46,282 nt of DNA from an uncultured Ectothiorhodospiraceae bacterium (GTDB lineage: Bacteria > Pseudomonadota > Gammaproteobacteria > JAABTG01): the NCBI GenBank assembly GCA_937867305.1, contig CALMKJ010000005.1, positions 1 through 46,282 of the forward strand, read 5' to 3'. The translations under genes were made by a program, and so were the position numbers. Below the pieces are notes generated by a model that saw only the letters and a list, made by a program, of their open reading frames with translations, was not told the origin of the DNA and searched no databases. Position 1 is the stretch's first letter, and each line of letters opens with the position of its first letter. This document shows positions 1 through 46,282 of this stretch, one piece after another.

Positions 1-639
1 GCCGCCCTGCTGAGCGGCTGTGTGGCAACGAACGGGACCGAGCGCCCGGATTCGGCGTCCGGTGACGACCAGACGGCGACGCGGGTCCAGGGCTCGCTCC
101 TCGGCGCGCTGGTCGGCGGGCTGATCGGCGCCGCTGCTGGCGACAAGAAGGGCGCGCTCATCGGGGCGGCGGTGGGCGCCGGGGTCGGCTACCTCGCCGG
201 CAACGAGATCGCCAAGCGCAAGGCCAACTACGCCCGGGAGGAGGACTTCCTGGAGGCGGAGATCGCCCAGGCCGAGGCGCTGAACCAGGAGGCGGTTGCC
301 TACAACGAGAAGCTGCGGGGACAGATCAGCAGCCTCGACACCCAGTCCAAGCAGCTCGCGACGCGCTACCGCTCGGGTCAGGCGACCCGCGACCAGCTGC
401 TGGCCCAGCGCAACACCGTGCAGGAGCGGATGAAGAAGAGCCGCGACCTGGAAGAGGGCCTGCGCAAGGAGCACGACATCAAGGCGGCTGTCGCCAAGGA
501 GGAGAGGGGGCAGCGCGGCGGGGACGACCCGTACGTGAAGTCCCTCGAGAAACAGGTGAAGGAGCTGCAGACGAACATCGACAACCTGCACCGCGGCTCC
601 GCCCAGCTCGCGCGCATCGACGAGAGGCTCTCCGTATGA
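1..639 (+). CDS. Glycine-zipper coiled-coil lipoprotein, 5' partial
   Basis: The reading frame is already open at base 1, so the start lies upstream of the window. The first visible residues are AALLSGCVATNG, a good lipobox (L-S-G-C, Cys encoded at 19-21), so the end of a lipoprotein signal peptide is present. After a short acidic linker comes a glycine-zipper segment (about visible residues 35-68: GALVGGLIGAAAG, GALIGAAVGAGVGYLAG), the pattern of small membrane-inserting 2TM glycine-zipper domains. The rest is charged and heptad-like, a long coiled coil. Its stop overlaps the next lipoprotein start (ATGA), so the two are probably translationally coupled. Envelope location is well supported; the function is unknown. 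Confidence 0.8.
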   Translation, partial: AALLSGCVATNGTERPDSASGDDQTATRVQGSLLGALVGGLIGAAAGDKKGALIGAAVGAGVGYLAGNEIAKRKANYAREEDFLEAEIAQAEALNQEAVAYNEKLRGQISSLDTQSKQLATRYRSGQATRDQLLAQRNTVQERMKKSRDLEEGLRKEHDIKAAVAKEERGQRGGDDPYVKSLEKQVKELQTNIDNLHRGSAQLARIDERLSV

Positions 640-1181
640 GCCGGCGGCTCCTCCTCGCCGCCGCAGGGGTGCTCGCCCTTGCCCTGGGTGGCGGCTGCGC
701 CACCGACAACCCGCGGGAGGGTGGGTTCCTCGGCGGCCTGGGGGGGCTCGCGAGCGGGAAATACGAGGACCGGGTGCGCACGCGCCAGGAGAGCCTGGAG
801 AGCCTGAAGGCGGCGCGGACCGACATCGAGAGCGAGAAGACGGGACTGGAGACCCGCAAGGGCGAGTCCGAGCGTCGCTTGAAGGCCGAGCAGCAGAAGA
901 TCTCCCGCCTCCAGACCGAGACCCGCAAGCTCTCCGACAAGGTCAAATCGCTCAAGGCCGACGACGCCCAGCAGCAGGGGCAGGTCACGGAGCTCCAGCG
1001 GCGCACGCGGGAGCTGGAGGGCAAGGTGAAGCAGGCGGGCCAGGCGTCCAGTGCCGACGCGCTCGAGGGCGACGGCAGCGGCCCGCAGGACGCCCGCCGC
1101 GCCCAGCTCGAGGCCCAGCGCCGGCAGCTGGAGGAGGAGTACCGGCTGCTCACCGACATGTACCTGAAGCTCGGCAGCTGA
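636..1181 (+). CDS. Coiled-coil lipoprotein, function unknown
   Basis: A 181-residue protein starting at an ATG that overlaps the previous stop by 4 nt. Residues 1-20 form a basic then hydrophobic signal peptide ending LALGGGC, so Cys21 is the probable lipidation site. The lipobox is atypical, with Gly rather than Leu/Val at -3. A glycine-rich stretch (FLGGLGGLASG) follows, then about 130 residues of almost pure coiled coil rich in K, E, R and Q. It resembles its upstream neighbour in layout: lipid anchor, glycine patch, coiled coil. The two may be partners or diverged paralogues. I do not recognise a named family. The S41-type protease gene begins 10 nt after it. Confidence 0.75.
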   Translation: MSRRLLLAAAGVLALALGGGCATDNPREGGFLGGLGGLASGKYEDRVRTRQESLESLKAARTDIESEKTGLETRKGESERRLKAEQQKISRLQTETRKLSDKVKSLKADDAQQQGQVTELQRRTRELEGKVKQAGQASSADALEGDGSGPQDARRAQLEAQRRQLEEEYRLLTDMYLKLGS

Positions 1182-1191
1182 GGCTGAGGCC

Positions 1192-2259
1192 TTGCGCGCC
1201 TGGGCCGCGGCATTGTTGCTGGCGCCCGCGGTCGTTCTTGCGGGCGGGGCTCCCCTCGACGAGATCCGTCAGGCCTTCGTGCGCCACGGGCTCCACGCCC
1301 CCGATGGGGCGGCCCTCGAGGGCCTCGGGGCCTCCGGCCTCGCCGAGGGGCTGCGGCGCATCGACCCCCACGCGCGCTGGTTCCCTCCGGCGGACTACGC
1401 CCGGGAGCAGGCGGACGACGCCGGGGTCGGGGTCGGGGCGGCGCTCTCCCGGTGGGGTGAGCGCCTCGTGCTCGCCCCCTACGGGGAGGGGGCGCTCGCC
1501 CGGCAGGGCGTGACTTCCCCTGTCGCGCTCGTGTCCGTCGACGGCAAACCGGTGGCGGCGCTGTCGCTCCGGGAGGCGGCCGGGCGGCTCGCGGGGGCCC
1601 CGGGGAGTACCGTGCGCCTCGCCCTCGCGGCGGCGGGTCCGGCCGGGGCGGTGCGCGAGCTGACCGTGCCCCGTGAGCCCTACCGGGCCCTCTCCGTGGA
1701 ATCGGCGGAGGAGAGTGGCTCCCCCGTGGTCCGCGTGCGCGGGTTCGTCACCCGTGAGACCCGGACCCTGCTCGGCCTGGCGGTGCAAGGCCTGCCCGGG
1801 GCCCGGGGTCCGCTGGTCCTGGACCTGCGCGACTGCCCTGGCGGGGACCTCTTCGAGGCGCTCGACAGCGCGGGGCTGTTCCTGCCCGAGGGCACGCCGC
1901 TTGGCGAGACCCGGGACCGGGGGGGGCGGCGCCAGGCGTATGCGGCGCCCGGGGGTGCGAAGCTCCGGGGTGGGTCCGTCGTCCTCTGGGTCGGACCCGG
2001 TACGGCCAGTGCCGGTGAGGTCTTCGCCGGGGTGCTGCGCCACTACGGGGTCGCCCGCCTCGTGGGCGAGCGCACGTTCGGCAAGTGCAGTTCCCAGACC
2101 GATCTGCGGCTCTCGGACGGCTCGGTCCTGCGCCTGACCAATCGCGAGGTGGTCCTGCCCGGGGGCGAGAGCTGCAGCGGCGGCGGTCTCGAGCCTGACT
2201 CGCCCGTCGGCCGGGAGGAGCTGCTGGACGGGGCGACCCTCCTGCGCCTGTCCTTTTAA
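1192..2259 (+). CDS. S41 family (C-terminal processing protease-like) secreted peptidase
   Basis: A 355-residue protein with a probable TTG start 10 nt after the coiled-coil lipoprotein stop. It has a short signal peptide (about residues 1-18), so it should act in the periplasm. A PDZ-like region occupies about residues 75-160, containing ALVSVDGKPV. The tail-specific protease core follows: LDLRDCPGG (about 210-218), GTASAGE with candidate nucleophile Ser273, and GERTFGK with candidate base Lys298. The Ser-Lys spacing of 25 equals that of E. coli Tsp. It is shorter than typical CtpA/Tsp, mainly at the N-terminus. Being downstream of two lipoproteins suggests an envelope processing role, but that is inference. 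Confidence 0.82.
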   Translation: MRAWAAALLLAPAVVLAGGAPLDEIRQAFVRHGLHAPDGAALEGLGASGLAEGLRRIDPHARWFPPADYAREQADDAGVGVGAALSRWGERLVLAPYGEGALARQGVTSPVALVSVDGKPVAALSLREAAGRLAGAPGSTVRLALAAAGPAGAVRELTVPREPYRALSVESAEESGSPVVRVRGFVTRETRTLLGLAVQGLPGARGPLVLDLRDCPGGDLFEALDSAGLFLPEGTPLGETRDRGGRRQAYAAPGGAKLRGGSVVLWVGPGTASAGEVFAGVLRHYGVARLVGERTFGKCSSQTDLRLSDGSVLRLTNREVVLPGGESCSGGGLEPDSPVGREELLDGATLLRLSF

Positions 2260-2260
2260 T

Positions 2261-2361
2261 GGGGACATTCTGGTTTTTCCATCACTGCCGTGCCCTTGCC
2301 TCGCCCGGGTACCCGGGCATCGGGCGTGCGCTGGAGGTGGCGGAAGAACCAGAATGTCCCC
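2261..2361. repeat. REPIN-like imperfect palindrome
   Basis: Two arms with a perfect 15-bp inverted core, GGGGACATTCTGGTT at 2261-2275 and its reverse complement at 2347-2361, extend with a few mismatches to about 25 bp each. Exactly between them is a perfect 16-bp palindrome, GCCCGGGTACCCGGGC (2303-2318). The whole 101 nt is therefore one near-symmetric structure starting one base after the S41 gene stop. Two inverted REP half-sites around a spacer is the layout of a REPIN, a non-autonomous element mobilised by RAYT tyrosine transposases. No transposase is in the window. As RNA it could also end transcription of the S41 gene. Confidence 0.75.
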
Positions 2362-2369
2362 TTGGAAAA

Positions 2370-2401
2370 AGCAGAATGTCCCCCTTTTCCAGAATGTCCC
2401 C
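2370..2401. repeat. Two further REP half-sites
   Basis: AGCAGAATGTCCCC (2370-2383) and CCAGAATGTCCCC (2389-2401) repeat the core of the right arm of the adjacent palindrome in the same orientation, about 19 bp apart. With the palindrome this makes four copies of AGAATGTCCCC in 141 nt. The last copy ends 12 nt before a TATACT box ahead of leuC. Confidence 0.8.
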
Positions 2402-2413
2402 GTTTTCGTTCGT

Positions 2414-2419
2414 TATACT
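2414..2419 (+). promoter_or_regulatory. Candidate -10 box of leuC
   Basis: TATACT matches the sigma-70 -10 consensus at 5 of 6 positions and lies 29 nt before the leuC ATG. The -35 region would fall inside the last REP half-site and shows no good hexamer, so the element is only half supported. Confidence 0.4.
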
Positions 2420-2448
2420 GACGCCTCACGACTCCGACGAGGCTGGAG

Positions 2449-3858
<1,410 letters not shown>

Positions 3859-3861
3859 TCA

Positions 3862-3892
3862 CCGCCGCCCGGTAGTACCCACCGGGCGGCGG
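3862..3892. terminator. Hairpin between convergent genes
   Basis: A perfect 12-bp stem, CCGCCGCCCGGT (3862-3873) with ACCGGGCGGCGG (3881-3892), closes a 7-nt loop. It begins 4 nt after the leuC stop and faces the nitrilase stop, so it can serve both strands. It lacks a clear U-tract. Confidence 0.72.
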
Positions 3893-3917
3893 CACTGTTA
3901 CCGGACCCGTGCGCGGG

Positions 3918-4739
3918 TCAGCCGCAATGCAGCCGACGGTGCTCGGTCGCCGGGAACGTCTTGCGGATGCTCGCCACCCGCTCCAGGTCGATGTCCGCGC
4001 CGATGACGCCGGGACCCCGCGGGAGCTGGCCGAGGATCGCGCCCCAGGGGTCGACGATCATGCTGTTGCCGAAGGTCTCGCGTCCCCCGACGTGGAAGCC
4101 GCCCTGGCCGGCTGCGATGACGTAGGAGAGGTTCTCCACCGCACGGGCCCGCACCAGGACCTCCCAGTGCGCGCGGCCCGTGACCGCGGTGAAGGCGGAG
4201 GGCAGGGTGATCACCTCCATGCCCTGGTCCAGCATGCAGCGGAACAACTCCGGGAACCGCAGGTCGTAGCACACCGCCAGCCCGATCCTGCCGAAGGGGC
4301 TGTCGATGACGACCGGCTGGCTGCCCGGGTCGATGGTGCTCGATTCGGCGTAGCGCTCTTCCACGGCGGCCTTCACCGTGACGTCGAAGAGGTGCAGCTT
4401 GTCGTAGCGCGCGACCCGCTGGCCGGAGTCGTCGTAGACGAGGCAGGCCGCGCGGTACCGGTCCGGCCTCGGGGACTCGAGGGGGATCGTGCCTCCCACG
4501 AGCCAGACCCCGTGGCGCTGGGCCTGGGCGGCGAGGAAATCCTGGATGCGGCCACTGCCGTCGGTCTCCCGCACGGCGAGCCAATTCCCCTCGCCCGTGC
4601 TCATGTGGGCGAAGTTCTCGGGCAGGACGACGAGCCTTGCCCCCCCGTCCACCGCCTGGGCGATCAACCGTTCGGCTTCACCCAGATTGGCGGAGACGTT
4701 GGGGCCCGAGGCCATCTGGACGGCGGCGACCCATGTCAT
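3918..4739 (-). CDS. Carbon-nitrogen hydrolase, Nit-type omega-amidase
   Basis: A 273-residue nitrilase-superfamily enzyme. The catalytic triad is clear: Glu41 in LPENF, Lys114 in RYDKLHLFD and Cys157 in AVCYDLRFPEL. The DVTVKAAVEE segment after the lysine and the DLRFPEL context are typical of the Nit1/Nit2/YbeM branch, whose members hydrolyse deaminated glutathione or alpha-ketoglutaramate-like amides (metabolite repair). That substrate is inferred from family. It is a single-gene unit, convergent with leuC and divergent from the hom region, whose TTGACA promoter starts 28 nt upstream of its ATG. There is no signal peptide, so it is cytoplasmic. Confidence 0.88.
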   Translation of the reverse strand: MTWVAAVQMASGPNVSANLGEAERLIAQAVDGGARLVVLPENFAHMSTGEGNWLAVRETDGSGRIQDFLAAQAQRHGVWLVGGTIPLESPRPDRYRAACLVYDDSGQRVARYDKLHLFDVTVKAAVEERYAESSTIDPGSQPVVIDSPFGRIGLAVCYDLRFPELFRCMLDQGMEVITLPSAFTAVTGRAHWEVLVRARAVENLSYVIAAGQGGFHVGGRETFGNSMIVDPWGAILGQLPRGPGVIGADIDLERVASIRKTFPATEHRRLHCG

Positions 4740-4767
4740 GGCCGCAGAATACCAGCCGTTCGGCCAT

Positions 4768-4797
4768 TTGACACTTCCGACGGGGCTTCGTTATGGT
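4768..4797 (+). promoter_or_regulatory. Sigma-70 promoter for hom-recJ
   Basis: A perfect -35 TTGACA (4768-4773), an 18-nt spacer, and TATGGT (4792-4797, 4 of 6). It lies upstream of the alaC remnant and about 190 nt before hom, in the gap divergent to the nitrilase gene. Transcription of hom would therefore run through the remnant. Confidence 0.55.
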
Positions 4798-4838
4798 GCC
4801 CCGTGAGGGTGCCTGCGGGGGTGCCCATTTTCGTCCAG

Positions 4839-4907
4839 CATGGGGACGGTTACGTGCGCTTCGCCTTGAACGAGAACGAGCACCGCACGCGCCAGGCGCT
4901 GCGTGGG
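4839..4907 (+). pseudogene. alaC: Remnant of the alaC aminotransferase C-terminus
   Basis: In the frame with codons starting at 4839 the DNA reads HGDGYVRFALNENEHRTRQ followed by ALRG. This is what the C-terminus of AlaC-type alanine/glutamate transaminases looks like; from memory E. coli AlaC has HVRFALIENRDRIRQAIRG there. No aminotransferase core exists upstream: only about 100 nt separate this from the nitrilase start on the other strand. In many proteobacteria alaC lies directly before hom, which is exactly the position here. I infer a deletion that removed nearly all of alaC and left its last 25 or so codons. There is no start codon of its own, and the frame continues as low-similarity sequence toward hom. 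Confidence 0.7.
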
Positions 4908-4984
4908 AACGGACGGACGTCGCCTGAGGAGGTCCGCCGGGGGTCACCGGCCGCGGCCACCCGCAGGGCGCCGGGGGTGGCGCC

Positions 4985-6298
4985 GTGAAGCCCGTGTGCG
5001 TGGGGCTGCTCGGCCTCGGCACGGTCGGCGGCGGAACGGTCGTGGTGCTCGGGCGCAACGCCGACGAGATCGCCCGCCGGGCGGGGCGCGGGATCGAGAT
5101 CGGGCACGCGGCCGCGGCGAACCTGAACCGGGCCCGGGAGCTCGGACTGAGCGATGCCAGGCTGAGCGCCGACCCGGCCGAGGTGGTGAGAGACCCCGAC
5201 GTCGACATCGTCGTGGAGCTCTTCGGCGGCTACGAGCCGGCCCGCACGCTCATCCTCGACGCCATCGCCCACGGCAAGCACGTGGTGACCGCGAACAAGG
5301 CCCTGATTGCCCTTCACGGCAACGAGATCTTCGCCGCGGCGCGGGAGCGCGGGGTGATGGTGGCCTTCGAGGCGGCGGTGGCCGGCGGGATCCCGATCAT
5401 CAAGGCCATCCGGGAGGGGCTCGCCGCCAACCGGATCGAGTGGGTCGCCGGGATCATCAACGGCACCAGCAACTTCATCCTCACCGAGATGCGCGACCGC
5501 GGCCGGGAGTTCGCCGACGTGCTGGCCGAGGCGCAGCGGCTCGGGTACGCCGAGGCCGACCCCACCTTCGACGTGGAAGGGGTGGACGCGGCCCACAAGC
5601 TGACCATCCTGGCGGCCATCGCCTTCGGCGTCCCGCTGCAGTTCGACAAGGCGTACGTCGAGGGTATCAGCCGCATCGCCCGCGAGGACGTGGCCTACGC
5701 CGAGGAGCTCGGGTATCGCATCAAGCTGCTCGGCATGGCCCGGCGCACCGCGAAGGGCATCGAGCTGCGGGTGCACCCGACGCTCATCCCCGAGCGCCGC
5801 CTCATCGCGAACGTCGACGGGGTCATGAACGCGGTCCTCGTGAAGGGCGACGCGGTCGGCGCCACGCTCTACTACGGCGCGGGCGCGGGCGCCGAGCCGA
5901 CCGCCTCGGCGGTCATCGCCGACCTGGTGGACGTGACCCGGGCGCTCACGACCGACCCCGAGAACCGCGTGCCCCATCTCGCCTTCCAGGCCGACGCCCT
6001 CACCGACCTGCCGATCCTGCCCATGGAGGCCGTCGAAACGGCCTATTACCTGCGCATCGCGGCGGCCGATCGGCCCGGGGTGCTGGCCGAGGTGGCGCGC
6101 ATCCTGGGTGACCGGGGGATCAGCATCGAGGCGCTGATGCAGAAGGAGCCTGTCCCCGGGGTCGAGCACGTGCCCCTCATCATGCTGACCCACCGGGTGA
6201 AGGAGGGCCGCATGAACGAGGCCATCACCCGCATCGAGGCGCTCGACGGCGTCGCCGGAAAGGTCGTCCGCATCAGGGTCGAGCGGCTCGACGCGTGA
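4985..6298 (+). CDS. hom: Homoserine dehydrogenase
   Basis: A 437-residue monofunctional homoserine dehydrogenase, converting aspartate semialdehyde to homoserine for threonine and methionine. The NAD(P)-binding GLGTVGGG is at residues 10-17. The catalytic core includes VTANKALIA (Lys105), GIINGTSNFIL and GVDAAHKLTIL. A C-terminal ACT domain (about 350-437, from YYLRIAAADRPGVL) is the likely site of threonine feedback. The start is GTG at 4985, chosen because the Rossmann strand begins immediately. The stop overlaps the recJ start (GTGA). The usual partner thrC does not follow, and the usual upstream alaC is only a remnant, so the ancestral operon is broken on both sides. Confidence 0.96.
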   Translation: MKPVCVGLLGLGTVGGGTVVVLGRNADEIARRAGRGIEIGHAAAANLNRARELGLSDARLSADPAEVVRDPDVDIVVELFGGYEPARTLILDAIAHGKHVVTANKALIALHGNEIFAAARERGVMVAFEAAVAGGIPIIKAIREGLAANRIEWVAGIINGTSNFILTEMRDRGREFADVLAEAQRLGYAEADPTFDVEGVDAAHKLTILAAIAFGVPLQFDKAYVEGISRIAREDVAYAEELGYRIKLLGMARRTAKGIELRVHPTLIPERRLIANVDGVMNAVLVKGDAVGATLYYGAGAGAEPTASAVIADLVDVTRALTTDPENRVPHLAFQADALTDLPILPMEAVETAYYLRIAAADRPGVLAEVARILGDRGISIEALMQKEPVPGVEHVPLIMLTHRVKEGRMNEAITRIEALDGVAGKVVRIRVERLDA

Positions 6299-8034
6299 GG
6301 TTCGCGAGGCGGATCGCCCGCCGCGTCCTGCCCGACCCCCTGCCGCCGCTCCCCCCGGGCCTCTCGCCGGTTCTCGCCAGGGTCTACGCGGCCCGTCAGG
6401 TCTCGGGACCCCTCGAGCTGGATTACAGGCTGGCGTGCCTTTACCCCCTCGCAGGCCTCGGCGGCATCGAGGCGGCGGCACGGCTGCTGGCCGATGCGCT
6501 CGGCGCGGGGCAGCGACTGCTGGTGGTGGGCGACTTCGACGCCGACGGGGCGACCGGGGCGGCGCTGATGGTGCGCGGGCTGCGGGCGATGGGGGCGGCC
6601 CACGCCGAGTACCTCGTCCCGACCCGGCTCGACTACGGCTACGGGCTGACGCCCGAGGTCGTCGAGATGGCCGCTGCCCGCCGGCCCGACGTGATCGTGA
6701 CGGTGGACAACGGGATCTCGAGCCTCGAGGGGGTGCGCGCCGCCCGGTCCCTCGGCATCCGGGTCCTGGTCACCGACCACCATCTGCCCGGGCCGGAGCT
6801 GCCCGAGGCCGATGCCATCGTCGACCCGAACTGTGCGGGCGACGCCTTCCCGAGCCGGCACCTGGCGGGCGTGGGGGTCGCCTTCTACGTGATGGCGGCG
6901 CTGCGTGCCGAGCTGCGGGCGCGGGGCTGGTTCTCGGGCAGGGGAATCGAGGAGCCGAATCTCGCCGTCCTGCTGGACCTCGTGGCGCTCGGCACCGTCG
7001 CGGACGTGGTTCCCCTCGATTACAACAACCGGGTGCTGGTGGCCCGGGGGCTCGCGCGGATCCGGGCCGGGCAGGGTTGTCCCGGTATCCGCGCGCTCGC
7101 TCGGGTCGCGGGCCGCGACCCCGCCCGGATCGGCGCGACCGACCTGGGATTCTCCCTCGGCCCGCGCCTGAACGCGGCCGGCAGGCTCGCGGACATGTCG
7201 CTCGGCGTGGCCTGTCTGTTGGCCGAGGACGACGCCGAGGCCCTGCGCCTCGCCCGTCAGCTGGACGCCCTGAACGGGGAGCGCCGGGCGGTGGAGGCGG
7301 AGATGCACGCCCAGGCCCTCGGCGCCTTGCGCCGCCTCGAGATCGAGGAGCAGGGCGCGCTGCCCTCGGGCCTGTGCCTCTTCGACCCGGACTGGCACCC
7401 CGGTGTGGTCGGGATCCTGGCCTCGCGCATCAAGGAGCGGTTGCACCGTCCGGTGATCGCCTTCGCGCCGGTCGCCGGGGGAGAGCTGCGGGGGTCGGGC
7501 CGGTCGGTGCCCGCGGTACACCTGCGCGACGCCCTGGAGGCCATCGGCACCCGCCAGCCCGGACTCCTCGTGCGCTTCGGCGGACACGCGATGGCCGCGG
7601 GACTCACCCTCGGTCCCTCCTCGCTGCCCGCGTTCTCCGAGGCCTTCGACCGGGAGGTCCGGGAGCGCGCCGGCCCCGCGGGCCTCAGCGGCGTGCTGTG
7701 GACCGACGGGCCGCTCGCGCCCGAGGAGATGGCGATCGGGGTCGCCGAGTCGCTGCGCGAGGGCGGGCCCTGGGGGCAGGCGTTCCCGGAGCCACTCTTC
7801 GACGGCGAGTTCCAGCTCGTCTCCCGCCGGGTGTTCGCCGAGCGGCACCTGCGCCTCGGTCTGCGGGCCGGACCCTCCGGGCGGACCGTGGACGCGGTGG
7901 CCTTCAACGCCCTCGAGCAGCCCTGGCCGTCCCCGGGCGGTGCGGTGCAGATCGCCTACCGCCTGGAGGTCGACGAGTGGCAGGGAAAGCGCAACGTGCG
8001 CCTCGTCGTGGAGGAGGTCCAGCCGCGCGGCTGA
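6295..8034 (+). CDS. recJ: Single-stranded-DNA-specific exonuclease RecJ
   Basis: A 579-residue 5'-3' ssDNA exonuclease used in recombination and mismatch/base-excision repair. DHH-family motifs are present: I DFDADGATG (Asp80, Asp82, Asp84), II VTVDNGIS (Asp138), III TDHHLPG (Asp161-His163) and IV with LGTVADVVPL. The DHHA1 domain carries RFGGHAMAAG, and an OB-like C-terminal domain ends VRLVVEEVQ. The start is the GTG overlapping the hom stop by 4 nt, so it should be translated by coupling. Length agrees with the family (E. coli 577). A dispersed GC-rich repeat follows within 14 nt of the stop, before prfB. Confidence 0.97.
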   Translation: MRFARRIARRVLPDPLPPLPPGLSPVLARVYAARQVSGPLELDYRLACLYPLAGLGGIEAAARLLADALGAGQRLLVVGDFDADGATGAALMVRGLRAMGAAHAEYLVPTRLDYGYGLTPEVVEMAAARRPDVIVTVDNGISSLEGVRAARSLGIRVLVTDHHLPGPELPEADAIVDPNCAGDAFPSRHLAGVGVAFYVMAALRAELRARGWFSGRGIEEPNLAVLLDLVALGTVADVVPLDYNNRVLVARGLARIRAGQGCPGIRALARVAGRDPARIGATDLGFSLGPRLNAAGRLADMSLGVACLLAEDDAEALRLARQLDALNGERRAVEAEMHAQALGALRRLEIEEQGALPSGLCLFDPDWHPGVVGILASRIKERLHRPVIAFAPVAGGELRGSGRSVPAVHLRDALEAIGTRQPGLLVRFGGHAMAAGLTLGPSSLPAFSEAFDREVRERAGPAGLSGVLWTDGPLAPEEMAIGVAESLREGGPWGQAFPEPLFDGEFQLVSRRVFAERHLRLGLRAGPSGRTVDAVAFNALEQPWPSPGGAVQIAYRLEVDEWQGKRNVRLVVEEVQPRG

Positions 8035-8047
8035 GCGCCGGGCCCCT

Positions 8048-8076
8048 CTCTGCGTCTTTGCGCCTTTGCGGTAAAG
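8048..8076 (+). repeat. Dispersed CTTTGCG-type repeat, copy A
   Basis: The segment reads CTCTGCGTCTTTG then CGCCTTTGCGGTAAAG, in the 70-nt gap between recJ and prfB. It matches copy B (13275-13299) at 22 of 25 positions and the inverted copy C (13226-13252) at about 20 of 25. The same pattern, in its complement ACCGCAAAGGCGCAAAG, is a known type of short dispersed intergenic repeat in many bacteria. Confidence 0.7.
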
Positions 8077-8104
8077 TTTCGACCTTCCCCACGGGATCCG
8101 GACC

Positions 8105-9203
8105 ATGCTCGAGCTGAACGCCGTCTTCGCCCGCATTCGCGACCTCCAGGGCCGTGTCCACGCCCTCAGGGGGTATCTTTGACTTCGATGGCAAGCGGGA
8201 GCGGCTGGAGGAAGTCCAGCGCGAACTCGAGCAACCCAACGTCTGGGACGACGTGCAGCGGGCCCAGGACCTCGGGCGGGAGCGGGCCCGGCTGGAAGAG
8301 GTGACCGGCGGGATCGCGCGTCTCGCGGGTGCCCTCGAGGAGGCCGGTGACCTGCTCTCCCTGGCCGAGGACGACCAGGACGAGGCCGCCGCGCAGGCCG
8401 TCGTGGCCGACGTGGACCGCATCGAGCGCGACGTCGCCGGCCTCGAGTTCCGGCGCATGTTCTCCGGCGAGATGGACTCCCACCACGCGTTCCTCGACGT
8501 CCAGGCGGGCGCCGGCGGCACCGAGGCCCAGGACTGGGCCGAGATGCTCCTGCGCATGTACCTGCGCTGGGCGGAGCGGCGCGGTTTCCAGGCCGAGATC
8601 CTGGAGGCGTCGCCGGGGGAGGTCGCCGGGATCAAGAGCGCCACGGTCCACGTACAGGGCCCCTACGCCTTCGGCTGGCTGCGGAGCGAGACCGGCATCC
8701 ACCGGCTGGTGCGCAAGAGCCCCTTCGACTCGGGCAACCGGCGGCACACGTCGTTCGCCGCCGTCTTCGTCTCCCCGGAGATCGACGACGACGTCGACAT
8801 CGAGATCAACCCCGCCGACCTGCGCGTCGACGTCTACCGCGCGAGCGGTGCCGGTGGCCAGCACGTGAACCGCACGGAGTCCGCGGTGCGCATCACCCAC
8901 AACCCGAGCGGCATCGTGGTGCAGTGCCAGAGCGAGCGGTCCCAGCACCAGAACCGGGACCACGCCATGAAGCAGTTGCGGGCCAAGCTCTACGAGATGG
9001 AGATGCAGAAGCGCCAGGCGGCGCAGCAGGCGCTCGAGGACTCGAAGTCCGACATCGGCTGGGGCCATCAGATCCGCTCCTACGTGCTCGACCAGTCCAG
9101 GATCAAGGACCTGCGCACCGGCTACGAGACCGGCAACCCCCAGCCCGTCCTGGACGGGGACCTGGACCCGTTCATCGAGGCCAGCCTGAAGGCCGGCCTG
9201 TGA
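8105..9203 (+). CDS. prfB: Peptide chain release factor 2, programmed +1 frameshift
   Basis: RF2 recognises UGA and UAA stops. The gene is two overlapping frames: 8105-8179 (25 codons, ending at CTT), then an in-frame TGA at 8180-8182, then frame +1 from GAC at 8181 to the stop at 9203. Joined, it encodes 365 residues, exactly the E. coli length. Skipping T8180 restores the frame. The stop-recognition tripeptide SPF falls at 205-207 and the catalytic GGQ at 250-252, the same numbers as in E. coli. Treating 8154 as the start would lose the real N-terminus [21 protein letters not shown]2 level is autoregulated: when it is scarce, ribosomes pause at UGA and slip. lysS follows after 16 nt, a common pairing. 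Confidence 0.97.
8168..8183 (+). promoter_or_regulatory. prfB programmed frameshift signal
   Basis: AGGGGGTATCTTTGAC holds all parts of the RF2 frameshift site. There is an internal Shine-Dalgarno-like AGGGGG (8168-8173), a 3-nt spacer TAT, the slippery codon CTT (8177-8179), and the stop TGA followed by C (8180-8183), a weak termination context. The tRNA on CTT shifts +1 to TTT. Confidence 0.97.
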
Positions 9204-9219
9204 GAGAAAGGAAACCCGC

Positions 9220-10713
<1,494 letters not shown>

Positions 10714-10780
10714 CGCCCGTCCCGTGGCGCCCTGCCCCCTCGGACCCGGTCTCCGGCCCCCGGCCGGGTTCCCGGTGGGC

Positions 10781-10820
10781 TGGACATGGCGAGAATTAGC
10801 ATATTAGATTATGCTTACAT
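10781..10820 (+). promoter_or_regulatory. AT-rich promoter-like patch
   Basis: TGGACA (10781-10786), an 18-nt spacer and TAGATT (10805-10810) lie in the most AT-rich 40 nt nearby, with further TATGCT and CATATAG steps. It sits just ahead of the small membrane protein gene. Box matches are moderate, so the exact promoter is uncertain. Confidence 0.4.
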
Positions 10821-10843
10821 ATAGAGTGGACGAGGGCGCCGAA

Positions 10844-11041
10844 ATGGCCGAGAAGCTGATGTGGGGGACCGCCCTGCTGATGTACGGGCTGGCTGCAGTT
10901 CTGCTCTGGAACTTCCACTGGTCCTTCTGGGTCGCCGTGGGCCTGGGGACGGTGGCGGCCACGGTCGGCAACTCCCTGCGGGCGCCCCACCTCGGCCCGG
11001 GCGACGCAAGACACCCCCGGGGTAACGCCCCCGCCCACTGA
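10844..11041 (+). CDS. Small two-segment membrane protein, unknown
   Basis: A 65-residue protein. I chose the ATG at 10844 over an in-frame ATG at 10811 because GAGGG (10832-10836) sits 7 nt before it. Two hydrophobic stretches, about residues 7-22 (WGTALLMYGLAAVLLW) and 27-45 (FWVAVGLGTVAATVGNSL), suggest a hairpin in the inner membrane with a proline/histidine-rich tail. No family is recognised. It has its own AT-rich promoter-like region and is followed 12 nt later by the glutamine cyclotransferase gene. It could be a real small protein or, less likely, a chance hydrophobic frame. Confidence 0.5.
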   Translation: MAEKLMWGTALLMYGLAAVLLWNFHWSFWVAVGLGTVAATVGNSLRAPHLGPGDARHPRGNAPAH

Positions 11042-11053
11042 ATTCCCTCCTCG

Positions 11054-11944
11054 GTGCGGGGGCGCGCACGACACTCAGCCGGTCTGGCCCTGGCTCGGAC
11101 CCTGGCTCTGAGGCTGACCCGGGTTCGGACGCTGACTCCGGGTCAAGCTCTGACTCTGGCCCTGGCCTGGGGACCGGCCGGGGCGCTCGCCGCCGGGAAC
11201 GACGTCCTCGGAACGGTGACCGCCGCCCTCCCGCGCTGCGACTACGAGGTCGTGCGGACGCTCCCCCACCGGGCCGACGCGTTCACCCAGGGTCTGGCCC
11301 TGGCCGACGGGCTCCTCTACGAGGGGACAGGCCGCTACGGGCGCTCCACCCTCTCCCTTCTCGACCCCTCCAGCGGGCGGGCCCTGCGGGAGCGTCCGCT
11401 CGCCCGGGGATTTTTCGGCGAAGGTGTCGCCGTGCTGGGGGATCGGGTCTACCAGCTCACCTGGCGCGAGGGGACCGGCTTCGTCTACGACCGCGAGAGC
11501 CTCGAGCCGGTGGGAAGCTTCCGCTACCCGGGAGAGGGTTGGGGTCTCACCCACGACGGCCGGCGGTTGCTGATGAGCGACGGGAGCTCGGAGGTACGCT
11601 TTCTCGACCCGGGCCGGCTCGAGGAGACCGGCCGGGTCACGGTTCGTGCGCGCGGGCGGCCGGTCGCGGCGCTGAACGAGCTCGAGTACGCCCGCGGGGA
11701 GGTCCTCGCGAACGTCTGGCAGTCCGACGTGCTGCTGCGGGTCGACCCGGAGGACGGCACCGTGCTGGGCTGGATCGACCTTGCGCCCCTGCGGGCCCGG
11801 GAGGGGCGGTTGCCGGAAGAGGCGGTGCCGAACGGGATCGCCTTCGACCCCGTCTCCGGGGAGCTGACGGTGACCGGGAAGCTGTGGTCCCGGCTCTACG
11901 TCCTGCGCGCCCGGGGACCCGGGTGCGGGCCCCTCGCCCGGTAG
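11054..11944 (+). CDS. Glutaminyl-peptide cyclotransferase (plant-type QC)
   Basis: A 296-residue exported enzyme of the beta-propeller glutamine cyclotransferase family, which forms N-terminal pyroglutamate. Family signatures are strong: PHRADAFTQGLALADGLLYE followed by GTGRYGRS (about residues 70-97), then LTWREGTGFVYD, GEGWGLTHDG, LNELEYARGEVLANVWQSD and PNGIAFD. The start is GTG at 11054, without a good ribosome binding site. The N-terminal 48 residues are an unusually long signal region encoded largely by a decayed hexanucleotide repeat. The mature protein probably begins near AAGNDVLG. No obvious substrate gene is adjacent. It converges on argG. Confidence 0.88.
   Translation: MRGRARHSAGLALARTLALRLTRVRTLTPGQALTLALAWGPAGALAAGNDVLGTVTAALPRCDYEVVRTLPHRADAFTQGLALADGLLYEGTGRYGRSTLSLLDPSSGRALRERPLARGFFGEGVAVLGDRVYQLTWREGTGFVYDRESLEPVGSFRYPGEGWGLTHDGRRLLMSDGSSEVRFLDPGRLEETGRVTVRARGRPVAALNELEYARGEVLANVWQSDVLLRVDPEDGTVLGWIDLAPLRAREGRLPEEAVPNGIAFDPVSGELTVTGKLWSRLYVLRARGPGCGPLAR
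11084..11167 (+). repeat. Degenerate hexanucleotide repeat in a signal sequence
   Basis: Fourteen successive hexamers in frame with the cyclotransferase gene follow a CTGRCY-like pattern: CTGGCC, CTGGCT, CGGACC, CTGGCT, CTGAGG, CTGACC, and so on to CTGACT, CTGGCC, CTGGCC. They encode alternating Leu-Ala, Leu-Thr and Arg-Thr pairs. Confidence 0.7.
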
Positions 11945-11956
11945 GCGGGGACCCGC

Positions 11957-11971
11957 GCCCCGGAGCGGGGC
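11957..11971. terminator. Short hairpin between convergent genes
   Basis: A 6-bp stem GCCCCG (11957-11962) with CGGGGC (11966-11971) over a 3-nt loop lies in the 34-nt gap between the cyclotransferase and argG stops. There is no T-tract; bidirectional terminator by position. Confidence 0.4.
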
Positions 11972-11978
11972 CGTGGGC

Positions 11979-13193
<1,215 letters not shown>

Positions 13194-13225
13194 CAACGTT
13201 TCCTCCTCAAGTTCGGACTCGTGTC

Positions 13226-13252
13226 TCACCGCAGAGGCGCAGAGCCGCGAAG
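13226..13252 (-). repeat. Dispersed CTTTGCG-type repeat, copy C
   Basis: On the minus strand this reads CTTCGCGGCTCTG then CGCCTCTGCGGTGA, about 20 of 25 matches to copy A at 8048. It is inverted relative to copy B (13275-13299), so B and C form an inverted pair around a 22-nt centre upstream of argG. Confidence 0.65.
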
Positions 13253-13262
13253 GGCGACGAGG

Positions 13263-14690
13263 TCATCGGTCGTTCTCCGCGTCCTTGCGCCTTCGCGGTC
13301 CATTCCCTGCGGCCGGGCCAGCGCCGCCGCCGGCGCCCAGGTTGCGCAGGACCCCTGCGAACAGCTTGCGGTTCCCGAGGTCGACCTCGCTCACCGCGAT
13401 GTGCACGGGGAAGGTCGTGCCGTCCCTGTGCAGCGCCTGCGCCTCCCGCCCGATGCCGATGACCCGGCGCTCGCCGGTCTCCAGGTAGCGGCGCAGATGG
13501 CCGTCGTGCTCCTCGCGCCAGGGAGAGGGCATCAGCAGGTTGACGTTCTGCCCCACCGCCTCCTCGTTGGAGTACCCGAACATCCGCTCCGCGGCGCCGT
13601 TGAAGATGCGGATGACGGCGTGGTCGTCGATCACGACGATGGCGTCCACGGCGGAGTCCAGGATGGCCCGCAGGGTCCCCTCCTGCTCGCGCAGATTGCG
13701 CTCGGCCACCCGGCGCTCCCGGATCTGGCGCTGGAGCTCGCTGTTCGCGTGGGTGAGCCGCTGGGTGCGATCCCGCACCCTCAGCTCGAGCTCGTGCTGG
13801 GCGCGGCGCAGCTGGTCCTCGGCGGCGAAGCGCTGGCGCTCGGAGAGCTTCAGGAACCGCAGCATGAAGAGCGCGACGAGCGTGAGCGCCACCACGAACA
13901 GGCCCGTCTCCCGCCAGATCGCCTGCCGCGCCCGGGACTCGAGGCCCGCGTCGGGCAGGTCCGCAAGGAGCCAGTCGGTCCCGGGAACCGGCACGACCGC
14001 GGCGATCCGCGCGACCTCCCCGGGCGCCAGTTGCGGCTCGCGCTTGATCTGGTCGCGCGCCCCCTCGGCGCTCACCTCGATGACCCCGGACACGGATTCC
14101 CGGAGCAGGAGCAGTTCGTGGCGCTCCGGGGCGTGGCTCCCCAGCAGGCGGGCGACCACCGTGGGGTGGAAGCTGACGAAGAAGACCTGGCTCTCCCGGC
14201 CGGGGTGGTCGATCCGCGCCATCAGGTCGAAGTGGTAGGCCCCGGGCTGGGGGTGGATGTAGACGCGGTTGGGGTGGTCCCCCGCGGCGAACTGGGCGAT
14301 GTCCAGGACGCACAGGTCACCGATCAGGTCGTCCCCGTCGTCGACCAGGGTCTTCCCGGCCGCCGAGACCACCGCGAAGGAGATGCGGTCCGAGAAGTGC
14401 CGGTCGAGCCGGGCGGCGAGCTGCTCGCGCCGTACCTGGTCCTCCGGGTGGGCGGCCAGCTGGCCGATGAGCTCGGCCTCCTGCTCGGCGAACAGATGGA
14501 CGCGCCGGCGCAGCTCCTCGATCTGGAGCGCGATCTCGCTCGCGGCGGCCCGGGCCCCCCGCATGGCCATGTCCGTCTGGTGGGCGCGGTAGTCCCGCAC
14601 CCGCGACTGCCCGTTCCAGACGAGCAGCACGAGGGCCAGTGCCAGGATGAGGACTACGAACAGCCCCGAGGCTCGGACGGTTCTGGTCAT
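13263..14690 (-). CDS. Membrane PAS sensor protein lacking an output domain
   Basis: A 475-residue protein. Transmembrane helix 1 is at about 9-25 and helix 2 at about 263-281, with a periplasmic sensor region between them. A coiled coil (about 282-338) leads to one PAS domain (about 339-452). The PAS resembles FixL: EEHDGHLRRYLETG then VIGIGRE. His395 aligns with the heme ligand His200 of B. japonicum FixL, and Arg401 and Arg415 with Arg206 and Arg220, all at the same offset of 195. No histidine kinase, GGDEF or other effector follows. The protein ends in a glycine/alanine linker plus a tail encoded by a dispersed repeat, so it may be truncated. The start ATG 14690 opens a good signal anchor. 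Confidence 0.82.
   Translation of the reverse strand: MTRTVRASGLFVVLILALALVLLVWNGQSRVRDYRAHQTDMAMRGARAAASEIALQIEELRRRVHLFAEQEAELIGQLAAHPEDQVRREQLAARLDRHFSDRISFAVVSAAGKTLVDDGDDLIGDLCVLDIAQFAAGDHPNRVYIHPQPGAYHFDLMARIDHPGRESQVFFVSFHPTVVARLLGSHAPERHELLLLRESVSGVIEVSAEGARDQIKREPQLAPGEVARIAAVVPVPGTDWLLADLPDAGLESRARQAIWRETGLFVVALTLVALFMLRFLKLSERQRFAAEDQLRRAQHELELRVRDRTQRLTHANSELQRQIRERRVAERNLREQEGTLRAILDSAVDAIVVIDDHAVIRIFNGAAERMFGYSNEEAVGQNVNLLMPSPWREEHDGHLRRYLETGERRVIGIGREAQALHRDGTTFPVHIAVSEVDLGNRKLFAGVLRNLGAGGGAGPAAGNGPRRRKDAENDR
13275..13299 (+). repeat. Dispersed CTTTGCG-type repeat, copy B
   Basis: CTCCGCGTCCTTG then CGCCTTCGCGGT, 22 of 25 identical to copy A. It lies inside the last codons of the PAS protein gene and, read on the minus strand, encodes the tail RRRKDAEN. 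Confidence 0.7.
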
Positions 14691-14788
14691 GTGGCGGTCC
14701 TCGACCGGGCGGTCCCGGGCTGGGGGGCGCGAGGAACCTCGGCGGGGCGGAAGGGGGTCAGCATGGTAGCCGAGGGCGGCTGCATTGC

Positions 14789-15772
14789 CTACGGGGTCCC
14801 GGAGAGGGGCTCGGCCGGCTCGCGCGAGCGCGCCCGGGTGGCCGCGACCCCGGCGGCGAACACGAGGACGGCGCCGATGCCCGAGACGAGCGTCGGCGTG
14901 TTGCCCCAGAGGAGCCAACCGTAGGCCGAGGCGAAGAGGACGGAGCTGTAGGTGAAGGGGCCGATCTGGGCCGCCGGCGCGAGCCCGTAGGCCGCGGTCA
15001 TGAAGGTCTGGCCGAAGGTGGCCAGGAGGCCGAGCAGGACGAGCAAGGCCCATCCCTGGGGGCCCGGCGCGGTCCAGCCCCAGGCGAGGGGCAGGGCCGA
15101 CACGAGGGTCGACACCAGGGCGAAGTAGAACACCACCCGGGTGATGGGCTCCGTTCGCGTGAGCTGGCGCACGCCGGTCTTGCCGGCGGCGGCGAGCGCC
15201 CCGGCCCCGAGCGCCACCAGCAGGACCGGAGAGAGCTCTCCGAAGCCGGGCCGCAGGATGAAGGCCACGCCGGCGAACCCGATCAGCACGGCCAGGCCGA
15301 CTTGGCGGGGGATGCGCTCCCCGAGCCAGAGAAACGCCACCAGCGGGATGAAGAGCGGGGCCGTGAGCTTCATCAGAACGGCCTCGGCCATGGGGACGTG
15401 GGCGAGGGCGTAGAAGAAGCAGTACATGGATCCGAGCCCCGCGAGGGCCCGCACGACGTGCCAGCGCAGGTGGCGGGTGGCGAGTCCGGGCATGCCCGGG
15501 CGCAGCACCCAGGGCAGGAGGAAGAGCAGCCCGAAGAGGTTGCGGAAGAAGACGATCGTCTCGTTCGAGAGGTCCGCCGAGGCGAGCTTCACGCTCGCCG
15601 CCATGCTCGTGAAGAAGAGCTCGGCCACCACCGCGTACAGGGCCCCGCGGGCCGGGTCGTAACGCAGGGTTCCGGGTGGGGCGCCGGGTGGGGCGCCGGG
15701 CGGGGCGGCGCGCGCGGGGTCCGGCGGCCCCGGCGGCTCGGGACCGGAGGCGGGGAGGGCGGTGGAGGTCAT
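14789..15772 (-). CDS. EamA/DMT-family transporter
   Basis: A 327-residue inner-membrane protein with about ten hydrophobic segments in two EamA repeats (first from about residue 45, second from about 185). It belongs to the drug/metabolite transporter superfamily; the substrate cannot be told. Recognisable stretches are LSNETIVFFRNLFGLL, WHVVRALAGLGSMYCFFYAL and PMAEAVLMKLTAPLF, close to the RhaT/YdcZ-like S-adenosylmethionine-uptake branch. An unusual Pro/Gly/Ala-rich cytoplasmic N-terminus of about 35 residues contains a 12-bp tandem repeat. The ATG overlaps the M20 peptidase stop (ATGA), which implies a two-gene operon and perhaps export or import of amino acids or peptides handled by that enzyme. 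Confidence 0.88.
   Translation of the reverse strand: MTSTALPASGPEPPGPPDPARAAPPGAPPGAPPGTLRYDPARGALYAVVAELFFTSMAASVKLASADLSNETIVFFRNLFGLLFLLPWVLRPGMPGLATRHLRWHVVRALAGLGSMYCFFYALAHVPMAEAVLMKLTAPLFIPLVAFLWLGERIPRQVGLAVLIGFAGVAFILRPGFGELSPVLLVALGAGALAAAGKTGVRQLTRTEPITRVVFYFALVSTLVSALPLAWGWTAPGPQGWALLVLLGLLATFGQTFMTAAYGLAPAAQIGPFTYSSVLFASAYGWLLWGNTPTLVSGIGAVLVFAAGVAATRARSREPAEPLSGTP
15672..15707 (-). repeat. 12-bp tandem repeat in the EamA N-terminus
   Basis: CCGGGTGGGGCG occurs at 15672-15683 and 15684-15695, and once more with one mismatch at 15696-15707. It encodes three Pro-Pro-Gly-Ala-type units on the minus strand and could vary in copy number between strains. Confidence 0.75.
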
Positions 15773-17193
15773 GCCGCGGGCGAGGCTGGTCGCCGGCAGT
15801 GGTCGAAGAGGACCCGGGCCACGGCGGCCGTCAGCCGGCGTGCGGTCGGCAGGTGCAGGAACTCGTTGGGGCCGTGGGCATTCGCCTGCGGTCCGAGAAC
15901 CCCCGTGATGAGGAATCGGGCCGCCGGGAAGCGCGCGGCCAGCATCCCGATGAAGGGGATCGAGCCCCCCTCGCCCATGTGGGCGGCGGGCTCGCCGAAG
16001 AAGGCCCGGGAGGCCTGGTCCAGCGAGTCGGTCAGCCAGGGGTCCTCGGGTGGGGCATCCCAGCCGCCCATCGCCGGTTCCGGCTCGAAGCTCACCCGGG
16101 CGCCGCAGGGCGGGTCGGCCCGCAAGAGGGACTCGAGCTCCCGGGCGGCCGCCGCCGCGTCGCAGGTGGGCGGCAGGCGCAGGGACAGCCGCAGGCTCGT
16201 CCACGGACGCAGGACGTTGCCGGCCCGGTCCAGGGGCGGGAGGCCGGCGGCGCCGGTCACCTCCAGGGCGGGGCGCCAGGTGCGGTTCAGCACCAGCTCC
16301 GCAAGGTCGCCGGACACCGGGCGCGTCCCACCGGCGAAGGGAAACTTCCCGTGCACGCCGGGCCCCATGGCGGTGGCCGCCCGGGCGGCCTGCGCGAGCC
16401 GGAGCGGTGGGACCGAGACGTGGAAGGCCGCGGGGCGGATGGCCCCCGTGGCCGCGTCCTCGAGGCGGTCGAGCAGCTGGCGCAGGACCCGGAACGAAGA
16501 GGGCACGACGCCGCCCGCGTCTCCCGAGTGGACCCCCTCCGTCAGCACGTCGACCCGGAGGTTCCCGCTGACCAGCCCGCGCAGGGACGTGGTGCACCAG
16601 AGCTGGTCGTAGTTGCCGCAGCCCGAGTCCAGGCAGACGACCAGGCTCGGGGTGCCGATGCGGTCGGCGAGGGCGTCGACGTAGTGGGGCAGGTCGAAGC
16701 TGCCGCTCTCCTCGCAACACTCGATGAGGACGAGGCAGCGGGCGTGGGGCAGCCCCATGGTCTGCAGGGCGGCGACCGCGGTGACCGAGGCGAAGACGGC
16801 GTAGCCGTCGTCCGCCCCGCCCCGCCCGTAGAGCCGGTCTCCCTCGCGCACCGGTGTCCAGGGCCCGAGCCCAGGGCGCCAGCCGGTCATCTCCGGCTGC
16901 TTGTCCAGGTGCCCGTAGAGGAGGACGGTGTCCTCCCGGTCGCCGGGGATCTCCACCAGCAGGAGGGGCGTGCGCCCCGGGAGGCGTACCACCTCCACCG
17001 CCGCCTCGCGCAGGGGCTGGGCCCGGCACCAGTCCTCGGCGAAGGCCACGGCCTCGTCCAAGTAGCCGTGGGCGGCCCAGTCGGGGTCGAAGTGGGGGGA
17101 GAGGGCCGGCACCCGGATGTAGTCGGAGAGAACCGGCAGGATGGAGTCCTCCCAGGCGCGCTCGACGTACTCCAGGGTCTGTTCGTGGTGCAT
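15769..17193 (-). CDS. M20 family metallopeptidase (dipeptidase-like)
   Basis: A 474-residue zinc peptidase of the M20/ArgE/DapE superfamily. Metal and catalytic residues can be placed: His95 and Asp97 in YGHLDKQP, Asp128 in GRGGADDGYAVF, Glu161/Glu162 in ECCEESGS, and a C-terminal His in NAHGPNEF. The GHLDKQPEMTGW and GADDGYA variants match the cytosolic non-specific dipeptidase/carnosinase-like group. It is cytoplasmic with no signal peptide. The ATG at 17193 has no strong ribosome binding site but gives the conserved N-terminus. It is the first gene of the pair with the EamA transporter, overlapping by 4 nt. Confidence 0.9.
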   Translation of the reverse strand: MHHEQTLEYVERAWEDSILPVLSDYIRVPALSPHFDPDWAAHGYLDEAVAFAEDWCRAQPLREAAVEVVRLPGRTPLLLVEIPGDREDTVLLYGHLDKQPEMTGWRPGLGPWTPVREGDRLYGRGGADDGYAVFASVTAVAALQTMGLPHARCLVLIECCEESGSFDLPHYVDALADRIGTPSLVVCLDSGCGNYDQLWCTTSLRGLVSGNLRVDVLTEGVHSGDAGGVVPSSFRVLRQLLDRLEDAATGAIRPAAFHVSVPPLRLAQAARAATAMGPGVHGKFPFAGGTRPVSGDLAELVLNRTWRPALEVTGAAGLPPLDRAGNVLRPWTSLRLSLRLPPTCDAAAAARELESLLRADPPCGARVSFEPEPAMGGWDAPPEDPWLTDSLDQASRAFFGEPAAHMGEGGSIPFIGMLAARFPAARFLITGVLGPQANAHGPNEFLHLPTARRLTAAVARVLFDHCRRPASPAA

Positions 17194-17454
17194 GCGCTCG
17201 GCTCGCTCGCGGTGGGTTCGCTCGAGGGAAGGATGCGCCCATGCTAACGGCCGCGGGTGTCCCGGGGGTATGACCCAGGGCAGGCGAGGCGCCGGGGCCC
17301 CACGCGGGGTCCGGCTCCGGGGCCCGCGGGCCGGGGCTACACTTGGATGTGTGTGCGACGGGCTGCGCTCCCGGGGGATTGCCCACCGTGAATCCCCGCC
17401 GATTCCGTCGTATGCTGGAACGCGCGCCCCACTGGGGCCGGTTGGGGATCGGAC
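17194..17454. other. Divergent intergenic region
   Basis: A 261-nt gap between the M20 gene and the 177-residue membrane protein gene. It holds a perfect 12-bp palindrome GGCCCGCGGGCC (17321-17332), a 7-bp inverted repeat GGGGATT/AATCCCC (17374-17380 and 17391-17397), and a -10-like TATGCT (17411-17416) pointing right. The two palindromes are operator candidates, though palindromes arise easily at this GC content. No coding remnant is recognised. Confidence 0.4.
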
Positions 17455-17988
17455 ATGCGCCCGTTCGGATTTGCCCTTCTGGTGATCGGACTGCTCCTGG
17501 GTCCCGCCTACTTCGTCTACGCGAAGTTCTTTTCGGGGGTGGCGGTGGGCAGCTACGCGCTGCGCGCCGGCCCGGGCGGCTTCGACCCGGTCTCGGTAGC
17601 CCTCGCCCCCGAGGCGAGTCCGGTACGGGTGGTGCTGAGGCTCTCGGTGCAGTACGGCCCCTCGAAGGACGGGCCGAGCGTCCCCCGCAACCGCTACCAG
17701 GCCGTTGCCACGCGGGACGGGGCGCCCGTGGCCGAGCACTCGTTCGAGTTGGTGGCCAACAGCGTGGAGTCCTCTTTCCAGGAGTTCACCTGGGATTTCG
17801 CGACGCTGCAGGTCACCGAGCCGGGCGACTACCGGTTGACCCTGCGGGAAACGGCGCCGCCCGAGATGCAGGTGATCAGCGCGTACCTCAATGTCCGCCG
17901 CAACGTCCTGGAGCCCGACCTGCGCGTGGTCTGGGCCGGGGCGGGCCTGATCGGCCTGGCGGCGCTGCTGGTGTTCCTGGGGCCGTAG
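17455..17988 (+). CDS. Membrane-anchored protein with extracytoplasmic domain, unknown
   Basis: A 177-residue protein. An N-terminal hydrophobic helix (about residues 5-24, FGFALLVIGLLLGPAYFVYA) and a C-terminal one (about 157-176, VVWAGAGLIGLAALLVFLG) flank a soluble domain of about 130 residues. The domain is beta-strand-rich, with the segments VRVVLRLSVQY, HSFELV and GDYRLTLRE, likely an immunoglobulin-like fold facing the periplasm. I do not recognise the family. The next gene starts 53 nt later on the same strand. Confidence 0.7.
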   Translation: MRPFGFALLVIGLLLGPAYFVYAKFFSGVAVGSYALRAGPGGFDPVSVALAPEASPVRVVLRLSVQYGPSKDGPSVPRNRYQAVATRDGAPVAEHSFELVANSVESSFQEFTWDFATLQVTEPGDYRLTLRETAPPEMQVISAYLNVRRNVLEPDLRVVWAGAGLIGLAALLVFLGP

Positions 17989-18041
17989 TGGGCGGCCAGG
18001 CTAAAATCAACGGCCGCTCGGCCGACAAAGTGACACGACCC

Positions 18042-18545
18042 ATGCGCGGGCTACCCCTCATCGTCGTCGCTCTGGCCCTGGCCGCAACGCCAGCCGCGGC
18101 CCGCATCTACCAGTGGGTCGACCCCGACAGCGGCAACGTCTACCTCTCCGGCTCGCCGCCCGCGTGGTACCGCTCCGGCGCGCGGGGTCCCCGGGTTGTC
18201 GTCTTCGAGGGCGGCAAGGTCGTGGACGACACCGGCCGCCAGACGAGCGAGGAGGAGTCGGCCGCGCTGCGGGAGAAGGCCCTGCTGCAGGAGCAGGTCC
18301 GCCGGGAGGAACAGAGCGCCCTCAAGGAGGCGGCGAGCCAGACCCCGGAGTCGGGTGCCGCGGGCGGCGAGGCCGCAGCCGACGCGGCGGCGGACGTGGG
18401 CATCGAGAATCAATTCAAGGCGTCGGTCGCCGAGTACTTCAAGAGTGTCGTCAATCAGTATTTCGACCAGATGCAGCGCGGTTCTTCCGCGGCCACCGGG
18501 GCTCCGTCACCGCCCGTGCCCGCCGTGCCAACGACCACCCGATAG
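18042..18545 (+). CDS. DUF4124 domain periplasmic protein
   Basis: A 167-residue protein with signal peptide (residues 1-20, cleavage near AAA-RIYQW). Directly after it comes RIYQWVDPDSGNVYLSGSPP, the hallmark N-terminal DUF4124 motif, which in other proteins reads YkWvDenGrvhysD. A charged, glutamate-rich middle part (about 66-115) and a Gly/Ala/Pro-rich tail follow. The function of DUF4124 is not established. TAAAAT at 18002-18007 may be a -10 box for this gene alone. The gene converges on the Ser/Thr kinase. Confidence 0.75.
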   Translation: MRGLPLIVVALALAATPAAARIYQWVDPDSGNVYLSGSPPAWYRSGARGPRVVVFEGGKVVDDTGRQTSEEESAALREKALLQEQVRREEQSALKEAASQTPESGAAGGEAAADAAADVGIENQFKASVAEYFKSVVNQYFDQMQRGSSAATGAPSPPVPAVPTTTR

Positions 18546-18550
18546 AGCCG

Positions 18551-18572
18551 CCACCCGCGCAGGGCGGGGTGG
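18551..18572. terminator. Imperfect hairpin between convergent genes
   Basis: CCACCCGC (18551-18558) pairs with GCGGGGTGG (18564-18572) with one bulged G over a 5-nt loop, filling the 30-nt gap between the DUF4124 gene and the kinase gene. There is no T-tract. Confidence 0.4.
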
Positions 18573-18575
18573 GCA

Positions 18576-20036
18576 TCAGCCCTCCCCGCGGAACAACCCC
18601 AGCAGCCCGTCGAGGAACGAGCGCTCGCGGATCTGCACCCCGGAGCGCAGCACCTGCAGCTGTTTGTTGCGCGGGTCCACGCGCAGGCCCTCGCTGAGGT
18701 AGGTCTCCGCCGCGGAGTAATTCCCTCGCCGGATCTGGGTCTCGGCCATCTGGGCGTAGCGCCGGCCGATGTCGGCGATCCCCTCGACCGCCTGGGGATT
18801 GCCCGGGTCGAGCTCGAGCAGCCGCGAGAAGTAGTAGTGGGCGTTGTCCTCGGGCGGCGTGGTGAGCTTCGATTCCTCGAGGCTCTTGCGTCCGAGCCAC
18901 TTGAGCGCCGTGACGACCTGGCGCTGCATGGCGTCGGGCTCGCCGCCCTCTCCCCTGGCCCCGGCGGTGGCCGTGGCACCCGGCCCCGGGACGCGGGTCC
19001 CGGCTCGCGGTGGCCCGTGGGAGGGGGTGATCGAGACGGTGGCGTACTGGTTGATCTGGTGCGCGAAATACCCGGCCAGGGCCCCGGTCAGGAGCAGTGC
19101 GAGAGCGCCGAGGATGCTCCAGACCCGCAGCCGGTTGCCCTGGGGGGCCGCCATCCTCTGGGTGACGTGACCCCCGCGGTACGCCTGGGCGGCCTCGGCG
19201 GAGACCGGCCCGACGCCCGGGCGCTGCAGGAGCCGGGTGCCCTCGAAGCTGACCTGCAGGGCCTTCACCTGGCTCACCAGGGTGGCGGCGTCGCGCAGAC
19301 GCTGGTCGCGCCGCTTGGCGAGCATTCGTTCGAGCAGCGGCTGATAGCGCTCGAGTCCCCGGGGGAGACGGGGCACCGACGCCTGCAGGTGCTGCAGGAC
19401 GATGGTGATGGCCGAATCACCCTCGTAGGGGCGCCGGCCGGTCAGCATCTCGTAGAAGATGATGCCCAGGCTGTAGATGTCGGACCGCCCGTCGAGCTCC
19501 ACCCGGCCCTCGGCCTGCTCGGGGCTCATGTAGTAGGGGCTGCCCAGGATGGTGCCGGTGGAGGTGAGCTCGGAGTCCCCCGCCTGCTTCGCGATCCCGA
19601 AGTCGGTGAGGACGGGTGTCCCGTCGTCGCGGTAGAGGATGTTGGCCGGCTTCACGTCCCGGTGTACGACGCCCCGGGCGTGGGCAAAGGCCAGCGCGGT
19701 GCCGATCTGGCGCACGATGTCGAGGGCGCCCTCCGGGGTCATCCCCTGGGCGATGCGCAGGGCGAGCGACCCGCCGCCGAGGTATTCCATCGAGATGTAG
19801 AGGAAGTCCTCCGCGATCCCGATGTCGAAGATGGTGATGATGTTGGGGTGCGAGAGCGAGGCGAGGACGTGGCCTTCGTTCAGGAAGCGCTTGCTGAACT
19901 CGGGGGTCGTCTCGAGGTTGGTGCCCATGACCTTGAGCACCACCGGCCGGCCGAGAGACTCCTGGATGGCGAGATAGACGGTCGCCATCCCGCCCTTGCC
20001 AATCTCGCGCTGGATCTTGTAGCCGGGTATCTCCAT
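18576..20036 (-). CDS. PknB-like serine/threonine protein kinase, membrane-anchored
   Basis: A 486-residue Hanks-type kinase. The kinase domain (about 6-262) is complete: glycine loop GKGGMATVY (13-21), Lys35 in VVLKVM, HRDVKPAN with catalytic Asp127, DFGIAK with Asp145, and the activation segment ending SPYYMSPEQAEG. A transmembrane helix at about 305-326 places the C-terminal 160 residues in the periplasm. These hold helical repeats resembling TPRs (NAHYYFSRLLELDPGN, YSAAETYLSEGLRVDPRN). The GMTPEGALDIVRQIGTAL segment is typical of the proteobacterial branch. No phosphatase or FHA gene is adjacent. The 5' leader carries a tandem repeat and a TATAAT box. Confidence 0.93.
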   Translation of the reverse strand: MEIPGYKIQREIGKGGMATVYLAIQESLGRPVVLKVMGTNLETTPEFSKRFLNEGHVLASLSHPNIITIFDIGIAEDFLYISMEYLGGGSLALRIAQGMTPEGALDIVRQIGTALAFAHARGVVHRDVKPANILYRDDGTPVLTDFGIAKQAGDSELTSTGTILGSPYYMSPEQAEGRVELDGRSDIYSLGIIFYEMLTGRRPYEGDSAITIVLQHLQASVPRLPRGLERYQPLLERMLAKRRDQRLRDAATLVSQVKALQVSFEGTRLLQRPGVGPVSAEAAQAYRGGHVTQRMAAPQGNRLRVWSILGALALLLTGALAGYFAHQINQYATVSITPSHGPPRAGTRVPGPGATATAGARGEGGEPDAMQRQVVTALKWLGRKSLEESKLTTPPEDNAHYYFSRLLELDPGNPQAVEGIADIGRRYAQMAETQIRRGNYSAAETYLSEGLRVDPRNKQLQVLRSGVQIRERSFLDGLLGLFRGEG

Positions 20037-20071
20037 GCTTTCGCTTCGGCTCTGCTTTTCGCTTCGGCTCT
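20037..20071 (-). repeat. 17/18-bp tandem repeat in the kinase leader
   Basis: GCTTTCGCTTCGGCTCT (20037-20053) is followed immediately by GCTTTTCGCTTCGGCTCT (20054-20071), differing only by one extra T. On the transcribed strand the leader contains AGAGCCGAAGCGAAAGC directly before the kinase ATG, so the repeat replaces a normal ribosome binding site. Confidence 0.8.
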
Positions 20072-20101
20072 CCGGGAAGTCGGCCAGACCCCGCCGCCCC
20101 G

Positions 20102-20107
20102 ATTATA
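20102..20107 (-). promoter_or_regulatory. Candidate -10 box of the kinase gene
   Basis: A perfect TATAAT on the minus strand, 65 nt upstream of the kinase ATG. No good -35 hexamer is visible at 16-18 nt. The 224-nt gap between the kinase and the M16 protease is otherwise featureless apart from the tandem repeat. Confidence 0.45.
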
Positions 20108-20260
20108 CGGGGCCGGGGCGAGGTGGCCCGAGTGCATGACTTCTCGGGTGCTTAGCGGACTTTTTGCAGCCGGGTTGAGAGGCCGGTGTTCCGGGGCCGG
20201 CGGAAGGCGCGGCGGCCCCCGCCGGATTCCATCAGAGGCCAGACCACGGGAAACGCACCC

Positions 20261-23176
20261 ATGACCGACACCTTCTTCCAGCATCTGCGCAGCACCCGGG
20301 TCGACTCGCTCAACCTGACGGTGGAGGAGTACCGGCACGGCCCCACGCGGGCCCGGCACGTGCACCTGGCCGCCGCGGACACCAACAACGCCTTCCTGGT
20401 GGCGTTCCTCACGGTGCCCCAGGACTCCACCGGGGTCGCGCACATCCTGGAGCACACCGCGCTCTGCGGCAGCCGGCGCTTCCCGGTCCGCGACCCCTTC
20501 TTCATGATGACCCGGCGCTCGCTGAACACGTTCATGAACGCCTTCACCGGTGCCGACTGGACCGCGTACCCCTTCGCGACCCAGAACGCGAAGGACTTCG
20601 ACAACCTCCTCCAGGTCTACCTGGACGCGGCCTTCTTCCCCCGACTGGCCGAGCTCGACTTCGCCCAGGAGGGTCACCGGGTCGAGCTCGCGGTCCCCCA
20701 GGACCCTTCGAGCCCACTGCTGCTGAAGGGCGTGGTCTACAACGAGATGAAGGGGGCCATGAGTGCGCCGACCACGCAGCTCTGGCACGCCCTGCAGGAG
20801 CGCCTGTTCCCGACCACCACCTACCACTGGAACAGCGGAGGGGACCCGGAGCGGATCCCCGACCTGACCTGGGAGGGGCTGCGCGCCTTCCACGCGACGC
20901 ACTATCACCCCTCGAACGCGGTCTTCATGACCTACGGGGACATGCCGGCCCTCGCCCACCAGCGCCGCTTCGAGGCCCTCGCGCTCTCGGGCTTCGCGGC
21001 CCGACCGGTGCGCTTCTCGGTACCCGACGAGCGCCGCCTGCAGTCACCGCTCAGCGTGGAGACGGTGTACGCCGTCGACCCCTCGGAGCCCACCCGGGAC
21101 CGTACCCACATCGTGCTCGGCTGGCTCCTGGACCGGGTGACCGACGTGCGCTCGATCCTCCACGCCCACCTGCTGAGCGGTGTGCTCCTCGACAACAGCG
21201 CCTCGCCCCTGCGCCACGCGCTCGAGACGACGGACCTCGGGCGCTCGCCCTCCGAGATCTGCGGCCTGGACGACTCGACGCGCGAGGCGAGCTTCGCCTG
21301 CGGCCTCGAGGGGTCGAGCCCGGAGCACGCCGATGCGGTGGAGGAGCTGGTGCTGGGGGTGCTTCGCCAGGTCGCCGACCAGGGGGTGCCGGCCGAGCAC
21401 GTGGAGTCGGTTCTCCACCAGCTCGAGCTCTCCCAGCGGGAGATCCGGGGGGGGCACGTGCCGTACGGCCTGCGGTTGATGGTGAACGTGCTCGGACCCA
21501 CCCTGCACGGGGGGGACCCGGCCGACCTGCTCCACATCGACCCCGCGCTCGAGGAGCTGCGCGCCGCCGCCCGCGACCCGGCCTTCGTCCGCGATCTGGT
21601 GCGGACCCGGCTCCTCGAGAACCCCCATCGGGTGCGGGTCGTCATGCGCCCGGACCCGGAGTTGTCGGCGCGTCGCGAGCGGCAGGAGGCGGAGCGGCTG
21701 GCGGCGATGCGGGCAGCCCTCGACGAGGCCGGGACGCGCCGGCTGGTGGAGCGGGCCGCCGCGCTCCTGGAGCGCCAGCGGGCCCAGGACGACCCCGACC
21801 TGCTGCCCCGGGTGGGCCTCGCGGACGTCCCGGCCGACCTGCCGATCCCCACGGGCCAGGAGGTCCCCGTCGCGGGGCTCCCGGCCCACTGGTACGTCCG
21901 GGGGACGAATGGCCTCGTGTACGTGCAGGCGGTGGCGGACCTTCCGGACCTCTCACCCGAGGACACCGACCGGCTTCCCCTCCTCTGCGACTGGATGACC
22001 GAGGTCGGCTGCGGCGGGCGCGACTACCGGGCCACGCAGGCCTGGCAGGCCGCCGTGACCGGGGGCATCTCCGCCGACGCCTCGGTGCGCGCCAGCGTCT
22101 CGGCGACCGACCGGGCGCGGGGGCTCTTCGTCCTGTCCGGGAAGGCGCTCGCCCGCAACGCGGACGGTCTGGCGGAGGTCCTGCGGGAGACCTTCCAGCG
22201 GGCCCGGTTCGACGAGCGGGAATGGCTGAGGGAGCTCGTGGCCCAGTCGCGGGCGGAGCGCGAGCAGGCGGTGGTCGGCCACGGCCACGTGCTCGCGATC
22301 TCCGCGGCCGCGGCGGGGGCGAGTCCCGTGGGGCGGTTGGCTCACCGCTGGGACGGCCTGCTGGGTCTGCAGCGTCTCAAGGCCCTGGACGACGCGGTCG
22401 ACGGCGAGGAGGCTCTCGTCGAGCTCGGCGAGAGTCTCGCGCGGCTGCGGGACCGGCTGATCGAGGTCCCGTTCCGCCTGCTGGTCGTCTCCGAGGCCTC
22501 CCGCCAGGACGCGGTGCGCGAGGCCCTGGAGAGGCGCTGGGGTGACCTCCCGCGGCCCGCCGGGGCCGCCGGGTTCGCCCTGGAGTCCGTGCCGTCCCCG
22601 GTGCGCGAGGGGTGGGCGGTCCCGAGCCAGGTCAGTTTCTGCGCCCGGGCTTATCCCACCGTGCCTGCCGACCATCCCGATGCCCCGGTGCTCGCCGTCC
22701 TGGGCCATTTCCTCACCAACGGCTTCCTGCACCGCAAGGTTCGCGAGGAAGGCGGGGCCTACGGGGCGGGGGCCGGCTGGGACTCGGACACGGGGACCTT
22801 CCGCTTCTTCTCCTACCGTGACCCGCGCCTGGCGGAGACCCTGGAGGACTTCGACGCCGCGCTCGATTGGCTCGCGGGCGGCGCCCACGAGGCACGCCAG
22901 GTGGAGGAGGCCATCCTCGGGGTCGTGGGGGCCATCGACCGCCCCGAGTCCCCCGCCGGCGAGGCGGTGAAGGCCTACTTCGGCGAGCTGCACGGCCGCT
23001 CGCCGGAGCAGCGCCGGCGCTTCCGCTCGCGGGTCCTCTCGGTGACCCTGGACAACCTGCGGCGCGTGGGCGCGGCCTGGCTCGACCCGGCCCGGGCCAG
23101 CACCGCGGTCGTCGCCGACCGCCGGGCCCTGGAGAGCGTCGCCCCGAGCCTCGGGCTCGAGGTGCGGGGGGTGTGA
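20261..23176 (+). CDS. M16C zinc metalloprotease, PreP-like
   Basis: A 971-residue insulinase-superfamily protease of the presequence-protease (M16C) type, which degrades short unfolded peptides. The inverted zinc motif HILEH gives His61, Glu64 and His65; the third ligand is probably in NEMKGAM (Glu162). The neighbouring RSLNTFMNAFTGADWTAYPF stretch and the R/Y-type motif at GGAYGAG in the C-terminal half (about residue 830) are family signatures. Both inactive and active M16 halves are present. I chose ATG 20261 over earlier in-frame starts because conserved sequence begins at once (MTDTFFQHLRS). No signal peptide, so it is cytoplasmic. It is divergent from the kinase and convergent with ubiA. 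Confidence 0.93.
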   Translation: MTDTFFQHLRSTRVDSLNLTVEEYRHGPTRARHVHLAAADTNNAFLVAFLTVPQDSTGVAHILEHTALCGSRRFPVRDPFFMMTRRSLNTFMNAFTGADWTAYPFATQNAKDFDNLLQVYLDAAFFPRLAELDFAQEGHRVELAVPQDPSSPLLLKGVVYNEMKGAMSAPTTQLWHALQERLFPTTTYHWNSGGDPERIPDLTWEGLRAFHATHYHPSNAVFMTYGDMPALAHQRRFEALALSGFAARPVRFSVPDERRLQSPLSVETVYAVDPSEPTRDRTHIVLGWLLDRVTDVRSILHAHLLSGVLLDNSASPLRHALETTDLGRSPSEICGLDDSTREASFACGLEGSSPEHADAVEELVLGVLRQVADQGVPAEHVESVLHQLELSQREIRGGHVPYGLRLMVNVLGPTLHGGDPADLLHIDPALEELRAAARDPAFVRDLVRTRLLENPHRVRVVMRPDPELSARRERQEAERLAAMRAALDEAGTRRLVERAAALLERQRAQDDPDLLPRVGLADVPADLPIPTGQEVPVAGLPAHWYVRGTNGLVYVQAVADLPDLSPEDTDRLPLLCDWMTEVGCGGRDYRATQAWQAAVTGGISADASVRASVSATDRARGLFVLSGKALARNADGLAEVLRETFQRARFDEREWLRELVAQSRAEREQAVVGHGHVLAISAAAAGASPVGRLAHRWDGLLGLQRLKALDDAVDGEEALVELGESLARLRDRLIEVPFRLLVVSEASRQDAVREALERRWGDLPRPAGAAGFALESVPSPVREGWAVPSQVSFCARAYPTVPADHPDAPVLAVLGHFLTNGFLHRKVREEGGAYGAGAGWDSDTGTFRFFSYRDPRLAETLEDFDAALDWLAGGAHEARQVEEAILGVVGAIDRPESPAGEAVKAYFGELHGRSPEQRRRFRSRVLSVTLDNLRRVGAAWLDPARASTAVVADRRALESVAPSLGLEVRGV

Positions 23177-23270
23177 CCCGCAGGGCGCAGGCCGGGCGCC
23201 GGCGGCCTGAGGGACGCGACGGCCCCCGGGGCTGCCGGGCCCGGCGCCGAGGCGCGGCTCGCCCCGGTGG

Positions 23271-24143
23271 TCAGCCCTCCAGGGCGTAGCTGGCGACGAT
23301 GCCGGCGAAGACGGCCGCGCCGAGCCAGTTGTTGTGGAGGAAGGCCCGGAAGCAGCGGGCCGGGTCCCGGTCGCGGGCGAGCCACAGCTGGTAGACCGCG
23401 AGTCCGGCCGCCACCACCAGGCTGGCGTAATAGGGCCAGCGCAGTGCGGCGAGCCGGCCCACGGCGACGAGGAGCAGGAGCACGGCCACGTGCACCCCGG
23501 CGACGACCGCGAGGTCGGCGGAGCCGAAGAGGATCGCCGTGGACTTCACCCCGATGCGCAGGTCGTACTCCCGGTCGACCATCGCGTAGAGGGTGTCGTA
23601 GGCCACCGCCCAGAGCACCACCGCGGCGAGCAGGACCCAGGCCACGGCCGGTGGCCAGCCGCCGGTCTCGGCGGTGAACGCCATGGGCACGCCCCAGCCG
23701 AAGGCGACGCCGAGGTGCACCTGGGGCAGGTGGTGATAGCGCTTCATGAAGGGGTAGGTCACCGCCAGGGCGACGGCCGCCACCGAGAGCAGCACCGTCA
23801 ACCGGTTCATCAGCAGGACCAGCCCGAAGGACACCAGGCACAGGGCGAAGAACAACACCAGCGCCTCGGACGGGGTGACGCGCCCCGTGGCGAGGGGGCG
23901 GTCGCGGGTGCGCTGGACGAAGGGGTCGAAGTCCCGGTCGGCGTAGTCGTTGATGACGCAGCCGGCGGAGCGCATGAGGAACACGCCGGCGACGAAGACC
24001 AGCAGGATCAGGGGGTCGGGGCGGCCCTCGCTGGCGATCCAGATCCCCCAGAGCGTGGGCCAGAGCAGCAGGAAGGCGCCGATGGGGCGATGCAGCCGCA
24101 TCAGGCGGAGATAGTCGGCGAGGCGCTCGGTCAGATGCGGCAC
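23271..24143 (-). CDS. ubiA: 4-Hydroxybenzoate polyprenyltransferase
   Basis: A 290-residue integral membrane prenyltransferase, the same length as E. coli UbiA, attaching the polyprenyl tail to 4-hydroxybenzoate in ubiquinone synthesis. The first aspartate motif is NDYADRDFD (65-73) and the second DREYDLRIG (about 190-198), with the typical RTRDRPLATGR. About eight hydrophobic helices. I place the start at GTG 24143 because AAGGAA lies 5 nt upstream and the length then fits. An in-frame ATG at 24185 would overlap ubiC. It is the last gene of the long minus-strand run, 25 nt after ubiC, which makes its substrate. Confidence 0.95.
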   Translation of the reverse strand: MPHLTERLADYLRLMRLHRPIGAFLLLWPTLWGIWIASEGRPDPLILLVFVAGVFLMRSAGCVINDYADRDFDPFVQRTRDRPLATGRVTPSEALVLFFALCLVSFGLVLLMNRLTVLLSVAAVALAVTYPFMKRYHHLPQVHLGVAFGWGVPMAFTAETGGWPPAVAWVLLAAVVLWAVAYDTLYAMVDREYDLRIGVKSTAILFGSADLAVVAGVHVAVLLLLVAVGRLAALRWPYYASLVVAAGLAVYQLWLARDRDPARCFRAFLHNNWLGAAVFAGIVASYALEG

Positions 24144-24168
24144 GAGGGTTCCTTGTCGTCGGTCGGCG

Positions 24169-24723
24169 TCAGGGTAGCTCGGCAACCCCGGGCAGGAACA
24201 CCTCGGTGACCAGCACCGGCTTGCCGCGGGGGTAGAAGATCGACCTGCGGGCCCAGAGAGGGGCCGCCGGCGCGCATTCGAGCCCCCTGCCCGCGGCCTC
24301 GAACAACGCCTGCCCGGGGCCGACGGGGGCGACCTCGATCGCGCCGCGGGCGGCGGGGACAGGGCCGAAGAGCAGCACCGCGAGGGGTCGCGACCCGAGC
24401 CGGGCCAGGCGCCCGTTGGGGCCGCGCAGGCTCCCGGGGGGCATCACGCTGCGCGCGAAGACCAGCGGCCGGTCCCCGCAGAGCAGGTAGACCTGGCGCA
24501 CGAGCGCCGCGCACCCCAGCGGCAGTGCCAGGGCCCGCCGCTCGTCCGGCAGTGCCGGGCCGCGGGAGGAGCTGACGAGCCGCAGGGAGAACCGCTGGCC
24601 GCAGCGGGCCACCAGGCGACGGGTGAGCGATCCCTCCTCGAACAGCCAGTCCGGCAGGCCGGGGGGAAAGGGGGAGCCCACGGCCTGCCGCCGCGACTGC
24701 CATCGCGGGGCTCGTGCTCGCAT
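24169..24723 (-). CDS. ubiC: Chorismate pyruvate-lyase
   Basis: A 184-residue protein converting chorismate to 4-hydroxybenzoate plus pyruvate, the first committed step of ubiquinone synthesis. The pattern is UbiC-like: LPDWLFEEGSLTRRL near the N-terminus, VYLLCGDRPLVFARSVMPPG in the middle and LWARRSIFYPRGKPVLVTE near the end, with the conserved C-terminal Glu. E. coli UbiC is 165 residues. The ATG at 24723 is my choice. A longer frame from ATG 24837 would overlap recG by 14 nt and add 38 residues without family similarity, but the coupled start cannot be excluded. Downstream ubiA supports the call. Confidence 0.88.
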   Translation of the reverse strand: MRARAPRWQSRRQAVGSPFPPGLPDWLFEEGSLTRRLVARCGQRFSLRLVSSSRGPALPDERRALALPLGCAALVRQVYLLCGDRPLVFARSVMPPGSLRGPNGRLARLGSRPLAVLLFGPVPAARGAIEVAPVGPGQALFEAAGRGLECAPAAPLWARRSIFYPRGKPVLVTEVFLPGVAELP

Positions 24724-24823
24724 CGGGTGGTCGGCCTCGGCTGAGGGGCGTCGGCGAGGCAGGCTCCAGGCTGCAGTGTGTGAGGCGCAAGGCCCACCGC
24801 GCGCGGCAGGGGTGGGGCCCGCG

Positions 24824-26938
24824 TCAGACGTGGCCATAGTCTACCCGATCGCCGCCCCACCGACGCAGGAGGGCGGCGACGCGCTCCGGGTCACGGGCGA
24901 GGTCGTGGGCGGCGGCGCTGACCTGCTCGAGCAGTCCCCGGTCGCGCAAGGGGTCGGCGACCCGGAACTGGAGCAGGCCCGTCTGTCGGGTGCCGAGCAC
25001 CTCACCGGGTCCGCGCAGGCGCAGGTCCTCCTCGGCGATGGCGAAGCCGTCCGTGTGCCGGCGGATGACCGACAGGCGCCGGCGGGCGGTCTCGGAGAGG
25101 GGTCCCCGATAGAGCAGCACACAGGTGCTCCTTTCGCTGCCACGGCCGACGCGCCCGCGGAGCTGGTGCAACTGGGCGAGTCCCAGGCGCTCGGCGTTCT
25201 CGATCACCATCAGGCTCGCCCGGGGCACGTCCACCCCGACCTCGACGACGGTGGTGGCCACCAGCAGCCGGACGTCGCCCGCCTGGAAGGCCGCCATGAC
25301 GGCGTCCCGATCCCCCGGCCGCATGCGCCCGTGGACCAGGCCGACGGCGATCCCCGGCAGGCTCGCCCGCAGGCGGGCGGCGGTCGCCTCCGCCGCCTCG
25401 GCCTCCAGCACCTCGGATTCCTCGATGAGCGTGCAGACCCAGTAGGCCTGGCGCCCTGCGGCGCAGGCCTGCCGGATGCGGGCCACCACCTCGCCGCGGC
25501 GCGCCTCGGGCATCGCCACGGTCTCGATCGGCTGACGGCCGGGGGGCAACTCGTCCAGCACCGAGAGGTCCAGGTCCGCGTAGGCGGTCATGGCGAGAGT
25601 CCGGGGGATGGGGGTGGCGGTCATGATCAGCTGGTGGGGGTAGCGCCCCAGGCGCAGGCCCTTCTCCCAGAGCGCCAGGCGTTGGTGGACGCCGAAACGG
25701 TGCTGCTCGTCGACCACCACCAGCCCGAGCGCGGCGAAGCGGACACCGCCCTGGAAGAGGGCGTGGGTGCCCACGACCACTCGGGCCTCGTGGGCGGCCA
25801 GCCGGCGCAGGCATTCCTCCCGCTCCTTCCCCGCCTGCCGGCCGGACAGCCAGGCGACCTCCACCCCCAGCGGGACGAACCATCTGCGCAGGGTGCGCAG
25901 GTGCTGCTCGGCGAGCAGCTCGGTGGGTGCCATGACCGCCACCTGGAAGCCGGCCTCTACCGCCAGCGCGGCGGCGAGTGCCGCGACCACGGTCTTCCCC
26001 GAGCCCACGTCGCCCTGGAGCATCCGCTGCATGGGGCGGCTCCTGGCGAGGTCGCGCTCCACCTCGGCCACCACCCGCTCCTGGGCGGCGGTGAGACGAA
26101 ACGGCAGCTCGTCCCGCAGGCGGCGGGCCAGCCCCCCGCCCGGACGCAGCGCCGGGGCCGGCAGCCGGTCGGAGCGGGCCCGCAGCGCCCGCAGGCTCAG
26201 CAGATAGGCGAGCAGCTCCTCGAAGGCGAGCCGCTGCCGGGCCGGGTGCTGTCCGGAGAGGAGGGCGTCGAGCGGGGCCTGGGGCTCGGGCCGGTGGAGG
26301 AGGCGAAGGGCCTGGGCCATCGGGGGCAGACCGGTGCGCCGCAGGAGGTCCCCCGGCAGCAGCTCGAGGCCCGGCGCTGCCTCGAGCGCCGCGAGCGCGG
26401 CGGCGGCAAGCCGTCGCAGCAGGGACTGGGTCAGCCCCTCGGTGCTGGGATAGACGGGGGTCAGCGCGGTATCGAGGGGGACGGGCTCGGCGCCCGGGAG
26501 CACCCGGTGCTCGGGGTGCACCATCTCGAGCCCCGCAGGACCGGGCCGGACCTCGCCGTACGCTCGCAGGCGGGTCCCGCGGGCGAGCTGAGCCTGGAGG
26601 CCGGAGCCGAAGTGAAAGAACCGCAGGGTCAGCCGGCCGGTGCCGTCGCCGAGCAGGCAGACGAGCGCGGCGCGGCGCCCCGGACGGGCCGAGGCCAGCT
26701 CCACCTCGCCCTCCACGACGGCGGTCTCTCCCGGGGCCAGGGCCCCGATGGGCGTGACCCGGGTGCGATCCTCGTAGCGCAGGGGCAGGTGCAGGAGGAG
26801 GTCCTGCACCGAGCGCACACCCAGACGGGCGAGGCGCTCGGCGACGCGCGGGCCGACCCCGCGCAGGGTCGTGACCGGGGCTCCGGCGAGGTCCCCGGCG
26901 GAGCCGGCGGCTGGCCCGGCGCCCGGGTGGGGTGCCAC
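24824..26938 (-). CDS. recG: ATP-dependent DNA helicase RecG
   Basis: A 704-residue superfamily 2 helicase that remodels stalled forks and branch-migrates Holliday junctions. An N-terminal wedge/OB region (about 50-150) precedes the helicase core: Walker A GDVGSGKT (309-316), DEQH box (410-413), TATPIPRTLAMT, then the C-terminal helicase half with HGRM and QLRGRVGRGS. Residue 59 begins RTRVTPI, as in other RecG. The HhH-like motif TTLRGVGPRVAERLARLG (23-40) is normal. Length fits E. coli (693). It starts 4 nt after the ridA stop, so it is cotranscribed in the spoT run. Confidence 0.97.
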   Translation of the reverse strand: MAPHPGAGPAAGSAGDLAGAPVTTLRGVGPRVAERLARLGVRSVQDLLLHLPLRYEDRTRVTPIGALAPGETAVVEGEVELASARPGRRAALVCLLGDGTGRLTLRFFHFGSGLQAQLARGTRLRAYGEVRPGPAGLEMVHPEHRVLPGAEPVPLDTALTPVYPSTEGLTQSLLRRLAAAALAALEAAPGLELLPGDLLRRTGLPPMAQALRLLHRPEPQAPLDALLSGQHPARQRLAFEELLAYLLSLRALRARSDRLPAPALRPGGGLARRLRDELPFRLTAAQERVVAEVERDLARSRPMQRMLQGDVGSGKTVVAALAAALAVEAGFQVAVMAPTELLAEQHLRTLRRWFVPLGVEVAWLSGRQAGKEREECLRRLAAHEARVVVGTHALFQGGVRFAALGLVVVDEQHRFGVHQRLALWEKGLRLGRYPHQLIMTATPIPRTLAMTAYADLDLSVLDELPPGRQPIETVAMPEARRGEVVARIRQACAAGRQAYWVCTLIEESEVLEAEAAEATAARLRASLPGIAVGLVHGRMRPGDRDAVMAAFQAGDVRLLVATTVVEVGVDVPRASLMVIENAERLGLAQLHQLRGRVGRGSERSTCVLLYRGPLSETARRRLSVIRRHTDGFAIAEEDLRLRGPGEVLGTRQTGLLQFRVADPLRDRGLLEQVSAAAHDLARDPERVAALLRRWGGDRVDYGHV

Positions 26939-26942
26939 GCGG

Positions 26943-27329
26943 CTAGCGGCCGAGGACGAGCACCGCGTCGACCTCCAGGAGCGCGCCGCGGGGCAGGGCG
27001 GCGACGCCCACCACGGCGCGGGCGGGGTAGGGCGGGCGGAAGTACTCGGCCATGACCTCGTTGACGGCGCCGAAGTGGTCCATGTCGGTCAGGTAGACGG
27101 TGAGGCGGACCGTGTCGGCGAGGCTGCTGCCCGCCGCCCCCGCGACGGCGCTCAGGTTGAGGAAGACCCGCCGGGCCTGTTCGCGCGCGTCGCCCGGCAC
27201 CAGGCGCATGGTCGCCGGGTCCAGCGGGATCTGGCCGGAGAGGTAGACGGTGTCGCCGGCGCGGACGGCCTGGGAGTACGTGCCGATGGCCGCGGGGGCC
27301 GCCTCGGTGTGGACGTGGGTGATGGACAC
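26943..27329 (-). CDS. ridA: RidA family reactive intermediate deaminase
   Basis: A 128-residue YjgF/YER057c/UK114 protein that hydrolyses 2-aminoacrylate and similar enamines. Conserved active-site residues are Arg104 ([20 protein letters not shown]) and Glu119. The N-terminal [20 protein letters not shown] is diagnostic. The start is GTG 27329 with GGAGGAG 6 nt upstream. The gene sits between spoT and recG, the same order as in pseudomonads and other gammaproteobacteria. It acts in the cytoplasm, usually as a trimer (family knowledge). Confidence 0.96.
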
Positions 27330-27403
27330 GGGAGCTCCTCCTGGGGGGGCGGGTGGTCCGGGTGGTCCGGGTGTCCCGCGCGCATTGGGGGGCAGGGGCG
27401 CCC

Positions 27404-29569
27404 CTACCCCCGGACGCGGAAGATGCGGGTCACCTGGCGGATGCCCCGCACCCGCCGCAGGATGCGGGCGAGGTGCGCGCGGTGAGTGACGTCGATGGTG
27501 AAGGTGATCGCGGTGTAGAGCCCGTCGTGGTCCGCGATGTCCACGTTCTCGATGTTGGCGCCCTCGTCGGCGATCGCCGCGGCGATCGTGGCGAGCACCC
27601 CGCGCTGATCGGCGACCTCGACGCGGATGTCCACCGGGAAGTCGCCCCGCACCGCCGGCGCCCACGCCAGGTCGATGATCTTGTCCATGCGGGTCGGGCG
27701 CTCGGCGACGTTCTTGCACCACTGGGTGTGGATGACGATGCCCCGGCCCGCCGTGACGAAGCCCTGGATCGGGTCCCCCGGGATCGGCCGGCAGCAGCGG
27801 GCGAAATTGACCACCATGCCCTCGGTGCCCTTGATGGCCAGGGGGCGGCCCCCGTGCTGCGGGTCGGGCTCGGTGGGCATCCGGTCCTCTTCGCCACAGA
27901 AGGCGAAGCGCCGTGCCACGAGCTGGGCGATGCGGTTGCCGAGCCCGATGTCGGCGAGCAGGTCCTCCTCGGTCGCGAGCCCCATGTTGCGCAGCGCGCT
28001 CTGCAGGCACGGCGCCGGGATGTCCTGGGGGGAGAGGGACTCTTCGGCCAGGGCGTTCTTCAACAGGCGGCGCCCCAGCTCGACCGCCTCGCCGCGCTGC
28101 AGACCCTTCAGGGCGCTGCGGATGGTCGAGCGGGCCTTCCCCGTGACCACGAAGTTCAGCCAGTTCGGGTTCGGGCGCCCCCACGGGGCCGTCACCACCT
28201 CCACCGTCTGGCCGTTCGCGAGGGGGGTGCTGAGGGGCGAGTAGCGGCGGTCGACCTTGGCCGCGACGCAGGTGTTGCCCACGTCCGTGTGGACCGTGTA
28301 GGCGAAGTCCACCGGCGTCGCCCCCCGCGGCAGGCGCTTGATCTCGCCCTTCGGGGTGAAGACGTAGACCTCGTCCGGGAAGAGGTCGACCTTGACGTTC
28401 TCGATGAACTCGACCGAGTTGCCCGCGTCGCGCTGCAGCTCCAGCAGGTCGCGCAGCCACTCGCGCGCCCGCTTGTGCGCGCTCGCCGCCCCCCCGTCGC
28501 CATCGCCGCCCTTGTAGAGCCAGTGCGCGGCGATCCCCGACTCGGCCACCTCGTGCATCTCCCGGGTGCGGACCTGCACCTCGATGGGGATGCCGAACGG
28601 CCCGAACAGCACCGTGTGCAGCGACTGGTAGCCGTTCGCCTTGGGGATGGCGATGTAGTCCTTGAAGCGTCCCGGCACGGGCTTGTAGAGGTTGTGGACG
28701 GCCCCGAGGACCCGGTAGCAGCTGTCGACGCTGTCCGTGACGATCCGGAAGGCGTAGACGTCGAGTACCTCGGAGAGCCGCGACCCCTTGGCCCGCATCT
28801 TCCGGTACAGGCTGTAGAGGTGCTTTTCGCGCCCGATCACCTCCCCGGGGAGGCCCTCCTGGCGCAGGCGGCGCTTGATCGCCATCTCGATCTTCTGCAC
28901 CACCTCCTTGCGGTGCCCGCGGGCCTTCTTCACCTCCTGGGCGAGGACGCGGTAGCGCGTGGGGTGCAGCGCGGCGAATCCGAGGTCCTCGAGCTGGTGG
29001 CGCAGGTGATTGAGGCCGAGCCGGCTCGCGATGGGGGCGTAGATGTCGAGGGTCTCGCGGGCGATTGCCCGGCGCTTCTCAGGTCGCAGGGCGCCCAGGG
29101 TGCGCATGTTGTGCAGGCGGTCCGCGAGCTTCACGAGGATGACGCGGATGTCCTGGGTCATCGCCAGGAGCATCTTGCGGTAGTTCTCGGCCTGGGCCTC
29201 GGCGCGGTTCCCGAGGTTGATCTGCGTGAGCTTCGTGACCCCGTCGACCAGCTCGGCGACCTCGGGACCGAACTCCCGCGCGACGTCGGCCTTGGTGAGG
29301 ACGGTGTCCTCGATGACGTCGTGGAGCAGCGCGGCGACGACGCTCTGGGCGTCGAGACGCATCTCCGCCAGGATGCGGGCGACCTCGACGGGGTGGTAGA
29401 CGTAGGGCTCGCCGGAGGCCCGATGCTGGCCTTCGTGGGCCTCTGCGGACAGGAGGTAGGCGCGGTAGGCCTCGCGCACCTGCTCGGGCTCGAGGTACGC
29501 CTCGAGGTCGTCGCACAGGTCGCTGATCAGGTAGGGCTGCGACGGTGGTGCGGCCACGGTGTGCGACAT
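27404..29569 (-). CDS. spoT: Bifunctional (p)ppGpp synthetase/hydrolase
   Basis: A 721-residue RelA/SpoT-family enzyme controlling the stringent response. The HD hydrolase domain has His59 (YHP) and LLHDVIED with His83/Asp84. The synthetase domain has the RFKD (301-304) form of the RXKD motif, as in bifunctional enzymes rather than RelA, followed by [17 protein letters not shown] (from about 390) and a C-terminal ACT domain are present. Both activities look intact. The ATG at 29569 gives an N-terminus close to E. coli SpoT. An alternative GTG at 29647, 3 nt after the rpoZ stop, would add 26 residues. Neither start has a strong ribosome binding site. It is in the classical rpoZ-spoT order. Confidence 0.95.
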
Positions 29570-29650
29570 GGGGTACGTCTGCGGTGGGCGGCGCTCCTCC
29601 GCCTGAGCGGTGCCCCCGGGGCAGAGCGGGGGCAGCGCGCTCGTCACGTG

Positions 29651-29917
29651 CTAGGGCGCTGCGCTCTCCGGCAGCTCCTCGTCGGCCACGAGGGACTCGG
29701 CCGCGTGCTCGGCGGCGCTCACCTCGCTCAGGACCTCGGGTCCCACCACGCCCGCCGCGATCTCCCGCAGGGCAATCACGCTGGGCTTGTCGTTTTCCTC
29801 GTCCACCAGGGGCCGGGCCCCGAGCGCAATCTGCCGTGCCCGCTTGGTGGCGACCAGCACGAGCTGGAAGCGGTTGGGTACGTGGGCGAGGCAGTCCTGA
29901 ACCGTGATCCGTGCCAT
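29651..29917 (-). CDS. rpoZ: RNA polymerase omega subunit
   Basis: An 88-residue omega subunit that helps assemble beta-prime and forms part of a ppGpp site on RNA polymerase. [10 protein letters not shown] then [16 protein letters not shown] is the conserved core, followed by [13 protein letters not shown]. The tail from about residue 60 is acidic and variable, as usual. It lies between gmk (43 nt upstream) and spoT. Confidence 0.97.
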
Positions 29918-29960
29918 CGTTTTCGAGACTCCAGGGGAGGTCGGCCGGGTTCCCCGCAGT

Positions 29961-30593
29961 CTAGCGGGAACGGCCCGGGGCTTCCAGAAGCTCGGCGATC
30001 AGTGCCGACTCGCGCTGTCCCTGGACCTCCCGCCGCAGCCGGCGGGCGACCAGGATGGACTGCAGCTCGTCGAGCGCGGTGCCGAGCTTGCGGTTGACCA
30101 GGACGTAGTCGAACTCCCGCCAGTGGCCGACCTCGGCGCGGGCCTCCGCCAGCCGGCGGCGGATGACCGGATCGGGGTCCTGACCCCGGCCGCGCAGCCG
30201 GTGCTCGAGGGTCGCCCGGGAGGGCGGCAGCAGGAACACGCCGACGCAGTCGGGCATGGCCCGGCGCACCTGACGAAAGCCCTGCCAGTCGATGACCAGC
30301 ACCACGTCGAAGCCCTCGGCGAGCCGTGCCTCGGTCGGGCCGCGCGGGGTGCCATAGCGGTGCCCGAAGATCTCGGCGTGCTCCAGGAGCTCCCCCGCGG
30401 CGGCCATGGCCTCGAAGGTGGCGGGGTCCACGAACCGGTAGTCGACCCCGTCGCGCTCGCTCGGCCGGGGGGGGCGGGTGGTGCAGGAGACCGAGGCGAC
30501 GACGCCCGGGGTCTCCTTGATGAGGGCCTGGACCAGGGTGGTCTTGCCCGTGCCGGACGGTGCGGCGACGACGTAGAGGCTCCCCGTGGGCAT
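29961..30593 (-). CDS. gmk: Guanylate kinase
   Basis: A 210-residue kinase phosphorylating GMP to GDP. The P-loop is APSGTGKTT (11-19), with Thr where many have Ser. GMP-binding elements [20 protein letters not shown] and [17 protein letters not shown] are complete, and [19 protein letters not shown] is the lid/core region. It starts 6 nt after the yicC stop. Guanine nucleotide synthesis next to spoT fits the link to (p)ppGpp. Confidence 0.97.
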
Positions 30594-30599
30594 CGGCGG

Positions 30600-31466
30600 C
30601 TACTCGACGTTCTGGACCTGCTCGCGCATCTGCTCGATCAGGACCTTCAGGTCGACCGCGGCCCGGGTCGTCTCGGTGTCGGCGGACTTGGAGCCGAGCG
30701 TGTTCGCCTCGCGGTTGAGCTCCTGCATCAGGAAGTCCAGCCGGCGTCCCACGGGGCCGCCCTCGGCCAGGACGCGCCGGACCTCGGCGATGTGCATCGA
30801 GAGCCGGTCCAGCTCCTCGGCGACGTCGACCCGCTGCGCGAAGAGCACGATCTCCTGCTCCAGGCGCTGCCCGTCGACCTCGGCCCGCAGCTCGGCCAAC
30901 CGCCCCCGCAGGCGCTCTCGGGTGGCGGCGACGACGGCTGGCATGCGCTCCGCGGCGGCCCGGACCCGCGGCTCCATCTCGGTGAGCCGTGCCTGCAGCG
31001 CGTCGCGGACCTTCGCGCCCTCCCGTTCCCGGGTCGCGATGAGGTCGCCCACGGTGTCCTCGAGCAGTGTCAGGAGATTGCGGGTCACGGCATCGGCGTC
31101 CGGCAGGTCCGTCTCCAGGACCCCGGGCCAGCGCAGGACGTCCAGGGCGTGGACGGGCGCCGGGTTGTAGAGGATCTGGTCGACCTCCCGGCTGAGACGC
31201 GCGAGCTGCTCGGCCAGCGGGCGGTTCAGGCGCATGCCCGCGACGTTTCCGACGGCCGCCTGGTAGCGCAGGGCGCACTCCACCTTGCCCCGGCGGATGC
31301 GTTCGCCGACGCGGGCGCGCACCTCGGGCTCCAGGGCGCGCCAGTCCTCGGGCAAGCGTACGCTGACGTCCAGGTAGCGGTGATTGACCGAGCGGAGCTC
31401 CCAGGCGGCGGTGCCCCAGGGGGTGTGGGCCTCGCGGCGGGCGAAGGCGGTCATGCTGCGTAACAT
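30600..31466 (-). CDS. yicC: YicC family endoribonuclease
   Basis: A 288-residue protein, one residue longer than E. coli YicC. The N-terminus [12 protein letters not shown] and [15 protein letters not shown], and the C-terminal [19 protein letters not shown], are family signatures. YicC proteins have been described as RNases acting on certain small RNAs (family knowledge). I chose ATG 31466 since conserved sequence starts there; the open frame upstream of it is unrelated. It is the first gene of the long minus-strand run and divergent from rph, a widespread arrangement. Confidence 0.95.
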
Positions 31467-31580
31467 GGTCGTGGCGCTGGCAAGGGCCCCGGTGGCCCGG
31501 ACGCAGGGTAGCAAGGTGGCCGCAAGGCCGTAAACGGCCGGCGTGGGCGCCGGCGGGCCGCGGCCACCCCGGCGAGCCGC

Positions 31581-31586
31581 TATACT
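31581..31586 (+). promoter_or_regulatory. Candidate -10 box of rph
   Basis: TATACT lies 36 nt before the rph ATG in the 155-nt gap divergent to yicC. No convincing -35 hexamer is seen. Confidence 0.45.
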
Positions 31587-31621
31587 GCGCGGCCTCCCCA
31601 CTCCACACGACAGGACCCCCC

Positions 31622-32344
31622 ATGCGCCCGAGCGGCCGCGCCCCCGACGAGCTTCGCCCGATCCGGTTCCAGCGGCGGTACACGCGCCACGCCGAGGGGT
31701 CGGTGCTGGTGGAGTTCGGGGAGACCCGCGTCATCTGCACCGCCACGGTGGAGGAGTCCGTGCCCCGGTGGCTGAAGGGCAGCGGCCGGGGCTGGGTGAC
31801 GGCGGAGTACGGCATGCTGCCCCGGGCCACCGGGGAGCGCACCAGCCGGGAGGCGGCCACCGGCCGCCAGGGCGGGAGGACCCTGGAGATCCAGCGCCTC
31901 ATCGGCCGCAGCCTGCGCGCGGTGGTGGACCTGCAGGCGCTCGGCGAGCGGCGGGTCATCCTCGACTGCGACGTGATCCAGGCCGACGGCGGCACCCGCA
32001 CGGCATCGGTCTGTGGCGGCTACGTCGCCCTGGTGGACGCGGTGAGCGGCCTGCTGAAGCGGGGACGGATCCCCCAGAGCCCCATCCACGGCCAGGTGGC
32101 GGCGATCTCGGTCGGGATCTTCGCCGGCGAGCCCATCCTGGACCTGGACTATGCCGAGGACTCGGGCGCCGAGACCGACATGAACGTGGTGATGAACGAC
32201 GCCGGGGCCTTCGTGGAGATCCAGGGCACCGCCGAAGGCCACGCCTTCCGCATGGACGAGCTCATGGCCCTGCTCGCGCTCGCCCGCGGGGGCACGCAGT
32301 CCATCATGGCCCTGCAGCGGGCCGCGCTGGAGGAGGCCCGGTGA
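31622..32344 (+). CDS. rph: Ribonuclease PH
   Basis: A 240-residue phosphorolytic 3'-5' exoribonuclease that trims tRNA 3' ends. [16 protein letters not shown] is the standard N-terminus. The phosphate-binding region is around [20 protein letters not shown] (conserved Arg residues) and the catalytic region around [19 protein letters not shown]. The full-length C-terminus ends in EEAR, unlike the frameshifted allele of E. coli K-12. AGGA sits 6 nt before the ATG. The stop overlaps rdgB (GTGA). Confidence 0.97.
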
Positions 32345-32958
32345 GCACCGTCGCCCCCGAGGCGCGGTGGGTACTGGCGAGCGGCAACGCCGGCAAGGTG
32401 AGGGAGCTCAACGCCCTCCTGGCGGGCTTCCACGCCCAGGTCATCCCCCAGTCGGTCTTCGCCGTTGCGGAGGCCGAGGAGACCGGCCTCACCTTCGTCG
32501 AGAACGCCATCCTGAAGGCCCGCAACGCCTCCCTGCACACCGGCCTGCCTGCCATCGCCGACGACTCGGGGCTCGAGGTCGACGCCCTGAACGGCGCGCC
32601 CGGGGTCCGCTCGGCGCGCTACGCCGGTCCGGGGGCGGGCGACGCGGCCAACGTGGCGAAGCTCCTGGAGGCCCTGGCGGACGTGCCCGAGGCCGGGCGC
32701 ACCGCCCGCTTCCAGTGCGCCATCGTGCTCCTGCGCCGCGCCGAGGACCCGACACCGATCGTCTGCCAGGGCACGTGGGAGGGCCGGATCACCACTGCGC
32801 CGAGGGGCACGAGCGGTTTCGGCTACGACCCGGTGTTCTACGTCCCGACCCAAGGGTGCACCGCGGCCGAGCTTCCTGCCGAGGCGAAGAACGCCCTGAG
32901 CCACCGGGGCCAGGCCCTGAGGGCGCTGATGGAGGCCCTTCGCGCGCGTCTCGGGTGA
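32341..32958 (+). CDS. rdgB: XTP/dITP diphosphatase
   Basis: A 205-residue Ham1/RdgB house-cleaning pyrophosphatase removing dITP and XTP from the nucleotide pool. Motifs: [12 protein letters not shown] near the N-terminus, [33 protein letters not shown] and GFGYDPVF. The start is GTG 32341, overlapping the rph stop by 4 nt. Its stop overlaps the hemW start (TGATG). rph-rdgB-hemW is a conserved gammaproteobacterial order. Confidence 0.97.
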
Positions 32959-34148
32959 TGTCCGCGCCTCCGCTCTCGCTCTACGTGCACGTGCCCTGGT
33001 GCGTGCGCAAGTGCCCGTACTGTGACTTCAACTCCCACCCGCTCGGTCCGCAGGGGCTGCCCGAGGCGCGGTACCTGCAGGCACTGCTCGAGGACCTCGC
33101 CGAGGAGGCCGGGGAGGCCTCCGGCCGGGCGCTGGTGAGCGTCTTCTTCGGGGGCGGGACACCGAGCCTCCTGGCCCCGGCGACGGTGGCCCGGGTCCTG
33201 GAGGCTGCAGGCCGCGATCCGGGGCTCGCGCCCGGCGCGGAGGTGACCCTCGAGGCGAACCCCGGGACGGTCGACGCCGGACGGCTGCGGGAGCTCCGCG
33301 CGGCGGGTGTCGACCGGCTCTCGCTCGGGGCGCAGAGCTTCGACGAACGGCTGCTCCGGCGCATCGGGCGGATCCACTCGGCGCGCGAGGCGGCGGCTGC
33401 GGTCGAGGCGGCCCGGTCGGCGGGCTTCGAGAACGTGGGTCTCGACCTGATGTACGGACTCCCGGGACAGACGGTCGCGGGGGCCCTCGCGGACGTGCAG
33501 GCCGCACTGGCGCTGGAGCCCGAGCACCTCTCCCACTACCAGTTGACCGTCGAGGCGGGGACGGCGTTCCACCGGCACCCGCCCCCCTTGCCGGACGAGG
33601 AGGTGGTGGCGGAGATGGAATCGGCCTGCCGGGCGCGCCTCGCCGAGGGGGGGCTCGCGCGTTACGAGGTCTCCGCGTTCGCGCGCCCCGGCCGGCAGTG
33701 CCGGCACAACCTCAATTACTGGACCTTCGGCGACTACCTGGCGCTTGGCCCCGGCGCCCATGGAAAGCTCACGCGGGGCGCCGGCGGCCGGGTCCTGCGG
33801 CGGGCGCGGCACGCCCGCCCGGGTGACTACCTGAGCGCCGGTCCCGGGGGGCGCTGGGCCGAGGTCCGGGAGCTCGCCGCGCAAGACCTCGTGCTGGAGT
33901 TCTTCCTGAACGTGCTGCGGCTGACGGAGGGAGTTCCGCAGGCCCTATTCGCTGAGCGCACGGGGCTGCCCCCGGAGACCGCCACCGGCGCGCTCGCCGA
34001 GGCCCGGACCCGGGGCCTCATGACCGCCGAGCCCGGCCGGCTGCGGGCGACCGAGGCCGGACTCCGGTTCCTGAACGACCTCTGTGCGCTGTTCCTCCCC
34101 GCCGGCGCCGGGCCGCACCCGGTCGTCCCGCGCGAACAGACGGCGTAG
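32958..34148 (+). CDS. hemW: Radical SAM heme chaperone HemW
   Basis: A 396-residue radical SAM protein related to coproporphyrinogen III dehydrogenase. HemW binds and transfers heme rather than acting in porphyrin oxidation (family knowledge). The 4Fe-4S site is Cys15/Cys19/Cys22 in WCVRKCPYCDF, as in E. coli HemW. Other signatures are FFGGGTPSLL, TLEANPGTV, LSLGAQSF and LMYGLPGQT. The C-terminal winged-helix part ends normally at LRFLNDLCALFL. ATG 32958 overlaps the rdgB stop by one base. Its last 204 nt are antisense to the DUF4126 gene. Confidence 0.96.
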   Translation: MSAPPLSLYVHVPWCVRKCPYCDFNSHPLGPQGLPEARYLQALLEDLAEEAGEASGRALVSVFFGGGTPSLLAPATVARVLEAAGRDPGLAPGAEVTLEANPGTVDAGRLRELRAAGVDRLSLGAQSFDERLLRRIGRIHSAREAAAAVEAARSAGFENVGLDLMYGLPGQTVAGALADVQAALALEPEHLSHYQLTVEAGTAFHRHPPPLPDEEVVAEMESACRARLAEGGLARYEVSAFARPGRQCRHNLNYWTFGDYLALGPGAHGKLTRGAGGRVLRRARHARPGDYLSAGPGGRWAEVRELAAQDLVLEFFLNVLRLTEGVPQALFAERTGLPPETATGALAEARTRGLMTAEPGRLRATEAGLRFLNDLCALFLPAGAGPHPVVPREQTA

Positions 34149-34718
34149 CCGGCCCGGGACGGACCGGACGGCGCGCCACAGGCGCGGCAGCGCCCAGGCC
34201 ACGACCAGGATGAAGACCCCCAGCAGGGCGAGGAAGAGCCAGGGGTGGTGGAGGGCCGCCCACAGGCCGCCGACGACCGCCGCGTCCTCGGTCACCGAGG
34301 CCGCCCAGTTCGAGACGGGCTCCGGGGAGGTGTTGATCACGACACGGGTACCCGCCTTGGTGGCGTGGGTCGCTGCGCTGAGGCCGCCCCCCACCAGGCC
34401 CGCGGCAAACTGGGCCGCGGGCCCGACTTCGCCCACCGCGGCGGCGGCGAGGACCGCGCCGGCGGGGACCCGCACGAAGGTGCTGATCGCGTCCCAGACC
34501 GTGTCCAGGCCGGGTGTCTTGTCGGCGAAGAATTCGACGACGTACAGGAAGCCCGCGGCCGTCAGCACCAGGGGGTGGGTGAGCATCTGGAGCTCGGCCG
34601 GCAGCTGGACGTTGCCCGTGGCCCCGAGGAACCCCAGGACGAATACCGCCGCGTAGAGATTCAGGCCGCTCGCCCAGGCGGCGCCCATCGACAGGGCAAT
34701 GAGCTCGGTGGTGTTCAC
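33945..34718 (-). CDS. DUF4126 membrane protein with antisense-overlapping tail
   Basis: A 257-residue protein. Residues 1-190 look like DUF4126 membrane proteins: LIALSMGAAWASGLNLYAAV, then several hydrophobic segments and DTVWDAISTFVRVPAG, with a final helix HPWLFLALLGVFILVVAWAL. The function of the family is unknown. The start is GTG 34718 with GGAGGG 6 nt upstream. The last 68 residues lie entirely opposite the hemW 3' end and are low-complexity (Gly, Pro, Arg), so they are probably read-through to the first available stop rather than a functional domain. Confidence 0.8.
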   Translation of the reverse strand: MNTTELIALSMGAAWASGLNLYAAVFVLGFLGATGNVQLPAELQMLTHPLVLTAAGFLYVVEFFADKTPGLDTVWDAISTFVRVPAGAVLAAAAVGEVGPAAQFAAGLVGGGLSAATHATKAGTRVVINTSPEPVSNWAASVTEDAAVVGGLWAALHHPWLFLALLGVFILVVAWALPRLWRAVRSVPGRLRRLFARDDRVRPGAGGEEQRTEVVQEPESGLGRPQPAGLGGHEAPGPGLGERAGGGLRGQPRALSE

Positions 34719-34823
34719 GGAAAGCCCTCCCTCGCGCGGGGTCGCCCGTCGCGCCCAGTCCCGGATCCTAGCGGATCCGCCCGCGCGCAGGGCCGTTCCC
34801 GGGGGCTTTCTCCCGGGTTGAGG

Positions 34824-34829
34824 TATGAT
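34824..34829 (+). promoter_or_regulatory. Candidate -10 box of the CNB-rhodanese gene
   Basis: TATGAT (5 of 6) lies 77 nt before the ATG in the 188-nt gap divergent to the DUF4126 gene. No clear -35. The gap also holds GGATCCTAGCGGATCC-type dyad symmetry and two CCCGGG steps. Confidence 0.4.
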
Positions 34830-34906
34830 CGGGTGCGAGGCGCGCATACACTCCGGGGAAGGGCGTCGCATCTCTCGCCCGTCCTCGTCACCACCTGAGC
34901 AGGGGC

Positions 34907-35986
34907 ATGTCCGAGCTGGTCGACCGTCAGCTGCTGAAGAACCTCGTTCCGCCGGGCTCGCTCAGCCACGAGAGCTTCCAGGCGCTGGTGCGCCAGATGG
35001 TGCTGGAGACCGTGCCGGCAGGGCGCACGATCTTCCGCGCCGGCGAGCTCGATCGCCGCACCCTGTACGTGCTCTCGGGTGAGGTGGAGCTCCTCGGGGA
35101 GCGCGGGGTGGAGCAGACGGTGCGGGCCGGCACCGAGGCCGCCCGCTACCCCCTGGCCAATCTGCAGCCGCGCCAGCACACCGCCAGGGCGCGGTCCGAC
35201 GTGCGGATCGCCCGTTTCGACGCCGACCTCCTGGACATCTACGTCACCTGGGACCAGCTCTCGGGGATCGAGGTCAACGAGATCAGCACCGGGGACACCG
35301 GCGAGGGCGAGACCGGGGACTGGATGACCCGCATCCTGCAGTCGAAGGTCTTCATGCGCATCCCCCCTGCGAACATCCAGCAGATGTTCATGCGCCTGTC
35401 GGAGGTCGCGTTCCGTGCCGGTGACGTCGTCGTCCGCCAGGGCGACGAGGGTGACTATTACTACATCGTCAACCGCGGGCGCTGCCGCGTGACCCGAAGC
35501 GCCAGCAGCGGCCAGGAGATCGCGCTGGCCGAGATCGGCGGCGGTGACGCGTTCGGGGAGGAGGCGCTCCTCTCCGAGGGCCGGCGCAACGCGACCGTCA
35601 CGATGCTGACGGACGGCGTCCTGATGCGCCTGTCGAAGGCGGACTTCAACGAGCTGCTGAAGGCCCCGATGCAGAAGGAGGTCGACTTCGACGGTGCCCG
35701 GGAGATGTTGCGCGACGGGGCCGTCCTGCTCGACGTCCGCCTGGAGAGCGAGTTCAAGAACGGCAGCATCCGCGGGAGCGCCAACCTCCCCATCTACATG
35801 CTGCGCCTGAAGGCGGAAACGCTGGACCCGACGAAGCGCTACATCGTCTACTGCGACACCGGTCGGCGCAGCTCGGCCGCGGCGTTCCTCCTCACCGAGC
35901 GCGGTTTCGACGCCTATGTCCTGAAGGGTGGCCTGATGGCCCTGCACCAGGCCCGCGCCGCCCAGCAACGGGTCGGGGGGGTGTGA
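34907..35986 (+). CDS. Tandem cyclic-nucleotide-binding and rhodanese protein
   Basis: A 359-residue soluble protein. It holds two cNMP-binding folds and a rhodanese domain. CNB1 (about 10-110) keeps the fold (VPAGRTIFRAGELDRRTLYV) but lacks the phosphate-binding cassette. CNB2 (about 145-255) has it: FGEEALLSEGRRNATV, with Arg in the ligand position, so it may bind cAMP or cGMP. The rhodanese domain (about 265-359) has active-site loop CDTGRRSS with Cys316 and the preceding LLDVRLESEF. There is no DNA-binding or kinase domain. It overlaps aroE by 4 nt (GTGA). Ligand and target are unknown. Confidence 0.92.
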   Translation: MSELVDRQLLKNLVPPGSLSHESFQALVRQMVLETVPAGRTIFRAGELDRRTLYVLSGEVELLGERGVEQTVRAGTEAARYPLANLQPRQHTARARSDVRIARFDADLLDIYVTWDQLSGIEVNEISTGDTGEGETGDWMTRILQSKVFMRIPPANIQQMFMRLSEVAFRAGDVVVRQGDEGDYYYIVNRGRCRVTRSASSGQEIALAEIGGGDAFGEEALLSEGRRNATVTMLTDGVLMRLSKADFNELLKAPMQKEVDFDGAREMLRDGAVLLDVRLESEFKNGSIRGSANLPIYMLRLKAETLDPTKRYIVYCDTGRRSSAAAFLLTERGFDAYVLKGGLMALHQARAAQQRVGGV

Positions 35987-36807
35987 CCGACCTCTACGCG
36001 GTGATGGGGCACCCCATCGCCCACAGCAAGTCCCCGCGCATCCACGCCGCCTTCGCGCGGCAGACCGGGCAGGACATGGAGTACCGGGCGATCGCGGTCG
36101 CCCCGGGGCACTTCCCGGCCGCCGTCGCCGAATTCCGCGCCGCGGGGGGGCGGGGGCTCAACGTCACCCTGCCGTTCAAGGAAGAGGCCTGGGCGCTTGC
36201 CGCCGAGCGCAGCCCCCGGGCCGAGCGGGCGGGCGCGGCGAACACCCTCGGGTTCCGGGACGACGGCCGGGTCTGGGCCGACAACACCGACGGTGCGGGC
36301 CTGGTGCGCGACCTCACCGCCAACCTCGGCCTCGCGCTCGGGGGTCGGCGCCTCCTGCTGTTGGGGGCCGGGGGCGCGGCCCGCGGGGTCCTGGCCCCGC
36401 TGCTCGGGCAAGGCCCGGACGCGCTCGTGATCGCCAATCGCACCGCCGCGCGCGCCGAGGCCCTCGCCGCGGATTTCCGGGACCTGGGGCCGGTGTCTGC
36501 CTGTGGCTTCACGGCCCTGGCGGGTCGGCGTTTCGAGCTCGTGGTGAACGCGACCTCGGCCAGCCTGCAGGGGGAGGTGCCCCCGCTGCCGGACGGGCTG
36601 TTCGCGCCCGGAGGCTGGGGCTACGACATGATGTACGGCGACGGTCCCACCCCGTTCGTGCGCTGGTCGCTCGCCCAGGGCGCCGTGGACGCCCGGGACG
36701 GCCTGGGCATGCTGGTGGAGCAGGCGGCGGAGTCGTTCTTCCTCTGGCGCGGGGTGCGGCCCGAGACCCGGCCCGTGATCGCGGGGATGCGGGGGCGCCC
36801 GGGGTGA
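35983..36807 (+). CDS. aroE: Shikimate dehydrogenase
   Basis: A 274-residue NADPH-dependent enzyme of the shikimate pathway, reducing 3-dehydroshikimate. The substrate site shows GHPIAHSKSP, NVTLPFK with catalytic Lys66, and NTDGAG with Asp103. The nucleotide loop is LGAGGAARG, followed by NRT. The C-terminal DGLGMLVEQAAESF is typical. The start is GTG 35983, overlapping the CNB-rhodanese stop. It is convergent with rsmA. Confidence 0.97.
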   Translation: MTDLYAVMGHPIAHSKSPRIHAAFARQTGQDMEYRAIAVAPGHFPAAVAEFRAAGGRGLNVTLPFKEEAWALAAERSPRAERAGAANTLGFRDDGRVWADNTDGAGLVRDLTANLGLALGGRRLLLLGAGGAARGVLAPLLGQGPDALVIANRTAARAEALAADFRDLGPVSACGFTALAGRRFELVVNATSASLQGEVPPLPDGLFAPGGWGYDMMYGDGPTPFVRWSLAQGAVDARDGLGMLVEQAAESFFLWRGVRPETRPVIAGMRGRPG

Positions 36808-36810
36808 CAC

Positions 36811-36827
36811 CCGGGCTGCGGGCCCGG
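36811..36827. terminator. Hairpin between aroE and rsmA
   Basis: CCGGGC (36811-36816) pairs with GCCCGG (36822-36827) over a 5-nt loop, within the 28-nt gap between convergent stops. No T-tract. Confidence 0.45.
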
Positions 36828-36835
36828 CCAGTCCG

Positions 36836-37645
36836 CTAGGCGCCGCCCGAGGCGTCCGCGCCCGAGCCGGCGGCATCGGCGAGACGGGCGAACTCCTCGA
36901 CCGTGAGCTGCTCGGCACGGGCGGTCGGGTCGACCCCGGCCAGGAGGAAGCCCTCGGGACCGAGGAGCCCCGAGAGGGCGTTGCGCAGGGTCTTGCGCCG
37001 GGCCGAGAAGGCCCTGCGCACGACCTCCGCGAACAGGCGCTCGTCGTGCACGGGGGCGCGAGGCTCCGGCAGAGGGACGAGCCTGACGACCGCCGACTCG
37101 ACGCTGGGAGCCGGGGAGAAGGCCCCCGGCCCCACGTTGAAGAGATGCTCCACCCGGCAGCGGAACTGCACCATCACCCCCAGCCGGCCATAGGCCTCCT
37201 CGCCCGGGTTGGCCGCCAGGCGCTGCACGACCTCCCGCTGGAGCATCGCGTGCACGTCCCGGATGGCCGGGGCGGCCTCGAGCAGGTGGAAGAGCAACGG
37301 GGTGGAGATGTTGTAGGGCAGATTTCCGACGACCCGCAGGGGCTGGCCCCGCTCGCGGGAGAGGCGGGCGAAGTCGAAGCGCAGGGCGTCCCCCGCGTGG
37401 ACCACCAGGGCGCCCGCGCGGGCCTCGGGACTCTCGGCGAGCTCGCGGACCAGGTCCCGGTCGATCTCCACGACGTCCAGCCGTTCACAGCGTCGCAGCA
37501 GGGGCCGCATGAGGGCCCCGCGGCCGGGCCCGATCTCCACCAGCGCCTGTCCGGGCCGAGGGTCCACGGCGGCGAGGATCCGGGCGACCACCGCGGGGTC
37601 GTGCAGGAAGTGCTGGCCGAAGCGCTTGCGCGCTCGCTGAGTCAC
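36836..37645 (-). CDS. rsmA: 16S rRNA dimethyladenosine transferase
   Basis: A 269-residue KsgA-type methyltransferase that dimethylates two adjacent adenosines in helix 45 of 16S rRNA during late 30S assembly. Motifs: KRFGQHFLHD (7-16), SAM-binding VEIGPGRGAL (36-45), catalytic NLPYNIS (108-114), and the C-terminal FSARRKTLRNAL. It usually follows pdxA in surA-pdxA-rsmA-apaG. Here it lies 82 nt after surA with no pdxA between, and apaG is not downstream because aroE converges. Confidence 0.97.
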   Translation of the reverse strand: MTQRARKRFGQHFLHDPAVVARILAAVDPRPGQALVEIGPGRGALMRPLLRRCERLDVVEIDRDLVRELAESPEARAGALVVHAGDALRFDFARLSRERGQPLRVVGNLPYNISTPLLFHLLEAAPAIRDVHAMLQREVVQRLAANPGEEAYGRLGVMVQFRCRVEHLFNVGPGAFSPAPSVESAVVRLVPLPEPRAPVHDERLFAEVVRRAFSARRKTLRNALSGLLGPEGFLLAGVDPTARAEQLTVEEFARLADAAGSGADASGGA

Positions 37646-37727
37646 GGGCTCTCGCCCGTTCCGGGCGCCCGAAGGGGGAAGGCCCCGATGCCGCGCGGCC
37701 GCGCGCCGGGCTGCGGGTCCGGGCGGC

Positions 37728-39050
37728 TCACTCCTCGGGGCGCACGTCGACGTAGGCCTCGTCGCGAAGGCGCCGGATCCAGGCCTGGGTCTCCTCCTCG
37801 ATCTTGCGCTGGCGCACGAACTCGCGCGCGCGGGCGCGGCGGAGCTCGTCGGTGCTGTCGTGCTGGCGGCGGTCCGTCACCTGGGCGATGTGCAGCCCGA
37901 ACTGGGTCCGGAACGGCTCGCTCACCTCCCCGGGCCGCAGGGAGGAGACCACCTGCTCGAACTCGGGCACCACGTCGCCCGGGTTCAGCCACCCGAGGTC
38001 GCCACCGCGGGAGGCGGAGCCGGGGTCCATCGAGTGGGCGCGGGCGAGGTCGGCGAAGTCCTCCCCGCCCTGGATGCGCGTGCGCAGCTGTTGCAGGCGG
38101 GCCCGGGTCGCATCCTCGGGGTGGGTCGCATCGACCCGGACGAGGATGTGACGGACCCGCGGTTGTGCCACCAGGGCACGCTGCGCCCGGCGCACCTCGA
38201 GCAGCTTGACGACCTGGAAACCGCCCGCGTCCCGGACCGGCTCGCTGACCTGGCCCGGCTTCATCCGCACCACCGCGTCGGCGACGGCGGCAGGTAGCTG
38301 ACTCAGGCGGCGCCAACTCGCTTCCCCACCCTGCAGGGCACCTCCGTCGTCCGACCGACCCGCGGCCAACTGGGCGAAGTCGGCACCCTTGCCCAGTTCG
38401 TCGACCAGCCCCTGGGCCCGCTCGCGCGCGGAGGCCACGTCACCGGGGGACGCGCCCTCCCGCACCGGCACCCGGATCTGGGCGACCCGGTACTCGTCGT
38501 CCGCGTTGGCCTGGCTGGCGGCTGTCACCAGGACGTTGTCGATCTCCCGCTCGGTGACCTGGATCCGGCTCTCGACCTGCCGGCGGCGGACCTCCGAGAT
38601 GGTGAGCTCGTCGCGAAGCTGCTCCCGGAAGGCATTGAAGTCGTACCCGTCCTTCTCGAGCGTCTGCTTGAACTGCGCCAACGTCAGCTTGTTCTGCTCG
38701 GCGATCTTGCGCATCGCCCCGTTCAGCCCCTCGTCGTCGAGCCGTATCCCGCTCTTCTCCGCGACCTGCAGCTGCAGACGGTCGACGATCAGGCGCTCGA
38801 GCACCTGGCGGCGCAGGACGTTCGGCGGTGGCAGGGGCGCCGACTGGCGGCGCAGCTGGGCCTCCGCGGTCTTCAGGCGCTGGCTCAGCTCGCTCTGGAG
38901 GACGACGTCGTTGTTGATCACCGCGACCACCCGGTTCAGCGGAGTCCCTCCGGGGGCGGTGGCGACCGGGGCGGTGACCGCGGCGGGGGGCTGGGCGAGC
39001 GCCACCGCGGACGAAAGGGCGAGGAGCAGCAGGGCGGTGGGACGTTTCAT
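37728..39050 (-). CDS. surA: Periplasmic chaperone/peptidyl-prolyl isomerase SurA
   Basis: A 440-residue chaperone escorting outer-membrane beta-barrel proteins, LptD among them, to the Bam complex. A signal peptide (about 1-19, ending AVALA) is followed by the SurA N-domain (LNRVVAVINNDVVLQSELSQ) and two parvulin domains. P1 is at about 185-285 and P2 at about 295-395, the latter with RHILVRVD, GGDLGWLNPGDVVPEFE and FGLHIAQV. A C-terminal helix completes the core. Length fits E. coli (428). It starts 9 nt after the lptD stop, the usual pairing. Confidence 0.97.
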   Translation of the reverse strand: MKRPTALLLLALSSAVALAQPPAAVTAPVATAPGGTPLNRVVAVINNDVVLQSELSQRLKTAEAQLRRQSAPLPPPNVLRRQVLERLIVDRLQLQVAEKSGIRLDDEGLNGAMRKIAEQNKLTLAQFKQTLEKDGYDFNAFREQLRDELTISEVRRRQVESRIQVTEREIDNVLVTAASQANADDEYRVAQIRVPVREGASPGDVASARERAQGLVDELGKGADFAQLAAGRSDDGGALQGGEASWRRLSQLPAAVADAVVRMKPGQVSEPVRDAGGFQVVKLLEVRRAQRALVAQPRVRHILVRVDATHPEDATRARLQQLRTRIQGGEDFADLARAHSMDPGSASRGGDLGWLNPGDVVPEFEQVVSSLRPGEVSEPFRTQFGLHIAQVTDRRQHDSTDELRRARAREFVRQRKIEEETQAWIRRLRDEAYVDVRPEE

Positions 39051-39059
39051 GGGGTGTCC

Positions 39060-41300
39060 TCAGAAATAATCTTCGTAGCCGGGGATGTGCTCCCGGAGCA
39101 GGCTGGTCGTGCCCTCCCCGAAACCGCCCAGACCCTTCAGGACGAGCTGCAGGAACAGGCCGTTGGAGTAGGTGTCGTCGTCGGTCAGGAAGCGGCGGGC
39201 AACCGCGCGCATGCCCCAGCAACAGCTCTCGTACTCGAAGCCCGCGAAGGTGTCGATGGTCTGCGTGGTGGGGAGCTCGTAATTCCAGCGGCCCACGACG
39301 CTCCACTGCGGGTTGAGCTGCCAGCGCAGCGACACGTCCGTCTGGTCCACCTGTTCCCTGAGGTACTGGTAGCCCACGTTGAACACCTGCCCCGGCGCGG
39401 GGCGGTAGCGGGCCACCACCGAGGAGCGGTCGGTGCGCTCGTCCCGGGGGTTCCACAGCAGAGTGCCGCGCACCTGCCAACTGGCCCCGAGGAACGTGGC
39501 GAGCTCGCCCACGTAGTCGGAGCGGTGGCCGTCCTCGGTCTCGACATAGGGCAGCTGCACCTTGCGGTCGCGGAAGTACTGCACCTGGCCGACGCTCACC
39601 CGCGCGAGCTCCGCGCCCGAGTCCTCGTCGGCCAGCCGGCTGGTGAGCGCCAGGGCGATCTGGTTGGCGTCCCCCACGCGGTCGGCGCCGCTGAAGCGGT
39701 TCTCCCGGAAGAGCTGGTAGAAGCTGAACGTGTAGTTGGCCGTGTCGAAGATGGGGAGGTCGTCCTGGTCCCGGTAGGGGACGTAGAGGTAGTAGACGCG
39801 CGGCTCCAGGGTCTGCACCAGCGCGCGCCCCCCGAAGGAGGTCTCGCGGTCGAAGAACGCCCCGGCGTCGACGCTCACCGTGGGCACGAAACGGTCCGGG
39901 GTGTCGGAGCTCCCCGCGGGCCGGGGGTCCGCGGCCGTGCCGGGGGCGTCGTCGCTCAGCTGGTAGCTCGTGTAGCGGGCCCCCACCTTCGGCACCAGGA
40001 ACGTGGAGAGGGTGCGCAGGGGGTAGCTCAGCGTGGGGTAGAGGTCGGCCCGGTTTCCCTCCACGCGGTCCGGCTGGGCGAAGCGAACGAGCTCGGTCTG
40101 CATGCCGGCGGCGAGGCCCTCGAAGCGCTCCGGGGTCCCCACGTTCAGGAGCAGCTGGGGCAGCCGGGCGTAGGGCCGGCCCGCGCGCGCGAGGTCCGGG
40201 TCCACGGTGGTGTAGTGCTGGAGACGCCCGAGGGCGCTCCACCCGCTCCCGGACGTCCCGACGTCCACGCGCTGCTCGAGGAACTGATCCGCGGTCTCCT
40301 TGAGACTGGTGCCGAGGTCCTCCACGTAGCGGTCGTCGGACACGACGGCGGCGTCCACCGTGGTCCACCAGGAGCCCGCGAAGGTCTGCCGGTGCTGAAG
40401 CTGGCCCGTGCCCCGGGTGCCTCCGTCCTTCTGGTCGTGGGGGATCACCTCGAACTGGAGGTTGCCCTTGCCGGTCGGCATGAGATAACGGTATTCGCCC
40501 CCGAGCAGCGGTCCGCGCTTCGTCAGCTCACCGACGCGCAGCGTGGCGTCGCGCTCCGGGGCGATGTTCCAGTAGTAGGGCACTACGAGCTCGAAGCCGC
40601 GCTTGTCGGAACTGCCCACCAGCGGCGGCAGGAGCCCGCTCTTGCGCCGGCCGCTCAGGGGAAAGTCGAGGTAGGGCGTGTAGAGGACCGGCAGGCCCTT
40701 GAAGCGGAGCGTCGCGTCGCGCGCGACGCCCAGGTCCTCGGGGCGGTCCAGCGTGATCTCGCGGGCCCGGATCACCCAGTCTTCCGAGCCCGGGTCGCAG
40801 GTCGTGTAGCTGCCCGCGTCGATGACCGTGAGACCGGAGCCGGTCATGGAGGCGGACCGCGCGTCGCCGTGACCCACGGTGGTGAGGAACCGATAGTGCA
40901 CGTCCTCGAGCCAGGCGTCCTCCGAGGTCAGGTCCAGCTGGCCCTGGGCGGCCTGGGCGTACATCTCGCCGCTCCAGAAGCGCACGCCGTCCAGGGCCTC
41001 GACCCGGTCGGCCTCCCGGTAATAGGTCACCGTGTCTGCGGCCACGGTCTGGTCACCGCGCTTGAGGACCACCCGCCCGAGGATGTCGGAGGGGCCGGTC
41101 CGGCGGAGCTCGGCCTGGTCGGCAACGATGCCCGTCGCCGACTCGGGGGCGGGGGGGGCGGCCGGGACGGGGACCCCGGCCTTCGGGGGGCGGCAGAGCG
41201 ACCCCTGCCCGGGCGGCGCGGCCAGCGCGCCGCCGGCCACCAGCAGCGCGGCCGCGGCCGTCACCCGGAGGGCGTTCGCGAAGCGGCGCGGCCGGGTCAA
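39060..41300 (-). CDS. lptD: LPS-assembly protein LptD
   Basis: A 746-residue outer-membrane beta-barrel that inserts lipopolysaccharide with LptE. A signal peptide (about 1-27) is followed by an OstA/LptA-like beta-jellyroll (about 50-165) and the barrel. All four cysteines of the disulfide switch are kept: Cys36, Cys168 (SYTTCDPG), Cys693 and Cys694 (ESCCWG). DFPLSGRRKSGLLPP is a strong LptD signature, and the protein ends in Phe as barrels do. I set a TTG start at 41300 because it yields a proper signal peptide and overlaps the hemH stop (TTGA). A GTG at 41264 would cut into the n-region. Confidence 0.96.
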   Translation of the reverse strand: MTRPRRFANALRVTAAAALLVAGGALAAPPGQGSLCRPPKAGVPVPAAPPAPESATGIVADQAELRRTGPSDILGRVVLKRGDQTVAADTVTYYREADRVEALDGVRFWSGEMYAQAAQGQLDLTSEDAWLEDVHYRFLTTVGHGDARSASMTGSGLTVIDAGSYTTCDPGSEDWVIRAREITLDRPEDLGVARDATLRFKGLPVLYTPYLDFPLSGRRKSGLLPPLVGSSDKRGFELVVPYYWNIAPERDATLRVGELTKRGPLLGGEYRYLMPTGKGNLQFEVIPHDQKDGGTRGTGQLQHRQTFAGSWWTTVDAAVVSDDRYVEDLGTSLKETADQFLEQRVDVGTSGSGWSALGRLQHYTTVDPDLARAGRPYARLPQLLLNVGTPERFEGLAAGMQTELVRFAQPDRVEGNRADLYPTLSYPLRTLSTFLVPKVGARYTSYQLSDDAPGTAADPRPAGSSDTPDRFVPTVSVDAGAFFDRETSFGGRALVQTLEPRVYYLYVPYRDQDDLPIFDTANYTFSFYQLFRENRFSGADRVGDANQIALALTSRLADEDSGAELARVSVGQVQYFRDRKVQLPYVETEDGHRSDYVGELATFLGASWQVRGTLLWNPRDERTDRSSVVARYRPAPGQVFNVGYQYLREQVDQTDVSLRWQLNPQWSVVGRWNYELPTTQTIDTFAGFEYESCCWGMRAVARRFLTDDDTYSNGLFLQLVLKGLGGFGEGTTSLLREHIPGYEDYF

Positions 41301-42406
41301 CGCGTGGCACCCATCGCCAGCGCCCGCGCCCGGCTGGCGGCCAGTTCCGCTGCGACGTCCGCGGGGTTCCGGTTCGCGTCGGCCTCCGGCCAGCCCTGGG
41401 CCTGGCGGGTCACGAGGTCCGCGAGCGCGGCGATGTGGTCGGGCCGGTCGTTCAGGGCCGGCACGTAGTGGAAGGACCCTCCCCCGGCCTCGAGGAAGAA
41501 GCCGCGATTCTGCTGGCCGATCTCCTCGAGGGTCTCCAGGCAGTCGGCCGAGAACCCCGGGCAGGCGACGTGCACCCGCTGGACGCCCTCGGCGCCCCAT
41601 TGCTTCAAGAGCTCGTCGGTGTAGGGCCGCAGCCACTCCTCGCGCCCGACCCGGGACTGGAAGGAGAGGGCCCAGCGCTCCCGCGGGAGCCCCAGTGCCT
41701 CGGTGACGAGGCGCGCGGTCTTCTGGCACGCGCAGTGGTAGGGGTCCCCGGCCTCCAGGTAGCGGCGGGGAAGGCCGTGGAACGAGAAGAGCAGCCGGTC
41801 GGGCTCCCCCTGGCTCGCCCATGCCTCGCGCACGCTCGCCACCAGCGCGCGGACATAGCCCGGGTCGTCGTGGTACTGGGTGAGGAATCGCAGCTCCGGG
41901 ACCCAGCGCCACGTCGCCAGAGTTCCCGCCACTGCGTCGAAGGTCGATGCGGTGGTCGTGGCCGAGTACTGGGGGTAGAGGGGGAGCACCAGGAGGCGGC
42001 GGACACCCGCCGCGCGCAGCTCCTCCAGCGCGCCGGCAATGGACGGCGCCCCGTAGCGCATCCCCAGGACCACCCTCACCGGGCCCGGCAGCCGGGAGGA
42101 AAGGGCCGCCTGGAGCGCGGCGGTCTGGCGCCGGGAGATGGCGAGGAGCGGCGACCCCTCCTCGGTCCAGACCTTCCGGTAGGCCTCCGCGGCATGGCGT
42201 GGACGCACCCGCAGGATGATCCCGTGCAGGATGGGCAGCCACTTCCAGCGCGGGAGCTCCACGACCCTGGGGTCCGCGAGGAACTCCGCGAGGTAGCGAC
42301 GCACGGCCGGAGCCGTCGGCGCGTCGGGGGTGCCGAGATTGGCGACGAGCACCCCGAGGGGAGACGGCGCTCCGTGGGTGAAACCGGGGTCTCCGCGGTA
42401 TGCCAT
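41297..42406 (-). CDS. hemH: Ferrochelatase
   Basis: A 369-residue ferrochelatase inserting iron into protoporphyrin IX, the last step of heme synthesis. Active-site His210 is in FSFHGLP and the conserved Glu291 in FSADCLETLEEI. The substrate region LVANLGTPDAPT near the N-terminus and LPLYPQYSATTTAS are canonical. The C-terminus is extended by about 25 residues compared with minimal forms. The ATG at 42406 lacks a clear ribosome binding site. A TATACT box (42442-42447, minus strand) lies about 36 nt upstream. It overlaps lptD by 4 nt, an unusual partner. Confidence 0.96.
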   Translation of the reverse strand: MAYRGDPGFTHGAPSPLGVLVANLGTPDAPTAPAVRRYLAEFLADPRVVELPRWKWLPILHGIILRVRPRHAAEAYRKVWTEEGSPLLAISRRQTAALQAALSSRLPGPVRVVLGMRYGAPSIAGALEELRAAGVRRLLVLPLYPQYSATTTASTFDAVAGTLATWRWVPELRFLTQYHDDPGYVRALVASVREAWASQGEPDRLLFSFHGLPRRYLEAGDPYHCACQKTARLVTEALGLPRERWALSFQSRVGREEWLRPYTDELLKQWGAEGVQRVHVACPGFSADCLETLEEIGQQNRGFFLEAGGGSFHYVPALNDRPDHIAALADLVTRQAQGWPEADANRNPADVAAELAASRARALAMGATR

Positions 42407-42480
42407 AATGGGCTGACACTGCGCCGGGGGGCGAGGCGCGCAGTATACCCTGCCGGACTGATCTCACGACCGGAGCGGCC

Positions 42481-42510
42481 ATGCCCAACGCAGTCGAGTG
42501 CGGCCTGTGA
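42481..42510 (+). CDS. Possible 9-codon leader ORF, MPNAVECGL
   Basis: An ATG with GGAG 5 nt upstream opens a 9-codon frame whose TGA overlaps the GTG start of the lipocalin-like gene (GTGA). It could couple or tune translation of that gene. It is very short and may be chance; the ribosome binding site is the only one in the leader. Confidence 0.3.
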   Translation: MPNAVECGL

Positions 42511-43685
42511 TCCGCGCCCGTCGTGCGCTCCTCCTCGGCCTCGCGGGCGGCCTGGCCGGCCTCGCGACGCTCTACGGCCGGGCTCCGCGAAGCGCCTCCG
42601 CACCGCCGCCCTCCCCCGAGTCCCTCCATGTGCGCGACGTGCTCTCCGGCGAGGCCGCGGGATTCGCCCGTGCCGAGGGTCCGCGGGCGTTCCGCTTTCC
42701 CGCCGACCACGGACCGCACCCGGAGTACCGCAGCGAGTGGTGGTACTTCACCGGCAACCTGCGCGGACCGGACGGCCGGCCCTTCGGGTTTCAGCTCACG
42801 CTGTTCCGCTTCGCACTCGTGGCGGACCCGCCGGCGCGTGCCTCGGCCTGGTCGGCGCGCCAGGTCTACATGGGCCACCTGGCGGTGACGGACCCGGCAG
42901 CGGGGCGATTCCGGGCCTTCGAGCGGTTCTCCCGGGAGGCGCTCGGGATGGCCGGCGCACGCGGGGACCCACCCCGGGTCTGGCTCGAGGACTGGGTGTT
43001 CGAGGGGCGCGGTGACAGCGGATTCGCCATCTCCGCCTTCGCAGGGGACGTGGGGGTGGACCTCTCGCTGCGCTCGGCGAAGCCGCCGGTCCTCCAGGGC
43101 GAAGCCGGCCTCAGCCAGAAGAGCGGCGAGGCCGGCAATGCCTCCTACTACTACTCCTGCACCCGGATGGAGGCTCAGGGATCGCTCCGGGCGGGCGGAC
43201 CGCCGGTGCCCGTGACGGGGCTCGTCTGGATGGACCGGGAGTGGGGAACCAGCGCCCTCGGACCGGGTCAGGTCGGGTGGGACTGGCTCGCGCTCCAGCT
43301 CGACGACGGTCACGACCTGATGGTCTACCGGCTGCGCCGCGCGGACGGCACCCTCGACCCCCACAGCAGCGGCACCCTGGTGGCCCCCGACGGGGCGGCG
43401 CGCACGCTGTCGGCCGGCGAGGTCGCCTTCGACGTGCTCGGCGAATGGCGCAGTCCCCGGGACGGGACCCGGTACCCCGCGCGCTGGCGCCTGCGGGTGC
43501 CCTCGGAGGGCCTGGAGCTGGAGGTCCGGCCCCTGCTCGCCGACCAGGAGCTGCACCTCTCGGTGCGGTACTGGGAGGGGGCGGTCGAGGTGACGGGCAG
43601 CCGCGCGGGCCATCCGGTGCAGGGGCGCGGGTACGTGGAGCTGACGGGCTACGGTGGGAGCGGACGCGTCGACGCGGGCGGGTGA
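42507..43685 (+). CDS. CrtC/AttH-like lipocalin-fold protein
   Basis: A 392-residue exported protein. A Tat- or Sec-like N-terminus (RARRALLLGLAGGLAGLA) ends near residue 30. The rest matches the carotenoid 1,2-hydratase/AttH family: FPADHGPHPEYRSEWWYFTG, FGFQLTLFRFAL, RQVYMGHLAVTD, LVWMDREWGTSAL and WDWLALQLDDGHDLMVYRLR. Relatives are usually encoded with a LolD/FtsX-type ABC transporter; none is here, nor any carotenoid genes, so a hydratase role is doubtful. GTG 42507 overlaps a tiny leader frame; GTG 42498 is an alternative start. Function unknown, location periplasm or envelope. Confidence 0.85.
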   Translation: MIRARRALLLGLAGGLAGLATLYGRAPRSASAPPPSPESLHVRDVLSGEAAGFARAEGPRAFRFPADHGPHPEYRSEWWYFTGNLRGPDGRPFGFQLTLFRFALVADPPARASAWSARQVYMGHLAVTDPAAGRFRAFERFSREALGMAGARGDPPRVWLEDWVFEGRGDSGFAISAFAGDVGVDLSLRSAKPPVLQGEAGLSQKSGEAGNASYYYSCTRMEAQGSLRAGGPPVPVTGLVWMDREWGTSALGPGQVGWDWLALQLDDGHDLMVYRLRRADGTLDPHSSGTLVAPDGAARTLSAGEVAFDVLGEWRSPRDGTRYPARWRLRVPSEGLELEVRPLLADQELHLSVRYWEGAVEVTGSRAGHPVQGRGYVELTGYGGSGRVDAGG

Positions 43686-43740
43686 CCGGGCGCGCACGGG
43701 CACGCGCTATTCCGTCCACGGGGTCACTCTGGTAACCTGA

Positions 43741-45467
<1,727 letters not shown>

Positions 45468-45468
<1 letters not shown>

Positions 45469-46282
45469 TGCGGCTCTGCGGCTTCGAGGCCGGTCTCGAT
45501 CGCCCGCTGTTCCTGATCGCCGGCCCCTGCGTCATCGAGTCCGAGTCCCTCGCCCTGGAGTCGGCCGCGCGCCTGAAGGAGATCACCGGCCGGCTCGGCG
45601 TGCCGTTCATCTACAAGTCCTCCTTCGACAAGGCCAACCGCTCCTCGGGCGCGAGCTACCGGGGGCCGGGCCGGGAGGAGGGGCTGCGCGTGCTCGAGCG
45701 GGTGCGCCGCGAGGTCGGGGTGCCGGTCCTCACGGACGTGCACGAGGACACCCCGCTCGACGAGGTGGCGGCCGTCGCCGACGTCCTGCAGACCCCGGCC
45801 TTCCTCTGCCGCCAGACGAACTTCATCCAGGCGGTGGCGCGCCAGGGTCTCCCCGTCAACATCAAGAAGGGGCAGTTCCTGGCCCCCTGGGACATGGCGC
45901 AGGTGGTGGAGAAGGCCCGCGCCACCGGCAACGAGCGGATCCTGGTTTGCGAGCGCGGCGTGTCCTTCGGCTACAACAACCTGGTCTCCGACATGCGCTC
46001 GCTCGCGGTGATGCGGGCGACCGGCTGCCCGGTGGTGTACGACGCGACGCACTCGGTGCAGCTGCCCGGCGGGCAGGGCACCCGCTCCGGTGGCCAGCGG
46101 GAGTTCGTGCCCGTGCTGGCGCGGGCCGCGGTGGCCGCAGGCGTGGCCGGCCTCTTCATGGAGACGCACCCCGACCCCGATCGCGCGCTCTCCGACGGCC
46201 CGAACCTCTGGCCGCTGGACCGCGTGGAGGAACTGCTGGAGACGCTGCGGGCGATCGACGAGGTGGTCAAGTCGCGGCCGTT
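45468..46282 (+). CDS. kdsA: 3-Deoxy-8-phosphooctulonate synthase, 3' partial
   Basis: KDO-8-phosphate synthase, condensing arabinose 5-phosphate with PEP for the lipopolysaccharide inner core. The frame stays open to the end of the window after 271 codons; full-length KdsA has about 280-284, so roughly ten residues and the stop are missing. Signatures: [65 protein letters not shown] and [11 protein letters not shown]. The ATG overlaps the pyrG stop by one base, so it is translated by coupling. Confidence 0.97.

Follow-up and report, generated by a model that had tools for sequence, protein, structure and literature searches.

What is the repetitive DNA directly in front of leuC in this Ectothiorhodospiraceae genome, and how did it come to lie there? 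Within the 46,282-nt stretch analysed here (the window), a gene for an S41/C-terminal-processing-peptidase-like protein (1192–2259, plus strand) ends in a TAA stop codon at 2257–2259, the first repeat core begins 2 bp later, and 47 bp separate the end of the last half-site from the start of leuC, which encodes the large subunit of 3-isopropylmalate dehydratase (2449–3858, plus strand). We hold with high confidence that this DNA is a REPIN/MITE, non-autonomous and built from a pair of inverted terminal repeats, together with two leftover half-copies, and that a RAYT encoded on another contig, C86, probably moves it in trans. The preliminary description had placed it exactly between a gene stop and the leuC promoter; the position directly behind the stop codon stands, whereas a sigma-70 scan gave no leuC promoter, TATACT at 2414–2419 being the sole visible candidate. 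Positions 2200–2460 had no match in phage and plasmid collections, Rfam returned only sub-threshold miRNA chance matches, and a literature search with the exact 13-mers led only to unrelated human-gene papers.

The complete element, a REPIN/TIR pair of 101 bp (2261–2361; minus orientation relative to copy 4 on contig C196), is an inverted pair of GGGGACATTCTGG with a perfect 16-bp palindrome in its middle. The core GGGGACATTCT / AGAATGTCCCC occurs at 2261 (+), 2351 (−), 2373 (−) and 2391 (−), with no other exact copy in the window. The left terminal repeat, GGGGACATTCTGGTTTTTCC, spans 2261–2280 (+; 12-nt core 2261–2272), and the right terminal repeat, reverse complement GGGGACATTCTGGTTCTTCC, spans 2342–2361 (−; core 2350–2361). 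Between them lies the palindrome GCCCGGGTACCCGGGC (2303–2318), the predicted hairpin tip, of which the 101-bp subfamily described below shares CCCGGGYACCCGGG. Two extra half-sites follow, GCAGAATGTCCCC at 2371–2383 (−), a probable remnant, and CCAGAATGTCCCC at 2389–2401 (−), whose counterpart in an alignment with the sister species is the array end nearest to leuC. The layout first proposed, with four cores in 141 nt, two of them inverted arms around the perfect palindrome and two more in direct orientation, is thus present in full. The term 'near-symmetric' suits the outer 20 bp and the centre and does not extend to the rest: the outer 20-bp arms pair almost perfectly, whereas the middle arms are asymmetric, and because of this asymmetry an orientation can be assigned to the element. 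Ungapped self-complementarity of the 101-mer reaches 62/101 positions and another 101-mer of this GC-rich window reaches 64. Whole-element self-complementarity was therefore dropped as evidence of structure, and what stands out is the repetition of the core and not the overall symmetry.

The 151-nt region folds stably both as DNA (−36.2 kcal/mol, z −4.7) and as RNA (−78.6 kcal/mol, z −7.25), in each case beating 200/200 dinucleotide shuffles. The very stable RNA fold, together with one terminator-like match that overlaps the start of the element and the position of several copies directly 3' of stop codons, would agree with a hairpin that terminates transcription of the upstream gene or stabilises its mRNA, and that has spread by segmental duplication only. 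However, such a hairpin leaves unexplained both the 12-mer that flanks a RAYT in two species and the matched repeats that accompany RAYT homologs across phyla, and we consider it very unlikely; any effect on the transcript may be a by-product of insertion.

Within the 2.8-Mb host genome, the 12-nt core GGGGACATTCTG has 47 exact copies, 25 of them forward and 22 reverse, whereas the reversed control has 0. The core is far from unique; its uniqueness would have spoken against the original interpretation. With one mismatch allowed, the counts are 55 and 2. Two of the 47 cores are redundant, as contigs C4 and C6 of the host assembly (G000) carry the same repeat-bearing stretch in opposite orientations. 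In the second species of the genus the count is 24, three genomes of the same family lack the core, and about 90 relatives in the class have 0–2 copies each. An alignment of 63 distinct sites gives the consensus GGRAAY-GGGGACATTCTG-S-TTTTYC. Among neighbouring sites within 400 bp, counted separately per genome, 16 pairs in the host face inward (+−), 9 are direct and 1 faces outward (−+); in the sister species, 9 face inward (+−) and 2 are direct. The direct neighbours in the host lie 18–46 bp apart and lengthen one end of a pair, as they do in the window. The repeat in front of leuC is one of at least 16 genomic copies of a small, hairpin-shaped mobile element. The fixed spacing suggested for the inverted pairs holds for a five-element 101-bp subfamily, consisting of the window element and four copies on contig C196 (89 bp), and fails for all other pairs, which range from 29 to 349 bp. 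We also considered each single repeat as a covarying stem-loop and rejected this candidate: the signal is weak within the genus (mean stem 3.70 vs 3.40 shuffled, maximum 3.76) and moderate across the clade (2.07 vs 1.33 shuffled, maximum 1.74).

No RAYT gene lies within the window, as the preliminary description had stated, and the two Y1_Tnp genes of the host genome are both on contig C86. One of them (L033:12750–13523, minus strand) has core clusters on both sides, at 12537+, 12561+ and 12734− and at 13569+, 13594+ and 13749−. Its product narrowly passes the NCBIfam model NF047646 REP_Tyr_transpos (80.7, cut-off 80), also passes Pfam Y1_Tnp, and carries NHFH as its HUH motif. The second RAYT (C86 7725–8708) has no adjacent core and gives sub-threshold, weak HTH matches. 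In the sister species, the ortholog of the core-flanked RAYT (L072:4677–5342; 89% identity over the first 152 residues) likewise has repeat pairs on both sides, so that the core-flanked RAYT anticipated from the window exists in both species. Its predicted structure (mean pLDDT 89.5) finds as its best PDB match in Foldseek 4er8, the E. coli TnpAREP, a RAYT bound to a REP hairpin (PMC8266576). The host protein is 36 residues longer than this ortholog and contains a G/V/Q/S-rich repetitive stretch for which short DNA repeats code (L033 12950–13100). Inverted ends and short size would also suit a miniature derivative of some unrelated insertion sequence of the DDE type. Yet no target-site duplication was seen, and, among the loci examined in the two species, the sole transposase gene with cores beside it codes for a Y1_Tnp protein, which makes a DDE origin extremely improbable.

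Around the RAYT on C86 (L033 11230–18974), seven repeat pairs are interleaved with genes or gene pairs: an AAA/DUF4143 ATPase, the RAYT itself, Fic plus RHH, an ORF without assignment, a large chain-length-regulator-like ORF, and a PIN gene with an AbrB-like ORF upstream. With the exception of the RAYT, the DNA of these genes has no match in the sister-species genome. It is conceivable, if unlikely, that the repeats delimit movable gene units, and that the RAYT would excise and insert single-stranded repeat-gene-repeat segments in the manner of integron cassettes.

The association of repeat and transposase extends well beyond the genus. A genome scan for RAYT relatives returned 574, of which 80 loci were kept, and the test set comprised 92 loci whose flanks were long enough on either side. 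Taking 12 of 13 positions or better as a matched inverted repeat, we found one at 51/92 RAYT homologs, while shuffled pairings gave 4.3 with a maximum of 10. The class of the repeat follows the RAYT tree (28 changes vs 48.1 shuffled; 0/200 shuffles as low), and this co-variation spans phyla. Several relatives also share the pair-RAYT-pair layout (L089, L092). An extra homolog search within the same phylum yielded no further repeat-flanked homolog. Near one RAYT unit we observed a second repeat-bounded unit of 0.7 kb (L137 285–1000), and another locus (L139) contains a duplicated repeat series. The commonest repeats among the homologs are GGGGACAGGCTAC and GGGGACATTCTAC, whose complements, GTAGCCTGTCCCC and GTAGAATGTCCCC, begin with GTAG; a CTAC end is present in 41/98 single repeats counted. 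The complement of the repeat thus starts with GTAG in many relatives and with [CG]CAG in the repeat family described here. At the level of single positions, RAYT residue 105 co-varies with repeat base 8: 25 homologs combine A with T and 24 combine S with G, and a single homolog departs from the rule in each direction. Residue 105 therefore tracks the neighbouring repeat base in 49/51 homologs, which represent 2–4 independent switches, too few for significance; two loci (L106 and L116) resemble separate switches. Residue 105 aligns with E100 of E. coli TnpAREP (number obtained by counting from W94-Q95), one of the residues listed as contacting GTAG (PMC6006769).

Comparison with the sister species indicates that the elements turn over. 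The insertion place in front of leuC is common to both species; the order of sites is + + + − in the sister, with 90-bp tandem units (part of the array is N), and + − − − in the host. The complete window element matches the sister array better when flipped (131) than unflipped (94). Copy 4 on C196 also occupies a shared site and has the opposite orientation in the sister (145 flipped vs 123). Alternatively, such opposite-orientation sites could reflect independent insertions at one spot. C196 copies 1–3 are absent from the syntenic place in the sister species. Copy 3, a 101-bp element (L034 9069–9169), lies within an ORF (8568–9662) without closing its frame, and the peptide that the repeat encodes is added at the point where the sister homolog has about 20 other residues. 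No clean empty site was found for the element; at this intragenic site the sister carries a different sequence of about 60 bp instead, and the insertion therefore came with replacement or later deletion. At C64, the host retains the right half-site only, whereas the sister has the complete element, which shows one route to a half-site. At the second C66 site both sister ends read GGGGACATTGTGG, and the ends have therefore changed together. In the sister leuC region (L075) and at one further locus (L076), upstream reading frames continue into the element, and the repeat would there encode the protein C-terminus. One stretch of 5443 bp is 99.98% identical between the two species (L038 1664–7106 vs L074 1–5443), which represents either recent transfer or MAG contamination; other regions common to both are about 78–96% identical.

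These comparisons also bear on whether the repeat is a palindromic binding site, or an array of sites, for a host regulator or nucleoid protein that is kept in front of leuC for regulation and is not mobile. Its placement between a stop codon and leuC, the retention of that place in both species and the presence of cores in both orientations are compatible with such a role. The same element nevertheless recurs at many unrelated loci, even inside the coding sequence of the C196 ORF, is missing from syntenic places in the sister, flanks a RAYT, and has a core that is wholly absent from the three same-family genomes. A regulatory site is thus highly improbable as an explanation.

The signs of mobility are indirect and consist of the presence or absence of copies and their flipped orientation between the two species. 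The REPIN/MITE was very probably spread by the single-strand DNA transposase from contig C86, whose gene has these repeats on both sides. In single-stranded DNA, for example on the lagging-strand template, the inverted pair would form a long hairpin whose base carries GGGGAC. Once the terminal repeats are recognised by the HUH/Y1 RAYT, it would nick and rejoin the DNA there, and the element could then be excised, re-inserted or flipped. We infer the nicking, the single-stranded intermediate and the re-insertion from what is known of HUH/Y1 chemistry (PMC8266576). The half-sites were probably left when part of a former array was deleted or imperfectly rejoined, and are more likely to be remnants than functional units. 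Bertels and Rainey reported excision reads for SBW25 REPINs and regarded singlets as remnants (PMC3116915), a view with which the window half-sites agree.

How should the element be classified? The core family, the pairing and the core-flanked RAYT bear out the REPIN architecture proposed at the outset; the single unit lacks the canonical REP form, and the 'spare' REP units are better seen as the remnants described above. As in the REPINs with RAYTs of Bertels and Rainey (PMC3116915), two inverted copies of a short repeat are spaced to fold as a hairpin of about 100 nt, the repeats are over-represented genome-wide in many copies and mostly as inverted doublets, the RAYT gene of the genome is flanked by the same repeat, and there are occasional clusters and singlet remnants. 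Unlike those REPINs, the repeats here have no GTAG-tagged hairpin of their own, and the copy number is modest (47 repeats). No GTAG/GTGG was found 5' of a self-contained hairpin: each core is flanked by short A/T-rich stems only, and a single repeat has [CG]CAGAATGTCCCC as its complement, so that the tag faces the inside of the pair. The E. coli REP/BIME system with TnpAREP (PMC8266576) has a homologous HUH/Y1 transposase (phmmer E 1.1e-05, and the best Foldseek match), but its repeats carry a 5' GTAG and a bulged hairpin, in place of the tag-like inner end [CG]CAG seen here. TIRtrons/TIRYTs are RAYT-like genes bounded by inverted repeats that share GGGGWSAS (Di Nocera et al. 2013, PMC3733652), and correspond to subclass 2.1 and part of 2.2 and 2.5 of TnpAY1 (Quentin et al. 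2018, PMC6006769). Here, GGGGACAT is present on both sides of the RAYT, and repeat dimers and clusters occur elsewhere in the genome. GGGGWSA fits, whereas motif position 8 is T and not the C/G (S) of TIRtrons. Further differences are that Pfam recognises no C-terminal HTH in the core-flanked RAYT, which departs from subclass 2.1, and that the repeat complement begins with GTAG in many relatives of the host RAYT. The element thus has the testable features of a REPIN and fits the TIRtron description save for one motif position, and is most suitably assigned to the 'TIRtron' branch (Di Nocera 2013) as a REPIN/MITE, in preference to the canonical REPs with a GTAG hairpin.

With our work the little-studied TIRtron branch, for which the 2018 survey called for further analyses (PMC6006769), gains a repeat/RAYT pair that is well defined and specific to one genus. 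The shared insertion sites with flipped elements provide natural evidence on how such elements move, and the co-varying pair of repeat base 8 and RAYT residue 105 makes repeat recognition directly testable. The 2013 paper called the TIRs unrelated to GTAG repeats (PMC3733652); the relatives of the host RAYT suggest that the GTAG tag of ordinary REPs is also present in TIRtron terminal repeats, which, if true, would unite both types.
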